From an uncultured Clostridia bacterium (GTDB taxonomy: Bacteria; Bacillota; Clostridia; Lachnospirales; CAG-274): DNA of 64,000 nt. Positions 1 to 64,000 of this stretch are shown here, piece by piece. The stretch is from assembly GCA_944383305.1 (NCBI GenBank), contig CALWOZ010000002.1:1-64000 (forward strand), written 5' to 3'. Each line of letters opens with the position of its first letter. Positions within the stretch are counted from its first letter, which is position 1. Both the position numbers and the translations under genes were made by a program. The notes beneath the pieces are model-generated. The model was not told the DNA's origin. It did not search any database and worked only from the letters and a program-made list of their open reading frames with translations.

Positions 1-183
1 CTAGACCCAGAAACAGCTTGGGAAATAATGGAACTTTTAAAAGAAATAAATGCTAGAGGAACAACAGTTGTTATAGCTACTCACGCAAGAGATATTGTTG
101 ATGAAATGAAAAAAAGAGTTATAACTCTCCAAAAAGGCGTAATATTAAGTGACAAAGAGGGAGGATATGACTATGAAGATTAG
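1..183 (+). CDS. ftsE: Cell division ATP-binding protein FtsE, C-terminal part only
   Basis: The window opens inside an ABC ATPase; only the last 60 codons are present. The reading frame starts with LDPETAW, the end of a Walker B/D-loop segment, and continues to the H-loop region (VIATHARDIVD), as in FtsE. Its partner ftsX follows with a short overlap, the usual ftsEX arrangement. FtsE is the cytoplasmic ATPase that drives FtsX, so ATP hydrolysis inside the cell can switch a peptidoglycan hydrolase outside it. The identity rests on the C-terminal motif and on the ftsX neighbour; the N-terminal half lies outside the window. Confidence 0.88.
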   Translation, partial: LDPETAWEIMELLKEINARGTTVVIATHARDIVDEMKKRVITLQKGVILSDKEGGYDYED

Positions 184-1339
184 AAGTGCTAAATATCATT
201 TAAAACAAGGGGCTAAAAGCATTACAAAAAATGGATTAATGTCAGTAGCTTCAATAGCATCTGTTGCAGCTTGTGGATTTATACTTATAATATCGTTATG
301 TATAGCCATAAACTTAGATAGAGCCTTAGAGAAAGTAGAAGAAAGTATAGGAATTTCTTTATATCTTGGAGATGGTGTTACAGATGAAGAAATACAAGGA
401 CTTTTTGAAAAATTACAGAACATACCGAATGTTACAGCAGTAGACTATATGTCTAAACAAGATGCTCTTGATTGGGCAAAAAACGAATGGCAAGATGAAC
501 AAGACATTTTAGCAGGTTTAGAAGAGGACAATCCTTTTCCACGGTCATTTGAGTTATCTATAAATGGAGCTAAAAATCAAAAACAAGTTATAAAAGATGT
601 AACAAATTTACAACAAGAATTTGAAATTCAACTTGTAGAAAGTAGAAGACAAGAACAAGAAGAGATAAAAGATATTATAGAAAATCCTTTATCACAAGAA
701 ACAACAATTAGCCAAGCAGAACAATCAACTCAAGCAACAACAGCTAATCAACCAGAACAGTCAACACAAACAACAGCAGCTAATCAAGCACAACAGTCAA
801 CACAAGCTAGTGATAATGATAAAGAAAGCCAAAGTGAAGAAACTAGTATTAATATAGGTGATAAAGATTATGAATATATTGGTATTGAAAAAATAAGACA
901 TTCTCAAAAGGAATCGGACATACTTTTAGCAGTTAACAATACTGTTAGAATAGCCAGTATTATTATTATATTAATTTTAGCTATTATTTCAGTAACAATT
1001 ATTGTTAATACAATAAAACTTACAGTTTATGTCAGAAAAACAGAAATAAATATTATGAAATATGTTGGTGCTACAGATTGGTTTATAAGATGGCCTTTTG
1101 TTATAGAAGGTATAATAATAGGAATTATAGGTTCTATTATACCTATTATTATATGTATATTTGGATATAGTAAAGTTACTTCATTAATGTATGAAAAAAT
1201 GTCATTTATTAGAAATTATGTAGAATTTAAAGATACATTATCAATGTTTTTAGCTATAGCACCTGTTACAGTGGTATTAGGGATATTACTTGGTGTAATA
1301 GGTTCTGTAAATTCAATTAAAAAACACTTAAATGTGTAA
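173..1339 (+). CDS. ftsX: Cell division permease FtsX with a repeat-containing extracellular insert
   Basis: This is the membrane partner of FtsE; family knowledge says it transmits ATPase activity to an extracellular murein hydrolase. The protein (388 aa) begins MKIRSAKYHLKQG and has a first membrane helix at about residues 23-47. A large outer loop follows, then three more helices in the last third, which is the FtsX topology. I chose ATG 173 because GGAGG at 160-164 lies 8 nt upstream; ATG 167 is too close and GTG 149 has no site. It overlaps the end of ftsE by 11 nt. The oddity is a Gln/Ser/Thr/Ala-rich insert (residues about 172-230) with three 12-residue repeats, which makes the protein longer than typical FtsX of about 300 aa. 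The gene for the likely partner hydrolase follows directly. Confidence 0.93.
   Translation: MKIRSAKYHLKQGAKSITKNGLMSVASIASVAACGFILIISLCIAINLDRALEKVEESIGISLYLGDGVTDEEIQGLFEKLQNIPNVTAVDYMSKQDALDWAKNEWQDEQDILAGLEEDNPFPRSFELSINGAKNQKQVIKDVTNLQQEFEIQLVESRRQEQEEIKDIIENPLSQETTISQAEQSTQATTANQPEQSTQTTAANQAQQSTQASDNDKESQSEETSINIGDKDYEYIGIEKIRHSQKESDILLAVNNTVRIASIIIILILAIISVTIIVNTIKLTVYVRKTEINIMKYVGATDWFIRWPFVIEGIIIGIIGSIIPIIICIFGYSKVTSLMYEKMSFIRNYVEFKDTLSMFLAIAPVTVVLGILLGVIGSVNSIKKHLNV
713..820 (+). repeat. 36-bp tandem repeat, three copies, inside ftsX
   Basis: Three imperfect 36-bp units lie at 713-748, 749-784 and 785-820, in frame. They encode 12-residue blocks of the pattern Q-x-x-QSTQ-x-(T/S). 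They fall in the extracellular loop between helices 1 and 2 of FtsX. In-frame repeats of this kind can change copy number without breaking the gene. Confidence 0.8.
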
Positions 1340-1355
1340 TATAGGAGGAAATTAA

Positions 1356-2513
1356 ATGAAAAAGTATTTAACCCTATTTTTGATAACTACAATATTTGTA
1401 TTTTCTCTTAGTAGTAGTGTTTATTCTAAAAGTGTTAGTGAACTTAACCAAGAAAAAACTGAAATAAAAAATAAAATAGATTCTTCTAAAGAAAGCTTGG
1501 AAGAATCAAAAGAAGAAAAAAGTGCTATATTAAAAGAAGTAGAAGCTTTAGACGCTAATTTAGAAAAAATAGAAACAGAACTTAAAACCCTACAAGATAA
1601 GCTACAAAAAACAAAAGAAAGCCTTGCAAAATCTGAAGAAGAACTAAAAGAGGCAACAGAAAAAAAAGAAAAACAATACGAAAGTCTTAAAGAACGTATT
1701 AGAGTTATGTATGAATACGGAGATAGTGGATATATAGAAATACTTTTAGATTCAAAAGGTTTTACAGACTTTTTTAAAAGAATAGAATACATAGGATATA
1801 TTATGGAGTATGACAATGAACTTTTTGAAAGATACAAAGAAACAGAAGAGTTTATTTCACTAAAAGTGGAGCAAATAAAAGTTGAAAAAGAAAATATAGA
1901 AGTACTTACAAGTCAAACAGAGGCTAAAAAGCAAGAAATAGAAAAAAGTATAGCTTCTAAACAACAAATGGTGGCTAATTTAAGCAAGCAACAAGCTACA
2001 TTAGAACAACAAATAAAAGACCTTGAAAAAGAAAGTCAGAAAATAACAAATCTTATAAATCAAGCTAATGTTAAATCAACAGGAGCTAGTACAAACAAAG
2101 TTTATCCAGGAACAGGTGGACAATTAGCTCATCCAGTACCACAATATGCAGGAAGACCTTATAATGATGTATATGGATATAGAAGTAATCCTATTAGTGG
2201 TAAAAGAGAATTACATTCTGGACTTGACTTAAAAGCTACATATGGTACAGATATTGTTGCTGCAGAAAGTGGTACAGTTATATATTCAGGTAATAGAGGT
2301 GGATATGGAAAAACAGTTATTATAGACCACGGTGGAGGAATGACTACTCTATATGGACATAATTCTCAATTAGTAGTAAGTACAGGACAACAAGTAACAA
2401 GAGGTCAAGTTATTGCTAAAGCAGGTTCAACTGGTTATTCAACTGGTGTACACGCTCATTTTGAAGTAAGAATAAATGGTAAAACTACTGACCCAGCACC
2501 GTATTTACAATAA
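1356..2513 (+). CDS. Secreted coiled-coil M23 (LytM) peptidoglycan endopeptidase
   Basis: The protein (385 aa) has a signal peptide (about residues 1-24), a long Lys/Glu-rich coiled coil (about 27-245) and a C-terminal M23 metallopeptidase domain. The zinc-site motifs are intact: HSGLD (H-x3-D), YGH, and HAHFEVR (H-x-H). Such enzymes cut peptide cross-links in the wall. The coiled-coil plus catalytic-domain layout and the position right after ftsEX match the EnvC, PcsB and CwlO class of FtsEX-controlled hydrolases, in which the coiled coil binds the FtsX outer loop. That link here is inference from gene order and architecture. AGGAGG lies just upstream of ATG 1356. Confidence 0.92.
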   Translation: MKKYLTLFLITTIFVFSLSSSVYSKSVSELNQEKTEIKNKIDSSKESLEESKEEKSAILKEVEALDANLEKIETELKTLQDKLQKTKESLAKSEEELKEATEKKEKQYESLKERIRVMYEYGDSGYIEILLDSKGFTDFFKRIEYIGYIMEYDNELFERYKETEEFISLKVEQIKVEKENIEVLTSQTEAKKQEIEKSIASKQQMVANLSKQQATLEQQIKDLEKESQKITNLINQANVKSTGASTNKVYPGTGGQLAHPVPQYAGRPYNDVYGYRSNPISGKRELHSGLDLKATYGTDIVAAESGTVIYSGNRGGYGKTVIIDHGGGMTTLYGHNSQLVVSTGQQVTRGQVIAKAGSTGYSTGVHAHFEVRINGKTTDPAPYLQ

Positions 2514-2535
2514 CAAACCTAGAAGGAGGGGTAAT

Positions 2536-3048
2536 ATGGATAAAGAAAATAATATTAAATATAAAAAACAAGAAAGAAAAAATTCAATTATAACAATAAC
2601 AATATTAGTATGTATAGCTTTAATAGCTTTGACTGGAATTTCATATCAAGTAGCTTTAAATAGTGCTAAAGTAGGGTATGTTTCTTTACAACCAATAAAT
2701 GTTACCCTTTCTTCAGAACAAAATAATAAGCTTTCTGTAAAAATAACGTTAAGTGGAAAAAGTAAAAATCTAAATAAATTAAATATGGAAGCAGTTCAAT
2801 TATTGGCAAAAGAAACAATAACTAAATTAGATTATGATAGTATTGTTAGTGAAGATGGCAATGAGTACATAAAAAATGTAGTTTTAACAGCTCTTAGACA
2901 AGAGTTTGGTGACGATATAGAACAAGTAAATTTAGATAGTCTTTTGACAGATGTTACTATAAATGATTCTAATAAAGAAGATGATAATGATAATCCTTAT
3001 AATATTCAAGACTATTTAAAAGGATTTAGTTGGACTAAAAAAGAATAA
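2536..3048 (+). CDS. Single-pass membrane protein of unknown function, weakly FliL-like
   Basis: A 170-aa protein with a short charged cytoplasmic start, one membrane helix (about residues 19-41) and an outer domain ending in an acidic tail. The segment with TKLDYDSIVSEDG and the following helix and strand pattern (LRQEFGDDIEQV...VTIN) resembles the fold pattern of FliL-like extracytoplasmic domains, but the match is weak and no flagellar gene is near. ATG 2536 is chosen because GGAGGGG sits 5-7 nt upstream; an earlier in-frame start would run back into the M23 gene. It is probably co-transcribed with ftsEX and the hydrolase. Confidence 0.7.
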   Translation: MDKENNIKYKKQERKNSIITITILVCIALIALTGISYQVALNSAKVGYVSLQPINVTLSSEQNNKLSVKITLSGKSKNLNKLNMEAVQLLAKETITKLDYDSIVSEDGNEYIKNVVLTALRQEFGDDIEQVNLDSLLTDVTINDSNKEDDNDNPYNIQDYLKGFSWTKKE

Positions 3049-3066
3049 TCTTTATTGGAGAAAAAA

Positions 3067-4047
3067 ATGATTGAAAAAATATTAAATATACTAAAAAATA
3101 ATAAAGAATTTGTATCTGGTGAAAATATAGCTAAAAGTCTTAATGTTAGTCGTGCTGCTATATGGAAAAATATATCAAAGCTTAAAAATATGGGATATAA
3201 TATAGTTTCAGTTACCAATAAAGGATATTTATTATTAGAAGAAGAACTATTGTTTAATAAATTAGAAATAGAAAAAGAAATAGATACATTTGTTTTGGGA
3301 AAAAAGGTATATTTTTTTGATGAAATAACCTCAACAAATGAATATGCTAAAAAATTGGCTAATGATAATGCTAATGAAGGAACAATAGTTATATCTGATA
3401 GTCAGACTAATGGTAAAGGAAGACTTGATAAAAATTGGGTAAGTAATAAAGGTGATGGAATTTTTTTGTCATTAATATTAAAGCCTAATATAGAATTATT
3501 TAGTGTTACACAAATAACTTTGTTAGCAGGAATATGTGTTTGTAATACTATAAAAATGTGTACAAATCTTGATGCTAAAATAAAATGGCCTAATGATATT
3601 ATTATTAATAATAAAAAAGTTTGTGGCATATTGACAGAGGTAAGTGCTCAAATAGATAAAGTTTCACATATTATATTAGGCATAGGCATAAATGTTAATA
3701 ATGAAAGCTTTGATGAAAGCATAAAAAATAAAGCTACATCTATATTTTTAGAAACAGGTAATAAGTTAGAAAGACAAAAAATAATTGGACATTTTTTAAA
3801 AGAATTTGAAAGTAAATATTTTAAATACAAACAAGAAAAGAATTTTTTAACATTTTTAGATGAATATAAAAATCTTTGTGTTAATATAGGCAAAGAAGTA
3901 AAAGTCATATACTGTGATAAAGAAATTACAGGTGTAGTATTAGATATATCTCCTTTAGGAGAGATTATATTAAAAACTAAAAAAGAAACATTAAAAATAG
4001 TTTCAGGTGAAGTTTCTTTAAGAAATGCTAATGGAGAATATATTTAA
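3067..4047 (+). CDS. birA: Biotin protein ligase and biotin repressor BirA (bifunctional)
   Basis: BirA makes biotinyl-AMP and transfers biotin to the carrier lysine of carboxylases; the long form also represses biotin genes. This one (326 aa) has the N-terminal winged-helix domain (NIAKSLNVSRAAIWKNI, about residues 20-36), so it is the regulatory type. The ligase core shows GKGRLDKNW (the GRGRxxRxW biotin/ATP loop) and KWPNDI, and a C-terminal SH3-like domain follows. ATG 3067 is preferred over TTG 3055 because TGGAG lies 6 nt upstream of it. It belongs to the rightward gene string that ends at dusB. Confidence 0.95.
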   Translation: MIEKILNILKNNKEFVSGENIAKSLNVSRAAIWKNISKLKNMGYNIVSVTNKGYLLLEEELLFNKLEIEKEIDTFVLGKKVYFFDEITSTNEYAKKLANDNANEGTIVISDSQTNGKGRLDKNWVSNKGDGIFLSLILKPNIELFSVTQITLLAGICVCNTIKMCTNLDAKIKWPNDIIINNKKVCGILTEVSAQIDKVSHIILGIGINVNNESFDESIKNKATSIFLETGNKLERQKIIGHFLKEFESKYFKYKQEKNFLTFLDEYKNLCVNIGKEVKVIYCDKEITGVVLDISPLGEIILKTKKETLKIVSGEVSLRNANGEYI

Positions 4048-4058
4048 GGAGTGGTTAT

Positions 4059-4379
4059 TTGAAAAAACATATTTTATTTGCAACCTCTAGTTATAACCAA
4101 AAGTATTATTTTAATCCTATAACAGAAAGTTTACCTATTGATATAAAAAATTCTATAAAGCAAATAGGAATTTATTTTGTAAATAAGGTAAATGGTATAT
4201 TTACTTTAGGATTTTATGATGATGGAAGCCTTTTTATAGACTATAGCTTTTTAGAAGATGACTTTTTGTGTGATGAGATAGGAGCTAAATTAGAGATAGA
4301 AAAAATAAAAAGAGAAAATAAAGACCTTATATCTTCTTTGACTTTATGGTACAAAGTATTTAATAAGACTGATGCATAA
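4059..4379 (+). CDS. Small conserved protein of unknown function (DUF6145-like)
   Basis: A 106-aa soluble protein with a TTG start 8 nt after AAGGAG. It lies between birA and dusB with gaps of 11 and 17 bp, so it is very likely in their operon. I recognise no catalytic motif. The sequence (KKHILFATSSYNQKYYFNP at the start, acidic middle, LWYKVFNK at the end) resembles a small family often placed beside dusB in Clostridia that I recall as DUF6145; that assignment is from memory and uncertain. Confidence 0.72.
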   Translation: MKKHILFATSSYNQKYYFNPITESLPIDIKNSIKQIGIYFVNKVNGIFTLGFYDDGSLFIDYSFLEDDFLCDEIGAKLEIEKIKRENKDLISSLTLWYKVFNKTDA

Positions 4380-4396
4380 AAGAATGGAGTTATTAG

Positions 4397-5356
4397 ATGA
4401 AAATAGGAGATTTTAAACCACAAAATAATGTTTTTTTAGCACCTATGGCAGGTGTTACAGATGTTGTTTTTAGAACAATATGTAAAGAACAAGGATGTGG
4501 ACTTACATATTCTGAAATGGTTAGCGCTAAAGGGATTATGTATGATAATGATAATACTAAAAAATTATTAGAAATAAATAAAAAAGAAGGAAAAGTAGCA
4601 GTACAACTTTTTGGCTCAGACCCTAATGTTTTAGCAGATATGGCTAAAAAGTTAGACGATAATGATAATATAGGTTTTTTTGATATTAATATGGGCTGTC
4701 CAGCACCTAAAATTGTAAAAAATGGTGATGGCTCAGCACTTATGAAAAATCCAAAACTTATAGGTGAGATAGTTAAAGCAGTTTCTTCAAGTACTAAAAA
4801 GCCACTTACTATAAAAATAAGAAAAGGATTTGACGATGATAGCATAAACGCACTAGAAATAGCTAAAATTGCAGAAGAAAATGGTGCTTCAGGTATTGCT
4901 ATACACGGAAGAACAAGAGAACAATTTTATTCTGGAAAAGCAGACTGGGATATAATAAAGAAAATTAAAGAAAATGTAAACATTTTTGTTATAGGTAATG
5001 GTGATATAACCTCACCTGAAAAAGCTAAAGAAATGTTAGATTATACAGGGTGCGATGCTATAATGATAGGTAGATCAGCACAAGGTAATCCGTGGATATT
5101 TAAAAGAGTTGTTCATTATCTTGAAACAGGTGAAATTTTAGAAAAACCATCTATAAATGAAAAAATAGACGTAGCCATAAATCACTTACATATGCTTGTA
5201 GAGTATAAAGGTGAATATATAGGCATAAGAGAAATGAGAAAACATTTAGGGTGGTATATTAAGGGTATGCCAAAAAGCTCAGAAATGAGAGTTATAATAA
5301 ATGGTATAGAAGATTCTAAAAAAATGGAAGAATTATTATTAAGTATGAAACAATAA
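4397..5356 (+). CDS. dusB: tRNA-dihydrouridine synthase DusB
   Basis: This FMN enzyme reduces uridine to dihydrouridine in the tRNA D-loop using NADPH. The 319-aa protein carries the family landmarks: APMAGVTD at the start of the TIM barrel, the catalytic Cys in INMGCPAPK (about residue 98), KIRKGFD, IHGRTREQ, and GNGDI and IGRSAQGNPW near the phosphate-binding end. It is the last gene of the rightward string that starts at ftsE and is followed by structured terminator sequences. Confidence 0.95.
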   Translation: MKIGDFKPQNNVFLAPMAGVTDVVFRTICKEQGCGLTYSEMVSAKGIMYDNDNTKKLLEINKKEGKVAVQLFGSDPNVLADMAKKLDDNDNIGFFDINMGCPAPKIVKNGDGSALMKNPKLIGEIVKAVSSSTKKPLTIKIRKGFDDDSINALEIAKIAEENGASGIAIHGRTREQFYSGKADWDIIKKIKENVNIFVIGNGDITSPEKAKEMLDYTGCDAIMIGRSAQGNPWIFKRVVHYLETGEILEKPSINEKIDVAINHLHMLVEYKGEYIGIREMRKHLGWYIKGMPKSSEMRVIINGIEDSKKMEELLLSMKQ

Positions 5357-5360
5357 TAAA

Positions 5361-5629
5361 AAAGGCTATGTATATTAAATAATACATAGCCTTTCGAAAA
5401 GATGAAAATTCATCTTTTCGAGATTGAAGAAAAGTAAAAAAGCTGATTTTTTCGCGCAAGGGCTAAAGCCCCTAAAAATCTAGCTTTTTACACAATCCGA
5501 GGCAAAGCCCCGTCTTGTGATTAAAATTTTTAAATGCGTTTTATTAAAAATGTAAAACTAATATAAAGACTACTATCTATTTTGTCTACAATCTAAAAGG
5601 CTATGTATTTTAAACAATACATAGCCTTT
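5361..5629. repeat. Duplicated terminator hairpin around a palindrome-rich insert
   Basis: A hairpin with 13-bp arms (AAAGGCTATGTAT and its complement) occurs at 5361-5394 and again at 5596-5629 with a slightly changed loop. Between the copies are a near-perfect palindrome (5395-5420, 12-bp arms CGAAAAGATGAA), a long imperfect stem with AAAAAGCT arms around a GGGC-TAAA-GCCC hairpin, and a CACAA...TTGTG stem. The first copy has lost its T-run because the palindrome starts directly after it. This looks like a small noncoding element inserted in or beside the dusB/pepF terminator. Confidence 0.7.
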
Positions 5630-5632
5630 TTT
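5596..5632. terminator. Bidirectional Rho-independent terminator between dusB and pepF
   Basis: A hairpin with 13-bp arms followed on the plus strand by six T residues. On the minus strand the run after the stem is TTTTAG, so it can serve the convergent pepF gene too. Confidence 0.8.
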
Positions 5633-5653
5633 GTGAAATTAATTTTTATAATT

Positions 5654-7414
5654 TTATAAATTAATTTCACAATATTTATTTATATCTTCTATTATTAAAT
5701 TTAAGCTAGATAACCAAAAATCTTTAGTTTTTAAGTCTACACCTATAAATTTACCTACTTCATATAAGCTACACTTACCAGTTATACTAAGCATATCATC
5801 ATATTTTTTAATAAAGTTTTCTTTATCTTTTAAATATAATGAGAATAAACCTTTTGAAAATAAAACGCCATAAGCATATGGGAAATTGTAATAATTTGCG
5901 TTAGCATTATAATAGTGTGTTTTACATATCCACATATATTTATGTAAGAAATTATGGTCAAGTCCATTGCCATATGCTTGTTTTTGAGCATTTTCCATTA
6001 TATCACAAAGTTCATCTTTAGATACAAAACCATTATTACGTCTTTTAAATACTTCATCTTCAAATAAAAATCTACTATATATATCCACTATACATTGTAA
6101 TGTACCAGATAAGTCGTTTTCAAGAATAGCAAGTTTTTCATCTTCATCAGAGGTACTTTCTAAAGCAGATTTAACCAATATATGTTCACAAAATGTAGAA
6201 GCAGTTTCAGCAATAGGCATAGAATAATGTGTATTTACGTCTTTTTCATTGTTTAAACAAAGATTGTGATAGCCGTGACCTAATTCGTGACCTAATGTAA
6301 ATATGTTATCTAATGAACCAGAAAAGTTTAATAAAATACGACTTTCTTTTATATGTTGGATACTGTAACAAAAAGCACCTCCAACTTTACCTTTTTTAGA
6401 ATATACATCTATCCAGTTATTATCAAATGCTTTTTTGGCAAAGTCACCTAATTTTTGGCTAAATTTTGAAAAATTATCATATACAAACTGTTTTGCCTCA
6501 TCATAAGTATATTTTTTAGTATTATTAGATATTGGAGCAAATAAATCATAAAAAGGTAAACCATTTTTATGTCCTAAAAGTTCAGCTTTTTTAATAAAAT
6601 ATTTTTGTAGCTTTGGTAGGCTTTCTTTTATAGCAGAAAACATAGCTTCAAATACTTCTTTATCAAGCCTAGAATCTTTTAATGTCATCTCTAAAGGAGA
6701 GCTATATCCTCTCATATTACAAGTTTCTATAACTTCCCCTTTAATACCATTAATAGAAAAAGAAGCAGGTATATCAATTTTTTCATAAGATTTAAGTTCT
6801 GAATAATAAGCTTCTTTTCTAACCTCTTTATCTTTATCATAAGCTAAGTTTCTTATTTCAGGTAGGGTTAAAACACTATTATTATATTCTACAGCTAAAG
6901 TAGAGGTTATTTGTTGCCATTGTTTTGTCCACATACTAGAGCCATTTAAAGACATTTTAGATATAATATATTCCTTATCATTATCTAAAAGTTTATCAGC
7001 TTTGTCTTTTGCCTCTTTTAATATAAAAGAGTATTCTTTTAATACGTCAGAAGAGTTTATTATATTATCTAAATTATTTACGTCTTTTAAAAATAATGTA
7101 ACATAATTTTTAATTTGTTTAACGTCTACTACTATTTTTTCAATTTTAGAAGATAAATTTAAAAGTTTTGAGTTAGTTGTATCTACTTTTAGATTAAGAT
7201 ATACATATGCTATAAGACTATCAAAAACACTTAAATCATTTAATTTTTGTAAATATATTTCTAACTTTTCTTTTGCATTTTGAGCACTATTAAAGTTATC
7301 ATTGCACCATTTTGAAAAATCTTTAACTACTTTTTCAAAATTTTCTAAATCATTTAAAAATTTGTCACTTTCATAGCTTATATACAAATTATCTAAATTC
7401 CAATTAGTATCCAT
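5654..7414 (-). CDS. pepF: Oligoendopeptidase F (M3 family zinc peptidase)
   Basis: A cytoplasmic zinc peptidase that trims oligopeptides. The 586-aa protein has the M3 signature HELGHGYH (two zinc His and the catalytic Glu) followed by the distal Glu in IAETASTFCEH, and the length fits PepF. The start is placed at the second ATG (7414): AAAGGAAG is directly next to the first ATG (7420) but 8 nt from the second. It is monocistronic and converges with dusB at a shared terminator. Confidence 0.93.
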   Translation of the reverse strand: MDTNWNLDNLYISYESDKFLNDLENFEKVVKDFSKWCNDNFNSAQNAKEKLEIYLQKLNDLSVFDSLIAYVYLNLKVDTTNSKLLNLSSKIEKIVVDVKQIKNYVTLFLKDVNNLDNIINSSDVLKEYSFILKEAKDKADKLLDNDKEYIISKMSLNGSSMWTKQWQQITSTLAVEYNNSVLTLPEIRNLAYDKDKEVRKEAYYSELKSYEKIDIPASFSINGIKGEVIETCNMRGYSSPLEMTLKDSRLDKEVFEAMFSAIKESLPKLQKYFIKKAELLGHKNGLPFYDLFAPISNNTKKYTYDEAKQFVYDNFSKFSQKLGDFAKKAFDNNWIDVYSKKGKVGGAFCYSIQHIKESRILLNFSGSLDNIFTLGHELGHGYHNLCLNNEKDVNTHYSMPIAETASTFCEHILVKSALESTSDEDEKLAILENDLSGTLQCIVDIYSRFLFEDEVFKRRNNGFVSKDELCDIMENAQKQAYGNGLDHNFLHKYMWICKTHYYNANANYYNFPYAYGVLFSKGLFSLYLKDKENFIKKYDDMLSITGKCSLYEVGKFIGVDLKTKDFWLSSLNLIIEDINKYCEINL

Positions 7415-7455
7415 AACCATCTTCCTTTCTTATAAAAAATTAAAATTTACTAAAA

Positions 7456-7475
7456 AATAAAATCATAGTTTAATT
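7456..7475 (+). repeat. Dispersed repeat end, copy E
   Basis: This 20-mer matches AATAAAGTCATAGCTTAATT of copy C (62789-62808) at 18 of 20 positions. It lies between the divergent genes pepF and the DUF1836 gene; the rest of 7476-7600 is AT-rich and holds their promoters. Confidence 0.5.
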
Positions 7476-7616
7476 ATAAACAACTATTTATAAAATATTA
7501 CCATATACACTAAATATAGTCAAATTCAAATAATAAATTTTTGATACTTTGTATTAATAAAATATTTGATATGATACATTTTATATGTTAATATAATTAA
7601 TTATGGAGGTATGACT

Positions 7617-8150
7617 ATGAATAATGATGAAATATTAAAAATATTAAAAGAGTTTTTAAATATAGAAGATATAAATATAGACAAAATACCTAATATAGAT
7701 TTATATGTAGACCAAGTTACAACATTTATAGAAGATAGTTTAAAAAACTATAAACGTAATGAAGAACAAAAGATAATCACTAAAACAATGATAAATAATT
7801 ATACAAAAGATAAAATATTATCTCCACCAACAAAGAAAAAATATAATAAAAAACATATAATATCACTAATTTTAATATATTATTTAAAATCTATAATATC
7901 TATAAATGATATAGGGCTAATATTAAAAAATGCTGAAGAAAATATAGAAGAGATATATGATAAATTAATACAGTATAAAAAAGTATCTAATGATTTATTT
8001 TATAGCAATATAGAAAAGCTTTTAGAAGACATAAACAATGAAGAAAATAAAGATATAGCATTAATACTATTTTTAATAAATATTATTAATGAAGCTAACC
8101 AAAGAAAGATTTTAGCAGAAAAAATTATAGATTTATATTTTAAAAAATAG
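7617..8150 (+). CDS. DUF1836 family putative regulator
   Basis: A 177-aa protein whose middle (PNIDLYVDQVTTFIEDSL, MINNYTKDKILSPPTKKKY, then HIISLILIYYLKSIISINDI) matches the DUF1836 pattern: a small DNA-binding-like helical domain common in Firmicutes whose role is not established. ATG 7617 is chosen because GGAGG is 7 nt upstream; ATG 7611 lies only 1 nt after it. The gene stands alone, divergent from pepF and about 90 bp before phosphoglucomutase. Confidence 0.82.
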   Translation: MNNDEILKILKEFLNIEDINIDKIPNIDLYVDQVTTFIEDSLKNYKRNEEQKIITKTMINNYTKDKILSPPTKKKYNKKHIISLILIYYLKSIISINDIGLILKNAEENIEEIYDKLIQYKKVSNDLFYSNIEKLLEDINNEENKDIALILFLINIINEANQRKILAEKIIDLYFKK

Positions 8151-8238
8151 CTTAATTTATTAAAAATTAAAGCTTGTATATTTTTTACCTTATATATATA
8201 ATAAAATATATAAGTATGTATATTATGGAGGAGATAAT

Positions 8239-9978
8239 ATGGATTATAAAAATATATATAATGAATGGATAAATGACGACTATTTTGATAATGACACTAG
8301 AAAAGAACTATTAAGCATAAAAGATAATGACAAAGAAATAGAAGATAGATTTTATAAAGATTTAGAATTTGGTACAGGTGGCTTAAGAGGTATTATAGGT
8401 GCTGGTACAAATCGTATTAATATATATACTGTAAGTAAAGCTACACAAGGACTTGCAAATTATATATTAGACCAAAAAGAATATAGTAAAGAAAAGGGCG
8501 TAGCTATTGGATATGACTCTAGATTTATGAGTAAGGAGTTTGCCCAGATAACAGCTCTTGTATTAAATGGAAATGGTATAAAAACATATCTTTTTGACGA
8601 ATTAAGACCAACCCCAATGGTTTCTTTTGCTATAAGAGAGCTTAATTGTATAGCAGGGGTAGTTATTACAGCAAGTCATAATCCACCAGAATATAACGGA
8701 TATAAAATATACGGAGAAGATGGTGGACAAGTGCCTTTCCCTAAAGATACTGAAATAATAACTTATGTTAATAACGTAAAGGACTTTAAGACTATTAAAA
8801 AATTGGAAAAAGAGCAGGCTATAAAAGATGGATTATTTAATATTATAGGTAAAGAAATCGATGAAAAATATGATGAAAATGTATTAAAACAGTTGGTAAA
8901 TAAAGAGGTCATAGAAAAAGCTAGTGATAATTTAAAAATAGTTTATACTCCTATACACGGAACAGGGAATAAGCCAGTTAGACGTATATTAGAAAAAGCA
9001 GGATTTAAAAATGTAAATATAGTTAAGGAACAAGAACAACCAGATAGTAAATTTAGTACAGTAGACTATCCAAATCCAGAAGACCCAAACGCCTTTAAAT
9101 TAGCCCTTAAACTTGCAGATGAAATAGATGCAGATATAATTGTAGGGACAGATCCAGATGCAGATAGAGTTGGAACAATAGTAAAAAACAATAAAGGTGA
9201 ATATGTAATATTAACAGGGAATATGATGGGAGTATTATTAACTGACTATATTTTAAGTCAAAGAAAGTTAAAAGGCACACTATCTAACAAAGGCGCTATA
9301 ATATCTACTGTTGTATCCTCTAATATGACAGAAAAAATAGCTAAATCCTATAATGTAGATTATTTTAATGTTTTAACAGGGTTTAAATTTATCGGAGAAA
9401 AAATAAAACAATTTGAACAAACAAAATCTAATGAATATATATTCGGATTTGAAGAAAGCTATGGCTGTCTAGCAGGAACATATGCTAGAGATAAAGATGC
9501 AGTAGTTGCTACTATGCTTATATGTGAACTTGCAGCTTTTTATAAAAACCAAGGAATAACTTTATATGAAGGCTTACAAGAAATTTATAAAAAATATGGA
9601 TACTTTAAAGAAGATATAAAATCTATTACATTAAAAGGGATAGATGGTCTTAAAGATATGGATAAGATAATGACATATTTAAGAACATCTACACCAACAA
9701 ATGTTAATGAAAAACAGGTTATAGAGATAAGAGATTATAAATCAGGTGAAATAAAAGATTTAGTGGGTAATAAAGTATCAGATACAAATTTACCAAAATC
9801 TAACGTATTATATTTTAGTTTAAGTGATAAATCTTGGTTTTGCGTTAGACCTTCTGGAACAGAGCCAAAAATAAAAATATATTTTGGTGTAGAAGAAAAT
9901 TCGGAAAATGACGCAGATAATAAACTTAAAAGTTTAATAAACAATGTTATGAACCTTATAGAAAATATTTTAAAATAG
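8239..9978 (+). CDS. pgcA: Alpha-phosphoglucomutase / phosphomannomutase
   Basis: This enzyme interconverts glucose 1-phosphate and glucose 6-phosphate and so feeds UDP-glucose and wall polymer synthesis. The 579-aa protein has the four alpha-D-phosphohexomutase landmarks in order: the active-site serine loop TASHNPPEYNGYK (about residue 140), the metal loop DPDADRVG (about 300), the sugar-binding GFEESYG, and the phosphate-binding RPSGTEPK near the C-terminus. The length fits the PgcA type. GGAGG precedes ATG 8239. It is probably a single-gene unit. Confidence 0.93.
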   Translation: MDYKNIYNEWINDDYFDNDTRKELLSIKDNDKEIEDRFYKDLEFGTGGLRGIIGAGTNRINIYTVSKATQGLANYILDQKEYSKEKGVAIGYDSRFMSKEFAQITALVLNGNGIKTYLFDELRPTPMVSFAIRELNCIAGVVITASHNPPEYNGYKIYGEDGGQVPFPKDTEIITYVNNVKDFKTIKKLEKEQAIKDGLFNIIGKEIDEKYDENVLKQLVNKEVIEKASDNLKIVYTPIHGTGNKPVRRILEKAGFKNVNIVKEQEQPDSKFSTVDYPNPEDPNAFKLALKLADEIDADIIVGTDPDADRVGTIVKNNKGEYVILTGNMMGVLLTDYILSQRKLKGTLSNKGAIISTVVSSNMTEKIAKSYNVDYFNVLTGFKFIGEKIKQFEQTKSNEYIFGFEESYGCLAGTYARDKDAVVATMLICELAAFYKNQGITLYEGLQEIYKKYGYFKEDIKSITLKGIDGLKDMDKIMTYLRTSTPTNVNEKQVIEIRDYKSGEIKDLVGNKVSDTNLPKSNVLYFSLSDKSWFCVRPSGTEPKIKIYFGVEENSENDADNKLKSLINNVMNLIENILK

Positions 9979-10349
9979 GTTTATTATTACAATTAAGCTA
10001 TGACTTTATTGTTTGAGATAAAATTTATAAATGGGTTTTTGTTTTGAATTTTATCGAAGAAGAATAATAGGAATAGCTGTTTTTTAATATTTAAATTAGC
10101 TGTTACTATGTATTAGAATAATAGTAGTAGCTTTTTATAATTTAAAATTTATTGTATTATAAAGTACGTATAAAATTTTATAATAATATGTCAAAAAGTT
10201 TGATAACTATTAAAAAATATGATATATTAAAAGATAATAGTTATATTAGTAAAATAATAAAAGATTTTGTCTTAAAAATTTATACACAAAGTGTTAATTT
10301 AGAGGTATAATTAATATAAATAAAATATAAAATTTATGAGGTAGAATAT
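9979..10349. other. 371-bp intergenic region with repeat copy D and hairpins
   Basis: No open frame is convincing here. 9991-10010 is an exact 20-bp inverted copy of the dispersed-repeat end found at 62789-62808. A stem with GATAAAATT arms follows (about 10018-10059). TAGCTGTT/TAGCT words recur three times between about 10070 and 10135. The mur operon promoter probably lies near the right end. Confidence 0.6.
10283..10311 (+). promoter_or_regulatory. Possible promoter of the mur operon
   Basis: TACACA, a 17-bp spacer and a perfect TATAAT (10306-10311) lie 38 bp before murE. The -35 element is weak. Confidence 0.4.
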
Positions 10350-11810
10350 ATGGTCTTAAAGGAGTTAATAAATAATTTAAAGTATATAAAAATAATAGGA
10401 AATGAAAATGTAGAAATATTAAATCTTACAATAGATTCGAGAAAAGTACAAAAAGGATATATGTATGCTGCTATAAAAGGATTTAATGTAGACGGACATA
10501 AATTTATAAAAAATGCAATAGATAGTGGAGCATCATTAATCCTTTGTGAAGATATTGATAGTATAGAACAAAATGAAAATGTAACTATTTTACAAGTAGA
10601 AAATACTAGAAAAGCTTTGGCTACAATAGCTAAAAATTTTTACAATAATCCTACTAACAATATAAATCTTATAGGTGTTACTGGAACTAACGGAAAAACT
10701 AGCACAACATATTTTTTAGAACAAGTTTTATTAGAGTATAAAAAATCCGTTGGGGTAATAGGTACAATAGAGATTAGAGAAAATGGTAAAAAATTAGATT
10801 TTGATTTTGCTACAAGTACTACACCAGATACAATAGAACTTAATCAACTTTTTAACACTATGAAAAATGACAATATAGACAATATTGTTATGGAGGTGTC
10901 TTCTCACGCCCTTGAGTTATATAAAGTGGAGGAATGTAATTTTAACATAGGTATATTTACCAATTTAACACAAGACCATTTAGATTTACATAAAAATATG
11001 CAAAATTATTGTAATGCAAAAAGTAAACTATTTAATATGTGTAAAATAGGTATTATAAATGCTGATGACGAGTATGCAGAAGAAATAATAAAAAATTCTA
11101 AATGTAAAATATTTAAGTATAGTATAGAAAAAGAAAGTGACTTAAAAGCCATAAATATACAATATTTTATGGATAAGGTAACATTTGATATAAATATTAA
11201 TAATAAAATAGAAAGTTTTATATTAAATATACCGGGAAGATTTAGTGTTTATAATGCACTTGCAGTTATAGGGGCATCTCTTATGCAAAATATACCTATT
11301 GATATAATAAAAGCAGGTATAAAAAACATAAAAGGAGTACCAGGAAGAATACAAACTATACCTAACAATAAAGGATTTAATGTAATTGTAGATTATGCTC
11401 ATACACCAGACGGACTTGAGAATATAATAAAAGCAGTTAGGGAGTTTACTAAAGGAAGAGTTATAACAATATTTGGTTGTGGTGGAGATAGAGATAGAAA
11501 AAAACGTGCTATAATGGGAGAAATATCAGCTAAATTATCAGACTATACAATAATAACATCAGATAATCCTCGTTCTGAAGTACCTGAGGATATAATTGAC
11601 GAAATAGAAACAGGTGTAAAACCTATAACTAATGATTATGAAAAAATAACTAGTCGCAAAGAGGCTATTTTTAAAGGTGTGGCTATGGCAAAACCTAAAG
11701 ATAGTATAATAATAGCTGGTAAAGGACACGAAGACTATGAAATATTTGCAGACAGAACAATACATTTTGATGATACAGAAGTAGCAAGAGAGGCTTTGGA
11801 GGAGATATAA
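10350..11810 (+). CDS. murE: UDP-MurNAc-tripeptide synthetase MurE (meso-diaminopimelate type)
   Basis: MurE adds the third amino acid to the cytoplasmic peptidoglycan precursor. The 486-aa protein has the Mur ligase P-loop GTNGKTSTTYF (about residue 112), the AHTPDGLEN motif, and DNPR, the diaminopimelate-selecting motif, so the wall is probably m-DAP type. It is the first gene of murE-murF-mraY-murD-ftsW, with murF one base downstream. Confidence 0.96.
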   Translation: MVLKELINNLKYIKIIGNENVEILNLTIDSRKVQKGYMYAAIKGFNVDGHKFIKNAIDSGASLILCEDIDSIEQNENVTILQVENTRKALATIAKNFYNNPTNNINLIGVTGTNGKTSTTYFLEQVLLEYKKSVGVIGTIEIRENGKKLDFDFATSTTPDTIELNQLFNTMKNDNIDNIVMEVSSHALELYKVEECNFNIGIFTNLTQDHLDLHKNMQNYCNAKSKLFNMCKIGIINADDEYAEEIIKNSKCKIFKYSIEKESDLKAINIQYFMDKVTFDININNKIESFILNIPGRFSVYNALAVIGASLMQNIPIDIIKAGIKNIKGVPGRIQTIPNNKGFNVIVDYAHTPDGLENIIKAVREFTKGRVITIFGCGGDRDRKKRAIMGEISAKLSDYTIITSDNPRSEVPEDIIDEIETGVKPITNDYEKITSRKEAIFKGVAMAKPKDSIIIAGKGHEDYEIFADRTIHFDDTEVAREALEEI

Positions 11811-11811
11811 A

Positions 11812-13182
11812 ATGAAACCTATTTTTATAGAGGAGATTATAAAAGCTGTAAATGGTGTTATAAATAACAATATCGATACTAAAGATATTTTTATAAAAAA
11901 TGTTTCAACAGATACAAGAAATATAAAACCAGGTGATTTATTTATACCAATAGTAGGAGAAAACTTTGATGGACATAATTTTATAAATGATGCCTTTGAA
12001 AAAGGCGCTATTGCTTGTCTTAGCCAAAAAAATATAGATAATAACAATATAGTAATAAATGTAAAAGATACAAAAAAAGCTTTAAAAGATTTTGCTATGT
12101 ATTATAGAAATTTATTTAATATACCAGTTGTTGCATTAACTGGTAGTTCTGGAAAAACAACAACTAAAGATATGCTTGCCTCTTGTCTTTCTATAAAATA
12201 TAAAACATTAAAAACAGAAGGTAATTTTAATAATGAAATAGGTTTACCTTTAACTATTTTTAACATAGAAGAAGATACAGAAGTGGCAGTTTTAGAAATG
12301 GGTATGAACCACTTTGGAGAAATAAGAAACCTTAGTGAAATAGCAAAACCAGACATTGCCTTAATAACAAATATAGGAGTATCTCATATAGAAAATTTAG
12401 GAAGTAGAGAAGGGATACTTAGGGCCAAATATGAAATATTTGACTATTTAAAACAAAATGGCATAAAAATACTAAATGGTGATGATGATATGCTATGTAC
12501 ACTAAAAGAAGAAAATGACAAAATAAAAACATATTTTTATAGTATTAATAGACAGTTAGATGCATACGCTACTAATATAAAAGAAAATGGTATAAATGGA
12601 ATAAGTGCTACAATAAATTATTTTAACAAATCATTTAATGTACTTTTAAATTTTCCAGGTAAACATATGATATCTAATGCATTAGCGGTTACATTAGTCT
12701 GTGAAAGTTTAGGATTAAAAGAAGATGAAATAAAAAAAGGTCTAGAAACTTTTAAACCTAGTAAAATGAGAATGGATATTATTAAAACAGATAAGTATAC
12801 AATAATTAATGACGTATATAATGCAAATCCTAATTCTATGAAGGCAAGTTTAGACGTTTTGGAGGTATCAGAAGGGCGAAAAGTAGCTATACTTGGAGAT
12901 ATGTTTGAGTTAGGAGTTTATGCAAATGATATGCACTATGAAATAGGAAAATATGCAGTAGAAAAAGGTATAGATGAGCTTATATTTATAGGTGATTATA
13001 GCTATTATATGTTACAAGGAGCAAAAGACAATATAAAAAATAATTCTAATATAAATTATTTTAAAACTCAAGATGAATTTATTAATAATATAGATAAGCT
13101 TTTAAAAATAGGTGACACTATATTAGTAAAAGCATCAAGAGGTATGAAATTAGAAAATACAGTTGATAAAATTATGAGGTGA
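11812..13182 (+). CDS. murF: UDP-MurNAc-pentapeptide synthetase MurF
   Basis: MurF joins D-Ala-D-Ala to the UDP-MurNAc-tripeptide. The 456-aa protein shows the P-loop GSSGKTTTKDM, the conserved NEIGLPLTI and EMGMNHFGEI motifs, and NANPNSMKASLD near the C-terminal domain. It starts one base after the murE stop, with its ribosome site inside murE, which suggests translational coupling. The stop codon lies 5 bp before the mraY start. Confidence 0.96.
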   Translation: MKPIFIEEIIKAVNGVINNNIDTKDIFIKNVSTDTRNIKPGDLFIPIVGENFDGHNFINDAFEKGAIACLSQKNIDNNNIVINVKDTKKALKDFAMYYRNLFNIPVVALTGSSGKTTTKDMLASCLSIKYKTLKTEGNFNNEIGLPLTIFNIEEDTEVAVLEMGMNHFGEIRNLSEIAKPDIALITNIGVSHIENLGSREGILRAKYEIFDYLKQNGIKILNGDDDMLCTLKEENDKIKTYFYSINRQLDAYATNIKENGINGISATINYFNKSFNVLLNFPGKHMISNALAVTLVCESLGLKEDEIKKGLETFKPSKMRMDIIKTDKYTIINDVYNANPNSMKASLDVLEVSEGRKVAILGDMFELGVYANDMHYEIGKYAVEKGIDELIFIGDYSYYMLQGAKDNIKNNSNINYFKTQDEFINNIDKLLKIGDTILVKASRGMKLENTVDKIMR

Positions 13183-13187
13183 GAGTA

Positions 13188-14165
13188 ATGCAATTTGATT
13201 TATATTCTGCTATATATGCAGTTTTAATAGCTTTTATAATAAATATATTTTTATGTCCTATTATAATACCATTTTTAACTAAATTAAAATTTGGGCAAAA
13301 TGTTAGAGATGATGGACCACAAAGCCATCTTATAAAGTCTGGAACTCCAACTATGGGAGGAATAATGATTTTAATAAGTTTAGTTATATCTTCCTTATTT
13401 TTTTTAAAAGGAAACAAAGACGGTATAGCTGTATTATTTGTTACAATAGGATATGGTATAATAGGATTTATAGATGATTATATAAAAGTTGTAAAGAAAC
13501 GTTCTTTAGGGCTTAGAGCTTATCAAAAAATAATAGGTCAACTTATTATTACTGGTGTATTTTTATATTATTTATATAATTTTTCAAACGTAGGTACAGA
13601 TATATATATACCTTTTACTAACGGTAAAACATTAGAACTTGGAGTTTTATTTATACCTTTTTTCTTTATTGTTATGGTAGGGACTGTTAATAGTGTAAAT
13701 TTAACAGATGGACTTGATGGACTTGCATCAGGTGTTACTGTATTAGTTGTAATGTTTTTTTTATTTAATGCTTTAGCTATTAATAGAGGGCTTTTACCTA
13801 TAACAGGGGCAGCAGTAGGGGCATTACTTGGATTTTTACTTTTTAATACACACCCAGCTAAAGTTTTTATGGGAGATACAGGTTCTCTTGCGCTTGGAGG
13901 ATTGGTGGCTAGTATAGCTATTATAATGAAAATGCCTTTATTTATTATTATTGTAGGAATAATTTATGTTTTGGAGGCTGTATCAGTTATGTTACAAGTA
14001 GGTTATTTTAAGCTTACTAAAGGAAAAAGACTTTTTAAAATGGCACCTATACACCACCATTTTGAACAATGTGGGTGGAAAGAGGTAAAAGTCGTAACTG
14101 TATTTTATATAATAACTGCAATAGCTTGTCTTATAGGATTTTTAGCTACAAAAAATTTCTTTTAA
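13188..14165 (+). CDS. mraY: Phospho-N-acetylmuramoyl-pentapeptide transferase MraY
   Basis: MraY is the membrane enzyme that makes lipid I from UDP-MurNAc-pentapeptide and undecaprenyl phosphate. The 325-aa polytopic protein contains the family motifs DDGPQSHLIKSGTPTMGG, FIDDYIKV, NLTDGLDGLA with the catalytic Asp pair, and the MAPIHHHFEQCGW loop. ATG 13188 fits the GAGGTGAG site just upstream better than the GTG at 13179, which overlaps the murF stop. Confidence 0.96.
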   Translation: MQFDLYSAIYAVLIAFIINIFLCPIIIPFLTKLKFGQNVRDDGPQSHLIKSGTPTMGGIMILISLVISSLFFLKGNKDGIAVLFVTIGYGIIGFIDDYIKVVKKRSLGLRAYQKIIGQLIITGVFLYYLYNFSNVGTDIYIPFTNGKTLELGVLFIPFFFIVMVGTVNSVNLTDGLDGLASGVTVLVVMFFLFNALAINRGLLPITGAAVGALLGFLLFNTHPAKVFMGDTGSLALGGLVASIAIIMKMPLFIIIVGIIYVLEAVSVMLQVGYFKLTKGKRLFKMAPIHHHFEQCGWKEVKVVTVFYIITAIACLIGFLATKNFF

Positions 14166-14179
14166 AATAGGAGGATTTT

Positions 14180-15520
14180 ATGGAGTTTTATAATAAAAAT
14201 GTTCTTGTTTGTGGAATAGCAAGAAGTGGTATTAGTGCTTCTATAATGCTAAAAAAACTTGGAGCTAATGTAACAATACAAGATTTAAAAAGTGAAGAAG
14301 ATATTGAACAAATAGATTTTTTAAGAAAAAATAATATAAAGTTGTATATAGGTAAAAATCCAGATAATAATCTAATAGATAGTATGGACTTAATGGTTAT
14401 AAGCCCGGGATTGCCAACTGATTTAGACTTTGTACAATATGCTTTAAAAAAGATACCAGTAATAAGTGAAATAGAACTTTCATATTTAGTATGTAAAGCT
14501 CCTATAATTGCTATAACAGGTACAAATGGAAAAACTACTACTACAAGTCTTATAGGGCATATACTAAAAGAGTATAAAAAAACATATATAGCAGGTAATA
14601 TTGGAATACCTTTTTCAGAATATGCACTAAATATAGAAAAAGATAGTATAGTTGCTTTAGAACTTAGTAGCTTTCAATTAGAAAATATTAAATCTTTTAA
14701 GCCTATAATAGCAGGGGTTTTAAATATTACAGAAGACCACTTAAATAGACATAAAACTATGGAAAATTATATAGAAGCAAAAGAAAAAATATTTAAAAAT
14801 CAAGATGAAAATGATTTTTTAATATTAAATTATGATGATTTAGAGTGTAGAAAAATGGAAAGTAAAGCTAAATCTAAAGTAATTTATTTTTCAACTAAAG
14901 AACAAATTAAAAATGGAGCATATTTAAAAGATAATTATATATGTATAAACAACTATCCTTTTATAAATACAGACAGTATTAAAATATTAGGCGAACATAA
15001 TATGCAAAATGTTATGGTAAGTATTTTAATGTGTTTATGTTATAATGTTCCTATTGATATAATAATAAAAGGATTAAAAACTTTTAAAGCTGTAGAACAT
15101 AGAATAGAATATGTTACTACTAAAAAAGGTGTAGATTATTATAATGACTCTAAAGGTACTAATACAGATGCAACTATAAAAGCTATAAAAGCTATGAAAA
15201 AACCTACATACCTTATAGTCGGAGGATATGAAAAAAATGCAGACTTTTTACCTATGATAAAAGAGTTTAAAGATAAAGTTAAACAAGCGGTCATTATAGG
15301 TCAAGTTAGAGATAGAATGAAAAAAGACTGTGAAAAATTAAATTTTTATAATTACATAGTGAAAGATAGCTTTTTAGAAGCGATAGATTATTGTTATGAA
15401 AATGCTAAATCTGGAGAATGTGTGCTTTTATCACCAGCTTGTGCTAGTTTTGATATGTTTAAAGATTATGAAGAAAGAGGTAATATTTTTAAACAATATG
15501 TAAAAGATTTAAAGGAGTGA
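14180..15520 (+). CDS. murD: UDP-MurNAc-L-alanine:D-glutamate ligase MurD
   Basis: MurD adds D-Glu to UDP-MurNAc-L-Ala. The 446-aa protein has an N-terminal Rossmann start (VLVCGIARSGISA), the P-loop GTNGKTTTTSLIG (about residue 114), ELSSFQLE, EDHLNRH and the C-terminal NDSKGTNTDAT and LLSPACASFD motifs. GGAGG precedes ATG 14180, 15 bp after mraY. Confidence 0.96.
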   Translation: MEFYNKNVLVCGIARSGISASIMLKKLGANVTIQDLKSEEDIEQIDFLRKNNIKLYIGKNPDNNLIDSMDLMVISPGLPTDLDFVQYALKKIPVISEIELSYLVCKAPIIAITGTNGKTTTTSLIGHILKEYKKTYIAGNIGIPFSEYALNIEKDSIVALELSSFQLENIKSFKPIIAGVLNITEDHLNRHKTMENYIEAKEKIFKNQDENDFLILNYDDLECRKMESKAKSKVIYFSTKEQIKNGAYLKDNYICINNYPFINTDSIKILGEHNMQNVMVSILMCLCYNVPIDIIIKGLKTFKAVEHRIEYVTTKKGVDYYNDSKGTNTDATIKAIKAMKKPTYLIVGGYEKNADFLPMIKEFKDKVKQAVIIGQVRDRMKKDCEKLNFYNYIVKDSFLEAIDYCYENAKSGECVLLSPACASFDMFKDYEERGNIFKQYVKDLKE

Positions 15521-15527
15521 TTTTAAA

Positions 15528-16727
15528 TTGGCTACACATAGAGTTAATACATATCTTAAAAGAAGTGAAAGAGAACGAATAAATAAACGTAACAATATAA
15601 GAAATTTTGAAATAGAACAAGTAGAAGAAGTAATTATAAACAGAGGTAAAATAGATCCTATAATATTATTAAGTCTTATTATTCTTGTTACATTTGGAGT
15701 AATAATGGTTTTTAGTGCTAGCTATTATGTGGGAAAAACAAAATACGATGATATTTTATTCTTTTTTAAAAAGCAAGGAGGATTTGCTCTTTTAGGATTT
15801 TTGGTATTACCAATAATAACAAAAATAGACTGGAGATTATATAAAAATTTTTCAAAAATTGTATATATTGTATCTATTATATTCTTAATTTTAGTTTTAT
15901 TTATTGGTAGAGATGTAAAAGGAGCTAAAAGATGGTTGCAGTTTGGTCCTATTGGATTTCAACCATCTGAGGTGGCTAAAGTAGGTCTTATATTATACCT
16001 TTCAAAATATATATCAGATAATGAAAATATACTAAATACGTGGAAAGGATTTTTTAAGTGTTGTATTGTAATAGCTATTCCTACTGGTTTAGTATTAATA
16101 GAAAACACAAGTACAGCCATAATAATGGGAGTTATAGGTATGTCTATTTTATTTGTAGCCTCACCTACAATAAAGTATTTTATCCCTATGGTTGTTGGAG
16201 GAGTGTTAGGATTAGCAGGAATTATTTTATTTGGTGAAGGCTTTAGGATGGCTAGGATACAAGCCTGGTTAGACCCATTTGCAGAAGGTGTAAGTACAGA
16301 CGTAGGATTTCAGACAGTTCAATCTCTATATGCAATAGCATCTGGTGGATTTTTTGGATTAGGTATAGGTCAAAGTAGACAAAAATTAGGATTTATACCA
16401 GAGGCTCAAAATGATATTATATTTTCTGTCATTTGTGAAGAACTAGGTCTTGCTGGAGCTATTATCTTTATATTATTATTTGCAATGATTATATGGAGAG
16501 GATATATTACAGCTATACGTTCTCCTAAATCTTATATGACATATGTATGTGTAGGTATAACGACAATGATAGCTACACAAGTTATTATAAATATAGCAGT
16601 TGTTACTAACACAATGCCAAATACAGGTATACCACTTCCATTTGTTAGTTATGGAGGTACGTCACTTTTGATAATGATGGCTTGTACTGGTATAGTATTA
16701 AATTTTTCACGATATTTTAAAGATTAA
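15528..16727 (+). CDS. ftsW: SEDS-family peptidoglycan glycosyltransferase (FtsW/SpoVE)
   Basis: SEDS proteins polymerise lipid II together with a class B penicillin-binding protein. The 399-aa protein has about ten membrane helices after a basic cytoplasmic start and the family signatures KGAKRWLQFGPIGFQPSE, GLGIGQSRQKLGFIPEAQND, ICEELGLAGA and NTMPNTGIPLPFVSYGGTS. The position after murD fits FtsW or the sporulation paralogue SpoVE; sequence alone does not decide which. It starts with TTG 15528, about 10 nt after AAGGAG, and leads straight into ispD. Confidence 0.92.
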   Translation: MATHRVNTYLKRSERERINKRNNIRNFEIEQVEEVIINRGKIDPIILLSLIILVTFGVIMVFSASYYVGKTKYDDILFFFKKQGGFALLGFLVLPIITKIDWRLYKNFSKIVYIVSIIFLILVLFIGRDVKGAKRWLQFGPIGFQPSEVAKVGLILYLSKYISDNENILNTWKGFFKCCIVIAIPTGLVLIENTSTAIIMGVIGMSILFVASPTIKYFIPMVVGGVLGLAGIILFGEGFRMARIQAWLDPFAEGVSTDVGFQTVQSLYAIASGGFFGLGIGQSRQKLGFIPEAQNDIIFSVICEELGLAGAIIFILLFAMIIWRGYITAIRSPKSYMTYVCVGITTMIATQVIINIAVVTNTMPNTGIPLPFVSYGGTSLLIMMACTGIVLNFSRYFKD

Positions 16728-16737
16728 GAGGTGTATT

Positions 16738-17406
16738 ATGACTAAAAATATAGTAATAATAGTTTGTTCTGGTATTGGAAAAAGAATGAACAGCAGTATA
16801 CCTAAACAATTTATAAAAATAAAAGAAAAGCCTATTATTTGTTATACAATAGATAAGTTTGAAAATTGTTCTAATATAGATGAAATAATAGTAGTAGTCA
16901 ATGAAGAATACATAGAATTTTTTAAGGAAAACATAATTATAAAATATGGTTATAAAAAAATAACTAAAATAGTAAAAGGTGGAAAAGAAAGGTTAAACTC
17001 AGTTTATAATGGTATAAATGTAGTAGATGAAAAAGATAGTATTATTCTTATACACGATGGAGTAAGACCTTTTATAGAAGAAAAAGACATAGTTAACATA
17101 ATTAAAAAAACTATTAAGTATGATGCTTGTGTTTTAGGTGTAAAAGTGAAAGATACTATAAAAGTATGTGAAAATAATATTATAAAAAATACACCTAATA
17201 GAGATAATATATGGATTGCTCAAACTCCTCAAGCCTTTAAATATAATATAATAAAAAAGGCATATGACATAGCCATTAAAGAAAATAAACTAGCAACAGA
17301 TGATGCTAGTTTAGTAGAAGAATTAGGATATAATGTTATAATGATAGAGGGAGATTATAATAATATTAAAATAACAACACAAGAAGATTTAAACTTTTTT
17401 AAATAA
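16738..17406 (+). CDS. ispD: 2-C-methyl-D-erythritol 4-phosphate cytidylyltransferase IspD
   Basis: IspD catalyses the CTP-dependent step of the MEP isoprenoid pathway, which ultimately supplies undecaprenyl carrier lipid. The 222-aa protein keeps the nucleotide loop in the form CSGIGKRM, then IPKQF, HDGVRPF, QTPQAF, ATDDASL and KITTQEDL. The loop Ala-Ala-Gly of most family members is Cys-Ser-Gly here. Its place right after the FtsW/SpoVE gene, where murG is common, ties carrier-lipid supply to wall precursor synthesis. A terminator follows. Confidence 0.9.
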   Translation: MTKNIVIIVCSGIGKRMNSSIPKQFIKIKEKPIICYTIDKFENCSNIDEIIVVVNEEYIEFFKENIIIKYGYKKITKIVKGGKERLNSVYNGINVVDEKDSIILIHDGVRPFIEEKDIVNIIKKTIKYDACVLGVKVKDTIKVCENNIIKNTPNRDNIWIAQTPQAFKYNIIKKAYDIAIKENKLATDDASLVEELGYNVIMIEGDYNNIKITTQEDLNFFK

Positions 17407-17434
17407 AAGCTAGTTGAAAATTCAACTAGCTTTT
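17405..17434. terminator. Bidirectional terminator between ispD and the EAL gene
   Basis: A perfect stem with 14-bp arms (AAAAGCTAGTTGAA), a 2-nt loop and T-runs on both strands, placed between the convergent genes. Confidence 0.88.
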
Positions 17435-17452
17435 ATTAATACAATTAGATAA

Positions 17453-19987
17453 TTATTTTAAATTATCTTTAATGTTTTCATAAGGTTCTGGTTTTGCAAA
17501 ATAATAACCTTGAGAAAAATGTATATCTAACTCTTCTATAATGCTTTGTATATGCTCGTTTTCAACAAATTCTGCTATAAGTTCAGCGTCTAATTGTTTA
17601 CCTAAAAATACGATATTATTCAAAATCTTTTTATTCATAATATCACTATCTATATTTTTAACTATACTTCCATCTACTTTAATAAAATCAGGAGCAATTT
17701 TAGCTATTTCCATAAAGTTAGAATAGCCCGTACCAAAATCATCAATAGCAATATTAACATTATATTCTCTAGCTCTGTCTATAAACTTTTTAAGCATATT
17801 CATATCTCTAAAATTTTCATCTTCTAGTATTTCAAATATAAATTTACTTCGATTTTCAATTTTTTCTAGTTGTTCAAATATTGCATCTTGTACAGACTGA
17901 GAATTTATATCATATGCTGATAAATTTATAGATACATTTGTATTTTTATCTTTGAATAGTTCAAATACCTGTTCTAACATCATTTTACTTAGAGATGGAT
18001 AAAGATTATATTTTTTGGCTACCTCCATAAAATGATAAGGGGTATATATTTTACCATTTTTATCTCTAATACGCATTAAAGCTTCATATTTATTAATAGT
18101 TTTAAGTTTGTTATCATATATACCTTGAAAATAAGGTATAACCCACTTATTTTTAATAACCTGGTTTAATAAATGTATAGTTTCCATTTCATTATCAAAT
18201 GTTATGTCATCATCATAAGAATTGTCATAAACTAAAAAGTATGTTTGTAAGCTTTTACACTTTTGCAAAGTTTCTAAGCCACATTCTAATAAGTTATTTT
18301 CGTTACATACAACAGCAAATCTAAATATCATTAATTCATCTCTGTTAGGGATTTTAACAAATTGGAAATTTTCATAGATTTCATTAATAAAATCTGTAAA
18401 TTTGTTATCATTCATACTATTTCCAACTGCTAAAAATATAGTATTATCATTTAAGGTATATATATCATAGTTATTATTATAAGCAGAGTAGTTATCAATA
18501 AAGTTAGATAATGATTTTATAACATTTTTAATAAAAGTATAATATGTTTCTTTACCAACTCTAGACATAAGTAATTCAGAGTTTTCTAACTGGAGCATAC
18601 ATACTTTATTAAAGTTTCTTTCAGATTTTTCGTGTAAAAATTTTATACTGTTGTTAATACCAAGATTTTTATCTATATATATGCCTTCTTCAGACATTTT
18701 TTGATATAGAAGTATTTTTTCTAATAATTTTTTATTTTCTTCTGTTATAGCATTACTTTGTTTTCTCAAAACTATGTTTAATAGTTTTTCATTATCATCT
18801 TTTATTTTATTTATTTCGTCAAATGCTGAAAAGTCAACATTTATATATTTAGAGTTATCTTCGGATATACCAACAAAGCAACAAGAACCATTTAAAAGCT
18901 CATTTTTATTATTTATATATGAAATCTCACCCATCATAAATACACCACATATATTGCTTCCAAAAGGACTTATTTCCCAGCTAGCACAATTACTTAAATA
19001 TAGCTTTCTAAATAGGCAAGAATAAAAAAATAAACTTTCAATAGGTTGATTTTTAATAGAGTTACATATTTTATACATTTCTTGTATACATTTCATAGGA
19101 CTGACATAACCTATTCTAAAAGGAGTATTATCTTTTAACTTTGAAAAGTAAAAAGTCATATTTTTATTTAAAGAATCATACTTTATAAATCGACTAACAT
19201 TGCTAGAGTTATATCCTTCTAATATAAGAGGAAATCTAACTAACGTATCATTTTCAACAAGTGCTTGCCAATCATTATAATCTTTTAAATCTTCCATACC
19301 AAACTGGTCTTTACACCACTCTATTGCAGAAGTATTTTCAATTTCTAATAGTGTATTGCCATCACAAGATGTTAAAGTGTACACAGGACTAATAGGCTCA
19401 TGAGCAACATTAACATCTGTAAAAATATATAAATTTTTAGTTATAAGGCTAGCAGTAACTATACCGTGTTCTATGACCCCTTCTTCTGTAAACACATAAG
19501 GAGGAAGATTTTTAGGTAAAACTTCTCCTAAAACACCACCAACTAGTCTAGTAGTATTGTTTAAACTGTTAAAATCATCAACAAAATCACTTATATCTGT
19601 ATAATAATCACTACATAAAATATGCATTAGAGGAACTTCTAAACCAACAATACTATTATTTACTTCTTTTGCAAGAGTATATGTATCCTTGTCCTTAAAA
19701 TGATGAACACTTATCTTAATATCCACATTTTCAAATTGTTCTATAATAATTAATGTTTCCTCATCAAATTGTTTACCATTAAATACAAGTCCACTACAAC
19801 TACCACCTATTAGACTTGAGTTTGGTATAATATTTTTTACTATTCTAACAACTTCTAATATTTCAGTTGGACTATGAATAGCTGTATATATTCTAATGAA
19901 ACAATCTTTTTCAAGGTTTAGATTTTTACTATTTATGAAATTTTCAAAATGTTGTTTTCCTTTATAAAGCGTACTTAATGTTATCAT
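17453..19987 (-). CDS. FIST sensor - degenerate GGDEF - EAL cyclic-di-GMP phosphodiesterase
   Basis: An 844-aa cytoplasmic protein without membrane helices. Residues about 1-215 form a FIST N domain (LIGGSCSGLVFNG), about 220-390 a FIST C domain, about 440-590 a GGDEF-like domain without a GGDEF motif, and about 600-840 an EAL domain. All expected EAL landmarks are visible: YEALMR, INLSA, FEILE, IDDFGTG, DFIKVDG, AEFVE and SQGYYFAKP, so c-di-GMP hydrolysis is likely. FIST is thought to bind small ligands such as amino acids, so the enzyme may link a metabolite signal to c-di-GMP. Type IV pili, a common c-di-GMP target, are encoded 22 kb away. ATG 19987 follows AGAGGT. Confidence 0.92.
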   Translation of the reverse strand: MITLSTLYKGKQHFENFINSKNLNLEKDCFIRIYTAIHSPTEILEVVRIVKNIIPNSSLIGGSCSGLVFNGKQFDEETLIIIEQFENVDIKISVHHFKDKDTYTLAKEVNNSIVGLEVPLMHILCSDYYTDISDFVDDFNSLNNTTRLVGGVLGEVLPKNLPPYVFTEEGVIEHGIVTASLITKNLYIFTDVNVAHEPISPVYTLTSCDGNTLLEIENTSAIEWCKDQFGMEDLKDYNDWQALVENDTLVRFPLILEGYNSSNVSRFIKYDSLNKNMTFYFSKLKDNTPFRIGYVSPMKCIQEMYKICNSIKNQPIESLFFYSCLFRKLYLSNCASWEISPFGSNICGVFMMGEISYINNKNELLNGSCCFVGISEDNSKYINVDFSAFDEINKIKDDNEKLLNIVLRKQSNAITEENKKLLEKILLYQKMSEEGIYIDKNLGINNSIKFLHEKSERNFNKVCMLQLENSELLMSRVGKETYYTFIKNVIKSLSNFIDNYSAYNNNYDIYTLNDNTIFLAVGNSMNDNKFTDFINEIYENFQFVKIPNRDELMIFRFAVVCNENNLLECGLETLQKCKSLQTYFLVYDNSYDDDITFDNEMETIHLLNQVIKNKWVIPYFQGIYDNKLKTINKYEALMRIRDKNGKIYTPYHFMEVAKKYNLYPSLSKMMLEQVFELFKDKNTNVSINLSAYDINSQSVQDAIFEQLEKIENRSKFIFEILEDENFRDMNMLKKFIDRAREYNVNIAIDDFGTGYSNFMEIAKIAPDFIKVDGSIVKNIDSDIMNKKILNNIVFLGKQLDAELIAEFVENEHIQSIIEELDIHFSQGYYFAKPEPYENIKDNLK

Positions 19988-20095
19988 TTATATACCTCTT
20001 TTACAATAATATTAAAAATATTATATTATATTAAAAAACTAATGTCAATATATACAAAGCTATGATAAAACTTTATTAAAGAAAAAATATTATGG

Positions 20096-20773
20096 CTATA
20101 AAAATAAGTATATAATTACAGTCATAATACCAGAAAGTCCAACAGCTATACCACTTAAGGCACCTTCTGTTTCTCCCATTTCTATTGCTTTTGCAGTTCC
20201 TACACCGTGGCTAGAGGTTCCAATGGCAAGACCAACTGAAACAGGATTATTTAACTTAAATATTTTAGATAAAATAGGTGAAAATATAGCACCAAATATA
20301 CCAGTTATACATACACAAGTTATTGTAACAGGAGTAATCCCACCAGTTTTTTCAGCTAAATCTATGGCTATTGGCATAGTAACAGATTTAGGAATCATTG
20401 AAGAGGTTATACTATTATCTAAGTTAAACATTTTACACATTAAAATTATGCTACATATAGATACTAAAGAACCTACAAATGTACCCACTATAATAGGTAC
20501 AAAATTAGCTTTAATTGTCTTTATTTTATGAAACATAGAAATAGCTAAAGCAGAAGTGGCTGGAGTTAGCATCATATTTATAATACTTCCACCTTTTTGA
20601 TAACTATCAGATGGTATTTTAAATATAACTAAAAAACTTATTATAAATATTATAGCCAATATAAAGGGAGAGCATAACGGAGATTTAACTTTTTTATATA
20701 TAATAGTGCCTATTTCAAATGCTATAAGTGTTATACTTATACCAAAAAGTGAATTATTTAATATTTCTTTCAT
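20096..20773 (-). CDS. lrgB: LrgB/CidB family membrane protein
   Basis: A 225-aa polytopic protein with the LrgB signature regions (TPATSALAISMF, IPKSVTMPIAIDLAE, GTSSHGVGTAKAIEMGE). LrgAB acts on autolysis control in staphylococci and as a pyruvate or metabolite carrier in other Firmicutes; which role applies here is unknown. The start overlaps the end of lrgA by 20 nt, so the two are translated together. Confidence 0.93.
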   Translation of the reverse strand: MKEILNNSLFGISITLIAFEIGTIIYKKVKSPLCSPFILAIIFIISFLVIFKIPSDSYQKGGSIINMMLTPATSALAISMFHKIKTIKANFVPIIVGTFVGSLVSICSIILMCKMFNLDNSITSSMIPKSVTMPIAIDLAEKTGGITPVTITCVCITGIFGAIFSPILSKIFKLNNPVSVGLAIGTSSHGVGTAKAIEMGETEGALSGIAVGLSGIMTVIIYLFL

Positions 20774-21128
20774 TTTTTTTAAACCTTTCTTGTATTTTTG
20801 TTACTAATTTTACTGTATAAGCAGTAGATAAAAATGTTAGTAAAAAACTAATAAAACTAATAATTAATATAGGAATTAATTTATCTTTTATAAAAGAAAA
20901 CTCGTCCATTAAAGATATAGCAGGAGGAATAAAAAATATTGCTATATAATTTTGTAAAAATGTACCCACATCTTGTACATAATTTATATTTAAAAGCCTT
21001 GTAGCTAATAAAATAAACAAAATAACCATTGCCATTAAACTTGATGGAAAAGTAAAAGGCAAAAATTTAGATATTATTTCACTTAAAAAACTTATAGAAA
21101 ATAATATTGTTAATTGTCTTATAATCAT
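20754..21128 (-). CDS. lrgA: LrgA/CidA family holin-like membrane protein
   Basis: A 124-aa, four-helix membrane protein of the LrgA/CidA family (FPSSLMAMVILFILL; FIPPAISLMDEF). It forms a two-gene unit with lrgB. The AT-rich 150 bp upstream hold its promoter and, divergently, the pyr promoter. Confidence 0.92.
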   Translation of the reverse strand: MIIRQLTILFSISFLSEIISKFLPFTFPSSLMAMVILFILLATRLLNINYVQDVGTFLQNYIAIFFIPPAISLMDEFSFIKDKLIPILIISFISFLLTFLSTAYTVKLVTKIQERFKKNERNIK

Positions 21129-21278
21129 TATAAAAAGTCCTTTCTTATAAAAGTAATATATATATATTTTACAATAATTTTTATTATATAATCAATGTAA
21201 CTAATATTAAAAATAAATATAAAAATTCATATAAATATATGTAATAATAACAAATATTTAATATTTAAAAAAAATATG

Positions 21279-21307
21279 TTGACAAACATTTATTCTAGTG
21301 TTAAAAT
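21279..21307 (+). promoter_or_regulatory. Promoter of the pyrimidine operon
   Basis: TTGACA (21279-21284), an exact 17-bp spacer and TAAAAT (21302-21307) give a near-consensus sigma-A promoter. The expected start near 21314 lies 39 nt before the leader peptide ATG. Confidence 0.82.
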
Positions 21308-21352
21308 TTTAAAGACAAATGAATAGATTTAATGATTAAAGGAGGGATAGAT

Positions 21353-21427
21353 ATGAATAATTTATTAAAGACAAATTTTAATATTATTTTTTCTATTCTT
21401 TTATTTAATCTTTATTATATTTTATAG
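21353..21427 (+). CDS. Pyrimidine operon leader peptide (24 aa)
   Basis: A 24-codon ORF with a strong GGAGGG site 6 nt upstream, too short for usual gene calling. It begins MNNLLKTNFN and is almost all Leu, Ile, Phe, Asn and Tyr, because the coding strand is T-rich from about 21376 to 21424 with runs of four to six T. The TAG stop (21425-21427) overlaps the base of the terminator stem in front of pyrB. This is the geometry of the Escherichia coli pyrBI leader: low UTP slows polymerase in the U-tract, the ribosome catches up to the stop codon and prevents the terminator stem. The mechanism is inference; the ORF, site and stem are seen. Confidence 0.78.
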   Translation: MNNLLKTNFNIIFSILLFNLYYIL

Positions 21428-21474
21428 GCAATAGATGAGTATTTATGATTTTCTCAGTTTATTGCCTTTTTTTT
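21426..21474 (+). terminator. Transcription attenuator before pyrB
   Basis: AGGCAATA...GAG pairs with CTC...TATTGCCT across a loop of about a dozen bases and is followed by eight T residues. The terminator lies inside the pyr transcript, downstream of the promoter and 31 bp before the pyrB start codon. Its 5 prime base overlaps the leader peptide stop. Confidence 0.82.
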
Positions 21475-21504
21475 AGGCATTATATAGATTTTAGGAGGCT
21501 TTCT

Positions 21505-22428
21505 ATGTTAAAAAGAAAAGATTTACTTGAGATAAAGTCTTTATCTGAAGATGAAATTTTAACTATATTAAACACAGCTAAAGATATGAAAAAAAGAATA
21601 GATAATAATTATCTTAGAGGCGATGAACTAAAAAATAAAAGTGTTGTAACTTTATTTTATGAAAATAGCACTAGAACAAAAATGTCTTTTATGTTAGCAG
21701 CAGATTATTTAGGAGCTAAACCACAAGATTTAGGCATATCAACAAGTAGTGTTAACAAAGGAGAAAGCCTTATAGATACAGGTGTTACATTAGACCAAAT
21801 GGGAATAAATGCTATAATAATAAGACATTCTTTAACAGGGTCTAGTCACTTACTTGCTAAAAATGTAAATGCTTGTGTCATAAACGCAGGAGATGGAAGT
21901 AATGAGCATCCTACTCAAGCACTTTTAGATATGTATAGCATAATAGAAAAAAAGGGGAAAATAGAGGGACTTAACATAGCTATAATAGGTGATATAGCTA
22001 ATAGTCGTGTGGCTAGAAGTAATGTTTTTGGACTTACTAAATTAGGAGCAAATGTTACATTAGCAGGACCTTCTACATTAGTATCTAAAAATATGGAGAT
22101 ACTGTCTAAAAATGTAAAAGTTGTAAATAATATAGAAGAAGGCATAAAAAATGCAGACGTTATAATGGGACTTAGAGTACAATTTGAAAGACAAAAGAAA
22201 ATGCCTTTTCCAGATACTAGAGAATATCATCAAATTTTTGGATTAAAAGAAGATATGCTAAAATTAGCTAAAGATGATGTTATTATAATGCACCCAGGAC
22301 CAGTAAATAGAGGTGTAGAACTTAGTACAGAAGTTATAGATGGTAAAAATTCTATAATAAACGAACAAGTGAAAAATGGAGTTGCTATTAGAATGGCTAT
22401 TTTAAAGCTATTATTAGAAAATAGATAG
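21505..22428 (+). CDS. pyrB: Aspartate carbamoyltransferase catalytic subunit PyrB
   Basis: PyrB makes N-carbamoyl-aspartate, the first committed step of pyrimidine synthesis. The 307-aa protein has the carbamoyl-phosphate site FYENSTRTKMSF, the HPTQALLDMY motif and the HPGPVNRGVEL motif. ATG 21505 (MLKRKDLL) follows AGGAGG by 7 nt; a longer frame to 21445 would run through the attenuator stem and is rejected. There is no pyrI regulatory subunit gene next to it. Confidence 0.96.
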   Translation: MLKRKDLLEIKSLSEDEILTILNTAKDMKKRIDNNYLRGDELKNKSVVTLFYENSTRTKMSFMLAADYLGAKPQDLGISTSSVNKGESLIDTGVTLDQMGINAIIIRHSLTGSSHLLAKNVNACVINAGDGSNEHPTQALLDMYSIIEKKGKIEGLNIAIIGDIANSRVARSNVFGLTKLGANVTLAGPSTLVSKNMEILSKNVKVVNNIEEGIKNADVIMGLRVQFERQKKMPFPDTREYHQIFGLKEDMLKLAKDDVIIMHPGPVNRGVELSTEVIDGKNSIINEQVKNGVAIRMAILKLLLENR

Positions 22429-22444
22429 AATATGGAGGAAATAT

Positions 22445-23743
22445 ATGAACATATTAATAAAAAACGGAAGACTTATAGACCCATATAATAATATTGATGA
22501 AAAAATGGATATATTAGTTAGTAATGGAGTTGTAGCTAAAATAGCTGAAAATATAACTGATAATGCAGATAAAGTAATAGATGCTAATAATATGTGGGTT
22601 ACTCCAGGGCTTATAGATTTACACGTACATCTTAGAGAACCAGGGTATGAACATAAAGAAACAATAGCTACAGGTACAAGAAGTGCTGTTATGGGAGGAT
22701 TTACAACTATATGTTGTATGCCTAACACAAAACCAGTTGTGGATAATGAAATATTAGTAGAGTATATTAAAATGAAAGTAGAACGTGAAGGTGTATGTAA
22801 AGTATTACCTATTGGAGCCATAACAGTTGGTCAAAAAGGAGAAAGTCTTGCTAATATAGGCAAAATGGCAAGTGCTGGGGCTTGTGCCATATCTGAAGAT
22901 GGATTTAGCGTTTGTAATGCTTCATTAATGAAAACTGCTATAAGATATGCAGAAATGTTTAATATACCAGTTTTTTCACATTGTGAAGATGCAACTCTTG
23001 CTGGTGGAAGTATGAACGCTGGAGATACTGCTACAAAGCTTGGATTAAAAGGTATATCTAATGATAGTGAAGATGTTATTGTATCTAGAGATATTATTTT
23101 AGCAGATAGTTTAAAAGCACCTATCCATCTTTGTCACATAAGTACAAAAGGTTCGGTTGATTTAATAAAAGAGGCTAAAGCCAGAGGGTCTAAAGTTACA
23201 GCTGAGGCTACTCCTCATCATTTTACTTTAGTAGATGAAGATATAACCGACTATGATGGTAATTTTAAAATGAATCCTCCTTTAAGAAGTATACAAGATA
23301 GAGCAGCTATTATAGAAGCTTTAAAAAATGACACAATACAAGTTATAGCAACAGACCACGCCCCTCATCATTTTGATGAAAAAAATTGTGAGTTTGAACG
23401 AGCTTTAAACGGTATAGTAGGGCTTGAAACGGCACTTAGCCTTAGTATAACTGAACTTGTAGAAAAAGGTGTTTTAACACCATCTAAAATGATAGAGAAA
23501 TTTACAAAAAATCCAGCAGAAGTTTTAAGAAGAAAAGATTTAGGACATTTGTCAGTTGGAGCAAATGCAGACATTACAATAATAGACCCTAATATAAAAT
23601 ATAAAATAAATGTTGAAAACTTTTTATCAAAAGGTAAAAATAGTCCTTTTAATGACAGAGAAGTAACAGGTAAAGTTTTATATACATTAGTAAATGGTAA
23701 AATAATAGTTGAAAATGGAAATCTTAGAGAGGAGTATAAATAA
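22445..23743 (+). CDS. pyrC: Dihydroorotase PyrC
   Basis: PyrC closes carbamoyl-aspartate to dihydroorotate. The 432-aa amidohydrolase shows the metal-binding DLHVHLREPG at about residue 58, further zinc ligands in FSHCEDA and HLCHIST, and the catalytic Asp in ATDHAPHH. It is the class I (bacterial multidomain-like) form. Its stop overlaps the pyrF start by one base (TAATG). Confidence 0.96.
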   Translation: MNILIKNGRLIDPYNNIDEKMDILVSNGVVAKIAENITDNADKVIDANNMWVTPGLIDLHVHLREPGYEHKETIATGTRSAVMGGFTTICCMPNTKPVVDNEILVEYIKMKVEREGVCKVLPIGAITVGQKGESLANIGKMASAGACAISEDGFSVCNASLMKTAIRYAEMFNIPVFSHCEDATLAGGSMNAGDTATKLGLKGISNDSEDVIVSRDIILADSLKAPIHLCHISTKGSVDLIKEAKARGSKVTAEATPHHFTLVDEDITDYDGNFKMNPPLRSIQDRAAIIEALKNDTIQVIATDHAPHHFDEKNCEFERALNGIVGLETALSLSITELVEKGVLTPSKMIEKFTKNPAEVLRRKDLGHLSVGANADITIIDPNIKYKINVENFLSKGKNSPFNDREVTGKVLYTLVNGKIIVENGNLREEYK

Positions 23744-24666
23744 TGGTTATAGATAGGCTTATAGACAAAATAAAACAGACTGGCAACCCTACTGTCGTAG
23801 GATTAGACCCACGATTAGATTATATACCTAATTTTATTATAGAAGAAAAATATAATAAATATGGACATAGTTTAAAAGCTGTATCTGAGGCTATGTATGA
23901 GTTTAACAAATGTATAATAGATGAAATATATGACCTTATACCAGCTGTTAAACCTCAAATAGCAATGTATGAGCGATATGGTATAGAAGGTTTAGAGGCC
24001 TATTTAAAAACTATTGAATATGCAAAACAAAAAGATTTAATCATAATAGGTGATATTAAAAGAAGTGACATAGAATCTACTGCCAAGGCTTATTCTGATG
24101 GACATATAGGAAGAGTTGTTATTAAAGAAAATAGCTTTGAAGTATTTAAACAAGATTTTATTACACTTAACCCTTATTTAGGCTCGGATAGTATTATACC
24201 ATTTTTACAAGATTGTAAAAAATATGAAAAAGGTTTATTTATATTAGCTAAAACCTCTAACCCTAATAGTGGAGAAATACAAGACTTATTAGTAGATGGT
24301 AAACCTTTATATGAAAAAATAGGTAGCCTTATAGACAAGTGGGGATATGAACTTATTGGTAAAAATGGTTATAGTGAGGTTGGAGCAGTTGTAGGGGCTA
24401 CTCATAAAGAACAAGCTAAAAGGTTAAGAAAAATAATGCCAAAAAGCTTTTTCCTTGTTCCAGGATATGGAGCACAAGGAGGTAAAGCAGAAGATTTAGC
24501 AGTATGTTTTGATAAAAATGGACTTGGTGCTATTATAAACTCATCAAGAGGGATAATAGCAAATCATCTTAAAGATGAGTTTAAAAGCCTTGATGGTAAA
24601 GACTTTGCTAAAGCTTCAAGACAGGCCGTTATTGATATGAAAGAAGACTTAAGGAGGTGTATTTAA
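23743..24666 (+). CDS. pyrF: Orotidine 5-prime-phosphate decarboxylase PyrF (long form)
   Basis: PyrF makes UMP from OMP. The 307-aa protein is the long subfamily 2 type and carries VGLDPRLDYIP at the start and the catalytic network DIKRSDIESTAKAY. It overlaps pyrC by one base and carA starts directly after its stop, so these genes are translationally coupled. Confidence 0.95.
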   Translation: MVIDRLIDKIKQTGNPTVVGLDPRLDYIPNFIIEEKYNKYGHSLKAVSEAMYEFNKCIIDEIYDLIPAVKPQIAMYERYGIEGLEAYLKTIEYAKQKDLIIIGDIKRSDIESTAKAYSDGHIGRVVIKENSFEVFKQDFITLNPYLGSDSIIPFLQDCKKYEKGLFILAKTSNPNSGEIQDLLVDGKPLYEKIGSLIDKWGYELIGKNGYSEVGAVVGATHKEQAKRLRKIMPKSFFLVPGYGAQGGKAEDLAVCFDKNGLGAIINSSRGIIANHLKDEFKSLDGKDFAKASRQAVIDMKEDLRRCI

Positions 24667-25746
24667 TTGAATAAAAAATCTATTAAAGCAAAATTAATAT
24701 TAGAAAATGGTAAAGTTTTTAATGGTAAAGCCTTTGGATATATAAAAGAAACAGTAGGTGAGGTTGTTTTTACAACTGGTATGACTGGATATCAAGAAAC
24801 TTTAACAGACCCATCTTTTGCCGGTCAAATAGTAACTATGACATATCCTCTTATTGGTAATTATGGTATAAACCTTGAAGATATGGAAAGTATTAAGCCT
24901 TATTTAAAAGGATTTGTTGTTAGAGAAAAGTGTGATATGCCTAATAATTGGCGTTGTGAAATGGAACTTGAAGGATTTTTAAATCAACATAAAATAATGG
25001 GAATAGAAGGTATTGACACTAGAGCCTTAACTAGAACTTTAAGAAATAGTGGTACAATGAAAGGTATTATAACAATAAGAGAGGATTTAACTCCATCTCA
25101 AATTAAACAAAAGTTTGATACTTATACAAATAAAAATGCAGTAAAAGAAGTTACTATACCAGAAAAATATACAATAAATGGTAATGGTACTCATCTTGCA
25201 GTTTTAGATTGTGGTATTAAAAAAGGTATTTTAAAAGAACTTGAAAAAAGAGGTTGTAAACTTAGTGTGTTCCCAGCTTTTGCAACTTATGAACAAATAA
25301 TGGAGGTAAATCCAGATGCTATATTTTTAGGCAATGGACCAGGAGACCCTAAAGATATACCAACTGTTGTAGAGGTTGTTAAAAAACTTATTGATACTAA
25401 AATACCAGTTTTAGGAATTTGTTTAGGTCATCAAATTTTAGGACTAGCTTTAGGGTGTAATACTAAAAGACTAAAATTTGGTCACCACGGAGGTAATCAT
25501 CCAGTTAAAGATTTAAAAACTGGAAATGTGTTTATAACGTCACAAAATCACGAGTTTGTTGTATGTGATTTATCAGATGAAGTTGAACCTACGTTTATAA
25601 ATGTAAATGACGGAAGTATAGAGGGTATTAGACATAAAACTAAACCTATTTATAGTGTTCAGTTCCACCCAGAAGCAAACCCTGGACCACTTGATATGCA
25701 ATTTTTATTTGACAGATTTTTAAAAATTATAGAGGAGGGTAAATAG
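24667..25746 (+). CDS. carA: Carbamoyl-phosphate synthase small (glutaminase) subunit CarA
   Basis: CarA releases ammonia from glutamine for the large subunit. The 359-aa protein has the CarA N-terminal domain ([16 protein letters not shown]) and a class I amidotransferase domain with the nucleophile in GICLGHQ and the His/Glu pair in [10 protein letters not shown]. It starts with TTG 24667 directly after the pyrF stop, preceded by AAGGAGGTG. Confidence 0.96.
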
Positions 25747-25747
25747 T

Positions 25748-28700
25748 ATGCCAAAAGATATATCCATTAAAAAGGTACTTGTTATAGGCTCTGGACCTAT
25801 TGTTATTGGACAAGCTGCCGAATTTGATTATTCAGGAACACAAGCTGTTTCTTCCTTTAAAGAAGAGGGAGTAGAGGTTGTTTTAGTAAACTCTAATCCA
25901 GCAACTATTATGACAGATATAGGTATGGCACATTATACTTATATAGAACCTCTTAATATAGACTTTTTAGAAAAAGTAATCGCTAAAGAACGCCCAGATA
26001 GTATAATAGCTGGTATGGGTGGACAAACAGGGTTAAATCTTGCTTGTGAGCTTTATGATAAAGGTATTTTAGATAAATATCACGTTAGAGTAATAGGTAC
26101 TTCTATCGATTCTATAAAAGAAGGTGAAGATAGAGATAGCTTTAAAAAACTTATGGAGCGAACAAACCAACCTATTATAGAAAGTAAAATTATAACTGAC
26201 CTTGAAGATGGTGTTGAATTTGCTAAAAAAATTGGATACCCTGTTATAATAAGACCAGCTTATACACTTGGTGGTACTGGCGGAGGTATAGCTGAAAACG
26301 AAGACGAATTTAGAGAAATTTGTACTCAAGGGTTACATTTTAGCCGTGTAGGTCAAGTTTTAATTGAAAAGAGCATTAAAGGATGGAAAGAAATAGAGTT
26401 TGAGGTTATTAGAGATGGGGCAGGTAACTGTATTACTGTTTGTAGTATGGAAAATGTAGACCCTGTTGGTGTACATACTGGAGATAGTATTGTTGTAGCT
26501 CCAGCCCAAACTTTAACCGATAGAGAGTATCAAATGCTTAGAACTGCTGCTATAAATATTATTAATTCTATTGAAATAAAAGGTGGATGTAACGTACAGT
26601 TTGCCTTAGACCCTAATAGCTATAACTATGCTGTTATTGAAATAAATCCTCGTGTTAGCCGTTCCTCTGCTCTTGCATCTAAAGCTACTGGATATCCTAT
26701 TGCTAAAGTTGCTGCAAAAATAGCTTTAGGATATAATTTAGATGAAATCAAAAATGAAGTGACTGGAAAAACATTTGCTTGTTTTGAACCTACTCTTGAT
26801 TATGTTGTTTTAAAAATACCTAGATGGCCTTTTGACAAATTTTATGGAGCAAAAAGAACACTTGGCACTAAAATGATGGCAACAGGAGAGGTTATGGCTA
26901 TTGCTAATAACTTTGAAATGGCTCTTTTAAAGGGTGTACGTTCTCTTGAAATAGGTCAATATGGACTTGAAAGAAAATCATCTACAAACAGAGATTTAGA
27001 AGAACTTAAAAAACGTGTTCAAGTTCCAGATGATGAAAGACTTTTTGATTTAGCAGAAATGCTTAGAAGAAACTATCGTGTAGAAAAAGTTTGTGAAATA
27101 ACTGGTATGGACCCATTTTTTGTAAACAAAATTAAAGGTATTGTTGATATGGAAGAGGCATTAAAGGAAATGTCTATTGAAGATTTAGACGCAGACACTT
27201 TAAGACTTTATAAAGAAAAAGGGTTCTCAGATAAAATTATAGCCAAATACTTAAATGTACAGCCACCTAAAATTTATGAACTTAGAAAACAACATAAAAT
27301 AATACCAGTTTATAAAATGGTTGATACTTGTGCAGGTGAATTTGAGGCTGTTACACCTTATTATTATTCAACTTATGATGAAGAAAATGAGGCTATTACC
27401 ACAGACAATAAAAAAGTATTAGTTATTGGTTCTGGTCCAATAAGAATAGGACAAGGTATTGAGTTTGATTATTGTTCTGTACGTTCTATTATGTCTTTAA
27501 AAGATGCTGGTATAGAAACTATTATTGTTAATAATAACCCTGAAACAGTAAGTACAGATTTTGATACGTCAGACAAACTTTATTTTGAACCTTTAACAGA
27601 AGAAGACGTTTTAAATATTGTAGAACAAGAAAAACCACACGGTGTAATATTACAGTTTGGTGGACAAACAGCTATTAAACTTGCTAATTTCTTTGATGAA
27701 ATGAATATCCCTATTTTAGGAACAAAGCCAGAACAAATTGATATGGCAGAAGATAGAGAAAAATTTGATGAAATATTAGAAAGTCTTGGCATTATACGTC
27801 CTAAAGGCAAAGGGGTTTGGAGTGTTAATGAAGGGATTAAAGTGGCTAATGAGCTAGGATTTCCTGTTTTAGTTCGTCCGTCTTATGTGTTAGGTGGACA
27901 AGGTATGGAAATAACTTATGAAGAAGAAGGCCTTGTAAAATATTTAAAAGATGCCTTTGAAAAAGACAATAAAAATCCTGTTTTAATTGATAGATATATA
28001 AATGGACGTGAACTTGAGGTAGATGCTATTTGTGATGGAGAAAATGTATTTATCCCTGGTATAATGGAACATTTAGAACGTGCTGGTGTTCACTCTGGTG
28101 ATAGTATATCTATTTATCCACCTCAAAATGTAACACCAGAAATTAGACAAGAAATAATAAATGTTACTAAAAAAATGGCAGTTGCTCTTAAAGTAATTGG
28201 TATGATAAATATTCAATTTATTGAATATAAAGGTGAACTTAATATTATTGAGGTAAATCCACGTTCATCAAGAACTGTTCCATATATTAGTAAAGTAACT
28301 GGCGTACCTATTATTGATATAGCTACAAAAGTAATGCTTGGAGAAAAACTTAAAAATATGGGATTTGACACAGAAATAGCACCTGAACCAAAAGTAGTTT
28401 GTGTTAAAGTACCTGTATTTTCAACAGAAAAATTACCTCAAGTTGAGGTTAGTTTAGGACCAGAAATGAGATCTACTGGAGAAGTCCTAGGACTTGGATA
28501 TAATTTACAAAATGCTTTATATAAAGGATTTATCGCATCTGGTATGAAAATACCAAAAAGAAATAGCACAATAGTAGCAACAATTAGAGATAGAGATCAC
28601 GAAAAATTTAAAGACATAGCTAAACGTTTTAATGATTTAGGTTGTAGACTTATCGCTACATCTGGTACAGCTAAAGCTATAAAAGAAGCTGGTATAGATG

Positions 28701-28963
28701 TCCAAACAGTAAAAAAAATAAGTGAAGGTGTACCTAATATTTTAGATATTATAAGAAGTGGTATTGTAGACTTAATTATAGATATACCAGAAAAAGGAAA
28801 CGATATTGAAAGCGACGGATTTAAAATAAGAAGAACAGCCGTAGAAAGTGCTGTTACCCTTATAACTTCTTTAGATACTTTAGTAGCTATGCTTGAGGTT
28901 ATGGAAAAAGATATTAAACTTGAAGATTTACAACTATTTGATATATCAAAAGATTTAAAATAA
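25748..28963 (+). CDS. carB: Carbamoyl-phosphate synthase large subunit CarB
   Basis: CarB makes carbamoyl phosphate from bicarbonate, ammonia and two ATP. The 1071-aa protein has the expected two homologous ATP-grasp halves, each opening with VLVIGSGP(I/R)..GQ..EFDY, an oligomerisation region between them, and a C-terminal MGS-type allosteric domain ([13 protein letters not shown]) that in this family senses UMP and other effectors. GGAGGG precedes ATG 25748. Confidence 0.97.
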
Positions 28964-28977
28964 TCAATAATTTTTTA

Positions 28978-29017
28978 AGCTAAATGTTATAAATAAATTT
29001 ATTTATAACATTTAGCT
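28978..29017. repeat. Perfect 40-bp palindrome between carB and pyrK
   Basis: Two 20-bp arms (AGCTAAATGTTATAAATAAA and its exact complement) abut with no spacer. In RNA this would form a long hairpin 21 nt before the pyrK start. No T-run follows on the plus strand, so it is more likely an RNA-processing or stability element than a terminator. Confidence 0.85.
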
Positions 29018-29038
29018 AGAAATCAAAGGTGGTATAAT

Positions 29039-29806
29039 ATGAAAAAAACAGTAGTAGAGGCTACAATTTTAAAAAATGAACAAATTGCACCAGATATTTT
29101 TGATATGATTTTACATACTAAAGATTTATCTAAAAATGCTAAAGCAGGACAATTTGTAAAATTATATCCAGATAATAATAAAAATTTATTACCACGTCCT
29201 ATAAGTATTTGTGGAATAGATAGAGAAAAAGAAACAATTAGATTAGTCTATCAAAAAATAGGTGAGGGAACTTGTTTATTTTCTACTATGAAACAAGGCG
29301 ATAAAATAAGAGTTTTAGGTAATTGTGGTAATGGATATAATATTTTTGAAGACAATAAAACTCATATTTTTGTAGGTGGTGGAATTGGTATACCTCCACT
29401 TTTAGAAGTTTGTAAACAAGTAAAAGGTGAAAAAATCGTAATATTAGGATTTAGAACAGGGCAATTTTTAAATAAAGATTTTGAAAAATTAGGTGCTAAA
29501 GTTTATATAGCAACAGATGACGGTTCAGTAGGATTTAAGGGCAATGTTATAGAACTTATGAAAAAAGAAAATATAATAGGAGATTATATATATGCCTGTG
29601 GACCTAAGCCTATGTTACAAGCATTAACAGAATATGCTAAAGAAAAAAATATTTATACACAAGTATCTATGGAAGAAAGAATGGCTTGTGGTATAGGAGC
29701 TTGTGTTGGCTGTGTTGTAAAAATACTTGAAAATGGTAGTCCTGTGTATAAAAAAGTATGTAAAGATGGACCTGTTTTTAATTCTTTAGAGGTGGTATAT
29801 GAATAA
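29039..29806 (+). CDS. pyrK: Dihydroorotate dehydrogenase B electron-transfer subunit PyrK
   Basis: PyrK passes electrons from the PyrD flavin to NAD through FAD and a [2Fe-2S] cluster. The 255-aa protein has the FAD-binding RPISICG, an NAD-binding GGGIGIPPLLEV loop, and the cluster cysteines in CGIGACVGCVV followed by VCKDGP. The last codons coincide with the left attachment core of the inserted element, which supplies a TAA stop in place of the TGA expected from the pyrD side, so the protein end is unchanged. Its partner pyrD is now 9.2 kb away. Confidence 0.95.
   Translation: MKKTVVEATILKNEQIAPDIFDMILHTKDLSKNAKAGQFVKLYPDNNKNLLPRPISICGIDREKETIRLVYQKIGEGTCLFSTMKQGDKIRVLGNCGNGYNIFEDNKTHIFVGGGIGIPPLLEVCKQVKGEKIVILGFRTGQFLNKDFEKLGAKVYIATDDGSVGFKGNVIELMKKENIIGDYIYACGPKPMLQALTEYAKEKNIYTQVSMEERMACGIGACVGCVVKILENGSPVYKKVCKDGPVFNSLEVVYE
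29789..29804. other. attL core in the 3 prime end of pyrK
   Basis: GAGGTGGTATATGAAT is identical to 39001-39016. It encodes the last pyrK codons; the next base (A here, G at attR) turns the stop from TGA to TAA. Confidence 0.85.
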
Positions 29807-29860
29807 AAAGTTTTATAACTTTGAATTTAAAAGGGTTATAAGGATTTTAAAATATACTAC

Positions 29861-29878
29861 GGTACTAATTTGGTACTA
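29861..29878. other. Left integrase arm-type sites
   Basis: Two direct copies of GGTACTA begin 11 bp apart (29861 and 29872). The same pair with the same spacing occurs near the right end (38881 and 38892). One-helical-turn spacing and presence at both ends fit binding sites of the integrase N-terminal domain; that function is inferred. Confidence 0.65.
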
Positions 29879-29889
29879 AAAATATTTAT

Positions 29890-29918
29890 TTGACTTTTAA
29901 ATTATTAATTTGTATAAT
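29890..29918 (+). promoter_or_regulatory. Promoter of the left holin-like toxin
   Basis: TTGACT (29890-29895), a 17-bp spacer and TATAAT (29913-29918) form a near-consensus promoter 63 bp before the toxin ATG. Confidence 0.82.
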
Positions 29919-29948
29919 GTTTTTAGGGTAATTGCATAAGGTGGTTAG

Positions 29949-29973
29949 CCCCTTTACTAAAGAAGTAAAGGGG
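29949..29973 (+). promoter_or_regulatory. Hairpin that can mask the left toxin ribosome site
   Basis: CCCCTTTACT pairs perfectly with AGTAAAGGGG across a 5-nt loop. The 3 prime arm contains the G-run (29970-29974) that is the toxin ribosome site. Such masking is typical of type I toxin mRNAs. Confidence 0.75.
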
Positions 29974-29981
29974 GTGTTAAT

Positions 29982-30065
29982 ATGGAAATAAAAGACGTTT
30001 TAGACTTAATGTTTCAAGGCGGAATTTTCCTTATAACACTTCTTACTTACATAAAGAAGAAGTAA
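29982..30065 (+). CDS. Holin-like type I toxin, left copy (27 aa)
   Basis: A 27-residue peptide starting MEIKDVLDLMFQGG, with one hydrophobic helix (IFLITLLTYI) and a KKK tail. This matches the small putative holin-like toxins of Firmicutes (Hol_Tox/TxpA group), which insert in the membrane. It has its own consensus promoter, a masked ribosome site and a convergent antisense RNA on the other strand (30070-30157). The 5 prime word GTTAGCCCC and the 3 prime word GGGGCTAAC of the transcript are complementary, so the mRNA ends can pair. A paralogous module lies at the other end of the element. Confidence 0.78.
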   Translation: MEIKDVLDLMFQGGIFLITLLTYIKKK

Positions 30066-30069
30066 AACA

Positions 30070-30157
30070 CAAAAATAACCACTCTAATGCGACCAGAGTG
30101 GTTTTAACCTAATAATCACTTTGGGGCTAACTACTTTGTGTAGTTGCCTTGCCCTAT
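30070..30157 (-). ncRNA. Antisense antitoxin RNA of the left module
   Basis: A predicted RNA of about 88 nt, convergent with the toxin gene and overlapping the 3 prime part of its mRNA. It starts about 7 nt from the -10 at 30164-30169 and ends at a stem of 9-bp arms (30077-30085 with 30095-30103) that is followed on the minus strand by ATTTTT. The layout matches txpA/ratA-type systems. Start and end are inferred from promoter and terminator. Confidence 0.68.
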
Positions 30158-30163
30158 ATATAA

Positions 30164-30192
30164 AATATAACATATATTTTTATTTTTGTAAA
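30164..30192 (-). promoter_or_regulatory. Promoter of the left antisense RNA
   Basis: Read on the minus strand: TTTACA, a 17-bp spacer and TATATT with an extended TGT just before it. The right-hand antisense promoter (38767-38795) has the same -35, spacer and extended -10. Confidence 0.75.
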
Positions 30193-30197
30193 GATAT

Positions 30198-31256
30198 TTA
30201 AAATAAATTGTTTAGCTTTTCTGCGACTTCTGTTTGTTTATTAGGATATAAATGAGAATAAGTATTTAATGTTGTTTCTATATTCTCGTGTCCTAAACGT
30301 TCCGATATTAGAAGAGGAGAAAAGCCTAATTCTATTAATAAACTTGCGTGAGAGTGCCTTAAGTCGTGTACTCTTATTTTTTTTATCTTTGAAAGATTAC
30401 AGTACTTTAATAAATTATACCTTAAATAAGTTTTTGTAAAATAGAACATACGTTCTTGTACGTCAAGGCTATAAGAGGTATTTATATAGTCTTGTAATTC
30501 GTCTGTCAAAGCCTGTGGTATAGCTATTAAACGGTTGCTTTTAGGTGTTTTAGGCTCTGTTATTATATCATTTTTTTCTATTCTCTGTAATGATTTATTT
30601 ATGCTTATAGTGTTGTTTATTAAGTCTATATCATTAACTGTAAGGGCGAATAACTCTCCTTGTCTTATACCTGTATAATATAAAACATTAAAAGCTAATT
30701 TGCATAAAGGTTCATCTACATAAGATATAAATGTTTTATACTCTTCTAGTGTCCAAAAATCTATATTGTTCGCTTTTTTCTTACCAATAGTACCAGCTTT
30801 ATGACAAGGGTTATCCTTTAAACCATAGTATTTGATAGCATAGTTAAATAATGCTATAAGTTGGGTATTAACAGCTTTTAGATAAGTTTCGGAAAGTCCT
30901 TGACTTAACAATTCGTTCTGCCAGGACCTTATATTAGTAGGTTTAATAGCAGTTAATGGCATATCTTTAAAAAAGGGTAATATTCTAGTATCAAATATTA
31001 TCCTTTTAGTGTTCATAGTATTTAACTTTAATCTATGTTTCATATCATTAAAATATAAATCTACTAAACTATTTAATGTCATATCATTATTATCGGTCTG
31101 TTGCTTTATAAATTCTATTTCAAAGTTTAATGCCTCTTTTTTAGTTTTAAATCCTCTTTTTTTCTTCTGCTTTTTTGTTCCAGTCCAATCACTATAATAA
31201 AACTTACAATACCACGTATTCGTTGTTGTATCTTTATATGCTGGTATAATTATCAC
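30198..31256 (-). CDS. int: Tyrosine site-specific integrase
   Basis: This phage-type tyrosine recombinase would integrate and excise the element. The protein (about 350 aa) has an N-terminal arm-binding domain (WYCKFYYSDWTG), a core-binding domain and a catalytic domain with Arg in YTGIRQGEL, HDLRHSH, the His in GHEN and the nucleophile in LNTYSHLY. The start is uncertain. The only standard codon, GTG 31256, shares its first base with the AAGGAG ribosome site. The codons at usable distance are ATT 31250 (5 nt) and ATA 31247 (8 nt), which suggests weak non-standard initiation. It faces the pyrK end. Confidence 0.92.
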   Translation of the reverse strand: MIIIPAYKDTTTNTWYCKFYYSDWTGTKKQKKKRGFKTKKEALNFEIEFIKQQTDNNDMTLNSLVDLYFNDMKHRLKLNTMNTKRIIFDTRILPFFKDMPLTAIKPTNIRSWQNELLSQGLSETYLKAVNTQLIALFNYAIKYYGLKDNPCHKAGTIGKKKANNIDFWTLEEYKTFISYVDEPLCKLAFNVLYYTGIRQGELFALTVNDIDLINNTISINKSLQRIEKNDIITEPKTPKSNRLIAIPQALTDELQDYINTSYSLDVQERMFYFTKTYLRYNLLKYCNLSKIKKIRVHDLRHSHASLLIELGFSPLLISERLGHENIETTLNTYSHLYPNKQTEVAEKLNNLF

Positions 31257-31610
31257 TCCTTTTAGGGACTTACATTTCTTACCTTAGTAATGGTAAGGGT
31301 GCTCAAAAATGACCAGAATACAGTTGATAGTCCAAAATTGGACTTACTGATTTTACAGTTGAACAAAATGTCCATATAAGCATAAAAGGGTATGACATTT
31401 TTGGGATACCCTATAACTGTTGCTCTTTTTTGAGCTGAACTCAATAACATTTCGTTATGTACCATTGATGGTGAATAATTCGTTCAGCGTTTTAATTAGC
31501 TGTTGCTCTTTTTTGAGTAATAGCTTTATTTTATTGGTTTAGCATTTTTGGCTAACCAATAACCACGTTCAAAAATGACCGGTGTACAGTAGGACAAAAA
31601 TGTTTAAGAG
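31257..31610. repeat. Intergenic region between int and repressor with paired repeats
   Basis: TGTTGCTCTTTTTTGAG occurs at 31418-31434 and 31501-31517. TCAAAAATGACC followed by a TACAGT word occurs at 31303-31325 and 31569-31591. An ATTGGTT/AACCAAT hairpin lies at 31533-31560. A 67-codon minus-strand frame here (31262-31465) has no ribosome site and spans one of the repeats, so I do not call it a gene. Function unknown; regulator or excision-factor binding is possible. Confidence 0.55.
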
Positions 31611-32222
31611 TTAGAATGGTAAGTCTTCATCCATATCAAATTCTTGATTTTGTTTCTTCTGCTTTAATTGTTTTAGATATTCCTCATATCCCTCCTTTGT
31701 TTCTTCTTCTAATTGTTTTCTATGTTCTTCATATTCCTCCTTTGTCATACCAATATATTTATTATTTTTATATTTTTCTTTAAAGTAACTTTTTTTGTCT
31801 TTTATCCACAAGTCTAAAAGGCTTTTTTTGATAGTACCACAATTATATAGGTTAACCATATCATACATTTCTTTTAAAAAGTCCTCTAATATTTTATGTT
31901 TAAAAAAAGCTCCATATATTAAATAAGTATCATTATATGATTCTATCTCTTCTGCAAGATAGATTTTATCATCTAAAATTAAATTATACAAAAAATCTAT
32001 TATTTCTGGAATATTTGTAATAAATGAACTTTTATTATCGCATAATTCATCTAAAGAAATATTAAATTTTTGAGATATATTTATAAGTAATTCCAAAGTT
32101 GGCATTTTAGTTCCATTTTCATAAGATGATAAGCTTACTGTAGATATACCAAACATATCAGCAAATTCTTTTTGATTAAGATTATTTTCTTGCCTTAATT
32201 GTCTTAAATTATCAGCTAACAA
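31611..32222 (-). CDS. XRE/CI-like repressor of the element
   Basis: A 203-aa protein with an N-terminal helix-turn-helix of the XRE class (LRQLRQENNLNQKEFADMFG then STVSLSSYENG) and a C-terminal region with a charged, coiled-coil-like tail; no LexA-type protease motif is seen. It lies divergent to the Cro-like gene and leftward with int, where PICIs keep their master (Stl-like) repressor. TTG 32222 is chosen because AAGGAG lies 8 nt upstream; GTG 32231 overlaps that site. Confidence 0.85.
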   Translation of the reverse strand: MLADNLRQLRQENNLNQKEFADMFGISTVSLSSYENGTKMPTLELLINISQKFNISLDELCDNKSSFITNIPEIIDFLYNLILDDKIYLAEEIESYNDTYLIYGAFFKHKILEDFLKEMYDMVNLYNCGTIKKSLLDLWIKDKKSYFKEKYKNNKYIGMTKEEYEEHRKQLEEETKEGYEEYLKQLKQKKQNQEFDMDEDLPF

Positions 32223-32309
32223 TATAATCACTCCTTTTTATTAATTATATCACAAAACAAAAGATTATAAAAGATGAAATTTTATTTTATTAATTTTTTT
32301 TAAAAAGTA

Positions 32310-32343
32310 TTGACAATATTAAGAAAAGTTAATATAATATTAA
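32310..32343 (+). promoter_or_regulatory. Consensus early promoter with overlapping operator
   Basis: TTGACA (32310-32315), 17 bp and TATAAT (32333-32338) drive the Cro-like gene. The perfect palindrome TTAATAT-A-ATATTAA (32329-32343) covers the -10, a natural operator for the divergent repressor. Confidence 0.8.
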
Positions 32344-32391
32344 ATATAGTTAATAAATACAACAAAAACAAATAAGGAAAGGGGTATATAA

Positions 32392-32583
32392 ATGAAAATT
32401 AATAGCAATAAAATTAAGTTAATGTTAGCGAAAAAACAATTAACTTATAAAGAACTATCAAATATGACAGGTTTAAGCAAAACAACTTTAACTAATTTAA
32501 GCAAAGGAAGTTGTAGTCATATTACAATAGGCAAACTTGCAAAAGCCTTAGAAGTACCAGTACAAGACTTAATCGAAGATTAA
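32392..32583 (+). CDS. Cro-like helix-turn-helix regulator
   Basis: A 63-aa XRE-family protein that is essentially one DNA-binding domain (LTYKELSNMTGLSKTTLTNL, then ITIGKLAKALEVPVQDLIE). It is the first gene of the rightward early operon, from a consensus promoter, with GGAAAGGGG upstream of ATG 32392. By position it plays the Cro or Str role against the divergent repressor. Confidence 0.85.
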   Translation: MKINSNKIKLMLAKKQLTYKELSNMTGLSKTTLTNLSKGSCSHITIGKLAKALEVPVQDLIED

Positions 32584-32682
32584 GCTGTATTCCCATTTTG
32601 GTTTCCAAAAATGGAAAGCAAAGACGAATAAGCTAAAGTCGTAAATACCGACATTAGAAAATATGAAAGGTGGTGTACAAAT

Positions 32683-32865
32683 GTGAACTATTATACACAT
32701 AAAGAGATAAAAGAGATATTAAAAGTTAGTGAGAGTACAGCATATAAGATAATAAGGCAATTAAACAAGCAACTTGAAGATATGGGATATATAACCATAA
32801 GAGGAAGAGTATCAAGGAAATTCTTTGAAGAGAAGTTTTATGACAGTAGGGGTGATTATAATTAG
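32683..32865 (+). CDS. Small winged-helix-like protein, probable excisionase or regulator
   Basis: A 60-aa basic protein with a helix-turn-helix (THKEIKEILKVSESTAYKII) and a strand-like RGRVSRKFFEEKF end. It resembles small excisionase/DUF3173-like DNA-binding proteins of integrative elements. The start is GTG 32683, about 8 nt after AAAGGTGG; the ATG overlapping it ends at once. Position after cro and before the primase is where PICIs carry xis. Function inferred from position and fold only. Confidence 0.7.
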   Translation: MNYYTHKEIKEILKVSESTAYKIIRQLNKQLEDMGYITIRGRVSRKFFEEKFYDSRGDYN

Positions 32866-34534
32866 TTTAGAAAATCAATTTATATTATTTGACAACTTAA
32901 TAGAAAATAGCCCAATAGATGATAAAAAGTATATTTTTTTAGTAGAAAGCCAAAAAATGCAAGAAAATATAATTAGTTTTGGGTACTTTGCTCTTTGCTT
33001 TGATGATATAGATATTAAAACTTTTATTGATAGTATAGGCAGTAAATTAATAGGAACTTTTATAAGTGAATATATATTCTTGCCTATGATGACTAAAAAG
33101 AAAAATGATGAATTTATTGACTGTACAGATAAAGTTTTAAAGGTTGATAGAAAAGCCTGGACTATAATAAAAGACAATGAGTTTTATTTTGAAAACAATG
33201 ACAATGAATTTGAAGAAAAGTTAAAGCAACATATATATAAAATAGACAAAAAGCCTGTATTAGCTAATCACGGTTTTGATACAGAAAAAGGCAAAATAAA
33301 GGCAAAGGACTTAGATAAAGAAGCCTTTGCCAAGTACATAATAAACAAATATAGCATTGTTAAAATAGAAAAAACATTGCATTATTACGACCAAAAAGAA
33401 AAATATTACCCTTGCTTAACACAAGAAAATTATAACAGTATTATAATGCAAGAGGTTTATAACACTAGTATTAGTCAAAGGAAAGAGTATTACACATATC
33501 TAGTTGTTAATGCTCCTAATAAAAATCCTAGTCCACCCAATTATATACTATTTAATAATGGTATATATGATTTAAACACGGACAAGCTATTACCTTTTTC
33601 TAATGTGTATGTTATACAAAATAAAATACCTCATAATTATACCAAAGAACATAATAAAAAATCAATAGATACTATAGAAGATTTTTTATTATCAATATCT
33701 AACAATGATACAGAGATATGTGACTTATTAAAACAAGTAATGGGGTATATTATGTATAGAGGTAATCCTTTGGGAAAGACTTTTTTCTTGAAAGGGAGTG
33801 GTGGTAATGGTAAAAGTACATTTTTTAAGCTATTAGATTATGTATTCGGAAAAGAAAACATTGTATATAAGGAACTTGAAGAATTACCTAAAGAATATAA
33901 CCTAATAACATTAAATGGTAAAGTATTAACTATATGTGATGACGTAGAAAATGCTTATATAGAAAAAACTAGTGTATTAAAAAAGCTAGTAACTGGTGAA
34001 CCTGTAACTGCTAGACAGTTATATACTGCCCCTGAAGAATTTATATATAATGGCAAAATACTTTTAGCTGGTAATGAAATACCTAAAATGAGTGATAAGT
34101 CAAATGGTATGGGAAGAAGATTGGAGATAATACCATTTGAGGCAGATTTTAGGACAAGCCCAGACATACATATAGAAGATAAGCTATTTAACAAGGAAAT
34201 AGCAGAAAGATTATTATATATAGGTATTGAAAGTTTAAAACATATATTAAATGAAAATAAGTTTATAAAATGTAAAGTTGTAGAACAAGCTAAAAAAGAC
34301 TATCAAATTATAAATGACAATATTATACCATTTATAGAAGAGTATAAAGAAATAATAGAGAGCAAGGCTTGTGAAACAGTGTACACTTACTATCAAAATT
34401 TTTGCAGTAGTATAGGGGGAAGCCTTTGGGTAGATATACATTTTATTCAGAATTACAACAAAAAGGCAATTATAAGAAAAGGCAACTCGAAAGACACGAA
34501 CACCCAGCTAGACCGTGGATATTTGAAAAATTAA
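32840..34534 (+). CDS. D5-type primase-helicase (SF3), probable 3 prime frameshift
   Basis: The replication protein of the element. The C-terminal half is a superfamily 3 helicase with Walker A GSGGNGKST, Walker B LTICDDVE and motif C LLAGNE, preceded by a D5_N-like region (YILFNNGIYDLNTDKLLPF). The 5 prime start is uncertain: ATG 32840 has a weak site, and a stronger AGGGG stands just before ATT 32861. At the G5 run 34415-34419 the frame appears broken. The -1 frame continues with 40 residues beginning KPLGRYTFYSEL and ending at a TAA at 34542, which reads like the normal family tail, whereas the present frame ends in an unrelated sequence at 34534. Confidence 0.86.
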   Translation: MTVGVIIISLENQFILFDNLIENSPIDDKKYIFLVESQKMQENIISFGYFALCFDDIDIKTFIDSIGSKLIGTFISEYIFLPMMTKKKNDEFIDCTDKVLKVDRKAWTIIKDNEFYFENNDNEFEEKLKQHIYKIDKKPVLANHGFDTEKGKIKAKDLDKEAFAKYIINKYSIVKIEKTLHYYDQKEKYYPCLTQENYNSIIMQEVYNTSISQRKEYYTYLVVNAPNKNPSPPNYILFNNGIYDLNTDKLLPFSNVYVIQNKIPHNYTKEHNKKSIDTIEDFLLSISNNDTEICDLLKQVMGYIMYRGNPLGKTFFLKGSGGNGKSTFFKLLDYVFGKENIVYKELEELPKEYNLITLNGKVLTICDDVENAYIEKTSVLKKLVTGEPVTARQLYTAPEEFIYNGKILLAGNEIPKMSDKSNGMGRRLEIIPFEADFRTSPDIHIEDKLFNKEIAERLLYIGIESLKHILNENKFIKCKVVEQAKKDYQIINDNIIPFIEEYKEIIESKACETVYTYYQNFCSSIGGSLWVDIHFIQNYNKKAIIRKGNSKDTNTQLDRGYLKN

Positions 34535-34536
34535 AT

Positions 34537-34790
34537 CCTTAACTTTGCCTTAACTTTGCCTTAAAAATACCTTAACTTTTTTGACTGAAATATTGAGAAA
34601 TACTGGTTTTCCTTAACTCCTTAACTTTTTTATTAAAAAAATAAAATATTAATAGATATATATAATAATATAAATAAAAGTTTTATGTAAAATTGTTAAG
34701 GTTTTAAGGAGTTAAGGGAAGCCAGTAAAATAAAGGGTTACAGACACTATCAATTACTTAACTCCTTAAAAAAGTTAAGTTAAATAAAAA
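34537..34790. repeat. Iteron array 1, candidate replication origin
   Basis: Four contiguous 11-bp units begin at 34537, 34548, 34559 and 34570 (CCTTAACTTTG type, the third diverged). Related CCTTAACT words lie at 34611 and 34619, and inverted copies (AGTTAAGG-like) at about 34690-34775. The spacer is almost pure A/T. Directly repeated, helically phased units next to the primase-helicase gene are what a satellite origin looks like. Confidence 0.72.
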
Positions 34791-34812
34791 TTATATAATC
34801 ACAGATGATAAA

Positions 34813-35040
34813 ATGGATAGAGTAAGAAAGCCAGAATTTGAAAGCGATTATATGAAATGGTGTCAAGAAAATGAAAGAATAGCTATGAATAAAAGAAATA
34901 TTAAGAACAGAATGAATAAAATAGGCTGTTTTTTAATTAAAGATAGCAAAGGTTACTGGTTTTATCAGTATTTAATCCTTGATATAATAAGTGATGAAAA
35001 TCCTATGAGTGATGAAGAAGCAAAAGATATTTTTAAATAA
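34813..35040 (+). CDS. Small protein of unknown function between two iteron arrays
   Basis: A 75-aa charged protein (MDRVRKPEFE... ending SDEEAKDIFK) with a possible small winged domain in its middle (KIGCFLIKDSKGYWFYQYLI). No good ribosome site precedes the ATG. The last 30 bp are duplicated at about 35325-35358 without the rest of the gene, which suggests a local duplication of the origin segment. I do not recognise the family. Confidence 0.5.
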   Translation: MDRVRKPEFESDYMKWCQENERIAMNKRNIKNRMNKIGCFLIKDSKGYWFYQYLILDIISDENPMSDEEAKDIFK

Positions 35041-35043
35041 AAA

Positions 35044-35340
35044 CTTTCCCTAAAGGGAGAGTTTAGGGATAAAATAGGGAAAGTAAAAATACACTCAAAG
35101 CCTGTATTTATAAGCATTAGGGAAAAAAGGGTAAAAATAAATATATAATATAAATAATAAAATATATAATATTATTGTTTTAACGTATATTATATATATA
35201 AGATATAGCTAAAAATTCCCTCTTTTTTCCCTAAATATTGAAAATAAAGGGGTATAAGCATATAATTATATTCCCTAAAGTTTCCCTATTTTGTCACTAA
35301 AGGGGAAAAAGAAAGGGAGATTTAGAGTGATGAAGAGGTA
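35044..35340. repeat. Iteron array 2 (TTTCCCT family)
   Basis: TTTCCCTAAA-type words occur on both strands (35045, 35065, 35075, 35118, 35216, 35228, 35271, 35281 and others) around a 60-bp stretch of almost pure A/T. The array ends in a partial copy of the preceding gene end (35325-35358). It has the look of a second origin-like segment with a different repeat word from array 1. Confidence 0.6.
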
Positions 35341-35392
35341 AAAGATATTTTTAAATAAACTTGCCGTTTACGGCAAAAAGAAAGGAGTAATT

Positions 35393-35737
35393 ATTATAAA
35401 TGACATAAAAACAAGATTAGATAAAGCAAATAAGCTAAAGCAAGAGAATATAAAAGAATTTGATAAATACTTATTTAATTATTGTAGCTTAAAGGCTAAA
35501 AGTAATATAGATAAAGCTAATATTGGACTTACAGCTTTTTGGAACATAGCAGTAAATGTAATAGTCCATATAGATGATAGTAATATATTTGAGGCATCTA
35601 CTATACAGAAGTTTTTAGATGGATTAGAAAATACTACTAAAAATATGAAATATGATAGTATAGAGTATTTATACTTAATATTATTTGAATTAATACAAGA
35701 ATACACAGAAAGGAAGATTAAACAATGGCAGAAGTAA
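35393..35737 (+). CDS. Unrecognised ORF with a non-standard start (ATT or ATA)
   Basis: An open frame of about 114 codons with no ATG, GTG or TTG at its beginning. A perfect AAAGGAG (35381-35387) lies 5 nt before ATT 35393 and 8 nt before ATA 35396, and the frame is open through to TAA 35735-35737, overlapping the next gene by 13 nt. The protein begins NDIKTRLDKANKLKQ after the start and is mostly helical, with sensible codon use. The same site-to-ATT/ATA geometry stands before the integrase, so initiation at AUU or AUA is plausible. Function unknown. Confidence 0.65.
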   Translation: MINDIKTRLDKANKLKQENIKEFDKYLFNYCSLKAKSNIDKANIGLTAFWNIAVNVIVHIDDSNIFEASTIQKFLDGLENTTKNMKYDSIEYLYLILFELIQEYTERKIKQWQK

Positions 35738-36012
35738 TTAAATTTAAAATGGATAATGTAGAAATAGATGGGAGAAAGATAGCTATAAAAGAAGTAAAAG
35801 ATATTCTTATTAAAGAGGGAGCAACAGAATATATGGCTGAAAAACTAGCCAATACTACTTATATGATAATTGAGAAAAATATAGACTATGCTATGGAGCA
35901 AGGTGTAATAGAATTTTTAAATGCTATCAATGAACAAACAGACGAAGAGTTTGAAGAGTTTGTACAAGGTTTAAGATTAGGAAGACAAGAAACTAGAAAG
36001 GGGATAGAATAA
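35725..36012 (+). CDS. Small acidic protein of unknown function
   Basis: A 95-aa protein (MAEVIKFKMDNVEIDG start, acidic EQTDEEFEEF near the end). It overlaps the previous frame by 13 nt and the next gene by one base, so it is part of a tight rightward operon. AGGAAG precedes the ATG. No recognised domain. Confidence 0.7.
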   Translation: MAEVIKFKMDNVEIDGRKIAIKEVKDILIKEGATEYMAEKLANTTYMIIEKNIDYAMEQGVIEFLNAINEQTDEEFEEFVQGLRLGRQETRKGIE

Positions 36013-36245
36013 TGGAAACTATGGTAAATGAAAAAATGAAAGAGGATATAATAATGTTATGTAGCCACTTAGCTTGTAATGACGCTGTAACAGCATATGA
36101 TATAATGGAAATTATTAAAGAGGGAGCTGGCGATGATTATTCCTATTATCAATTATTAGGTATTCTTTATAAATATGGAAAAATGGAAGGTATTAGATTA
36201 GAAAGAGAAAGAAAAAAGGCTTTAGCCAACCCTAAAATTAGCTAA
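36012..36245 (+). CDS. Small protein of unknown function
   Basis: A 77-aa, probably helical protein (KEDIIMLCSHLACNDAVTAYD...) ending in a basic tail. Its ATG overlaps the previous stop (ATAATGG), and AGAAAGGGG stands upstream. No family recognised; it is in the replication-side operon of the satellite. Confidence 0.68.
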   Translation: METMVNEKMKEDIIMLCSHLACNDAVTAYDIMEIIKEGAGDDYSYYQLLGILYKYGKMEGIRLERERKKALANPKIS

Positions 36246-36308
36246 AGCAACACATATAAAACCAACTTAATTATATAACATATTTGTTTATTTGTAAAGA
36301 GGTATTTT

Positions 36309-36458
36309 ATGATAAAAGGTAAAATTACATATAATAGTCCTTTGGAAAGGGATAAAATAAAGACTATATTAATTAGTTTAGGCATTGTAAAGATAGAGTA
36401 CAAGCAAAGTAAAAGGGGTATAAGCTATATCCAGTTTATATATAATATAGACAAATAA
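36309..36458 (+). CDS. Short basic protein of unknown function (49 aa)
   Basis: A 49-aa ORF (MIKGKITYNSPLERD... ending FIYNIDK) preceded by AAAGAGGT at good distance. It looks like a small beta-rich phage-type protein. No family recognised. It ends about 70 bp before the strong promoter of the candidate RNA. Confidence 0.55.
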   Translation: MIKGKITYNSPLERDKIKTILISLGIVKIEYKQSKRGISYIQFIYNIDK

Positions 36459-36527
36459 TAGGGCAATAAGTGTATTGTTTTGGTAAATAAAAAGTACTTG
36501 AAACATTGAGAAACACTAATAAAACAC

Positions 36528-36556
36528 TTGCATATCCCCCCTATATGTGTTATAAT
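36528..36556 (+). promoter_or_regulatory. Strong promoter before the capsid region
   Basis: TTGCAT (36528-36533), a 17-bp spacer ending in TGT, and TATAAT (36551-36556) form an extended -10 promoter. Confidence 0.78.
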
Positions 36557-36562
36557 ATATAA

Positions 36563-36655
36563 GACAAATAAAAATGTTTACCCACTTTATGTGAAGTCTT
36601 TTAGACGTAGGGAAGATAATAACCTTTATAGGTTTTCTTCTTTACGTCTTTTTTA
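36563..36655 (+). ncRNA. Candidate small RNA or attenuated leader of the capsid genes
   Basis: From the start predicted by the promoter at 36528 the transcript is about 93 nt and ends in a long broken stem: AGACGTA (36603-36609) with TACGTCT (36643-36649), GAAGA with TCTTC, and AACCT with AGGTT, followed by six T. The first bases (ACAAATAAAAA) are also complementary to the sequence right after the stem. No ORF of note is inside. It may be a free RNA, or a leader whose termination controls the scaffold and capsid genes 150 bp on. Confidence 0.6.
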
Positions 36656-36801
36656 TTTGTTAGAGTGCTCCAAAGTTATTTTAAATATTTCTATTTTTTT
36701 CTTATGAACTCTTTTTAATTAGTCCTAAGCAAGACTATAAAAGGCTTATAATTATGTGATTAAAGTTTTGAGATATATATTTTTTATTAGGAGGTAAAAC
36801 A

Positions 36802-37143
36802 ATGGAAGAAAACTTTAATATTGAAGATGACACGCTAGAACAAAAATTTACACAAGAAGATATTGAGAAATTAGCAACAGAAAAATTTGAACAGTATAAA
36901 TATAATTTAGAATGTGATACTTATTTAGAAAAGAATAATATACCAAAAGAGATTAAAGAGATTATAAAGTTTGATAGTATAGAAACATTAGAAAAAAATG
37001 TAACTATGCTTAAAGAGGTATTTGGGAAACATATGCCAGGTGTAGAAATTGTAAAAACTGGTGGTGCTATTCCTGGAAGTAGTAATGCCGTATTGGAGAG
37101 CAATAAAAATAATATTATTAGGAAAGCATTTGGACTTAATTAA
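36802..37143 (+). CDS. Putative capsid scaffolding protein
   Basis: A 113-aa acidic, largely helical protein with a Gly/Pro/Ser linker (GGAIPGSS) and the C-terminal end NIIRKAFGLN. The closing RKAFGL-like motif and the place directly before a capsid gene are typical of small phage scaffolds (DUF4355/GP20-like). AGGAGG precedes ATG 36802. In a satellite, its own scaffold could set the size of the capsid. Assignment is by architecture and position. Confidence 0.62.
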   Translation: MEENFNIEDDTLEQKFTQEDIEKLATEKFEQYKYNLECDTYLEKNNIPKEIKEIIKFDSIETLEKNVTMLKEVFGKHMPGVEIVKTGGAIPGSSNAVLESNKNNIIRKAFGLN

Positions 37144-37159
37144 TAATAGGAGGTAATAT

Positions 37160-37996
37160 ATGGGTATAGAATTAGTAACAAAGTATTTACCGTATGTAGA
37201 CGAAGTTTTTACAACAGAAAGTAAAAGAACTTTATTGACTAATAATGATTTTAGTTGGAATGGGGCAAAGTCTATAAAGGTTTACAAGGTAACTACTGCT
37301 AAAATGAATGATTATAATAGAACTGGTGAAAATAATGGTTCAAGATATGGAGAAGTTGAAACATTAGACGCAACTACTGAAACAATGACATTATTAAAAG
37401 ACCGTTCATTTACATTTGAAATAGACAAGTTAGATACTAACGAAACAGAAGGGCAGTTAGCTAGTGCTAGTGCTTTGGCTAGACAAATAAGAGAGGTATG
37501 TGTACCAGAAATAGATACATATGTTTATAATATTATGTGTACCTACGCTGGTAATAAACCAAGTGCAATAGCTTTAACACACGAGAATATATATGATGAA
37601 ATTATAAAGGCTAATAGTGTTTTAGATGATAACGAAGTACCTGAAACAAATAGGGTAATGCTTGTAACACCTCAAGTATATCTATTACTTAAAAAGTGTA
37701 AAGATATAACTATGGAAACTAATATCGGTAATGAATTAAGATTAAAAGGTGTTATAGGTATTATAGACGGAGTTACTGTTATTAAAGTACCAGCTAATAG
37801 GCTACCTGATGACTTCGGATTTATGATAGCACACCCTGTTGCTACTGTATCTCCTGTTAAACTAGAAGACTATAAAATACATAATAGCCCACCAGGAATA
37901 AGTGGAGACCTTGTTGAAGGACGTATATGTTATGATGCCTTTGTTTTAGATAATAAAGCAAAAGCTATTTACTATCAAGCTAAAACAGAAGAATAA
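37160..37996 (+). CDS. Phage major capsid-like protein
   Basis: A 278-aa protein that reads like an HK97-fold coat protein: an N-terminal arm (ELVTKYLPYVDEVF), the E-loop-like part with RYGEVETLDATTETMTLLKDRSFTFEIDKLD, a spine-helix region around ALARQIREVCVPEIDTYVY, and a late stretch (VMLVTPQVYLLLK) common to phage coat proteins. It follows the scaffold-like gene by 16 bp with AGGAGG in front, and a terminator closes the unit. No portal, protease or terminase is present, which is unusual. Confidence 0.72.
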   Translation: MGIELVTKYLPYVDEVFTTESKRTLLTNNDFSWNGAKSIKVYKVTTAKMNDYNRTGENNGSRYGEVETLDATTETMTLLKDRSFTFEIDKLDTNETEGQLASASALARQIREVCVPEIDTYVYNIMCTYAGNKPSAIALTHENIYDEIIKANSVLDDNEVPETNRVMLVTPQVYLLLKKCKDITMETNIGNELRLKGVIGIIDGVTVIKVPANRLPDDFGFMIAHPVATVSPVKLEDYKIHNSPPGISGDLVEGRICYDAFVLDNKAKAIYYQAKTEE

Positions 37997-38001
37997 TAGA
38001 T

Positions 38002-38026
38002 AACCCCTACTAATATGTAGGGGTTT
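38002..38026 (+). terminator. Terminator after the capsid-like gene
   Basis: AACCCCTAC pairs with GTAGGGGTT across a 6-nt loop, followed by a short T-run. The next gene starts 18 bp later. Confidence 0.78.
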
Positions 38027-38043
38027 TGTAATAGGAGGAAACT

Positions 38044-38310
38044 ATGAGAAACTTAAACACATTATTTATTAAAGCTAAAAATAATATAAAAAATAATAAA
38101 GAGCAATTATATTTAGCGTTTATATCTTATAAAGATAATATGTATAATGCTACTTGTTGTTATATTAAAAATGGTAAAGAAACAAAAAGAGAAACAACAA
38201 ATCATAAAACAAAAGAAGAGGCACACCAATATATAGAACATATGGTTGATAAATATCCTTATGAAGTGGATACTATTGTTCTTGAAGATTTAGGTCTAGA
38301 GGAGGTGTAA
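38044..38310 (+). CDS. Small satellite protein of unknown function
   Basis: An 88-aa protein with a basic N-terminus and alternating strands (YLAFISYKDNMYNATCCYIKNGKE) that suggest a small alpha/beta fold, ending in an acidic tail. AGGAGG precedes ATG 38044. It is followed at 3 bp by the next gene. No family recognised. Confidence 0.65.
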   Translation: MRNLNTLFIKAKNNIKNNKEQLYLAFISYKDNMYNATCCYIKNGKETKRETTNHKTKEEAHQYIEHMVDKYPYEVDTIVLEDLGLEEV

Positions 38311-38313
38311 TAA

Positions 38314-38517
38314 ATGGCAAAAAGATTAAGGTTATCTACGCCAACAGAGGTAAGACGTACACTAGCTAAAATAGCTAATTTAGTTTATAATGGAGAATTA
38401 GACATAAAAATAGCTAATAGTTTAACTGTAACTTGTAATGCTATTTTAAATAGTATTAGGTTAGATGACCAGCAAAAACGTATTGAAGAAATAGAAAGAA
38501 TATTGCAAGAAAGATAA
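38314..38517 (+). CDS. Small basic helical satellite protein of unknown function
   Basis: A 67-aa helical protein (RLRLSTPTEVRRTLAKIANLVYNGELD...) preceded by GGAGGTG. The pattern recalls small phage proteins with a terminase-small-subunit-like or DNA-binding helix bundle, but it is too short to assign. Its last codons contain the -35 box of the right toxin promoter. Confidence 0.62.
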   Translation: MAKRLRLSTPTEVRRTLAKIANLVYNGELDIKIANSLTVTCNAILNSIRLDDQQKRIEEIERILQER

Positions 38518-38531
38518 ATATATTATATAAT
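38503..38531 (+). promoter_or_regulatory. Promoter of the right holin-like toxin
   Basis: TTGCAA (38503-38508), 17 bp and TATAAT (38526-38531). The -35 is inside the end of the preceding gene. Confidence 0.7.
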
Positions 38532-38568
38532 AAATTGGAGCTAATCTTAATAAAGGGTTGTTAGCCTA

Positions 38569-38588
38569 CTAACTCTAACAGGAGTTAG
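38569..38588 (+). promoter_or_regulatory. Hairpin beside the right toxin ribosome site
   Basis: CTAACTC pairs with GAGTTAG around a 6-nt loop, directly beside the GGGGG ribosome site (38588-38592). It sits where the left-module hairpin does. Confidence 0.65.
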
Positions 38589-38599
38589 GGGGTGGTGTT

Positions 38600-38677
38600 A
38601 TGACTACATATGAAGCTATATCATTGATGATAGGTTTTGCTACTCTAGTCATTTTGATAATAAATACAAAAAAATAA
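38600..38677 (+). CDS. Holin-like type I toxin, right copy (25 aa)
   Basis: A 25-residue peptide beginning MTTYEAISLMIGF with one hydrophobic helix (ATLVILII) and a short basic tail. The YEA-x-SLMI-x-F pattern is the signature of Firmicute putative holin-like toxins. The leader AGCTAATCTTAAT (38539-38551) is exactly complementary to 38741-38753, so the two ends of the transcript can pair, as in txpA-type type I toxins. A convergent antisense RNA covers the 3 prime part. It is the second such module of the element, in the same orientation as the left one. Confidence 0.82.
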   Translation: MTTYEAISLMIGFATLVILIINTKK

Positions 38678-38760
38678 CAGCCCCGTTCGGTCAAACTGTG
38701 GACTGTTATTAAATTATAAATAGTTTATAGTGGGCTAACAATTAAGATTAGCTTTTCTTT
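38665..38760 (-). ncRNA. Antisense antitoxin RNA of the right module
   Basis: A predicted RNA of about 96 nt on the minus strand, overlapping the toxin mRNA 3 prime region. It ends at the stem AATAACAG/CTGTTATT (38673-38680 with 38703-38710), which on the minus strand is followed by seven T. Start and end are inferred from the promoter and stem. Confidence 0.7.
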
Positions 38761-38766
38761 ATATAT

Positions 38767-38795
38767 ATTATAACATAAACTACATACAATGTAAA
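38767..38795 (-). promoter_or_regulatory. Promoter of the right antisense RNA
   Basis: Read on the minus strand: TTTACA, 17 bp ending in TGT, then a perfect TATAAT. It has the same architecture as the left antisense promoter. Confidence 0.8.
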
Positions 38796-38880
38796 CAACT
38801 AAATACAAAAATATATAGACAAAAGATAAAAAATATAATAAAATACAAATTAGGATATTAGAAATAATAAATTACTTTTT

Positions 38881-38898
38881 GGTACTAGAACGGTACTA
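38881..38898. other. Right integrase arm-type sites
   Basis: GGTACTA at 38881 and 38892, the same heptamer pair with the same 11-bp spacing as at 29861. Two AAACATACA words follow at about 38909 and 38931. Confidence 0.65.
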
Positions 38899-38957
38899 AA
38901 AATTTAAAAAACATACAAAAATAAAGCTAAAAACATACATTAAAAAAATAAAAAGCC

Positions 38958-38986
38958 TTAAAATACAGTATATACAAGTGTATGAT
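38958..38986 (+). promoter_or_regulatory. Possible outward promoter for pyrD at the element right end
   Basis: TTAAAA, 17 bp and TATGAT lie 29 bp before the pyrD start, still inside the element. If active, it would keep pyrD expressed although the pyr operon is interrupted. Both boxes are imperfect. Confidence 0.45.
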
Positions 38987-39000
38987 AAAGAATTTTTAAT

Positions 39001-39016
39001 GAGGTGGTATATGAAT
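39001..39016. other. attR core overlapping the pyrD ribosome site and start
   Basis: GAGGTGGTATATGAAT is identical to attL. The GAGGTGG at its left is the pyrD ribosome site, and its last two bases are the A and T of the pyrD ATG. Confidence 0.85.
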
Positions 39017-39920
39017 GAAAAATTTAAGTTTTAAAATAGGTAATATAGAGTTTAAAAATCCTGTTATGACTGCATCTGGTACTTTTGGAAGTGGTAAAGA
39101 ATATGCTGACTTTGTAGACTTGAATAAGCTTGGAGCAGTTGTTGTAAAGGGTGTTTCTAAAACTGCTTGGACTGGTAATGAAACACCTCGTATTGCAGAA
39201 GTTTATGGAGGGATGTTAAATAGTGTTGGTTTACAAAATCCCGGTGTAGACGTATTTATAAAAGAAGATATACCATTTTTAAGAAATTATGATACAAAAA
39301 TAGTGGTTAATGTTTGTGGACATTCACTAGATGAATATATCTCAGTAGTTGAAAGTTTAGCTAATGCTGATGTAGATGCTTTAGAGCTTAATATATCTTG
39401 TCCTAATGTGGCTGAAGGGTGTCTTAGTTTTGGTACAGATGCTAAAATGGTTGAAAAGGTTGTATCTAGTGTTAAAAAGGTTTCAAAACAACCTCTTATT
39501 GTAAAATTAACACCAAATGTTACAGACATAACAGAGATAGCAAGAGCCAGTGAAGTAGGTGGAGCAGATGCTATTTCTCTTATAAATACTATAACTGGTA
39601 TGAAAATAGATATACATAAAAGAAAACCTATTTTAGCTAAAAAAATAGGAGGAATGAGTGGTCCTGCTATTAAGCCTATTGCTGTAAGAATGGTTTATCA
39701 AGTTAATAAAGTTGTTAATATTCCTATCATTGGTATGGGAGGTATATCAAATGGAGATGATGCAATAGAGTTTATACTAGCTGGTGCTAGTGGAGTTGCT
39801 GTTGGTACTGCTAACTTTATTAATCCATATGCTACAATAGATGTATTAAAAGGCATTGAAGATTATATGGATAAGTATAATATAAAAGATTTAAGAGAAA
39901 TTAGAGGAATAGTAGATTAA
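39015..39920 (+). CDS. pyrD: Dihydroorotate dehydrogenase B catalytic subunit PyrD
   Basis: This FMN enzyme oxidises dihydroorotate to orotate with PyrK as electron partner. The 301-aa protein is the class 1B form: MTASGTFGSGKEY, the catalytic Cys in NISCPN, VKLTPNVTD, and FMN-phosphate motifs GMGGISN and GASGVAVGTA. Joining the two att cores would give a pyrK stop TGA overlapping this ATG (ATGA), the usual coupled arrangement, so pyrK-pyrD was one operon before insertion. A terminator follows, so pyrD is the operon end; pyrE is not here. Confidence 0.96.
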   Translation: MKNLSFKIGNIEFKNPVMTASGTFGSGKEYADFVDLNKLGAVVVKGVSKTAWTGNETPRIAEVYGGMLNSVGLQNPGVDVFIKEDIPFLRNYDTKIVVNVCGHSLDEYISVVESLANADVDALELNISCPNVAEGCLSFGTDAKMVEKVVSSVKKVSKQPLIVKLTPNVTDITEIARASEVGGADAISLINTITGMKIDIHKRKPILAKKIGGMSGPAIKPIAVRMVYQVNKVVNIPIIGMGGISNGDDAIEFILAGASGVAVGTANFINPYATIDVLKGIEDYMDKYNIKDLREIRGIVD

Positions 39921-39932
39921 CTTATATTAAAT

Positions 39933-39973
39933 AAATTATAAAGGTATGGTAATAAGCCATACCTTTATAATTT
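39933..39973 (+). terminator. Terminator of the pyr operon
   Basis: A perfect 17-bp stem (AAATTATAAAGGTATGG and its complement) with a 7-nt loop, its 3 prime arm ending in TTT. Confidence 0.8.
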
Positions 39974-39985
39974 AAGGAGGAAATT

Positions 39986-40477
39986 ATGATTATAGAAAAC
40001 GCAAAAGAAAGTCATTTAAAAGAAATAAATGAAATCACTAATTATTCAATAATAAACACAAATTTTAATTTTAATTTTGAGCCTAAAACATTAGAAGATA
40101 CAAAAAAATGGTATAATGAACATATTGAAAAAGATTTTCCTATATTAGTATGTTTAATAGATAGTCAAGTTGTAGGGTGGGCGTCTTTATCTACATTTAG
40201 AGATTATAGAGGGTATGATAAAACAGTTGAAGTGTCTTTGTATGTAAAAAATGAATTTAAAAGAAAAGGAATAGGAAGTTTATTATTAAAAAAAATTGAA
40301 GATGAAGCAAAAAAAAGAGATTATCACGCAATCGTTTCTGCAATTACTGGTGGTAACGAAGCAAGTATTAATTTACATAAAAAATTTGGATATGAAGTAA
40401 AATGTACATTTGAAGAAATAGGTTTTAAAAATAACACATTTTTAGATGTAGTATTTTTATATAAAATAATTTTTTAG
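39986..40477 (+). CDS. GNAT family N-acetyltransferase, phosphinothricin acetyltransferase-like
   Basis: A 163-aa acetyl-CoA-dependent transferase. The GNAT signature is VSLYVKNEFKRKGIGSLLLKKIEDEA (motif A with KRKGIG), and the start (IENAKESHLKEINEITNYSI) plus the GNEASINLHKKFGY motif resemble the Pat/bar and amino-acid N-acetyltransferase branch. The substrate is unknown. AAGGAGG precedes ATG 39986. It stands between the pyrD terminator and a dispersed repeat. Confidence 0.88.
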   Translation: MIIENAKESHLKEINEITNYSIINTNFNFNFEPKTLEDTKKWYNEHIEKDFPILVCLIDSQVVGWASLSTFRDYRGYDKTVEVSLYVKNEFKRKGIGSLLLKKIEDEAKKRDYHAIVSAITGGNEASINLHKKFGYEVKCTFEEIGFKNNTFLDVVFLYKIIF

Positions 40478-40487
40478 TAAATGCATT

Positions 40488-40622
40488 ATAAATAGTTATT
40501 CCTAATATTTTTTTGTTACAACTTTATAATTTTTCAAATTAATTATTGTAATTTTTCAAATTACAATGGTATTAAAACAAAACCTGGTTTATTATTTTTA
40601 CTTAAAAAATAACTATAATTAA
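40488..40622 (+). repeat. Dispersed AT-rich repeat, copy A
   Basis: Intergenic segment with ATAGTTATT near its left end and its complement AATAACTAT near its right end, and two internal direct copies of a TATTGTAATTTTTCAAATT-like word. The right part (TTAAAAC...TTATTTTTACTTAAAAAATAA) aligns with copies B and C. Confidence 0.6.
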
Positions 40623-40655
40623 TAAGTATGAAATTAAATTGTAAAATAAAAATCA

Positions 40656-40684
40656 TTGAATATTATATATATTTATAGTATAAT
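40656..40684 (+). promoter_or_regulatory. Promoter of the SLH protein gene
   Basis: TTGAAT (40656-40661), 17 bp and TATAAT (40679-40684), 34 bp before the ATG. It may also serve the pilus genes that follow. Confidence 0.72.
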
Positions 40685-40718
40685 TTGTTTATATACCAAA
40701 ATAAAGGTGGGATTATAA

Positions 40719-41876
40719 ATGAATAAAAAGTTTGTATTACTTATAACAAGTTTAGTGCTTTTATTAAGTGTAAATGTATATGGAAATAATATAAAATATG
40801 AAAATGAATATTTTAAAATACAAAATAATAATAATGAAATAATTAGTAGAGAAACAATAACAATATTAGATAGTAATAATAATAAAATTGGAAACAAAAA
40901 TTGGAGTAGTGCTGTTATATTAAACAATGGAAATTTATTAGTTGGTGAATATAAATCTAATAAATCATATGATTATTATGAGGTTAATAAACAAGGAGAA
41001 CAAACCTTTATAACTAATAGTAAATATTATATAAAAGATATAAATAGTCAAACAGGTAATTTTATTACTGTTAACAATGAAAATGGAAATTATTATATGG
41101 GGGTATTAGACAGAGAATTCAACATAATATTTGATACTATTTTTTCTTATAAAACCAATGCTTTTAAAGATTATAGTGAGATTTTAAAGATAAAAGGTGG
41201 AGGATATGGAGTTTTTACTATAGATGGAGATGAACTAATACAACCTATATTTGATAGTATTAAAAAAATAGATAATAATAGTTTTGAATGCGTTTATAAC
41301 AATAAAATATATACATTAAAAAATAGTAATGGAATATATATAAATCAAACAGCTATTAATAGTGTTGACAATTGGGCAAAAGATAGTGTGGAAAAGGCTA
41401 GTAAATTAAACTTTATATCTCAACAATTACAAGTAAAGCTAAATAGCAATATAACAAGAGAAGAATTTTGTGAAATATTAATTAAATTATATGAAGAAAA
41501 AACAGGATTTAGTATTTCAATAAATGCTAATAATCCTTTTATAGATACTAAAAATGAATTTGTCTTAAAGGCTTATAACTTAGGGATTGTTTCTGGAAAA
41601 AGTAAAAACAAATTTGAACCTAACCAATATATAACAAGAGAAGAAAGTTCTGTTATTTTATCTAATTTAATTAAAAAAATGGAATATATAATAAATGAAG
41701 TTTATTTTGAATATAAAGATGAAAAGCAAATATCTAGTTGGGCTAAAGAAAGTGTACAAATAGTTAGTAATGCTGGAATTATGACAGGGGACACTAAAGG
41801 TAATTTTAATCCTAAAAACAATTATAAAATAGTTGAGGCTATATCTACTATTATGAGACTTTATAACTTAAAATAA
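40719..41876 (+). CDS. Secreted S-layer homology (SLH) domain protein
   Basis: A 385-aa exported protein with a signal peptide (residues about 1-22, LLITSLVLLLSVNVYG), a beta-rich N-terminal half with a WG-repeat-like stretch (GGYGVFTIDGDELIQPIFDSI), and three C-terminal SLH modules. The SLH hallmarks are NWAKDSVEKA, ITREEF, NPFIDT, ITREESSVIL, SWAKESVQIV and a GIMTGDTKGNFNP segment. SLH modules bind pyruvylated wall polymers, so the protein is held on the cell surface. It lies 35 bp before the pilC gene, so it may be a surface component of the pilus cluster; that is inference. Confidence 0.88.
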   Translation: MNKKFVLLITSLVLLLSVNVYGNNIKYENEYFKIQNNNNEIISRETITILDSNNNKIGNKNWSSAVILNNGNLLVGEYKSNKSYDYYEVNKQGEQTFITNSKYYIKDINSQTGNFITVNNENGNYYMGVLDREFNIIFDTIFSYKTNAFKDYSEILKIKGGGYGVFTIDGDELIQPIFDSIKKIDNNSFECVYNNKIYTLKNSNGIYINQTAINSVDNWAKDSVEKASKLNFISQQLQVKLNSNITREEFCEILIKLYEEKTGFSISINANNPFIDTKNEFVLKAYNLGIVSGKSKNKFEPNQYITREESSVILSNLIKKMEYIINEVYFEYKDEKQISSWAKESVQIVSNAGIMTGDTKGNFNPKNNYKIVEAISTIMRLYNLK

Positions 41877-41911
41877 TTTTTATAAGATTATTATTAAAGG
41901 AGAAATTTGAG

Positions 41912-43114
41912 ATGCCTAAATATGTATATACAGCCATAAATGAAAATGGTGAAAAAGTAAAAGGCTTTATAGAAGCAGATAGTATAGGAGAATTTAATTT
42001 AATATTAAAAGGTAGAAAAGAATATTTAATAAAGGTTAAAAATACAGAAGAAAGTAATATTTTTGAAAATAAATTTAGAATACCTAAAAAAGAACTTTTT
42101 GTTATGTGTAGACAGTTTTCTTCTATGTTATCATCTGGTGTAAACTCAGTTAAATGTTTAGAGATTTTATATAATCAAACTAAAAATAGAAAAGTAAAAA
42201 TTGCATTATATGAAGTATATGAACAGTTACAAACTGGTAAGAACTTATCAGAGGCTATGGAAACTTTAAATGGAGCCTTCCCTGAGTTTATGATAAATAT
42301 GATTAAAGCAGGTGAGATGAGTGGGTCTTTAGAAGAAGCCATAAAAAGATTAGCTATACAATATGAAAAGGATATAAAAATAAGAAATAAAATAGTATCA
42401 TCTATGGTTTATCCAGTATTTTTATTAGTTGCTAGTATTTTATCTGTATTAATAATGTTTGGATTTGTATTACCTAAAATAATGGACATAATAGGTAGCC
42501 CAGAGGATATGAATATTTTTAGCCGTTCTTTATTTAGTATTGCTAATTTTTTAAAAGAAAACTGGTTAGTATGCCTTATTGTTTTGTTAGTATTGTTAAT
42601 AGTGTTTTCCATATATGCACAAACGGATAAATTTAAAAAAGATTTCTCAAAATTTAAAGTTAAAGCACCTTTAATAGGTAAACTATATGTTACTATGATA
42701 GCTGGTATTTTTACTAGAACTTTAAGTACACTTTTTTTAAGTGGTACAACTCTTATAGATGCTATACAAATGGCTGGAAAAGTTATAAATAATAGCTATA
42801 TAGACGATATGTTACAAGAGGTTATAAATGATATAACAAATGGTATGACATTTTCAGATTCTTTGATTAAAGCAGGGATATTCCCTTATAATGTAACATC
42901 TATGATAAGTGTTGGTGAAGAAACTGGTTCATTAGAAGAAATATTAGCTCAAACATCGGATTATTATGATATGGTAGCTGAAGATGCTATACAAAAAATG
43001 TCTTCTATTATAGAGCCTATAATGATTATACTTTTTGGTATTATTGTATTAGTTATATTAGCAGGTGCATTTGTACCTATTTATACTATGTATAATAATA
43101 TTGGAAGCATTTAG
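41912..43114 (+). CDS. pilC: Type IV pilus inner-membrane platform protein PilC
   Basis: The 400-aa protein has two T2SSF domains, the platform on which the assembly ATPase acts. Visible are the first domain (CRQFSSMLSSGVNSVKCLEIL), membrane helices near residues 167-190 and 215-235, the second domain (IFTRTLSTLFLSGTTLIDAIQMA; SVGEETGSLEEIL) and a C-terminal helix. AAGGAG precedes ATG 41912. It opens the cluster pilC-pilM-pilN-pilO-prepilins-pilB. Confidence 0.93.
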   Translation: MPKYVYTAINENGEKVKGFIEADSIGEFNLILKGRKEYLIKVKNTEESNIFENKFRIPKKELFVMCRQFSSMLSSGVNSVKCLEILYNQTKNRKVKIALYEVYEQLQTGKNLSEAMETLNGAFPEFMINMIKAGEMSGSLEEAIKRLAIQYEKDIKIRNKIVSSMVYPVFLLVASILSVLIMFGFVLPKIMDIIGSPEDMNIFSRSLFSIANFLKENWLVCLIVLLVLLIVFSIYAQTDKFKKDFSKFKVKAPLIGKLYVTMIAGIFTRTLSTLFLSGTTLIDAIQMAGKVINNSYIDDMLQEVINDITNGMTFSDSLIKAGIFPYNVTSMISVGEETGSLEEILAQTSDYYDMVAEDAIQKMSSIIEPIMIILFGIIVLVILAGAFVPIYTMYNNIGSI

Positions 43115-43135
43115 TATTAAGAGAGGAGATTAAAT

Positions 43136-44206
43136 ATGCCAGTTTCATTGGATATAGATAATGGATATATAAAAATTATTGAAGGGGAACAGTCAAATAA
43201 TAAAATTAAAATAAAAAAATCTATTATAAAAGAAATAGATAAAACTTATGTACATAACGGATATGTTAATAATAAAACTGAATTAACTTTAGTCTTGACA
43301 GACATAGTTAGAGAATATGATTTAAAAAATAAAGAGTGTTATATAGCTATAAATACTACAGATACAATAACTAAAGAGATTACATTACCAAAAACTAAAA
43401 GTAATCATTTAGAAAAGCTTATTAAAAATTCTATAAAAGAACTTTTTGGAGATATAGTAAATTTATGTATAGATTATAAGGTATATGAAGAGTTTAAAAA
43501 AGATGGGAAAAATTTTTATAGAATACTTATTTATGGAGTACCACTTAAAATTGTACAAGATTATAAATCAATAATTACTAACTGTGGACTTATACCTAAA
43601 GTATTAGATATAAAACGAAGTGCTATAAGTAAACTTTTAGATTATAAAATAAATAATAATGATATAAAAAATAATATTAAACTTTTTATAGACATAAGTG
43701 GAGATAATATGCTTTTTAACTTAATGTCAGGAAATATACCATTATATAAGAGAGATGTAGACATATCTGAGGATATAAAAAGAGAAAAATTATTTTTAAA
43801 TAGAGATGATAAAAAAGACTTATTAGACGAAGAAAATAGTGAATTTTTAGAAGAAGTAGCTACAACTTTTGATGAAAATATTAATAAAAATGATGATGAA
43901 ATAACTTTTTTAGAAGACCAAGATTATTTTCAAGAAGAAGCTAGTTTTGTTTCTCCTATATTATTAAAAGTTTATGAAGAAATAAACAAAATAATACAGT
44001 TTTCTATGTCATTAAATAGTGAAAATAATATAGAAAAAATCTATTTATATGGAGATAGAGAAGATTTAGATGAAATATCAGAATATATAGATAATAATAT
44101 AAACTCATCGACAGAAAAAATTTATGAAATATCAAATGTAAAATCAGACCAAGAGATTGATATATCTAAGTTTTTTATTGCCATTGGTAATATTTTAAGG
44201 AAGTGA
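43136..44206 (+). CDS. pilM: PilM-like actin-fold pilus assembly protein
   Basis: A 356-aa cytoplasmic protein starting MPVSLDIDNGYIKI (phosphate-1-like strand and turn) with ITLPKTKSNHLEKLI, an ISGDNMLFNLMSG segment and LYGDREDLDEISEYI, the pattern of PilM-type ATPase-fold proteins. PilM binds the N-terminal tail of PilN and links the motor to the membrane complex. A long acidic insert (about residues 220-270) is unusual. Its stop region holds the ribosome site of the next gene. Confidence 0.85.
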   Translation: MPVSLDIDNGYIKIIEGEQSNNKIKIKKSIIKEIDKTYVHNGYVNNKTELTLVLTDIVREYDLKNKECYIAINTTDTITKEITLPKTKSNHLEKLIKNSIKELFGDIVNLCIDYKVYEEFKKDGKNFYRILIYGVPLKIVQDYKSIITNCGLIPKVLDIKRSAISKLLDYKINNNDIKNNIKLFIDISGDNMLFNLMSGNIPLYKRDVDISEDIKREKLFLNRDDKKDLLDEENSEFLEEVATTFDENINKNDDEITFLEDQDYFQEEASFVSPILLKVYEEINKIIQFSMSLNSENNIEKIYLYGDREDLDEISEYIDNNINSSTEKIYEISNVKSDQEIDISKFFIAIGNILRK

Positions 44207-44212
44207 TAAAAA

Positions 44213-44761
44213 GTGAAAAATGATACTTATAAAGATATAAATTTTTTTGAACCTAAAATAGATATAAATATAGATGAAAAGGATATATTTATAAAGCAAG
44301 GATTATTAAAAAATAGTATAAAAATATATATTGTAGTATTTTGTATAACTATGATATATCTCGTATTTAATACTATTAAGGTTAATATAAAATATAATTC
44401 TGTACAAAGAGATATTAATGAAATACAAGAAAGTGAACTGACTAGCAATAGTTTAAAATCTGTTATAGAAGAGCAAACAATGCTTACAGATATATTTAAC
44501 AAATATAATCAAAACAATAAAGTTTCATCAGATATATTAAATCAAATACAATCTACAAAAACTGAACAAATATCTATAGGTGAGATAAACTGGACTTTAG
44601 ATAGTATAACGTTAAGTTGTTTTAGTACGTCTGAAAAAGACGCTATATTATTTACTAATAAACTTAGAGAAAATGAAAATTTTAAAAATATAGTATATAC
44701 AGGTGGTAATTCATCTTTAATCGATGGTACGTTTAAATTTGAATTAAATATTATAATATAA
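44213..44761 (+). CDS. pilN: PilN-like membrane protein of the pilus alignment complex
   Basis: A 182-aa protein with a cytoplasmic start holding the PilM-binding-like INFFEPK motif, one membrane helix (about residues 32-52) and a coiled-coil plus ferredoxin-like outer domain (QISIGEINWTLDSITLSCFSTSEKDA). GTG start 44213 with AAGGAAG upstream inside the end of pilM. It is assigned by order (after pilM) and by the INFFxP-type motif. Confidence 0.82.
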   Translation: MKNDTYKDINFFEPKIDINIDEKDIFIKQGLLKNSIKIYIVVFCITMIYLVFNTIKVNIKYNSVQRDINEIQESELTSNSLKSVIEEQTMLTDIFNKYNQNNKVSSDILNQIQSTKTEQISIGEINWTLDSITLSCFSTSEKDAILFTNKLRENENFKNIVYTGGNSSLIDGTFKFELNIII

Positions 44762-44772
44762 AGAGGTTTGTT

Positions 44773-45441
44773 ATGAATAAACTAAGTAAACGAGAAATAT
44801 CACTTATTATTATACTTGTTAATCTAATAGGATATTATATACTTTTTAATGTTATTGGATTAAGTATATCAAATATGAATAAAAACAAATTAGAACAGTA
44901 TGAAGAACTTAAAGCACAACAAGATATATTAGAAATAGAAAATATGAAAAATCAGGTTGATACTGAAAATTTAGAAATTATAAGTCAAAAAAATACAGAA
45001 ATGAAGAATAAAATATTTTCTAAAACTAATAGTGAAAATATACATTATTTTATAAGCCAAGTGGCTCAAAAATCAAATGTTACTCTATCTAGCATAAACA
45101 TTGAAAATCTTATGGCAGAGGAAACAAATGAAGACTTAACTGTAGAACAAAGTACAGTTGAAGAGGTTAGTACAGAGCAAAGTAGTGAAAACGTAAATAG
45201 TAATGAACAAAATATAACTCAAACAGAGATAAAAGATGAAGCTTATAATATAGATATAGAACTTATAGGTAAATATGAAGACATAGTTAATTTTATAAAA
45301 AATATAGAAAGCTATGAAAAAACTATTTCTATAACAGACTTTAACACAACGCTACAAGATGGGACAACAAATTCTAAAATTAAAATGAATATTTATACAA
45401 TAACTAAAGAGAAAAATGATAATGAATTTATTATAAACTAA
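44773..45441 (+). CDS. pilO: PilO-like membrane protein of the pilus alignment complex
   Basis: A 222-aa protein with one membrane helix (about residues 9-31), a coiled coil (KLEQYEELKAQQDILEIENMK) and an outer ferredoxin-like domain (IHYFISQVAQKSNVTLSSINI; IDIELIGKYEDIVNFIKNIESYEKTISITDF), which is the PilO plan. A Ser/Thr/Glu/Gln-rich, low-complexity insert lies at about residues 115-155. It follows pilN by 11 bp. Confidence 0.82.
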   Translation: MNKLSKREISLIIILVNLIGYYILFNVIGLSISNMNKNKLEQYEELKAQQDILEIENMKNQVDTENLEIISQKNTEMKNKIFSKTNSENIHYFISQVAQKSNVTLSSINIENLMAEETNEDLTVEQSTVEEVSTEQSSENVNSNEQNITQTEIKDEAYNIDIELIGKYEDIVNFIKNIESYEKTISITDFNTTLQDGTTNSKIKMNIYTITKEKNDNEFIIN

Positions 45442-45465
45442 CCTATAAAAACAAAGGTGATATTA

Positions 45466-45852
45466 ATGATAAAAAAAAATAATAAAGGGTACATATTAAT
45501 AGAAGTTTCTATATTTATTATAATTATAAGTATGCTCTGTGTATCTTTAACTTTGATTATATCTAATAAAATAAATATTAATAAAAATGACAAAATAGAG
45601 GCTAATTTATATCTAACAGCTAAATCTACAATAAATGTTTTAGAAGATTATTTTAAAGAAAATAAAACTATTTTAAAACAATATAGTAAAAAACAAGAAA
45701 CTGGAAAATTTTATATAAAAGAAAGAGATGACATAGAAAGTATTTCAGTATCTTTTTTAGAGTATAATACAACAACTTCATTAATAAAAGTAACCGTTAC
45801 AGACAACTTAAATAATCAATTAACATTATCTGCTAAAATACCATATAATTAG
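45466..45852 (+). CDS. Type IV prepilin-like protein 1
   Basis: A 128-aa protein with a class III signal: basic KKNNKG, then a hydrophobic helix YILIEVSIFIIIISML with Glu at +5, the prepilin peptidase site. ATG 45466 lies 7 nt after AAAGGTGA; an earlier GTG (45457) overlaps that site. It is probably a minor pilin. No prepilin peptidase gene is in the window. Confidence 0.83.
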   Translation: MIKKNNKGYILIEVSIFIIIISMLCVSLTLIISNKININKNDKIEANLYLTAKSTINVLEDYFKENKTILKQYSKKQETGKFYIKERDDIESISVSFLEYNTTTSLIKVTVTDNLNNQLTLSAKIPYN

Positions 45853-45869
45853 CTAAAGGAGATATTATA

Positions 45870-46202
45870 ATGAATAAAAATGGATATAGCTTGTTAGAAA
45901 TTATAGTAGCTATTACTATATTTTCAATTTTTGCTACTAGTATAACTATAGCATTTTCTACATATACAGATATTTCTAAAAAAAATAATATAGTAGCTAT
46001 TGAAAGAATTAGTATTGTTTCTAATTTAGAAAAGTTCTTATCTACAAAAACTTATGATGATAAAACCACAAAAAAAGTAACTTTAGTAAAAGAAGAGGGA
46101 TTTAAAGAATTACCAGCTGAAATTTTTTGTATTGAAAAAGAAGAAACAAGTAATAAAAGTAATGAAAGTTTAAAAGCTTTTATAAAAGAAAAAAATAAAT
46201 AA
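45870..46202 (+). CDS. Type IV prepilin-like protein 2 (short)
   Basis: A 110-aa protein with the prepilin signature NKNG then YSLLEIIVAITIFSIF, cleavage expected after the Gly. The C-terminal domain is short and very basic, so it may be a minor pilin of the initiating complex. AAGGAG precedes ATG 45870, 17 bp after the previous gene. Confidence 0.82.
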   Translation: MNKNGYSLLEIIVAITIFSIFATSITIAFSTYTDISKKNNIVAIERISIVSNLEKFLSTKTYDDKTTKKVTLVKEEGFKELPAEIFCIEKEETSNKSNESLKAFIKEKNK

Positions 46203-46236
46203 TTATAAAAAATAAGTATGTAGCTTGGTGAGAATT

Positions 46237-46770
46237 ATGAAAAAACTTTTAAATAAGAGTGGATATACATTAATAGAAATTATTATTTCTATGTCAATAT
46301 TTTCTGTAGCATTAGTTATGATAACAGGATTTTATATAAATTTTACTAAATTCCATAACAATATAGAAACTAATAGTATTCAAAATACGCATATTATAAA
46401 TGCATTAAATTATATAAAATACAGTATAGATGAAACAACATATTTACAAATAGTTTCTAAAGAAGAAGTAGAAAAAAATAAGAATAAGGGCTCTGACTAT
46501 GGATATATTATGTTAGATAATGGAAATATAGTATCAGGTAGGCTAGATGATAGTGACAATTCTATAATTTTAAGTGAAAATGATTTGAAAAGTAAAATAA
46601 ATATAAAATTTAAAAAAAATAATCAGTCTCCTAGCGATTTAATTATAGAACTATTAGTTCCAGAAGCATCAAATCAATTAGTATCATATATAAATATGCA
46701 GAATATGCAGTATAATAATATACAGATACAAGGAGATGAAGGTGTTGCTATAATATATAAAAAGGAATAA
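46237..46770 (+). CDS. Type IV prepilin-like protein 3
   Basis: A 177-aa protein with KKLLNKSG then YTLIEIIISMSIFS, a clear prepilin signal with Glu at +5, and a longer globular domain like PilW/GspJ-type minor pilins. ATG 46237 is preferred: GGTGAG sits just upstream, whereas TTG 46225 lies before that site. Confidence 0.83.
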   Translation: MKKLLNKSGYTLIEIIISMSIFSVALVMITGFYINFTKFHNNIETNSIQNTHIINALNYIKYSIDETTYLQIVSKEEVEKNKNKGSDYGYIMLDNGNIVSGRLDDSDNSIILSENDLKSKINIKFKKNNQSPSDLIIELLVPEASNQLVSYINMQNMQYNNIQIQGDEGVAIIYKKE

Positions 46771-46791
46771 ATTTTTAGGAAGTGAACATAA

Positions 46792-48504
46792 ATGGATATA
46801 AAAACCCAAAAAGAAAATAAAAAATTTAATAATAAAAATATACCTATTGGTGAAGTTCTTTTACAAAATAAAATGATAACTGAAGAACAACTTGAATATG
46901 CTCTTAAAGTACAAAAATCTAGAGGTAAAAGATTAGGAGATATGCTTATAGAGCTTGGATATGTAAAAGAAGATGAAATAACCAAAGCACTTGGAGAAAG
47001 GTTAAAAGTTGATTATGCTGACCTTTCAAAGTTTAAAATTAAATTAAATGCTTTAGACCTTTTGACTAAAAGCTATGCCGAAGAAAATAAGATTATACCC
47101 ATAGAGTGTAATGACAGAATGGTAGTTATTGCCACTAGTGACCCTATGAATTTTTATCTTATGGACGATATAAAAATTAGAACAGGGCGTAATGTTAAGT
47201 TTGTATTATCTACTAAGACAGATATAGAAAGAGCCATAGCACAATATTATGATGAAACTTCATCACAAGTTAGAGCCAATGTTAATCAACAATTTGAGTT
47301 AGAAAAATTATCTATCATTGACTTAGATGAACAGTTAAAAAATGAAATAGAAAATGCACCAATTGTAAAGTTTGTTAATACTTTAATTTTTAATGCTGTA
47401 TCTAGTAATGCCAGTGATATACATATAGAACCTAGTAAATTTAACACTAAAATAAGAATGAGAATAGACGGTCAACTTATTGAAAAAATGGAGATAAATA
47501 TTGCCGCTCATAATAGTTTAGTCACTCGTATAAAAATTATGGCAAAAATGGATATATCTGAAAAAAGAATACCACAAGATGGTAGAATAGAAATACAAGA
47601 AAATGGAAGAAACATTGATTTGCGTGTATCAAGTATACCTACTGTTTTTGGTGAAAAAATTGTTATAAGAGTTCTTGGAGGAATGGGAAATTTATTAGGA
47701 ATTAGTAATTTAGGACTAACTTCTAAAAATAGTACATTGTTTAATAAAATAATAAAATCTCCTAATGGTATTATACTTGTATGTGGACCAACTGGAAGTG
47801 GTAAAACAACTACATTATACTCTATATTAAAAGAAGTAAATAAAAGTACTGTAAATATAGTCACCATAGAAGACCCAGTAGAATACAGATTAGATGGTAT
47901 TTCACAAGTTCAAGTTAATAACAAAACTGGACTTACATTTGCAAGTGGTCTTAGGTCTATATTAAGACAGGACCCAGATATTATAATGCTTGGTGAAATA
48001 AGAGATACAGAAACAGCTGAAATAGCTGTTAAGTCTGCTATAACAGGGCATTTAGTTTTATCTACAATACATACTAATAGTGCAGCAGGAACAATACCTA
48101 GACTTATTGATATGAATATAGAACCATTTTTACTTTCTTCAGCCATAGTTGGTATTATAGCACAAAGACTTGTAAAAAGATTATGTCCAAAATGTAAATT
48201 TGAATATACATCTACTAAAGAGGAAATGGAATATTTAGGGATAGATACACCTATAAAGTTATACAAAGCTACTGGATGTAAAGAATGTGACCAAACAGGA
48301 TATAAAGGAAGATTGGCTATACACGAAGTTTTACCTGTAACAACAGATATAAAAAGATTAATTGGGCGTAATGCTAACGAATATGAAATAGAAGAAGTTG
48401 CTATTAAGCAAGGGATGACAACTCTTAAACAAGATGGTACAGAGTATGTTATAAAGGGAATCATATCTATTGAAGAACTTATGAGAGCCACTTATTCTAT
48501 TTAA
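46792..48504 (+). CDS. pilB: Type IV pilus assembly ATPase PilB
   Basis: The hexameric extension motor of the pilus. The 570-aa protein has the N-terminal T2SSE_N domain (IPIGEVLLQNKMITEEQLE), often a c-di-GMP-binding type in PilB/MshE proteins, then the ATPase core: Walker A GPTGSGKTTT, Asp box, Walker B with LGEIRDTETAEIA, the His box, and a zinc-binding CPKC...CKEC pair near residues 465-505. AGGAAG precedes ATG 46792. No pilT-like retraction ATPase is in the cluster. Confidence 0.94.
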   Translation: MDIKTQKENKKFNNKNIPIGEVLLQNKMITEEQLEYALKVQKSRGKRLGDMLIELGYVKEDEITKALGERLKVDYADLSKFKIKLNALDLLTKSYAEENKIIPIECNDRMVVIATSDPMNFYLMDDIKIRTGRNVKFVLSTKTDIERAIAQYYDETSSQVRANVNQQFELEKLSIIDLDEQLKNEIENAPIVKFVNTLIFNAVSSNASDIHIEPSKFNTKIRMRIDGQLIEKMEINIAAHNSLVTRIKIMAKMDISEKRIPQDGRIEIQENGRNIDLRVSSIPTVFGEKIVIRVLGGMGNLLGISNLGLTSKNSTLFNKIIKSPNGIILVCGPTGSGKTTTLYSILKEVNKSTVNIVTIEDPVEYRLDGISQVQVNNKTGLTFASGLRSILRQDPDIIMLGEIRDTETAEIAVKSAITGHLVLSTIHTNSAAGTIPRLIDMNIEPFLLSSAIVGIIAQRLVKRLCPKCKFEYTSTKEEMEYLGIDTPIKLYKATGCKECDQTGYKGRLAIHEVLPVTTDIKRLIGRNANEYEIEEVAIKQGMTTLKQDGTEYVIKGIISIEELMRATYSI

Positions 48505-48519
48505 TAAGAGGTGTATAAT

Positions 48520-49008
48520 TTGTATAATAATATTAAAAATAATAAAGGATTTACATTAATAGAAACAATGGTAGTTATATTTATACTATCATTACTTATA
48601 AGTATAACTATACCTAATTTTTATTTATTTATTAAAAATACACAAACAAAAGAAAATCTCACAACAGCAAAAAATATATATATTTCTACTCAATGTGTTT
48701 TAAATGATATTATACTTGAAAAACATAATGTATCATTTCCGACAACTAATGATAAAAATATTATAGAAAAAGAATATGACTATTCTAAAAAATATCAGGT
48801 TAGTAATAATAATTTTACTATTGATAATACTATAAATACACCTATAAAAATTATACTAGCCAATGGAGGCTATATTAATGGATTAAACTATACAAAGTGG
48901 GATAAAGACTTTAAAGAAGAATTTTTTAACAATGTAGAAATTGTATATGATTATAATAATTTTGTAGTAAAAAGTGTGTCATATAAAGGCATAATTTACC
49001 ATAAATAA
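48520..49008 (+). CDS. Type IV prepilin, candidate major pilin
   Basis: A 162-aa protein with NNIKNNKG then FTLIETMVVIFILSLLISITIPNF, the best prepilin signature of the cluster, with the Pro near +22 typical of major pilins. TTG 48520 is placed 6 nt after AAGAGGTG; GTG 48511 overlaps that site. It closes the pilus cluster just before tmRNA. Confidence 0.85.
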   Translation: MYNNIKNNKGFTLIETMVVIFILSLLISITIPNFYLFIKNTQTKENLTTAKNIYISTQCVLNDIILEKHNVSFPTTNDKNIIEKEYDYSKKYQVSNNNFTIDNTINTPIKIILANGGYINGLNYTKWDKDFKEEFFNNVEIVYDYNNFVVKSVSYKGIIYHK

Positions 49009-49012
49009 ATAG

Positions 49013-49041
49013 TTGAAATTTAATAAAATTTATGATATAAT
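49013..49041 (+). promoter_or_regulatory. Promoter of ssrA
   Basis: TTGAAA (49013-49018), 17 bp and TATAAT (49036-49041), about 15 bp before the mature tmRNA 5 prime end. Confidence 0.82.
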
Positions 49042-49056
49042 TTTATTAAATTATAC

Positions 49057-49409
49057 GGGGATGCAATGGTTTCGACGGGGGTTTTGAAGATAGAGATAGC
49101 CATTCGTAGAGAGGTCTACGTTAAAAACTCAAAATTCTTAAAAATTAAACGACAAAGATAATTTTGCGTTTGCAGCTTAATTAAAAGCTGCCATCAGCCT
49201 TTAGTCGCTTACTGCTAAAGTTACTGGTGCCGAATAGGTAAGGAACTTTACTCTATAAGCTTTGCTAGAGTAAAAGATATTATGAAGCTACTTAAAATAA
49301 TAAACTTGTTAGTTAGTGGTTATTTTAGGGAATGTTTTTTAACTAACTGTAATGGGAGAGTTCTTTATTGACGGGCTTTCGGACAGGAGTTCGATTCTCC
49401 TCATCTCCA
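49057..49409 (+). ncRNA. ssrA: Transfer-messenger RNA (tmRNA)
   Basis: The 5 prime end GGGGATGCAATGGTTTCGAC and the 3 prime TTCGATTCTCCTCATCTCCA form the tRNA-like part; GGGGATG pairs with CATCTCC. CCA is not encoded (ATAC follows), so it must be added. The tag reading frame ends GCG TTT GCA GCT TAA, so the tag finishes in AFAA; it probably begins near NDKDNF, but the resume codon is not certain. tmRNA with SmpB rescues stalled ribosomes. Its 3 prime end is a frequent phage integration site, and phage remnants follow here. Confidence 0.97.
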
Positions 49410-49507
49410 TACTATATAATTTTAATACTTTAAAACCTTTTAAAGCCTTGATTTTTCAAGGTTTTTTATTTTATAAATTTATCAAAAATAATAAAAAAGG
49501 ATAAATT

Positions 49508-49529
49508 CGGGGTAAACTCGGGGTAAACT
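49508..49529. repeat. Tandem 11-bp repeat, likely integrase arm sites of a lost element
   Basis: CGGGGTAAACT occurs twice back to back (49508-49518, 49519-49529). It lies about 100 bp from the tmRNA 3 prime end, with the same 11-bp phasing as the GGTACTA pairs of the intact element. Confidence 0.6.
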
Positions 49530-49537
49530 TTTTTGTA

Positions 49538-49603
49538 TCAAAAAGTTAAATTTTGAATAGCGTTCTCTTTTTGCTTGTCTGAAATATGAGCATAAAGATT
49601 TCG
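49538..49603 (-). pseudogene. Remnant of a tyrosine integrase C-terminus
   Basis: On the minus strand a 21-codon stretch reads RNLYAHISDKQKENAIQNL and ends in a stop. This is the conserved end of phage tyrosine integrases, including the nucleophilic Tyr followed by AH(I/L)S and a final helix. A stop codon directly precedes it and no longer frame exists. It lies next to ssrA, a classic attachment site. Confidence 0.7.
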
Positions 49604-50616
49604 CTAGATAACATATTACAAAACTTGTGTATTAAATCATAAAATTTTCAGTCAATTTATTTTAATCATATTAACACTAGTCTTTTTATAACTTCCATAT
49701 AGTTTTATATCTTTAAATTTTTAATGTATTAGTCTAATAGTATTTTGTTTTAATTTTTCTAAATATATATTTAGAGTTAAGTTTATTAAAGATTAATATA
49801 CCTATAGAATAAATATTAAAATTTAATACAAAAAGTAATTTTATGTAAAATAGACAACTGTACTATTATATGTGAATATTAAATAAATACTATTTAGGAA
49901 TAGTAAATTATAAAAAGATTTAGATATTCCTAAATATTGCATTAATATAACATAAAAATATAATAAAATACACTTTGTAAATGAAATATAAAATATTAAA
50001 ATGTATTTTGTATGTTAGTATAATTTTATATTGGATTAAATACTAATTTAAGTTCATTTACTCATAAAATTTTATTGGAAATACTAGTTATCAATAGTAA
50101 AACAATAAAAGTAGATAAAAAACCATATTTATTATATTTATAGTATAAAATAACTTTAATAAAGTTTTTATTTTAACTTTTACATAACTCTAGAACTTAC
50201 TATCAATTATTCCCTATAAATCAATTTATATGAATAATCAAAAAATATAATATATAGTTATAGTTAAAACTTTTTTTAAGCATAGGTTAAATTAATATAA
50301 AGTCCATAATTGAAATATTGTAAGACATAAGTATTTAATATAAGATTCAATAAGAAAAACAATATTTAGTATATTAAAATATACTATAAAAGTGAGTTAT
50401 AATTAAACTAATAGTTTTAAATTTATAATTAATATTAAATTATAAAAAACAATATAAAGTATAAAATTTGAAAAAATATTATTAAAAGTTAGATATATTT
50501 ATAGAATAATTTTATAGAATTATTAAAAACTTTTAAAATGGTAGGCTAAATAGTTATCATTTTTTACATATAAATTTTTAAAATAGATTTTATAAATAAT
50601 TAGGAGGTAATTTATT

Positions 50617-50856
50617 ATGAAAAAAATTAATTGGAAAATAAGATTTAAAAATCCTATATTTTGGCTAAATGTATTATTAGCAGTAGCAACTCCAATACTT
50701 GCTTATTTTGGTATTAATGGAAGTGATTTAACAAGTTGGAGTAGTTTATTTAGCTTAGTTTTAGATGCACTTAAAAATCCTTATGTAGTTGGACTTGTTT
50801 TAGTATCTTTATGGAATAATATTATAAATCCTATGACTAAAGGTATTACAGATTAG
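50617..50856 (+). CDS. Phage holin (phi LC3 type)
   Basis: A 79-aa protein starting MKKINWKIRFKNPIFWLN with two membrane segments and LKNPYVVGLVLVSLWNNIINPMTKGITD, the pattern of phi LC3-family holins. AGGAGG precedes ATG 50617. It is the first gene of a lysis cassette left after the rest of the phage was lost. Confidence 0.88.
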   Translation: MKKINWKIRFKNPIFWLNVLLAVATPILAYFGINGSDLTSWSSLFSLVLDALKNPYVVGLVLVSLWNNIINPMTKGITD

Positions 50857-50867
50857 GGGGGAGGTTT

Positions 50868-51674
50868 ATGAGTAGAGATATAACTTTGCTTCATCCTGAA
50901 GTACAGGCGATAATACCTAAATTTTTAAATGAGTGTAAAAATAGGGGGCTTATAGTTAAAACAACGGATACAGTAAGAACCAAGGCAGAACAAGATAAAC
51001 TATATGCACAAGGAAGAACTAAACCTGGGAATATAGTAACATGGGTAAAATATCCGTATTCTAATCACAATTGGGGTATGGCATTTGATATATGTAGAAA
51101 TGATGGTAAGGGTGCTTATAATGACAGTGATGGCTGGTTTAAAAAAGTAGGGCAAGTTGGTAAAAGTTTTGGGTTAGAATGGGGAGGAGATTGGAAAGAT
51201 ACACCAGATAAGCCACACTTTGAACTAACTAAATATGGCGATACAAATACATTGGTTAAAAAATATACTACGCCAGAAAATTTTAAAAAAACGTGGAAAG
51301 AGGTGGAAAGTTATATGTTTGTAAATAGAAATTATAGCTACAATGGAAAAGTTAAATCTTTTAATGTTATAAATGAAAAGGGAGAAAACTTTATAAGAGT
51401 TCGTGATTTAGCAGAACTTTTAAATAAAAATATAACTTATGATAAAAATACTAAAATAACTAATTTAGATGATATTCTAAATAATGTAAGCATAGAAGTT
51501 GGTAATAAAAAATCTACTGTTAAGGCTATTAATAGTAATGGGTTTAACTTTGTTAAAGTAAGAGATATAGCCGACTTTTTAGGATTTGAAACAGGATATA
51601 ATGAAACTAATAATAGTGTATTTTTTAAATTAAAAAATTCTATTATTGAGAAATTAAAGATATTTAAAAAGTAG
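50868..51674 (+). CDS. Phage endolysin: M15 peptidase with C-terminal stalk-like domain
   Basis: A 268-aa lysin. Residues about 1-125 form an M15/VanY-type L-alanyl-D-glutamate or D-Ala endopeptidase with zinc ligands in SNHNWGMAFDI and PHFEL. The C-terminal part has two copper-amine-oxidase-N/stalk-like repeats (FNVINEKGENFIRVRDLAELL; VKAINSNGFNFVKVRDIADFL) that probably bind the wall. GGGGGGAGG precedes ATG 50868, which is 11 bp after the holin. Confidence 0.9.
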   Translation: MSRDITLLHPEVQAIIPKFLNECKNRGLIVKTTDTVRTKAEQDKLYAQGRTKPGNIVTWVKYPYSNHNWGMAFDICRNDGKGAYNDSDGWFKKVGQVGKSFGLEWGGDWKDTPDKPHFELTKYGDTNTLVKKYTTPENFKKTWKEVESYMFVNRNYSYNGKVKSFNVINEKGENFIRVRDLAELLNKNITYDKNTKITNLDDILNNVSIEVGNKKSTVKAINSNGFNFVKVRDIADFLGFETGYNETNNSVFFKLKNSIIEKLKIFKK

Positions 51675-51682
51675 GTGTTAAT

Positions 51683-52180
51683 ATGAATATTTTTGAAACA
51701 AAGATAAATTACATAATATCTATTATAACGGCTATATTATCGGCTATATTAGGGGATTTTTGGTTTTTATTTATATTTTTATTAGGACTTAATATTATAG
51801 ATTATATAACAGGTATAATGAAAGCTAGATATTTAAAAAGAGAAAGTTCAAGGCGAGCATTGAAAGGCTTTGTTAAAAAGTTTTTAATATGGTGTTTAGT
51901 GGCTATGGGTTTTGGACTTGGGATTACTTTTGAAAAAATAGGCAATATAATAGGTATAAATTTACATATAATGTTAGCTATTGGTTGGTTTATTCTTGCC
52001 CATTGTATAGTAAATGAGTTTAGAAGCATTTTAGAAAATATGGTTGAGCTTGACAAGGGGTATCTAGTACCTAAATGGCTAATAAAAGGATTAGAGGTTA
52101 CTAACAAATTAATTGATAAAAATGTTAATAATGTGGTTAGTAGTTTTGATGATAAAACAAGGAAAGGAGGGAAACTATGA
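51683..52180 (+). CDS. Second phage holin (phage_holin_4 / TcdE-like family)
   Basis: A 165-aa protein with several membrane helices and the motif GLNIIDYITGIMKARYLKRESSRRALKGFVKK, the signature of the holin family that includes TcdE and UtxA. These make holes for lysin release or, in some clostridia, for toxin release. It follows the endolysin by 8 bp and overlaps the methylase start by 4 bp. Confidence 0.88.
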   Translation: MNIFETKINYIISIITAILSAILGDFWFLFIFLLGLNIIDYITGIMKARYLKRESSRRALKGFVKKFLIWCLVAMGFGLGITFEKIGNIIGINLHIMLAIGWFILAHCIVNEFRSILENMVELDKGYLVPKWLIKGLEVTNKLIDKNVNNVVSSFDDKTRKGGKL

Positions 52181-52929
52181 AGAGCTTTATAAGCTGGATA
52201 GGAGGTAAAAAACTATTAAGGGAGAATATAGTAAGTATGTTTCCTACTAATTATGATAAATACGTAGAGGTATTTGGTGGAGCTGGTTGGGTTCTTTTTC
52301 ATAAAAAAGAAGAAAAAGAAGAAATTTATAATGATATGAATAGTAATCTTATAAATTTATTTAAAATAGTAAAATACCATCCAGATGCATTTATAAAAGA
52401 ATTAGAATTTTATTTAAACTCAAGAGAATTATTTGATAATATGAAAGAAGAGGTAAATTTAAAAAGCTTAACTGACATACAAAAAGCAACTAGATTTTTT
52501 ATACTAATAAAAAATAGTTATGGTAGTAAAATGGGGAGTTTTGGCGTTAGAAAAAGAGATATAACAAAATCTATAGAGTATATAAAAGAAATTAGTAAAA
52601 GGTTAAACAAAGTAATTATTGAAAATTTAGATTTTGAAAAAGTTTTAAATAAGTATGATAAAGAAGAAACATTATTTTATTTAGACCCACCATATTTTAA
52701 AACAGAAAATTATTATAAAGATATAGAATTTAATGAGCAAGACCATTTAAGATTAAAAGAGGCTTTAAGTAATATAAAAGGTAAATGGATATTATCTTAT
52801 AATGATTGTAATTATATAAGAGATTTATACAAAGATTATAATATACAAGAAATAGAAAGACAAAATAATCTTAAAATAAAATATGAAAATAATTCAAGAT
52901 ATAGAGAGCTAATAATAAAAAACTATTAA
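52177..52929 (+). CDS. D12-class DNA adenine methyltransferase (Dam-like)
   Basis: A 250-aa N6-adenine methyltransferase: FISWIGGKKLLRENI at the start, the SAM motif VEVFGGAGW and the catalytic DPPY in YLDPPYF. In phages such enzymes protect DNA from host restriction; the recognised site cannot be told from sequence. Its start overlaps the holin stop (ATGA). No restriction enzyme gene is near. Confidence 0.88.
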   Translation: MKSFISWIGGKKLLRENIVSMFPTNYDKYVEVFGGAGWVLFHKKEEKEEIYNDMNSNLINLFKIVKYHPDAFIKELEFYLNSRELFDNMKEEVNLKSLTDIQKATRFFILIKNSYGSKMGSFGVRKRDITKSIEYIKEISKRLNKVIIENLDFEKVLNKYDKEETLFYLDPPYFKTENYYKDIEFNEQDHLRLKEALSNIKGKWILSYNDCNYIRDLYKDYNIQEIERQNNLKIKYENNSRYRELIIKNY

Positions 52930-52998
52930 TAATTTATTTTAAGATGATAATATTATCGTAATTATAAAGTTAATATTTTAGATTAAAGAGGAAAAATA

Positions 52999-53024
52999 GG
53001 GAGGTTTTACTCCCTTTATTTTTA
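52999..53024 (+). terminator. Terminator after the methylase gene
   Basis: GGGAG pairs with CTCCC around a 7-nt loop, extended by A/T pairs and followed by a T-rich tail. Confidence 0.65.
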
Positions 53025-53149
53025 TATATGTATAAAAATTTAAAAAATAGCTAAATATGTTTAAAATGATGTATTTTAGTACTTTTCATTAACAGAATTG
53101 TATGATATAATATTAAAAAATTTATTAAATCTTAGGAGTGTGATTTTAT

Positions 53150-54397
53150 TTGGATTCTGCTGGTTTGCAGTTTATAATTTTAATTATTTTAATTTCTTTG
53201 TCTGCTTTTTTCTCTATGTCAGAAACTGCCTTAACATCTCTTAGTAAAATAAGGCTTAGAACAATGATTGATGAAAATATAAAAAATGCCAAACTTATAC
53301 AAAATGTTTTAGAAGACCCAGCTAAGCTATTAAGTGCAATATTAATAGGCAACAATCTTGTTAATATTGGAGCTTCTTCTATTGCAACAGCTATGGCAAT
53401 AGATAGATTTAAAAGTCAAGGTGTTGGTATTGCAACAGGAATTCTTACTATTATAATATTAATATTTGGTGAGATTACACCAAAAACTTTTGCTACTAAA
53501 AATTCAGAAAAAATTTCTATTTTTGTTATAAAGCCTATAAGATTTTGTGTATTAATTTTTACACCAATTATATTTATTTTAAATATAATTACTGGATTTT
53601 TTTTAAGATTACTTGGTGTAAAAAAGGATGAAAAATTACCAACTATTACAGAATCTGAACTACTCACAATGGTTAATGTTAGCCACGAAGAAGGGGTTTT
53701 AGAAATAGATGAAAGAGAAATGATTAATAATGTTGTATATTTTGCTAATAATGATGCTGAGGATATTATGGTTCCTAGGACGGATATAGTGGCTATAGAT
53801 ATAGATTCAACATATGACCAGCTTATTTCATTATTTAAAGAAGAAACGTTTTCTAGAATTCCTGTTTATGAAAATTCAATTGACAATATAGTTGGAATTA
53901 TTTCTTTAAAAGATTTATTATTTATAGACAAATCTAAAGAATTTAATATAAAAGATTATATGAGAGAACCATTTTTTACTTATGAATCTAAATCTTTAAA
54001 AGAACTCTTTGCAGAGATGCGTATAAATAGAATTCCTATGGCTATAATTTTAGATGAATATGGAGGAACATCAGGTATAGTCACTTTAGAGGATATGCTA
54101 GAAGAAATAGTAGGGGATCTTGCTGACGAATATGACCAACACGAACAGGAAATAACAGTTATAAAAGAAGATGAGTATATTGTTGAGGGTTCTACTAAGA
54201 TAGAAGATGTAAACAATATGCTTGGTACAAATTTTGAATCTAAAGATTTTGAATCTATTGGAGGTTTTGTTATAGAAATTTTTGGTAAATTTCCTGAAAA
54301 AAGTGATTCTATAAGAATTAATAATGTAAAATTTATTGTTGAAAAAATAGAAAAAAATAGAATAGAAAAACTTAGAATATTGATAGATGAAGTATAA
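53150..54397 (+). CDS. CNNM/CorC-type membrane transporter with CBS pair (hemolysin C family)
   Basis: A 415-aa protein with an N-terminal CNNM/DUF21 membrane domain (SLSAFFSMSETALTSLSKIRLR; IFGEITPKTFA), a pair of CBS domains (DIMVPRTDIVAID; RIPMAIILDEYGGTSGIVTLEDMLEEIVGDLADEYD) and a C-terminal CorC_HlyC domain. Members export or control Mg2+ and other divalent ions. Start TTG 53150, 11 nt after AGGAG. It is a single-gene unit between the phage remnant and the bgl operon. Confidence 0.92.
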   Translation: MDSAGLQFIILIILISLSAFFSMSETALTSLSKIRLRTMIDENIKNAKLIQNVLEDPAKLLSAILIGNNLVNIGASSIATAMAIDRFKSQGVGIATGILTIIILIFGEITPKTFATKNSEKISIFVIKPIRFCVLIFTPIIFILNIITGFFLRLLGVKKDEKLPTITESELLTMVNVSHEEGVLEIDEREMINNVVYFANNDAEDIMVPRTDIVAIDIDSTYDQLISLFKEETFSRIPVYENSIDNIVGIISLKDLLFIDKSKEFNIKDYMREPFFTYESKSLKELFAEMRINRIPMAIILDEYGGTSGIVTLEDMLEEIVGDLADEYDQHEQEITVIKEDEYIVEGSTKIEDVNNMLGTNFESKDFESIGGFVIEIFGKFPEKSDSIRINNVKFIVEKIEKNRIEKLRILIDEV

Positions 54398-54509
54398 AAA
54401 TATAGTATTTTAAAATTTGTTTTTTATATTAAAATATACTATAAATATTATTAAATATATAGTTAATTTGTATAAAATAATATTATTTTAAAAATAAATT
54501 AAAAATATA

Positions 54510-54538
54510 TTGACAGAATAAATAAAATATTGTAATAT
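54510..54538 (+). promoter_or_regulatory. Promoter of the licT-bglP-bglA operon
   Basis: TTGACA (54510-54515), 17 bp and TAATAT (54533-54538), ending 15 bp before the RAT site. Confidence 0.65.
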
Positions 54539-54553
54539 AATTATATAGTATTT

Positions 54554-54582
54554 GGATTGTTACTGGTTAAGCAGGCTATACC
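54554..54582 (+). promoter_or_regulatory. RAT (ribonucleic antiterminator) for LicT/BglG
   Basis: The 29-nt element opens GGATTGTTACTG and continues with a GCAGGC...ACC end, the classic BglG/LicT binding hairpin. Its 3 prime part overlaps the left arm of the terminator at 54574-54648, so the two structures exclude each other. When the sugar is present, the antiterminator bound here allows transcription of the operon. Confidence 0.92.
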
Positions 54583-54648
54583 ATTTTCTATGTAAATTTG
54601 CTATGTTATAGCTTAATTTATGTTATGAAAGTAGGTATAGTCTTTTTT
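54574..54648 (+). terminator. Conditional terminator in the bgl leader
   Basis: AGGCTATACC (54573-54582) pairs with GGTATAGTCT (54634-54643) and is followed by TTTTT. It is mutually exclusive with the RAT hairpin. Confidence 0.85.
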
Positions 54649-54680
54649 ATGCCTACAAAATTTAATGAGGTGTACTTATT

Positions 54681-55514
54681 ATGAAAGTTAAAAAAGTTAT
54701 TAATAACAACCTTGTAAAATCATACAATGAAAAAAATGAAGAAATACTTGTTATGGGATGTGGCATTGGGTTTAAAAAGTCTATTGGAGATGAAATAGAT
54801 GAATCTAAAATAGAAAAAATATATATATCAAAAGATAAAGAGTCATCTAATAAGCTTATAACTTTATTAGAAAATTTGCCAATAGAATATATACAGTCAG
54901 CAAATGAAATTATAAGCTATGCAAAAATATCATTAGGCAAAAACTTAAATGAAAATATTTATATAACTCTCACAGACCATATAAGTTTTGCAGTTGAGCG
55001 CTTTAAAAAAGGAATAAAAATAAAAAATGCTCTTTTATGGGAGATAAAAAGATTTTATAATCACGAATTTCTTATAGGTAAGGAAGCTCTTTCTATAATA
55101 AAAAGACGAATAAATGTTGATTTACCTGAAGATGAGGCTGGATTTATAACACTTCATATTGTAAGTGCTTTGATGGATTCATCTAACGTTGGTGAAACAA
55201 CAGAAATGACAAAGGTAATACAAAATATTTTAAATATAGTTAGATATCATTTTAATGTAGAATTTGACGAATATTCTCTACATTATGAAAGATTTATAAC
55301 ACATCTTAAGTTTTTTGTACAAAGAGTTTTTAGTGGAGTAGAAATAGACGATGATGATAAAAGTTTTTTACTTATTTTAAAAGAGCAGTATAAAAAGGAG
55401 TACCAATGTGCTCTAAAAATAAGAAAATATATTCAAAATGAGTATGGATATGACCTTACAGAAGATGAAATGGTCTATATTACTGTTCATATCAAAAGAA
55501 TAATAACTCAGTAG
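54681..55514 (+). CDS. licT: Beta-glucoside operon antiterminator (LicT/BglG family)
   Basis: The 277-aa protein has the N-terminal RNA-binding CAT domain (KKVINNNLVKSYNEKNEEILVMGCGIGFKK) and two PRD domains with the phosphorylatable His residues (LTDHISFAVER; FYNHEFLIG; LHIVSAL; ITVHIKRI). It binds the RAT in its own leader, so it is autoregulated and controlled by PTS phosphorylation. bglP follows 12 bp downstream. Confidence 0.94.
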   Translation: MKVKKVINNNLVKSYNEKNEEILVMGCGIGFKKSIGDEIDESKIEKIYISKDKESSNKLITLLENLPIEYIQSANEIISYAKISLGKNLNENIYITLTDHISFAVERFKKGIKIKNALLWEIKRFYNHEFLIGKEALSIIKRRINVDLPEDEAGFITLHIVSALMDSSNVGETTEMTKVIQNILNIVRYHFNVEFDEYSLHYERFITHLKFFVQRVFSGVEIDDDDKSFLLILKEQYKKEYQCALKIRKYIQNEYGYDLTEDEMVYITVHIKRIITQ

Positions 55515-58876
<3,362 letters not shown>

Positions 58877-58884
58877 TATCAAAT

Positions 58885-59045
58885 AAAAATAGCTATTTAT
58901 ATTAATTTTGTTTGATAACTTTGTAAATTTTCAAATTAACTATTGTAATTTAAAAAATTAATTATTGTAAATTTTCAAATTACAATATAATTAAAACCAA
59001 AATTTGTTTATAATTTTTATCCTCAAGATAGCTTAATTAAAATAA
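58885..59045 (+). repeat. Dispersed AT-rich repeat, copy B
   Basis: ATAGCTATTT near the left end is partly complementary to AAGATAGCTTAATT near the right end. Two copies of TTGTAAATTTTCAAATT and TTAAAACCAAAA...TTATAATTTTTATC align with copies A (40488-40622) and C (62560-62812). Confidence 0.6.
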
Positions 59046-59046
59046 T

Positions 59047-59081
59047 AAATTAAAGGTGTTGAAAATCAACACCTTTAATTT
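59047..59081. terminator. Bidirectional terminator between bglA and the transporter gene
   Basis: A perfect 15-bp stem (AAATTAAAGGTGTTG and its complement) with a 5-nt loop between convergent genes, A/T-rich on both sides. Confidence 0.8.
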
Positions 59082-59095
59082 ATTAAAATTATTAA

Positions 59096-59797
59096 CTATT
59101 TATTTTTCATTTTATTTTCATATAAGTATCTTGCTATATATATAAAAGGAGTATCTAAAATACTAGTTATTATAAATATAATATAGCTAGCTATAAATAT
59201 ACTTATTATAGTATTAAAATCATACACACCATAAAAAGCAAAAAATGTAAATAAAAGGGAATTTATAAGCTGAGAGGTAAGAGTAGAAAAGTTGTTTCTA
59301 ACCCAAAGAAATTTTCTTTTATCACCACTAATTTTTTCTGTAAGTTCCCACCATTTATGATATATCCAAACGTCAAAAAATTGACTTATAGCATATACAA
59401 CTAAGCTAGCTATCATAAGTCTAGGAGTATTAGAAAAAATCATTTTAAAAGGCTCATCCATACCATTAGTTACATCATATAAAAACCAGCTTTGAGATAT
59501 AATGACAAATGATACAGAGGTTAATAGTCCAGCTACAACAGCTTTTTTAGAACTTTTCTTACCATAAAATTCACTTAATATGTCTGTTGCTAAAAAACTT
59601 GCACCAAATAAAACGTTACCAAGAGTTTGTTCTAAGGAAAAGGCTTTTACAACTAATAATACTTCTATGTTAGCAGTAATAACAGTAAATACAGTAAAAC
59701 ATATAAGCCCTTTTTCTCCTAAAAGATAAAACCATACTAAAACAAGACCATATATAACAAATACTGATAATATTAAAAGAATTTCATTACTAATCAT
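59096..59797 (-). CDS. Queuosine precursor transporter (YhhQ family)
   Basis: A 233-aa protein with about six membrane helices. The motifs ASFLATDILSEFYGKKSSKKAV and SQFFDVWIYHKWWE, and a late WVRNNFSTLTSQ, are the YhhQ/DUF165 (Vut_1) signature. YhhQ imports preQ0, preQ1 or queuine for tRNA queuosine modification. ATG 59797 follows GGAGGTAAC; the upstream ATG frame is less likely. It overlaps the radical SAM gene by 8 nt, so the two act together. No preQ1 riboswitch was recognised upstream. Confidence 0.9.
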   Translation of the reverse strand: MISNEILLILSVFVIYGLVLVWFYLLGEKGLICFTVFTVITANIEVLLVVKAFSLEQTLGNVLFGASFLATDILSEFYGKKSSKKAVVAGLLTSVSFVIISQSWFLYDVTNGMDEPFKMIFSNTPRLMIASLVVYAISQFFDVWIYHKWWELTEKISGDKRKFLWVRNNFSTLTSQLINSLLFTFFAFYGVYDFNTIISIFIASYIIFIITSILDTPFIYIARYLYENKMKNK

Positions 59798-60512
59798 TTT
59801 TGTTACCTCCAACACCAAAATCTGTATTTTCTAATAAAATATCTACTCTATTATTATTTTTATATATAGGATAAATATATTCTCTAAAGTTTTTTATAGT
59901 ATTAGGGTCTGGTTTAATTTTAGTTTTATTTTTAACCATTATATTTATACATACTCGCTCAAAATTCTCAAGTCCAATAGCAATGTCTTTAAGCATAAAT
60001 TCTATACTTTGTCCAGCTAAACCTTGTAAAAGACAAACTTCATCAAAATACTGTTTTATTATATTAACGTCTTTTTCTTCTATACCTTTATTTAAGAAAC
60101 TTTCTCTATAATAATAATCAAATGTTTCTATACCTATTTTTGTTTTTATGGTTATACCAATATTTTTAAAATGATTTTTTAGATTGGGTATTTCATCTTT
60201 GTGAGCCCAATGACATTCAAAATGTAGTGTATTTATATTTTTATTTATACATACATCTTCGATTTTTTTCATAGTTTTTTTATCTAAGTCTACAAAACTA
60301 CCAGAATTTACAATTTCTAAAGTGTTATATTTACCTGTGACTTTATTTAATTCTTGTTCATTTATTTTAAAACAATAGTCTTCATTTTTGTTAAAATCTG
60401 TATGATAGTCACAAAAACTACATTTTTTCCATTTACAACCACTACCAATAAGTAGAAGAATCTCTCTTTTATTTTTTTCTTCTATAGTAGAGTATCTAAT
60501 TAAATTATCCAT
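59790..60512 (-). CDS. Radical SAM protein, possibly queuine lyase QueL
   Basis: A 240-aa protein whose start has the cluster motif GCKWKKCSFCDYHTD (Cys-x4-Cys-x2-Cys, a variant of the usual x3 spacing), followed by a TIM-barrel-like body (LEIVNSGSF; LHFECHWAH; IGIETFDYYYRES). It overlaps the queuosine-precursor transporter. Some clostridia salvage queuine through a radical SAM queuine lyase (QueL) encoded beside YhhQ-type transporters, so QueL is the best guess; the proof would be sequence comparison. GGAGG precedes ATG 60512. Confidence 0.75.
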   Translation of the reverse strand: MDNLIRYSTIEEKNKREILLLIGSGCKWKKCSFCDYHTDFNKNEDYCFKINEQELNKVTGKYNTLEIVNSGSFVDLDKKTMKKIEDVCINKNINTLHFECHWAHKDEIPNLKNHFKNIGITIKTKIGIETFDYYYRESFLNKGIEEKDVNIIKQYFDEVCLLQGLAGQSIEFMLKDIAIGLENFERVCINIMVKNKTKIKPDPNTIKNFREYIYPIYKNNNRVDILLENTDFGVGGNKND

Positions 60513-60632
60513 ATAATCCTCCGTTTTATTAAGACAGAAAAACCACTAAAACTATGCCAAACTAAAAATATGTAAAATAGGTTATAATTTATTATTTTTA
60601 ATAATATAAATATTGTATTGATATAAAAATAA

Positions 60633-60791
60633 TAAAAAAGAGCTATATACATAGCTCAAATTAAATAAAATAAAACCAAAAGCATAGCAAATGGTAAGGA
60701 TAATTTTAATTTGACCTAGTTTTGTTTAAAGACAGGAGGGTTTCGAACTGTCTATATAATATTAGCGACAACATATTAATAATATATTATC
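60633..60791 (-). ncRNA. Candidate structured RNA with own promoter and terminator
   Basis: On the minus strand an RNA of about 150 nt can be drawn. It starts about 7 nt after the -10 at 60798-60803. Its hairpins are a TTAGCGA/TCGCTAA stem, a GACAG/CTGTC stem, and a final GAGCTAT/ATAGCTC stem (60640-60657) followed by six T. It holds no ORF. It could be a free small RNA or a leader of the radical SAM gene about 120 bp on; I could not match it to a known riboswitch. Confidence 0.5.
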
Positions 60792-60797
60792 GCTAAC

Positions 60798-60826
60798 ATT
60801 ATAACATAAACAAAACATAAATTCAA
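60798..60826 (-). promoter_or_regulatory. Promoter of the candidate RNA
   Basis: On the minus strand: TTGAAT, 17 bp ending in TGT, and a perfect TATAAT. Confidence 0.72.
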
Positions 60827-60834
60827 TATTAATA

Positions 60835-61551
60835 TTACATCATTTTTATAAATTCTTTTTTTAGCCTATTTATTATTCTTTTTTCTAATCTAGATATATA
60901 TGACTGAGATATACCAAGCATATCGGCAACTTCTTTTTGAGTTTTTTCTATACCATCAGAGAATATACCATATCTAAGTTCAATTATTACACGTTCTCTT
61001 TTATCTAATTTATTTATAGCTTTTTTTAATATATCTCTATCAACTTCTTCTTCTAAATTTTTGTATATTACATCTATATCTGTACCTAAAATATCAGAAA
61101 GAAGTAGTTCATTACCTTCCCAATCAACATTTAAAGGTTCATCTATGGATACTTCTGTTTTTGTTTTAGTATTTCTTCTAAGATACATAAGAATTTCATT
61201 TTCTATACACCTTGTAGCATATGTAGCTAGTTTTATATTTTTATCAGCTCTAAATGTATTTATTGCTTTAATAAGACCTATGCTTCCAATAGATATTAAA
61301 TCCTCCACATTAACTCCAGTATTTTCAAATTTTCTAGCTATATATACAACAAGCCTTAAATTCCTTTCTATAAGCTTTGCTTTTGCCATTTCTTCATCTT
61401 CTGTACCTAAAAGAGATATTATTTCAGTTTCTTCATCATTTGTTAAAGGGGCAGGCAACACATCTGTGCCACCTATATAAAATATAGTGTCATCATCTTG
61501 TTCTTTAAATATATTTATAATATTTTTTAATATACTTTTTACAGTAAGCAT
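60835..61551 (-). CDS. sigE: Sporulation sigma factor sigma-E precursor
   Basis: The 238-aa sigma-70 family protein is the early mother-cell sigma factor. It has a hydrophobic/basic pro-region (about residues 1-27) that SpoIIGA removes, region 2 ([44 protein letters not shown]) and region 4 ([34 protein letters not shown]). Its gene lies 33 bp after spoIIGA, the conserved arrangement. This shows that the organism can form spores or descends from one that could. Confidence 0.95.
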
Positions 61552-61584
61552 AGTATTACCTCCATTTTAAAAATAATTTAATTA

Positions 61585-62481
61585 TTAATAACAATTTAAT
61601 AACTCTGGATTTAAAAGTGCATTATAAAAATTGTCATTTGATAAATTAAAATTTGATATGGCAACAATAGCATCTTTTAATATAATTTTATTTTCTGTAT
61701 GTATTTCTAATTTATCTATTTTTATACCTATTAAAAGTCCACTTTTTTTACCAATACTTTTAAAAGGAATAAAACGTATATCAGCTGTATTATCTAAAGT
61801 TAATAGCTTATTTAAGTCATCTTCTTGCTTTTCATAAAAAATAATTTTTAGTTTTTCTGGAAGAATGGGCTTAATAGCTATAAACTCAGCTATTATTACA
61901 GGTTTTTTCGTTATAGGTTCTTTTAAATTATTACCAGTATCTAAAAGTGCATTTAAACTTACATTTGTATTATTTTTATATAATGTAATGTTATAAAAGC
62001 TTTGTTTTTTTATAAATATTTTTTTATACCAGCTTAAAAAAAGTTTAATTATTATATATGTAGATATTATAGAAATAATAAGTATTTTTAGTGGAAAATG
62101 TTGTATTGTAAAATCTAATAAATTATTTAAAACACTATTTAGATTTATATAATAAAAAAGGGCAATACTTCCACCACCTATACAAAAAGAGGTTATATTT
62201 ACTAATAAAAATATTTTAAAAAAATACTTAATAGTTTTTGGTTTAAATCCAATAATTATAGATATTATAAAAATAAGAGAAACTATAAAAATACTTAAAA
62301 TATTAGAAAAAGGTATAAAAATAATAGTTAAAATATAAAGGAGTGTTGCAAAAAATGAACTAAAAGCAAGTCTTTTTAAACTAATTTTACTTTTAATAAG
62401 TTTATTAACTATAAAAAAAATAAAATATACCATAATAAAGTTTATTAAAAATAAAATATCAACATAAACTTCTATTTGCAT
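61585..62481 (-). CDS. spoIIGA: Sigma-E processing peptidase SpoIIGA
   Basis: A 298-aa membrane aspartic protease that activates pro-sigma-E in the mother cell after a signal from the forespore. The N-terminal half has about five membrane helices (EVYVDILFLINFIMVY start); the C-terminal half has the catalytic DTGN in ALLDTGNNL. It pairs with sigE downstream. GGAGG precedes ATG 62481. Confidence 0.94.
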   Translation of the reverse strand: MQIEVYVDILFLINFIMVYFIFFIVNKLIKSKISLKRLAFSSFFATLLYILTIIFIPFSNILSIFIVSLIFIISIIIGFKPKTIKYFFKIFLLVNITSFCIGGGSIALFYYINLNSVLNNLLDFTIQHFPLKILIISIISTYIIIKLFLSWYKKIFIKKQSFYNITLYKNNTNVSLNALLDTGNNLKEPITKKPVIIAEFIAIKPILPEKLKIIFYEKQEDDLNKLLTLDNTADIRFIPFKSIGKKSGLLIGIKIDKLEIHTENKIILKDAIVAISNFNLSNDNFYNALLNPELLNCY

Positions 62482-62512
62482 TAAATCCCTCCAAAAAGCT
62501 TTTATACATAAA

Positions 62513-62578
62513 ATTATATAAATAAATTAAAGAAAAATTTGCTATATTTTGGGAGGTGTATATAAAAATAACTCGACA
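62513..62578 (-). promoter_or_regulatory. Possible spoIIGA promoter with a Spo0A box
   Basis: On the minus strand TATAAT lies at 62513-62518, and TGTCGAG, one change from the 0A box TGTCGAA, lies at 62572-62578. The spoIIG operon is Spo0A-activated in known spore formers. One imperfect box is weak evidence. Confidence 0.35.
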
Positions 62579-62812
62579 TTAAAATCAATTTTTTTAATAC
62601 TTTGTATCAAAATAAACAAGATATTATTTTTCTTGGATATTTTGTAATTTAAAAAATTGTATACTGCAATATTTTTGATGCTTTGAGTCCCAAAATTGCA
62701 ATTTTTATTTATTTTGACACTTTGTTCCAAAAAAATGAATTGCAATAGGATTAAAATAAAAAGTAAGTTTATAATTTTTCTCTTAAAAAATAAAGTCATA
62801 GCTTAATTGAAC
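62560..62812 (+). repeat. Dispersed AT-rich repeat, copy C (longest)
   Basis: A 250-bp segment with repeated ACTTTGT/ACTTTGTTCC-like and TTGTAATTTAAAAAATTG words. Its right end AATAAAGTCATAGCTTAATT (62789-62808) recurs exactly, inverted, at 9991-10010, and with two changes at 7456-7475. An 85-codon minus frame across it has no ribosome site and is not a gene. Confidence 0.6.
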
Positions 62813-62817
62813 GTACT

Positions 62818-62844
62818 AAAAAAGGAGCTTATAGCTCCTTTTTT
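62818..62844 (-). terminator. Terminator of the ttcA-like gene
   Basis: GGAGCT/AGCTCC stem with A6 and T6 flanks and a 3-nt loop, overlapping the stop codon. A T-run follows on the minus strand. Confidence 0.82.
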
Positions 62845-63680
62845 TTACTACGTTCATCATAATCATCTAAAAAGTTATAATAATTATTATCTTTATGATA
62901 TCCAATAATTGTGCTTAAATTTACATTTTCTACACTATTAAATATATTTTTTTCTATATTAGGATTATCTTCTCTAAGTTTTCTAATAAGATTTTTTATA
63001 TTTTGACGAGTAGAACCACTTTCTTCTTTATTGCTATAATCTATATTTTCAGTAAACCTACAAGCACATTTTAAAAAGTCTAAATTATGATATTTAGCCC
63101 AAGCTATAATGTCCTCTTCTCTAACCATATACAAAGGTCTTATAAGCTCCATACCCTCAAAGTTTTGGCTATGAAGTTTAGGCATCATAGTTTGAACTTG
63201 TCCACCATATATCATACCCATAAGTATAGTTTCTATAACATCGTCAAAATGATGACCTAAAGCTATTTTATTACAGCCAAGTTCTTTAGCTTTGCTATAT
63301 AAATGACCACGTCTCATTCTAGCACAAAGATAACAAGGATTTTCTTCTATATCTACAACAATATTAAATATATCTGTGTCAAATATAGTAATAGGTATAT
63401 TTAATAATTTTGCATTATATACAATTTTATCATAATTTTCTTTGCTATAACCAGGGTTCATTACCATAAATTTTAATTCAAAATGAAACTTACCGTGTTT
63501 TTGTAATTCTTGCATAAGTTTAGCTAAAAGCATAGAATCCTTACCACCAGATATACAAACGGCTATTTTATCATTTTCTTTAATAAGGTCATATTTTTGG
63601 ACACCTTTTATAAATCCACGCCATATAGTTTTTCTATATTTTTTTATAATGCTTCTTTCTATTTCACTATGTTTTTCCAA
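62829..63680 (-). CDS. ttcA: TtcA-family tRNA thiolation PP-loop ATPase
   Basis: A 283-aa protein with the PP-loop SGGKDSMLLAKL and the paired Cys motifs CYLCARMRRG and CACRF that hold an iron-sulfur cluster in TtcA. TtcA makes 2-thiocytidine at tRNA position 32; close relatives in Firmicutes may use other targets. GHHFDDVIETILM is the expected second motif. TTG 63680 is 7 nt after AGGAGG. It is probably co-transcribed with the small gene upstream. Confidence 0.87.
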   Translation of the reverse strand: MEKHSEIERSIIKKYRKTIWRGFIKGVQKYDLIKENDKIAVCISGGKDSMLLAKLMQELQKHGKFHFELKFMVMNPGYSKENYDKIVYNAKLLNIPITIFDTDIFNIVVDIEENPCYLCARMRRGHLYSKAKELGCNKIALGHHFDDVIETILMGMIYGGQVQTMMPKLHSQNFEGMELIRPLYMVREEDIIAWAKYHNLDFLKCACRFTENIDYSNKEESGSTRQNIKNLIRKLREDNPNIEKNIFNSVENVNLSTIIGYHKDNNYYNFLDDYDERSKKKEL

Positions 63681-63696
63681 AATATTCCTCCTAAAT

Positions 63697-63978
63697 TTAA
63701 TGTATAATTAATTTTTTATACTTTTTACAAATTTTATTAAAATACACATTATTATTAGCTAAAATTTTAATTATTTTATCATCATAAAAATTAAATAATA
63801 TATGATTTTTTGTATCTAAAAAGAATACAGAAGAAAAAAGGGCAGAAAACCCATCATCTTTTAAAAATAACATTTCTTTAAAAAGAGTTTTTATTTTAAT
63901 ATTTTTATTAGATAAATCCCAATAAAAAGTTATTGTTTCTTTTAAATTATTATTATCCTTACATAAAGTTTTTTTCAT
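63697..63978 (-). CDS. Small protein of unknown function upstream of the ttcA-like gene
   Basis: A 93-aa Lys/Asn-rich protein (MKKTLCKDNNN start, alternating strands such as ITFYWDLSNKNIKIKTLF and HILFNFYDDKIIKIL). It ends 16 bp before the ttcA-like gene on the same strand. The ribosome site is poor and no family is recognised. The 22 bases beyond it at the window edge are noncoding as far as seen. Confidence 0.55.
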   Translation of the reverse strand: MKKTLCKDNNNLKETITFYWDLSNKNIKIKTLFKEMLFLKDDGFSALFSSVFFLDTKNHILFNFYDDKIIKILANNNVYFNKICKKYKKLIIH

Positions 63979-64000
63979 ACTTAAAGGCTTTTTTAACTTA

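Follow-up and report, generated by a model that had tools for sequence, protein, structure and literature searches.

The window that we have analysed, a stretch of 64,000 nucleotides from an uncultured Clostridia bacterium, carries on its minus strand, between sigE and two genes of queuine salvage, an RNA that we assign with high confidence to the class I, type I preQ1 riboswitches under transcriptional OFF control: when preQ1 is plentiful, the riboswitch very probably turns off the two salvage genes. An RNA that had formerly been left unassigned is thereby settled, and the loop that would run from preQ1 back to queL is a feedback that can be tested. The kind of riboswitch is already known, since C. 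difficile carries an operon of similar make-up, riboswitch-queK-qrtT-queL; the subgroup found here scores under the standard database cut-off.

Anatomy of the aptamer and of its leader

The aptamer is located at positions 60715-60753 of the minus strand, and is recognised by its match to Rfam family RF00522, by its contact bases and by the covariation of P1. The 6 bp of P1, formed by 60753-60748 (AGACAG) and 60735-60730 (CUGUCU), enclose a 12-nt loop at 60747-60736 (UUCGAAACCCUC), and are followed by L3 at 60729-60720 (UUAAACAAAA) and by the 3' strand of P2 at 60719-60715 (CUAGG). A sequence-only reading of this DNA had found no match to preQ1 riboswitches, a claim that we revise: in a permissive Rfam scan of 351 nt, RF00522 (PreQ1) is the best family (24.7 bits, E 0.0051), and the core of the aptamer is that of relatives which Rfam does accept (L094-L098, see below). 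The gathering score of RF00522, 39, which is a curation threshold and not a structural feature, is not reached, and a plain Rfam scan therefore misses the aptamer; the low score is due to P1 having 6 bp and L3 being 2 nt longer. The remaining Rfam hits here, to two miRNA families, a snoRNA and a Burkholderia sRNA, lie far under their cut-offs and were dismissed. At gathering thresholds, a scan of the whole window returns no preQ1 family and a sole match, a tmRNA gene at 49057-49412 (157 bits).

The marks of type I aptamers, according to an excerpt of PMC11625349, are a UU that follows the P1 5' strand, a UC that precedes the P1 3' strand and a conserved C in the tail; all three are present in the aptamer. 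In the type I structure with two stacked preQ1 molecules, as described in an excerpt of PMC8752633, the contacts are made by U6, U7, U16, C17, A30 and C31, with a C8-A12-U32 ceiling and a P2 that is mostly non-canonical. The aptamer keeps the equivalents of U6, U7, C8, A12, U16, C17, A30, C31 and U32, in a numbering that was transferred by eye with the 12-nt loop counted as positions 6-17; among these are the cytosine beside the 3' strand of P1 (C17, which pairs with preQ1) and the beta-site bases U7, U16 and C31.

The leader begins with a promoter, TTGAAT at 60826-60821 and TATAAT at 60803-60798 with a 17-nt spacer and with TG at 60806-60805 ahead of TATAAT (extended -10), just as had been described; 12 such matches occur in 2.5 kb against a shuffle mean of 21.7, so that the match by itself is no evidence. 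Each of the 8 relatives scanned for them (L010-L017) likewise has promoter-like sites (9-10 of 12 positions matched) ahead of its aptamer. A 5' hairpin of 17 bp with a 3-nt loop follows at 60761-60797; it is strong in the window, L010, L031 and L047, weak in L011, and absent in L046 and in the identical sequences L012 and L024, and we have therefore rejected it as a conserved part and regard it as auxiliary. The intrinsic terminator at 60634-60657 consists of a stem (60657-60640) and a run of six U (60639-60634), and is the sole terminator-like site within the 2.5 kb of 59500-62000, where shuffles give 0.3 +/- 0.5. The predicted fold of the 161-nt stretch has an energy of -36.3 kcal/mol (z -5.4), a stability that none of 200 shuffles equals. 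The structured RNA, the terminator and the three stems of the sequence-only reading are thus all recovered, the stems being the 5' hairpin (60797-60761), the aptamer's P1 and an antiterminator in competition with the terminator; the length of the predicted transcript, and its place between sigE and the salvage genes, are also as had been described.

The upstream neighbour on the same strand, sigE (60835-61551, NF006158, 382.7 bits), is mentioned for context. From its stop codon to the terminator of the riboswitch (60835-60657) there is no other terminator-like site, and the switch may thus end, or attenuate, read-through that comes from spoIIGA-sigE.

Relatives of the aptamer and their conservation

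A search with the downstream protein has revealed 10 queL loci, 8 of which have the same aptamer upstream (RF00522, 23.4-25.4 bits); the two without it are L009, which begins inside the terminator, and L018, which has no RF00522 match. In a comparison of 20 loci of the group with RF00522, 15 gave a match at E <= 1 and the remaining 5 gave none, and none of the group relatives that were scanned with Rfam reaches the cut-off (best score 33.7). We have used, alongside RF00522, a covariance model called R1, built from 8 sequences of this group, for which its scores are circular. At E <= 0.001, R1 has a match in 222 of the order's 392 genomes, and in 193 of 299 when only good-quality genomes are counted; RF00522 matches 6 of 291 genomes of the class at E <= 1e-5, 5 of them over its cut-off, the two sets of counts coming from different thresholds and different genome draws. 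Among 13 genomes of the order, our own included, that were named as having no RF00522 match, 12 have an R1 match.

The genome of origin has one R1 match and a single place with the pattern of the group at up to 2 mismatches; its second RF00522 match (L002, 22.3 bits) was accordingly discarded. A further R1 match in the window, at 19150-19182 (17.1 bits), is regarded as chance and was excluded from the pair counts.

The five loci L094-L098, which do score over the RF00522 cut-off, have their loop and tail core in common with window positions 60753-60708. They align to R1, and their P1 is 1 bp and their L3 2 nt shorter than in the group: after P1 they read AUAA--AAAACUA (5-bp P1), against UUAAACAAAACUA in the group (6-bp P1). 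A longer P1 together with a longer L3 would be what an H-type pseudoknot needs, and the long-P1 form seems to escape the Rfam model; a plain scan at Rfam thresholds leaves preQ1 switches of this order unseen.

The covariance search with homologous regions, which had been proposed as a check of the RNA, speaks for a conserved structure. Our comparison covers 76 aptamers, i.e. the window, 7 queL loci, 28 of 30 R1 loci and 40 hand-picked weaker R1 matches; L015 (a near-duplicate of L014), L009 and L018 (no aptamer), L028 (from the own genome) and L026 (a repeat of L011) were left out, and two repeats are included, as L012 is identical to L024 and L010 to L025. In the 68 distinct rows, 99.3% of the P1 cells are paired, with compensatory changes in 44 cells against 7.4 in shuffles; these counts cover P1, towards which the alignment, fitted to R1, leans. 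Control helices obtained by sliding P1 are paired in 34-48% of cells, with at most 10 cells of both-sided change. Changes on both sides occur at 4 of the 6 pairs, a less telling number, since as many are reached in 22 of 500 shuffles. The outermost pair is the most variable (AU, GC, CG and UA, with 3 cells unpaired), which argues that the sixth pair is real. UU is found in all 76 aptamers, UC in 75 (AC in L076), and AAAACYA, the motif of the A-rich L3 and the downstream P2 strand, again in all 76. In 18 aptamers (L054, L056, L060, L063 and others) the loop has 15 nt instead of 12, possibly a further sub-form.

Proposed switching, controlled genes and a candidate preQ0 reductase

The antiterminator (60652-60718, minus strand) pairs 60718-60705 with 60665-60652 over 14 nt, at 93% complementarity; its first arm begins in the P2 strand and its second arm reaches into the 5' half of the terminator stem, and a duplex of this quality is matched by 0.1% of shuffles. 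We have folded the span from P1 to the end of the terminator, either free or with the aptamer locked (P1 forced, loop and tail unpaired): locking raises the mean pairing probability of the terminator 5' arm from 0.06 to 0.78 in the window, from 0.19 to 0.81 in L010, from 0.22 to 0.90 in L011 and, as weak support, from 0.71 to 0.93 in L012. There is no real change in the distant L013 (0.99/0.99), L014 (0.96/0.97), L016 (0.83/0.85) and L017 (0.95/0.98), in which the duplex is no better than in shuffles and an antiterminator is unsupported. That the antiterminator overlaps the pseudoknot strand as well as the terminator, together with the effect of locking, points to a transcriptional OFF switch. 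With about 60 nt of extra downstream sequence, the free fold of the window also forms the terminator, so that the choice between ON and OFF must fall during transcription; the ON state is predicted to depend on timing.

In the mechanism that we propose, CUAGG and the bases that follow it would pair, in the absence of preQ1, with a stretch that begins ahead of the terminator's 5' arm and extends into it, and this antiterminator would allow RNA polymerase to read through into queL. Binding of preQ1, probably of two molecules stacked on each other, the arrangement known from other type I aptamers, would hold the P2 strand in an H-type pseudoknot; the terminator would then form, and transcription would end about 155 nt from its start. 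QueL converts queuine to preQ1, and the control of queL by preQ1 would hence be a product feedback.

The first controlled gene is queL (59790-60512, minus strand), which encodes a radical SAM queuine lyase of 240 aa: residues 3-235 match PDB 6p78, a queuine lyase (E 2.3e-46), the TIGR01210 match is weak (33 bits, far from the cut-off of 212), and there is no Pfam match. Its end is overlapped by the ORF of a queuosine precursor transporter (QPTR/YhhQ, Vut_1; 59096-59818, minus strand; TIGR00697 161.9 bits, PF02592). The genome, 95.65% complete, has Tgt and QueG, and QueC, QueH and QueF were not found in it; the bacterium thus appears dependent on salvage, like C. difficile.

An ORF lies downstream of 75 of the 76 aptamers, the sequence of L061 ending ahead of any ORF: it is QueD in 23 loci, QueL in 21, QueT in 20, QPTR in 5, a double-cubane protein in 4 and QueE in 2 (in L039, a 145-aa ORF is closer than the QueE that the script chose). 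A terminator-like site separates aptamer and ORF in 53 of these 75 loci, a start codon is located at most 7 nt from the end of the model in 14, and 8 have neither; the group seems, on these counts, to employ both the transcriptional and the translational platform. L031, from G085 of the same genus, has no queL match within its 3-kb locus, and its aptamer is followed, as first ORF found, by that of the transporter; queL may have been lost or moved.

Since the 14 close start codons all precede QueT, and since the type I examples tabulated in PMC11625349, as excerpted, act on translation, the salvage genes here might be controlled at translation; the start codon, however, is 195 nt away with the terminator in between, and the antiterminator overlaps the P2 strand and the terminator, which renders this reading improbable. 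We consider slightly less probable still that the preQ1-I fold has been kept while the ligand has shifted to queuine, preQ0 or another 7-deazaguanine. The substrate of QueL, the product of the first gene after the riboswitch, is indeed queuine, and P1 and L3 are longer than in the Rfam consensus; yet the type I contact bases for preQ1 are retained, the same aptamer precedes genes for making preQ1 (QueD) and for transport (QueT), and an OFF switch on queuine would shut off queuine's own consumer.

The least probable reading is that of a separate, trans-acting small RNA that ends at the terminator, with a likeness to the aptamer by chance or as a relic. Such an RNA would fit the prediction that the transcript terminates after about 155 nt and carries a stable hairpin at its 5' end, but that hairpin is not conserved, while the aptamer is, with covariation over 68 distinct sequences, and the 75 downstream ORFs are queuosine genes or, in 4 loci, heads of queuosine operons. 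The sequence-only reading had offered both a leader of the salvage genes and a small RNA: the leader is likely, and a separate small RNA is not needed to explain the element. We thus retain the preQ1 riboswitch with transcriptional OFF control.

Riboswitches mark the genes of a pathway, and the set of aptamers hence also points to a candidate enzyme of preQ0 reduction for genomes without QueF. In the 4 loci of 75 in which the first gene encodes an HGD-D or double-cubane kind of protein of about 330-340 aa, it is followed by an activase gene and by queD, queE and queC, with folE in L102 and L103; the families were named for L103. Of the order's 392 genomes, such a gene occurs in 10 (G021, G035, G050, G098, G115, G139, G163, G171, G177 and G208; loci L100-L103 and L104-L113), from 5 genera and 3 families, QueD and QueE having been looked at in 4 of the 10. 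In all 10 genomes, an R1 aptamer is located 91-258 nt upstream of the gene, the activase gene follows, and queC lies 1.9-2.6 kb downstream on the same strand. None of the 10 has a QueF match at E <= 1e-5.

Among 95 genomes with QueC, 82 have a QueF match of E below 1e-30, counted as strong, and the other 13 lack one, the 26 genomes with only weak PF14489 matches not being scored as QueF; the double-cubane gene is present in 10 of these 13 and in none of the 82 (Fisher p 2.8e-11, relatedness ignored), which leaves 3 QueC genomes (G016, G044, G056) with neither. Of the QueD-first loci, 22 of 23 are in QueF genomes. Of the 10 double-cubane genomes, 7 have QueG (two under the curated cut-off, one of these with an internal stop) and 3, those of genus g53, gave no QueG match, so that the epoxyqueuosine step is covered in most of them apart from the double-cubane protein. 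The protein itself scores far below the NF040772 cut-off (50 against 350 bits), matches PDB 7yyl and 6eno weakly, and has 4 cysteines that are conserved in all 10.

A riboswitch before this gene, near queC and in genomes with no QueF match, suggests a new preQ0 reductase, i.e. a replacement of QueF; against this, the activase-linked enzyme could perform another step, and one of the 10 genomes, G208, is 73% complete. The joint proposition, that Rfam largely overlooks a long-P1 type I group in this order and that the regulon of this group reveals, in queDE(folE)C operons, a QueF replacement of the double-cubane kind with an ATP-driven activase, has in our estimate an even chance of being right. 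We have found no literature linking queuosine with 2-hydroxyglutaryl-CoA dehydratase, the wider topic being judged by titles, and excerpts of PMC6593275 and PMC11130926 are silent on a double-cubane enzyme in queuosine synthesis. ATP-driven nitrile reduction, if confirmed, would be new enzymology for this pathway.

Comparison with known systems

Excerpts of PMC12519234 describe the control of queL and queK by preQ1 riboswitches, and the nearest system is that of C. difficile (PMC11477304, in excerpt), where a preQ1-I riboswitch precedes queK-qrtT-queL: there, as here, a class I preQ1 riboswitch stands before queuine-salvage genes that include queL, and the bacterium is reportedly unable to make preQ1, a likeness by description and not by sequence. 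The two differ in that C. difficile has QrtT and QueK, whereas the transporter here is of the QPTR type.

The type I aptamer of Carnobacterium antarcticum, as excerpted from PMC8752633, shares U6, U7, U16, C17, A30, C31 and the C8-A12-U32 ceiling with ours; position 10 is C there and A here, and its platform is a Shine-Dalgarno sequence instead of a terminator. The terminator platform is that of Bacillus subtilis, where a pseudoknot stabilised by preQ1 favours the terminator, although the aptamer there is of type II, with AC before the 3' strand of P1 in place of the UC of type I (PMC11625349, in excerpt). With Rfam RF00522, finally, our aptamer has in common the loop and tail core and the location upstream of queuosine genes; it differs in its score (24.7 bits; gathering threshold 39), in a P1 of 6 bp against 5 bp in the Rfam model, and in an L3 that is 2 nt longer than in L094-L098.
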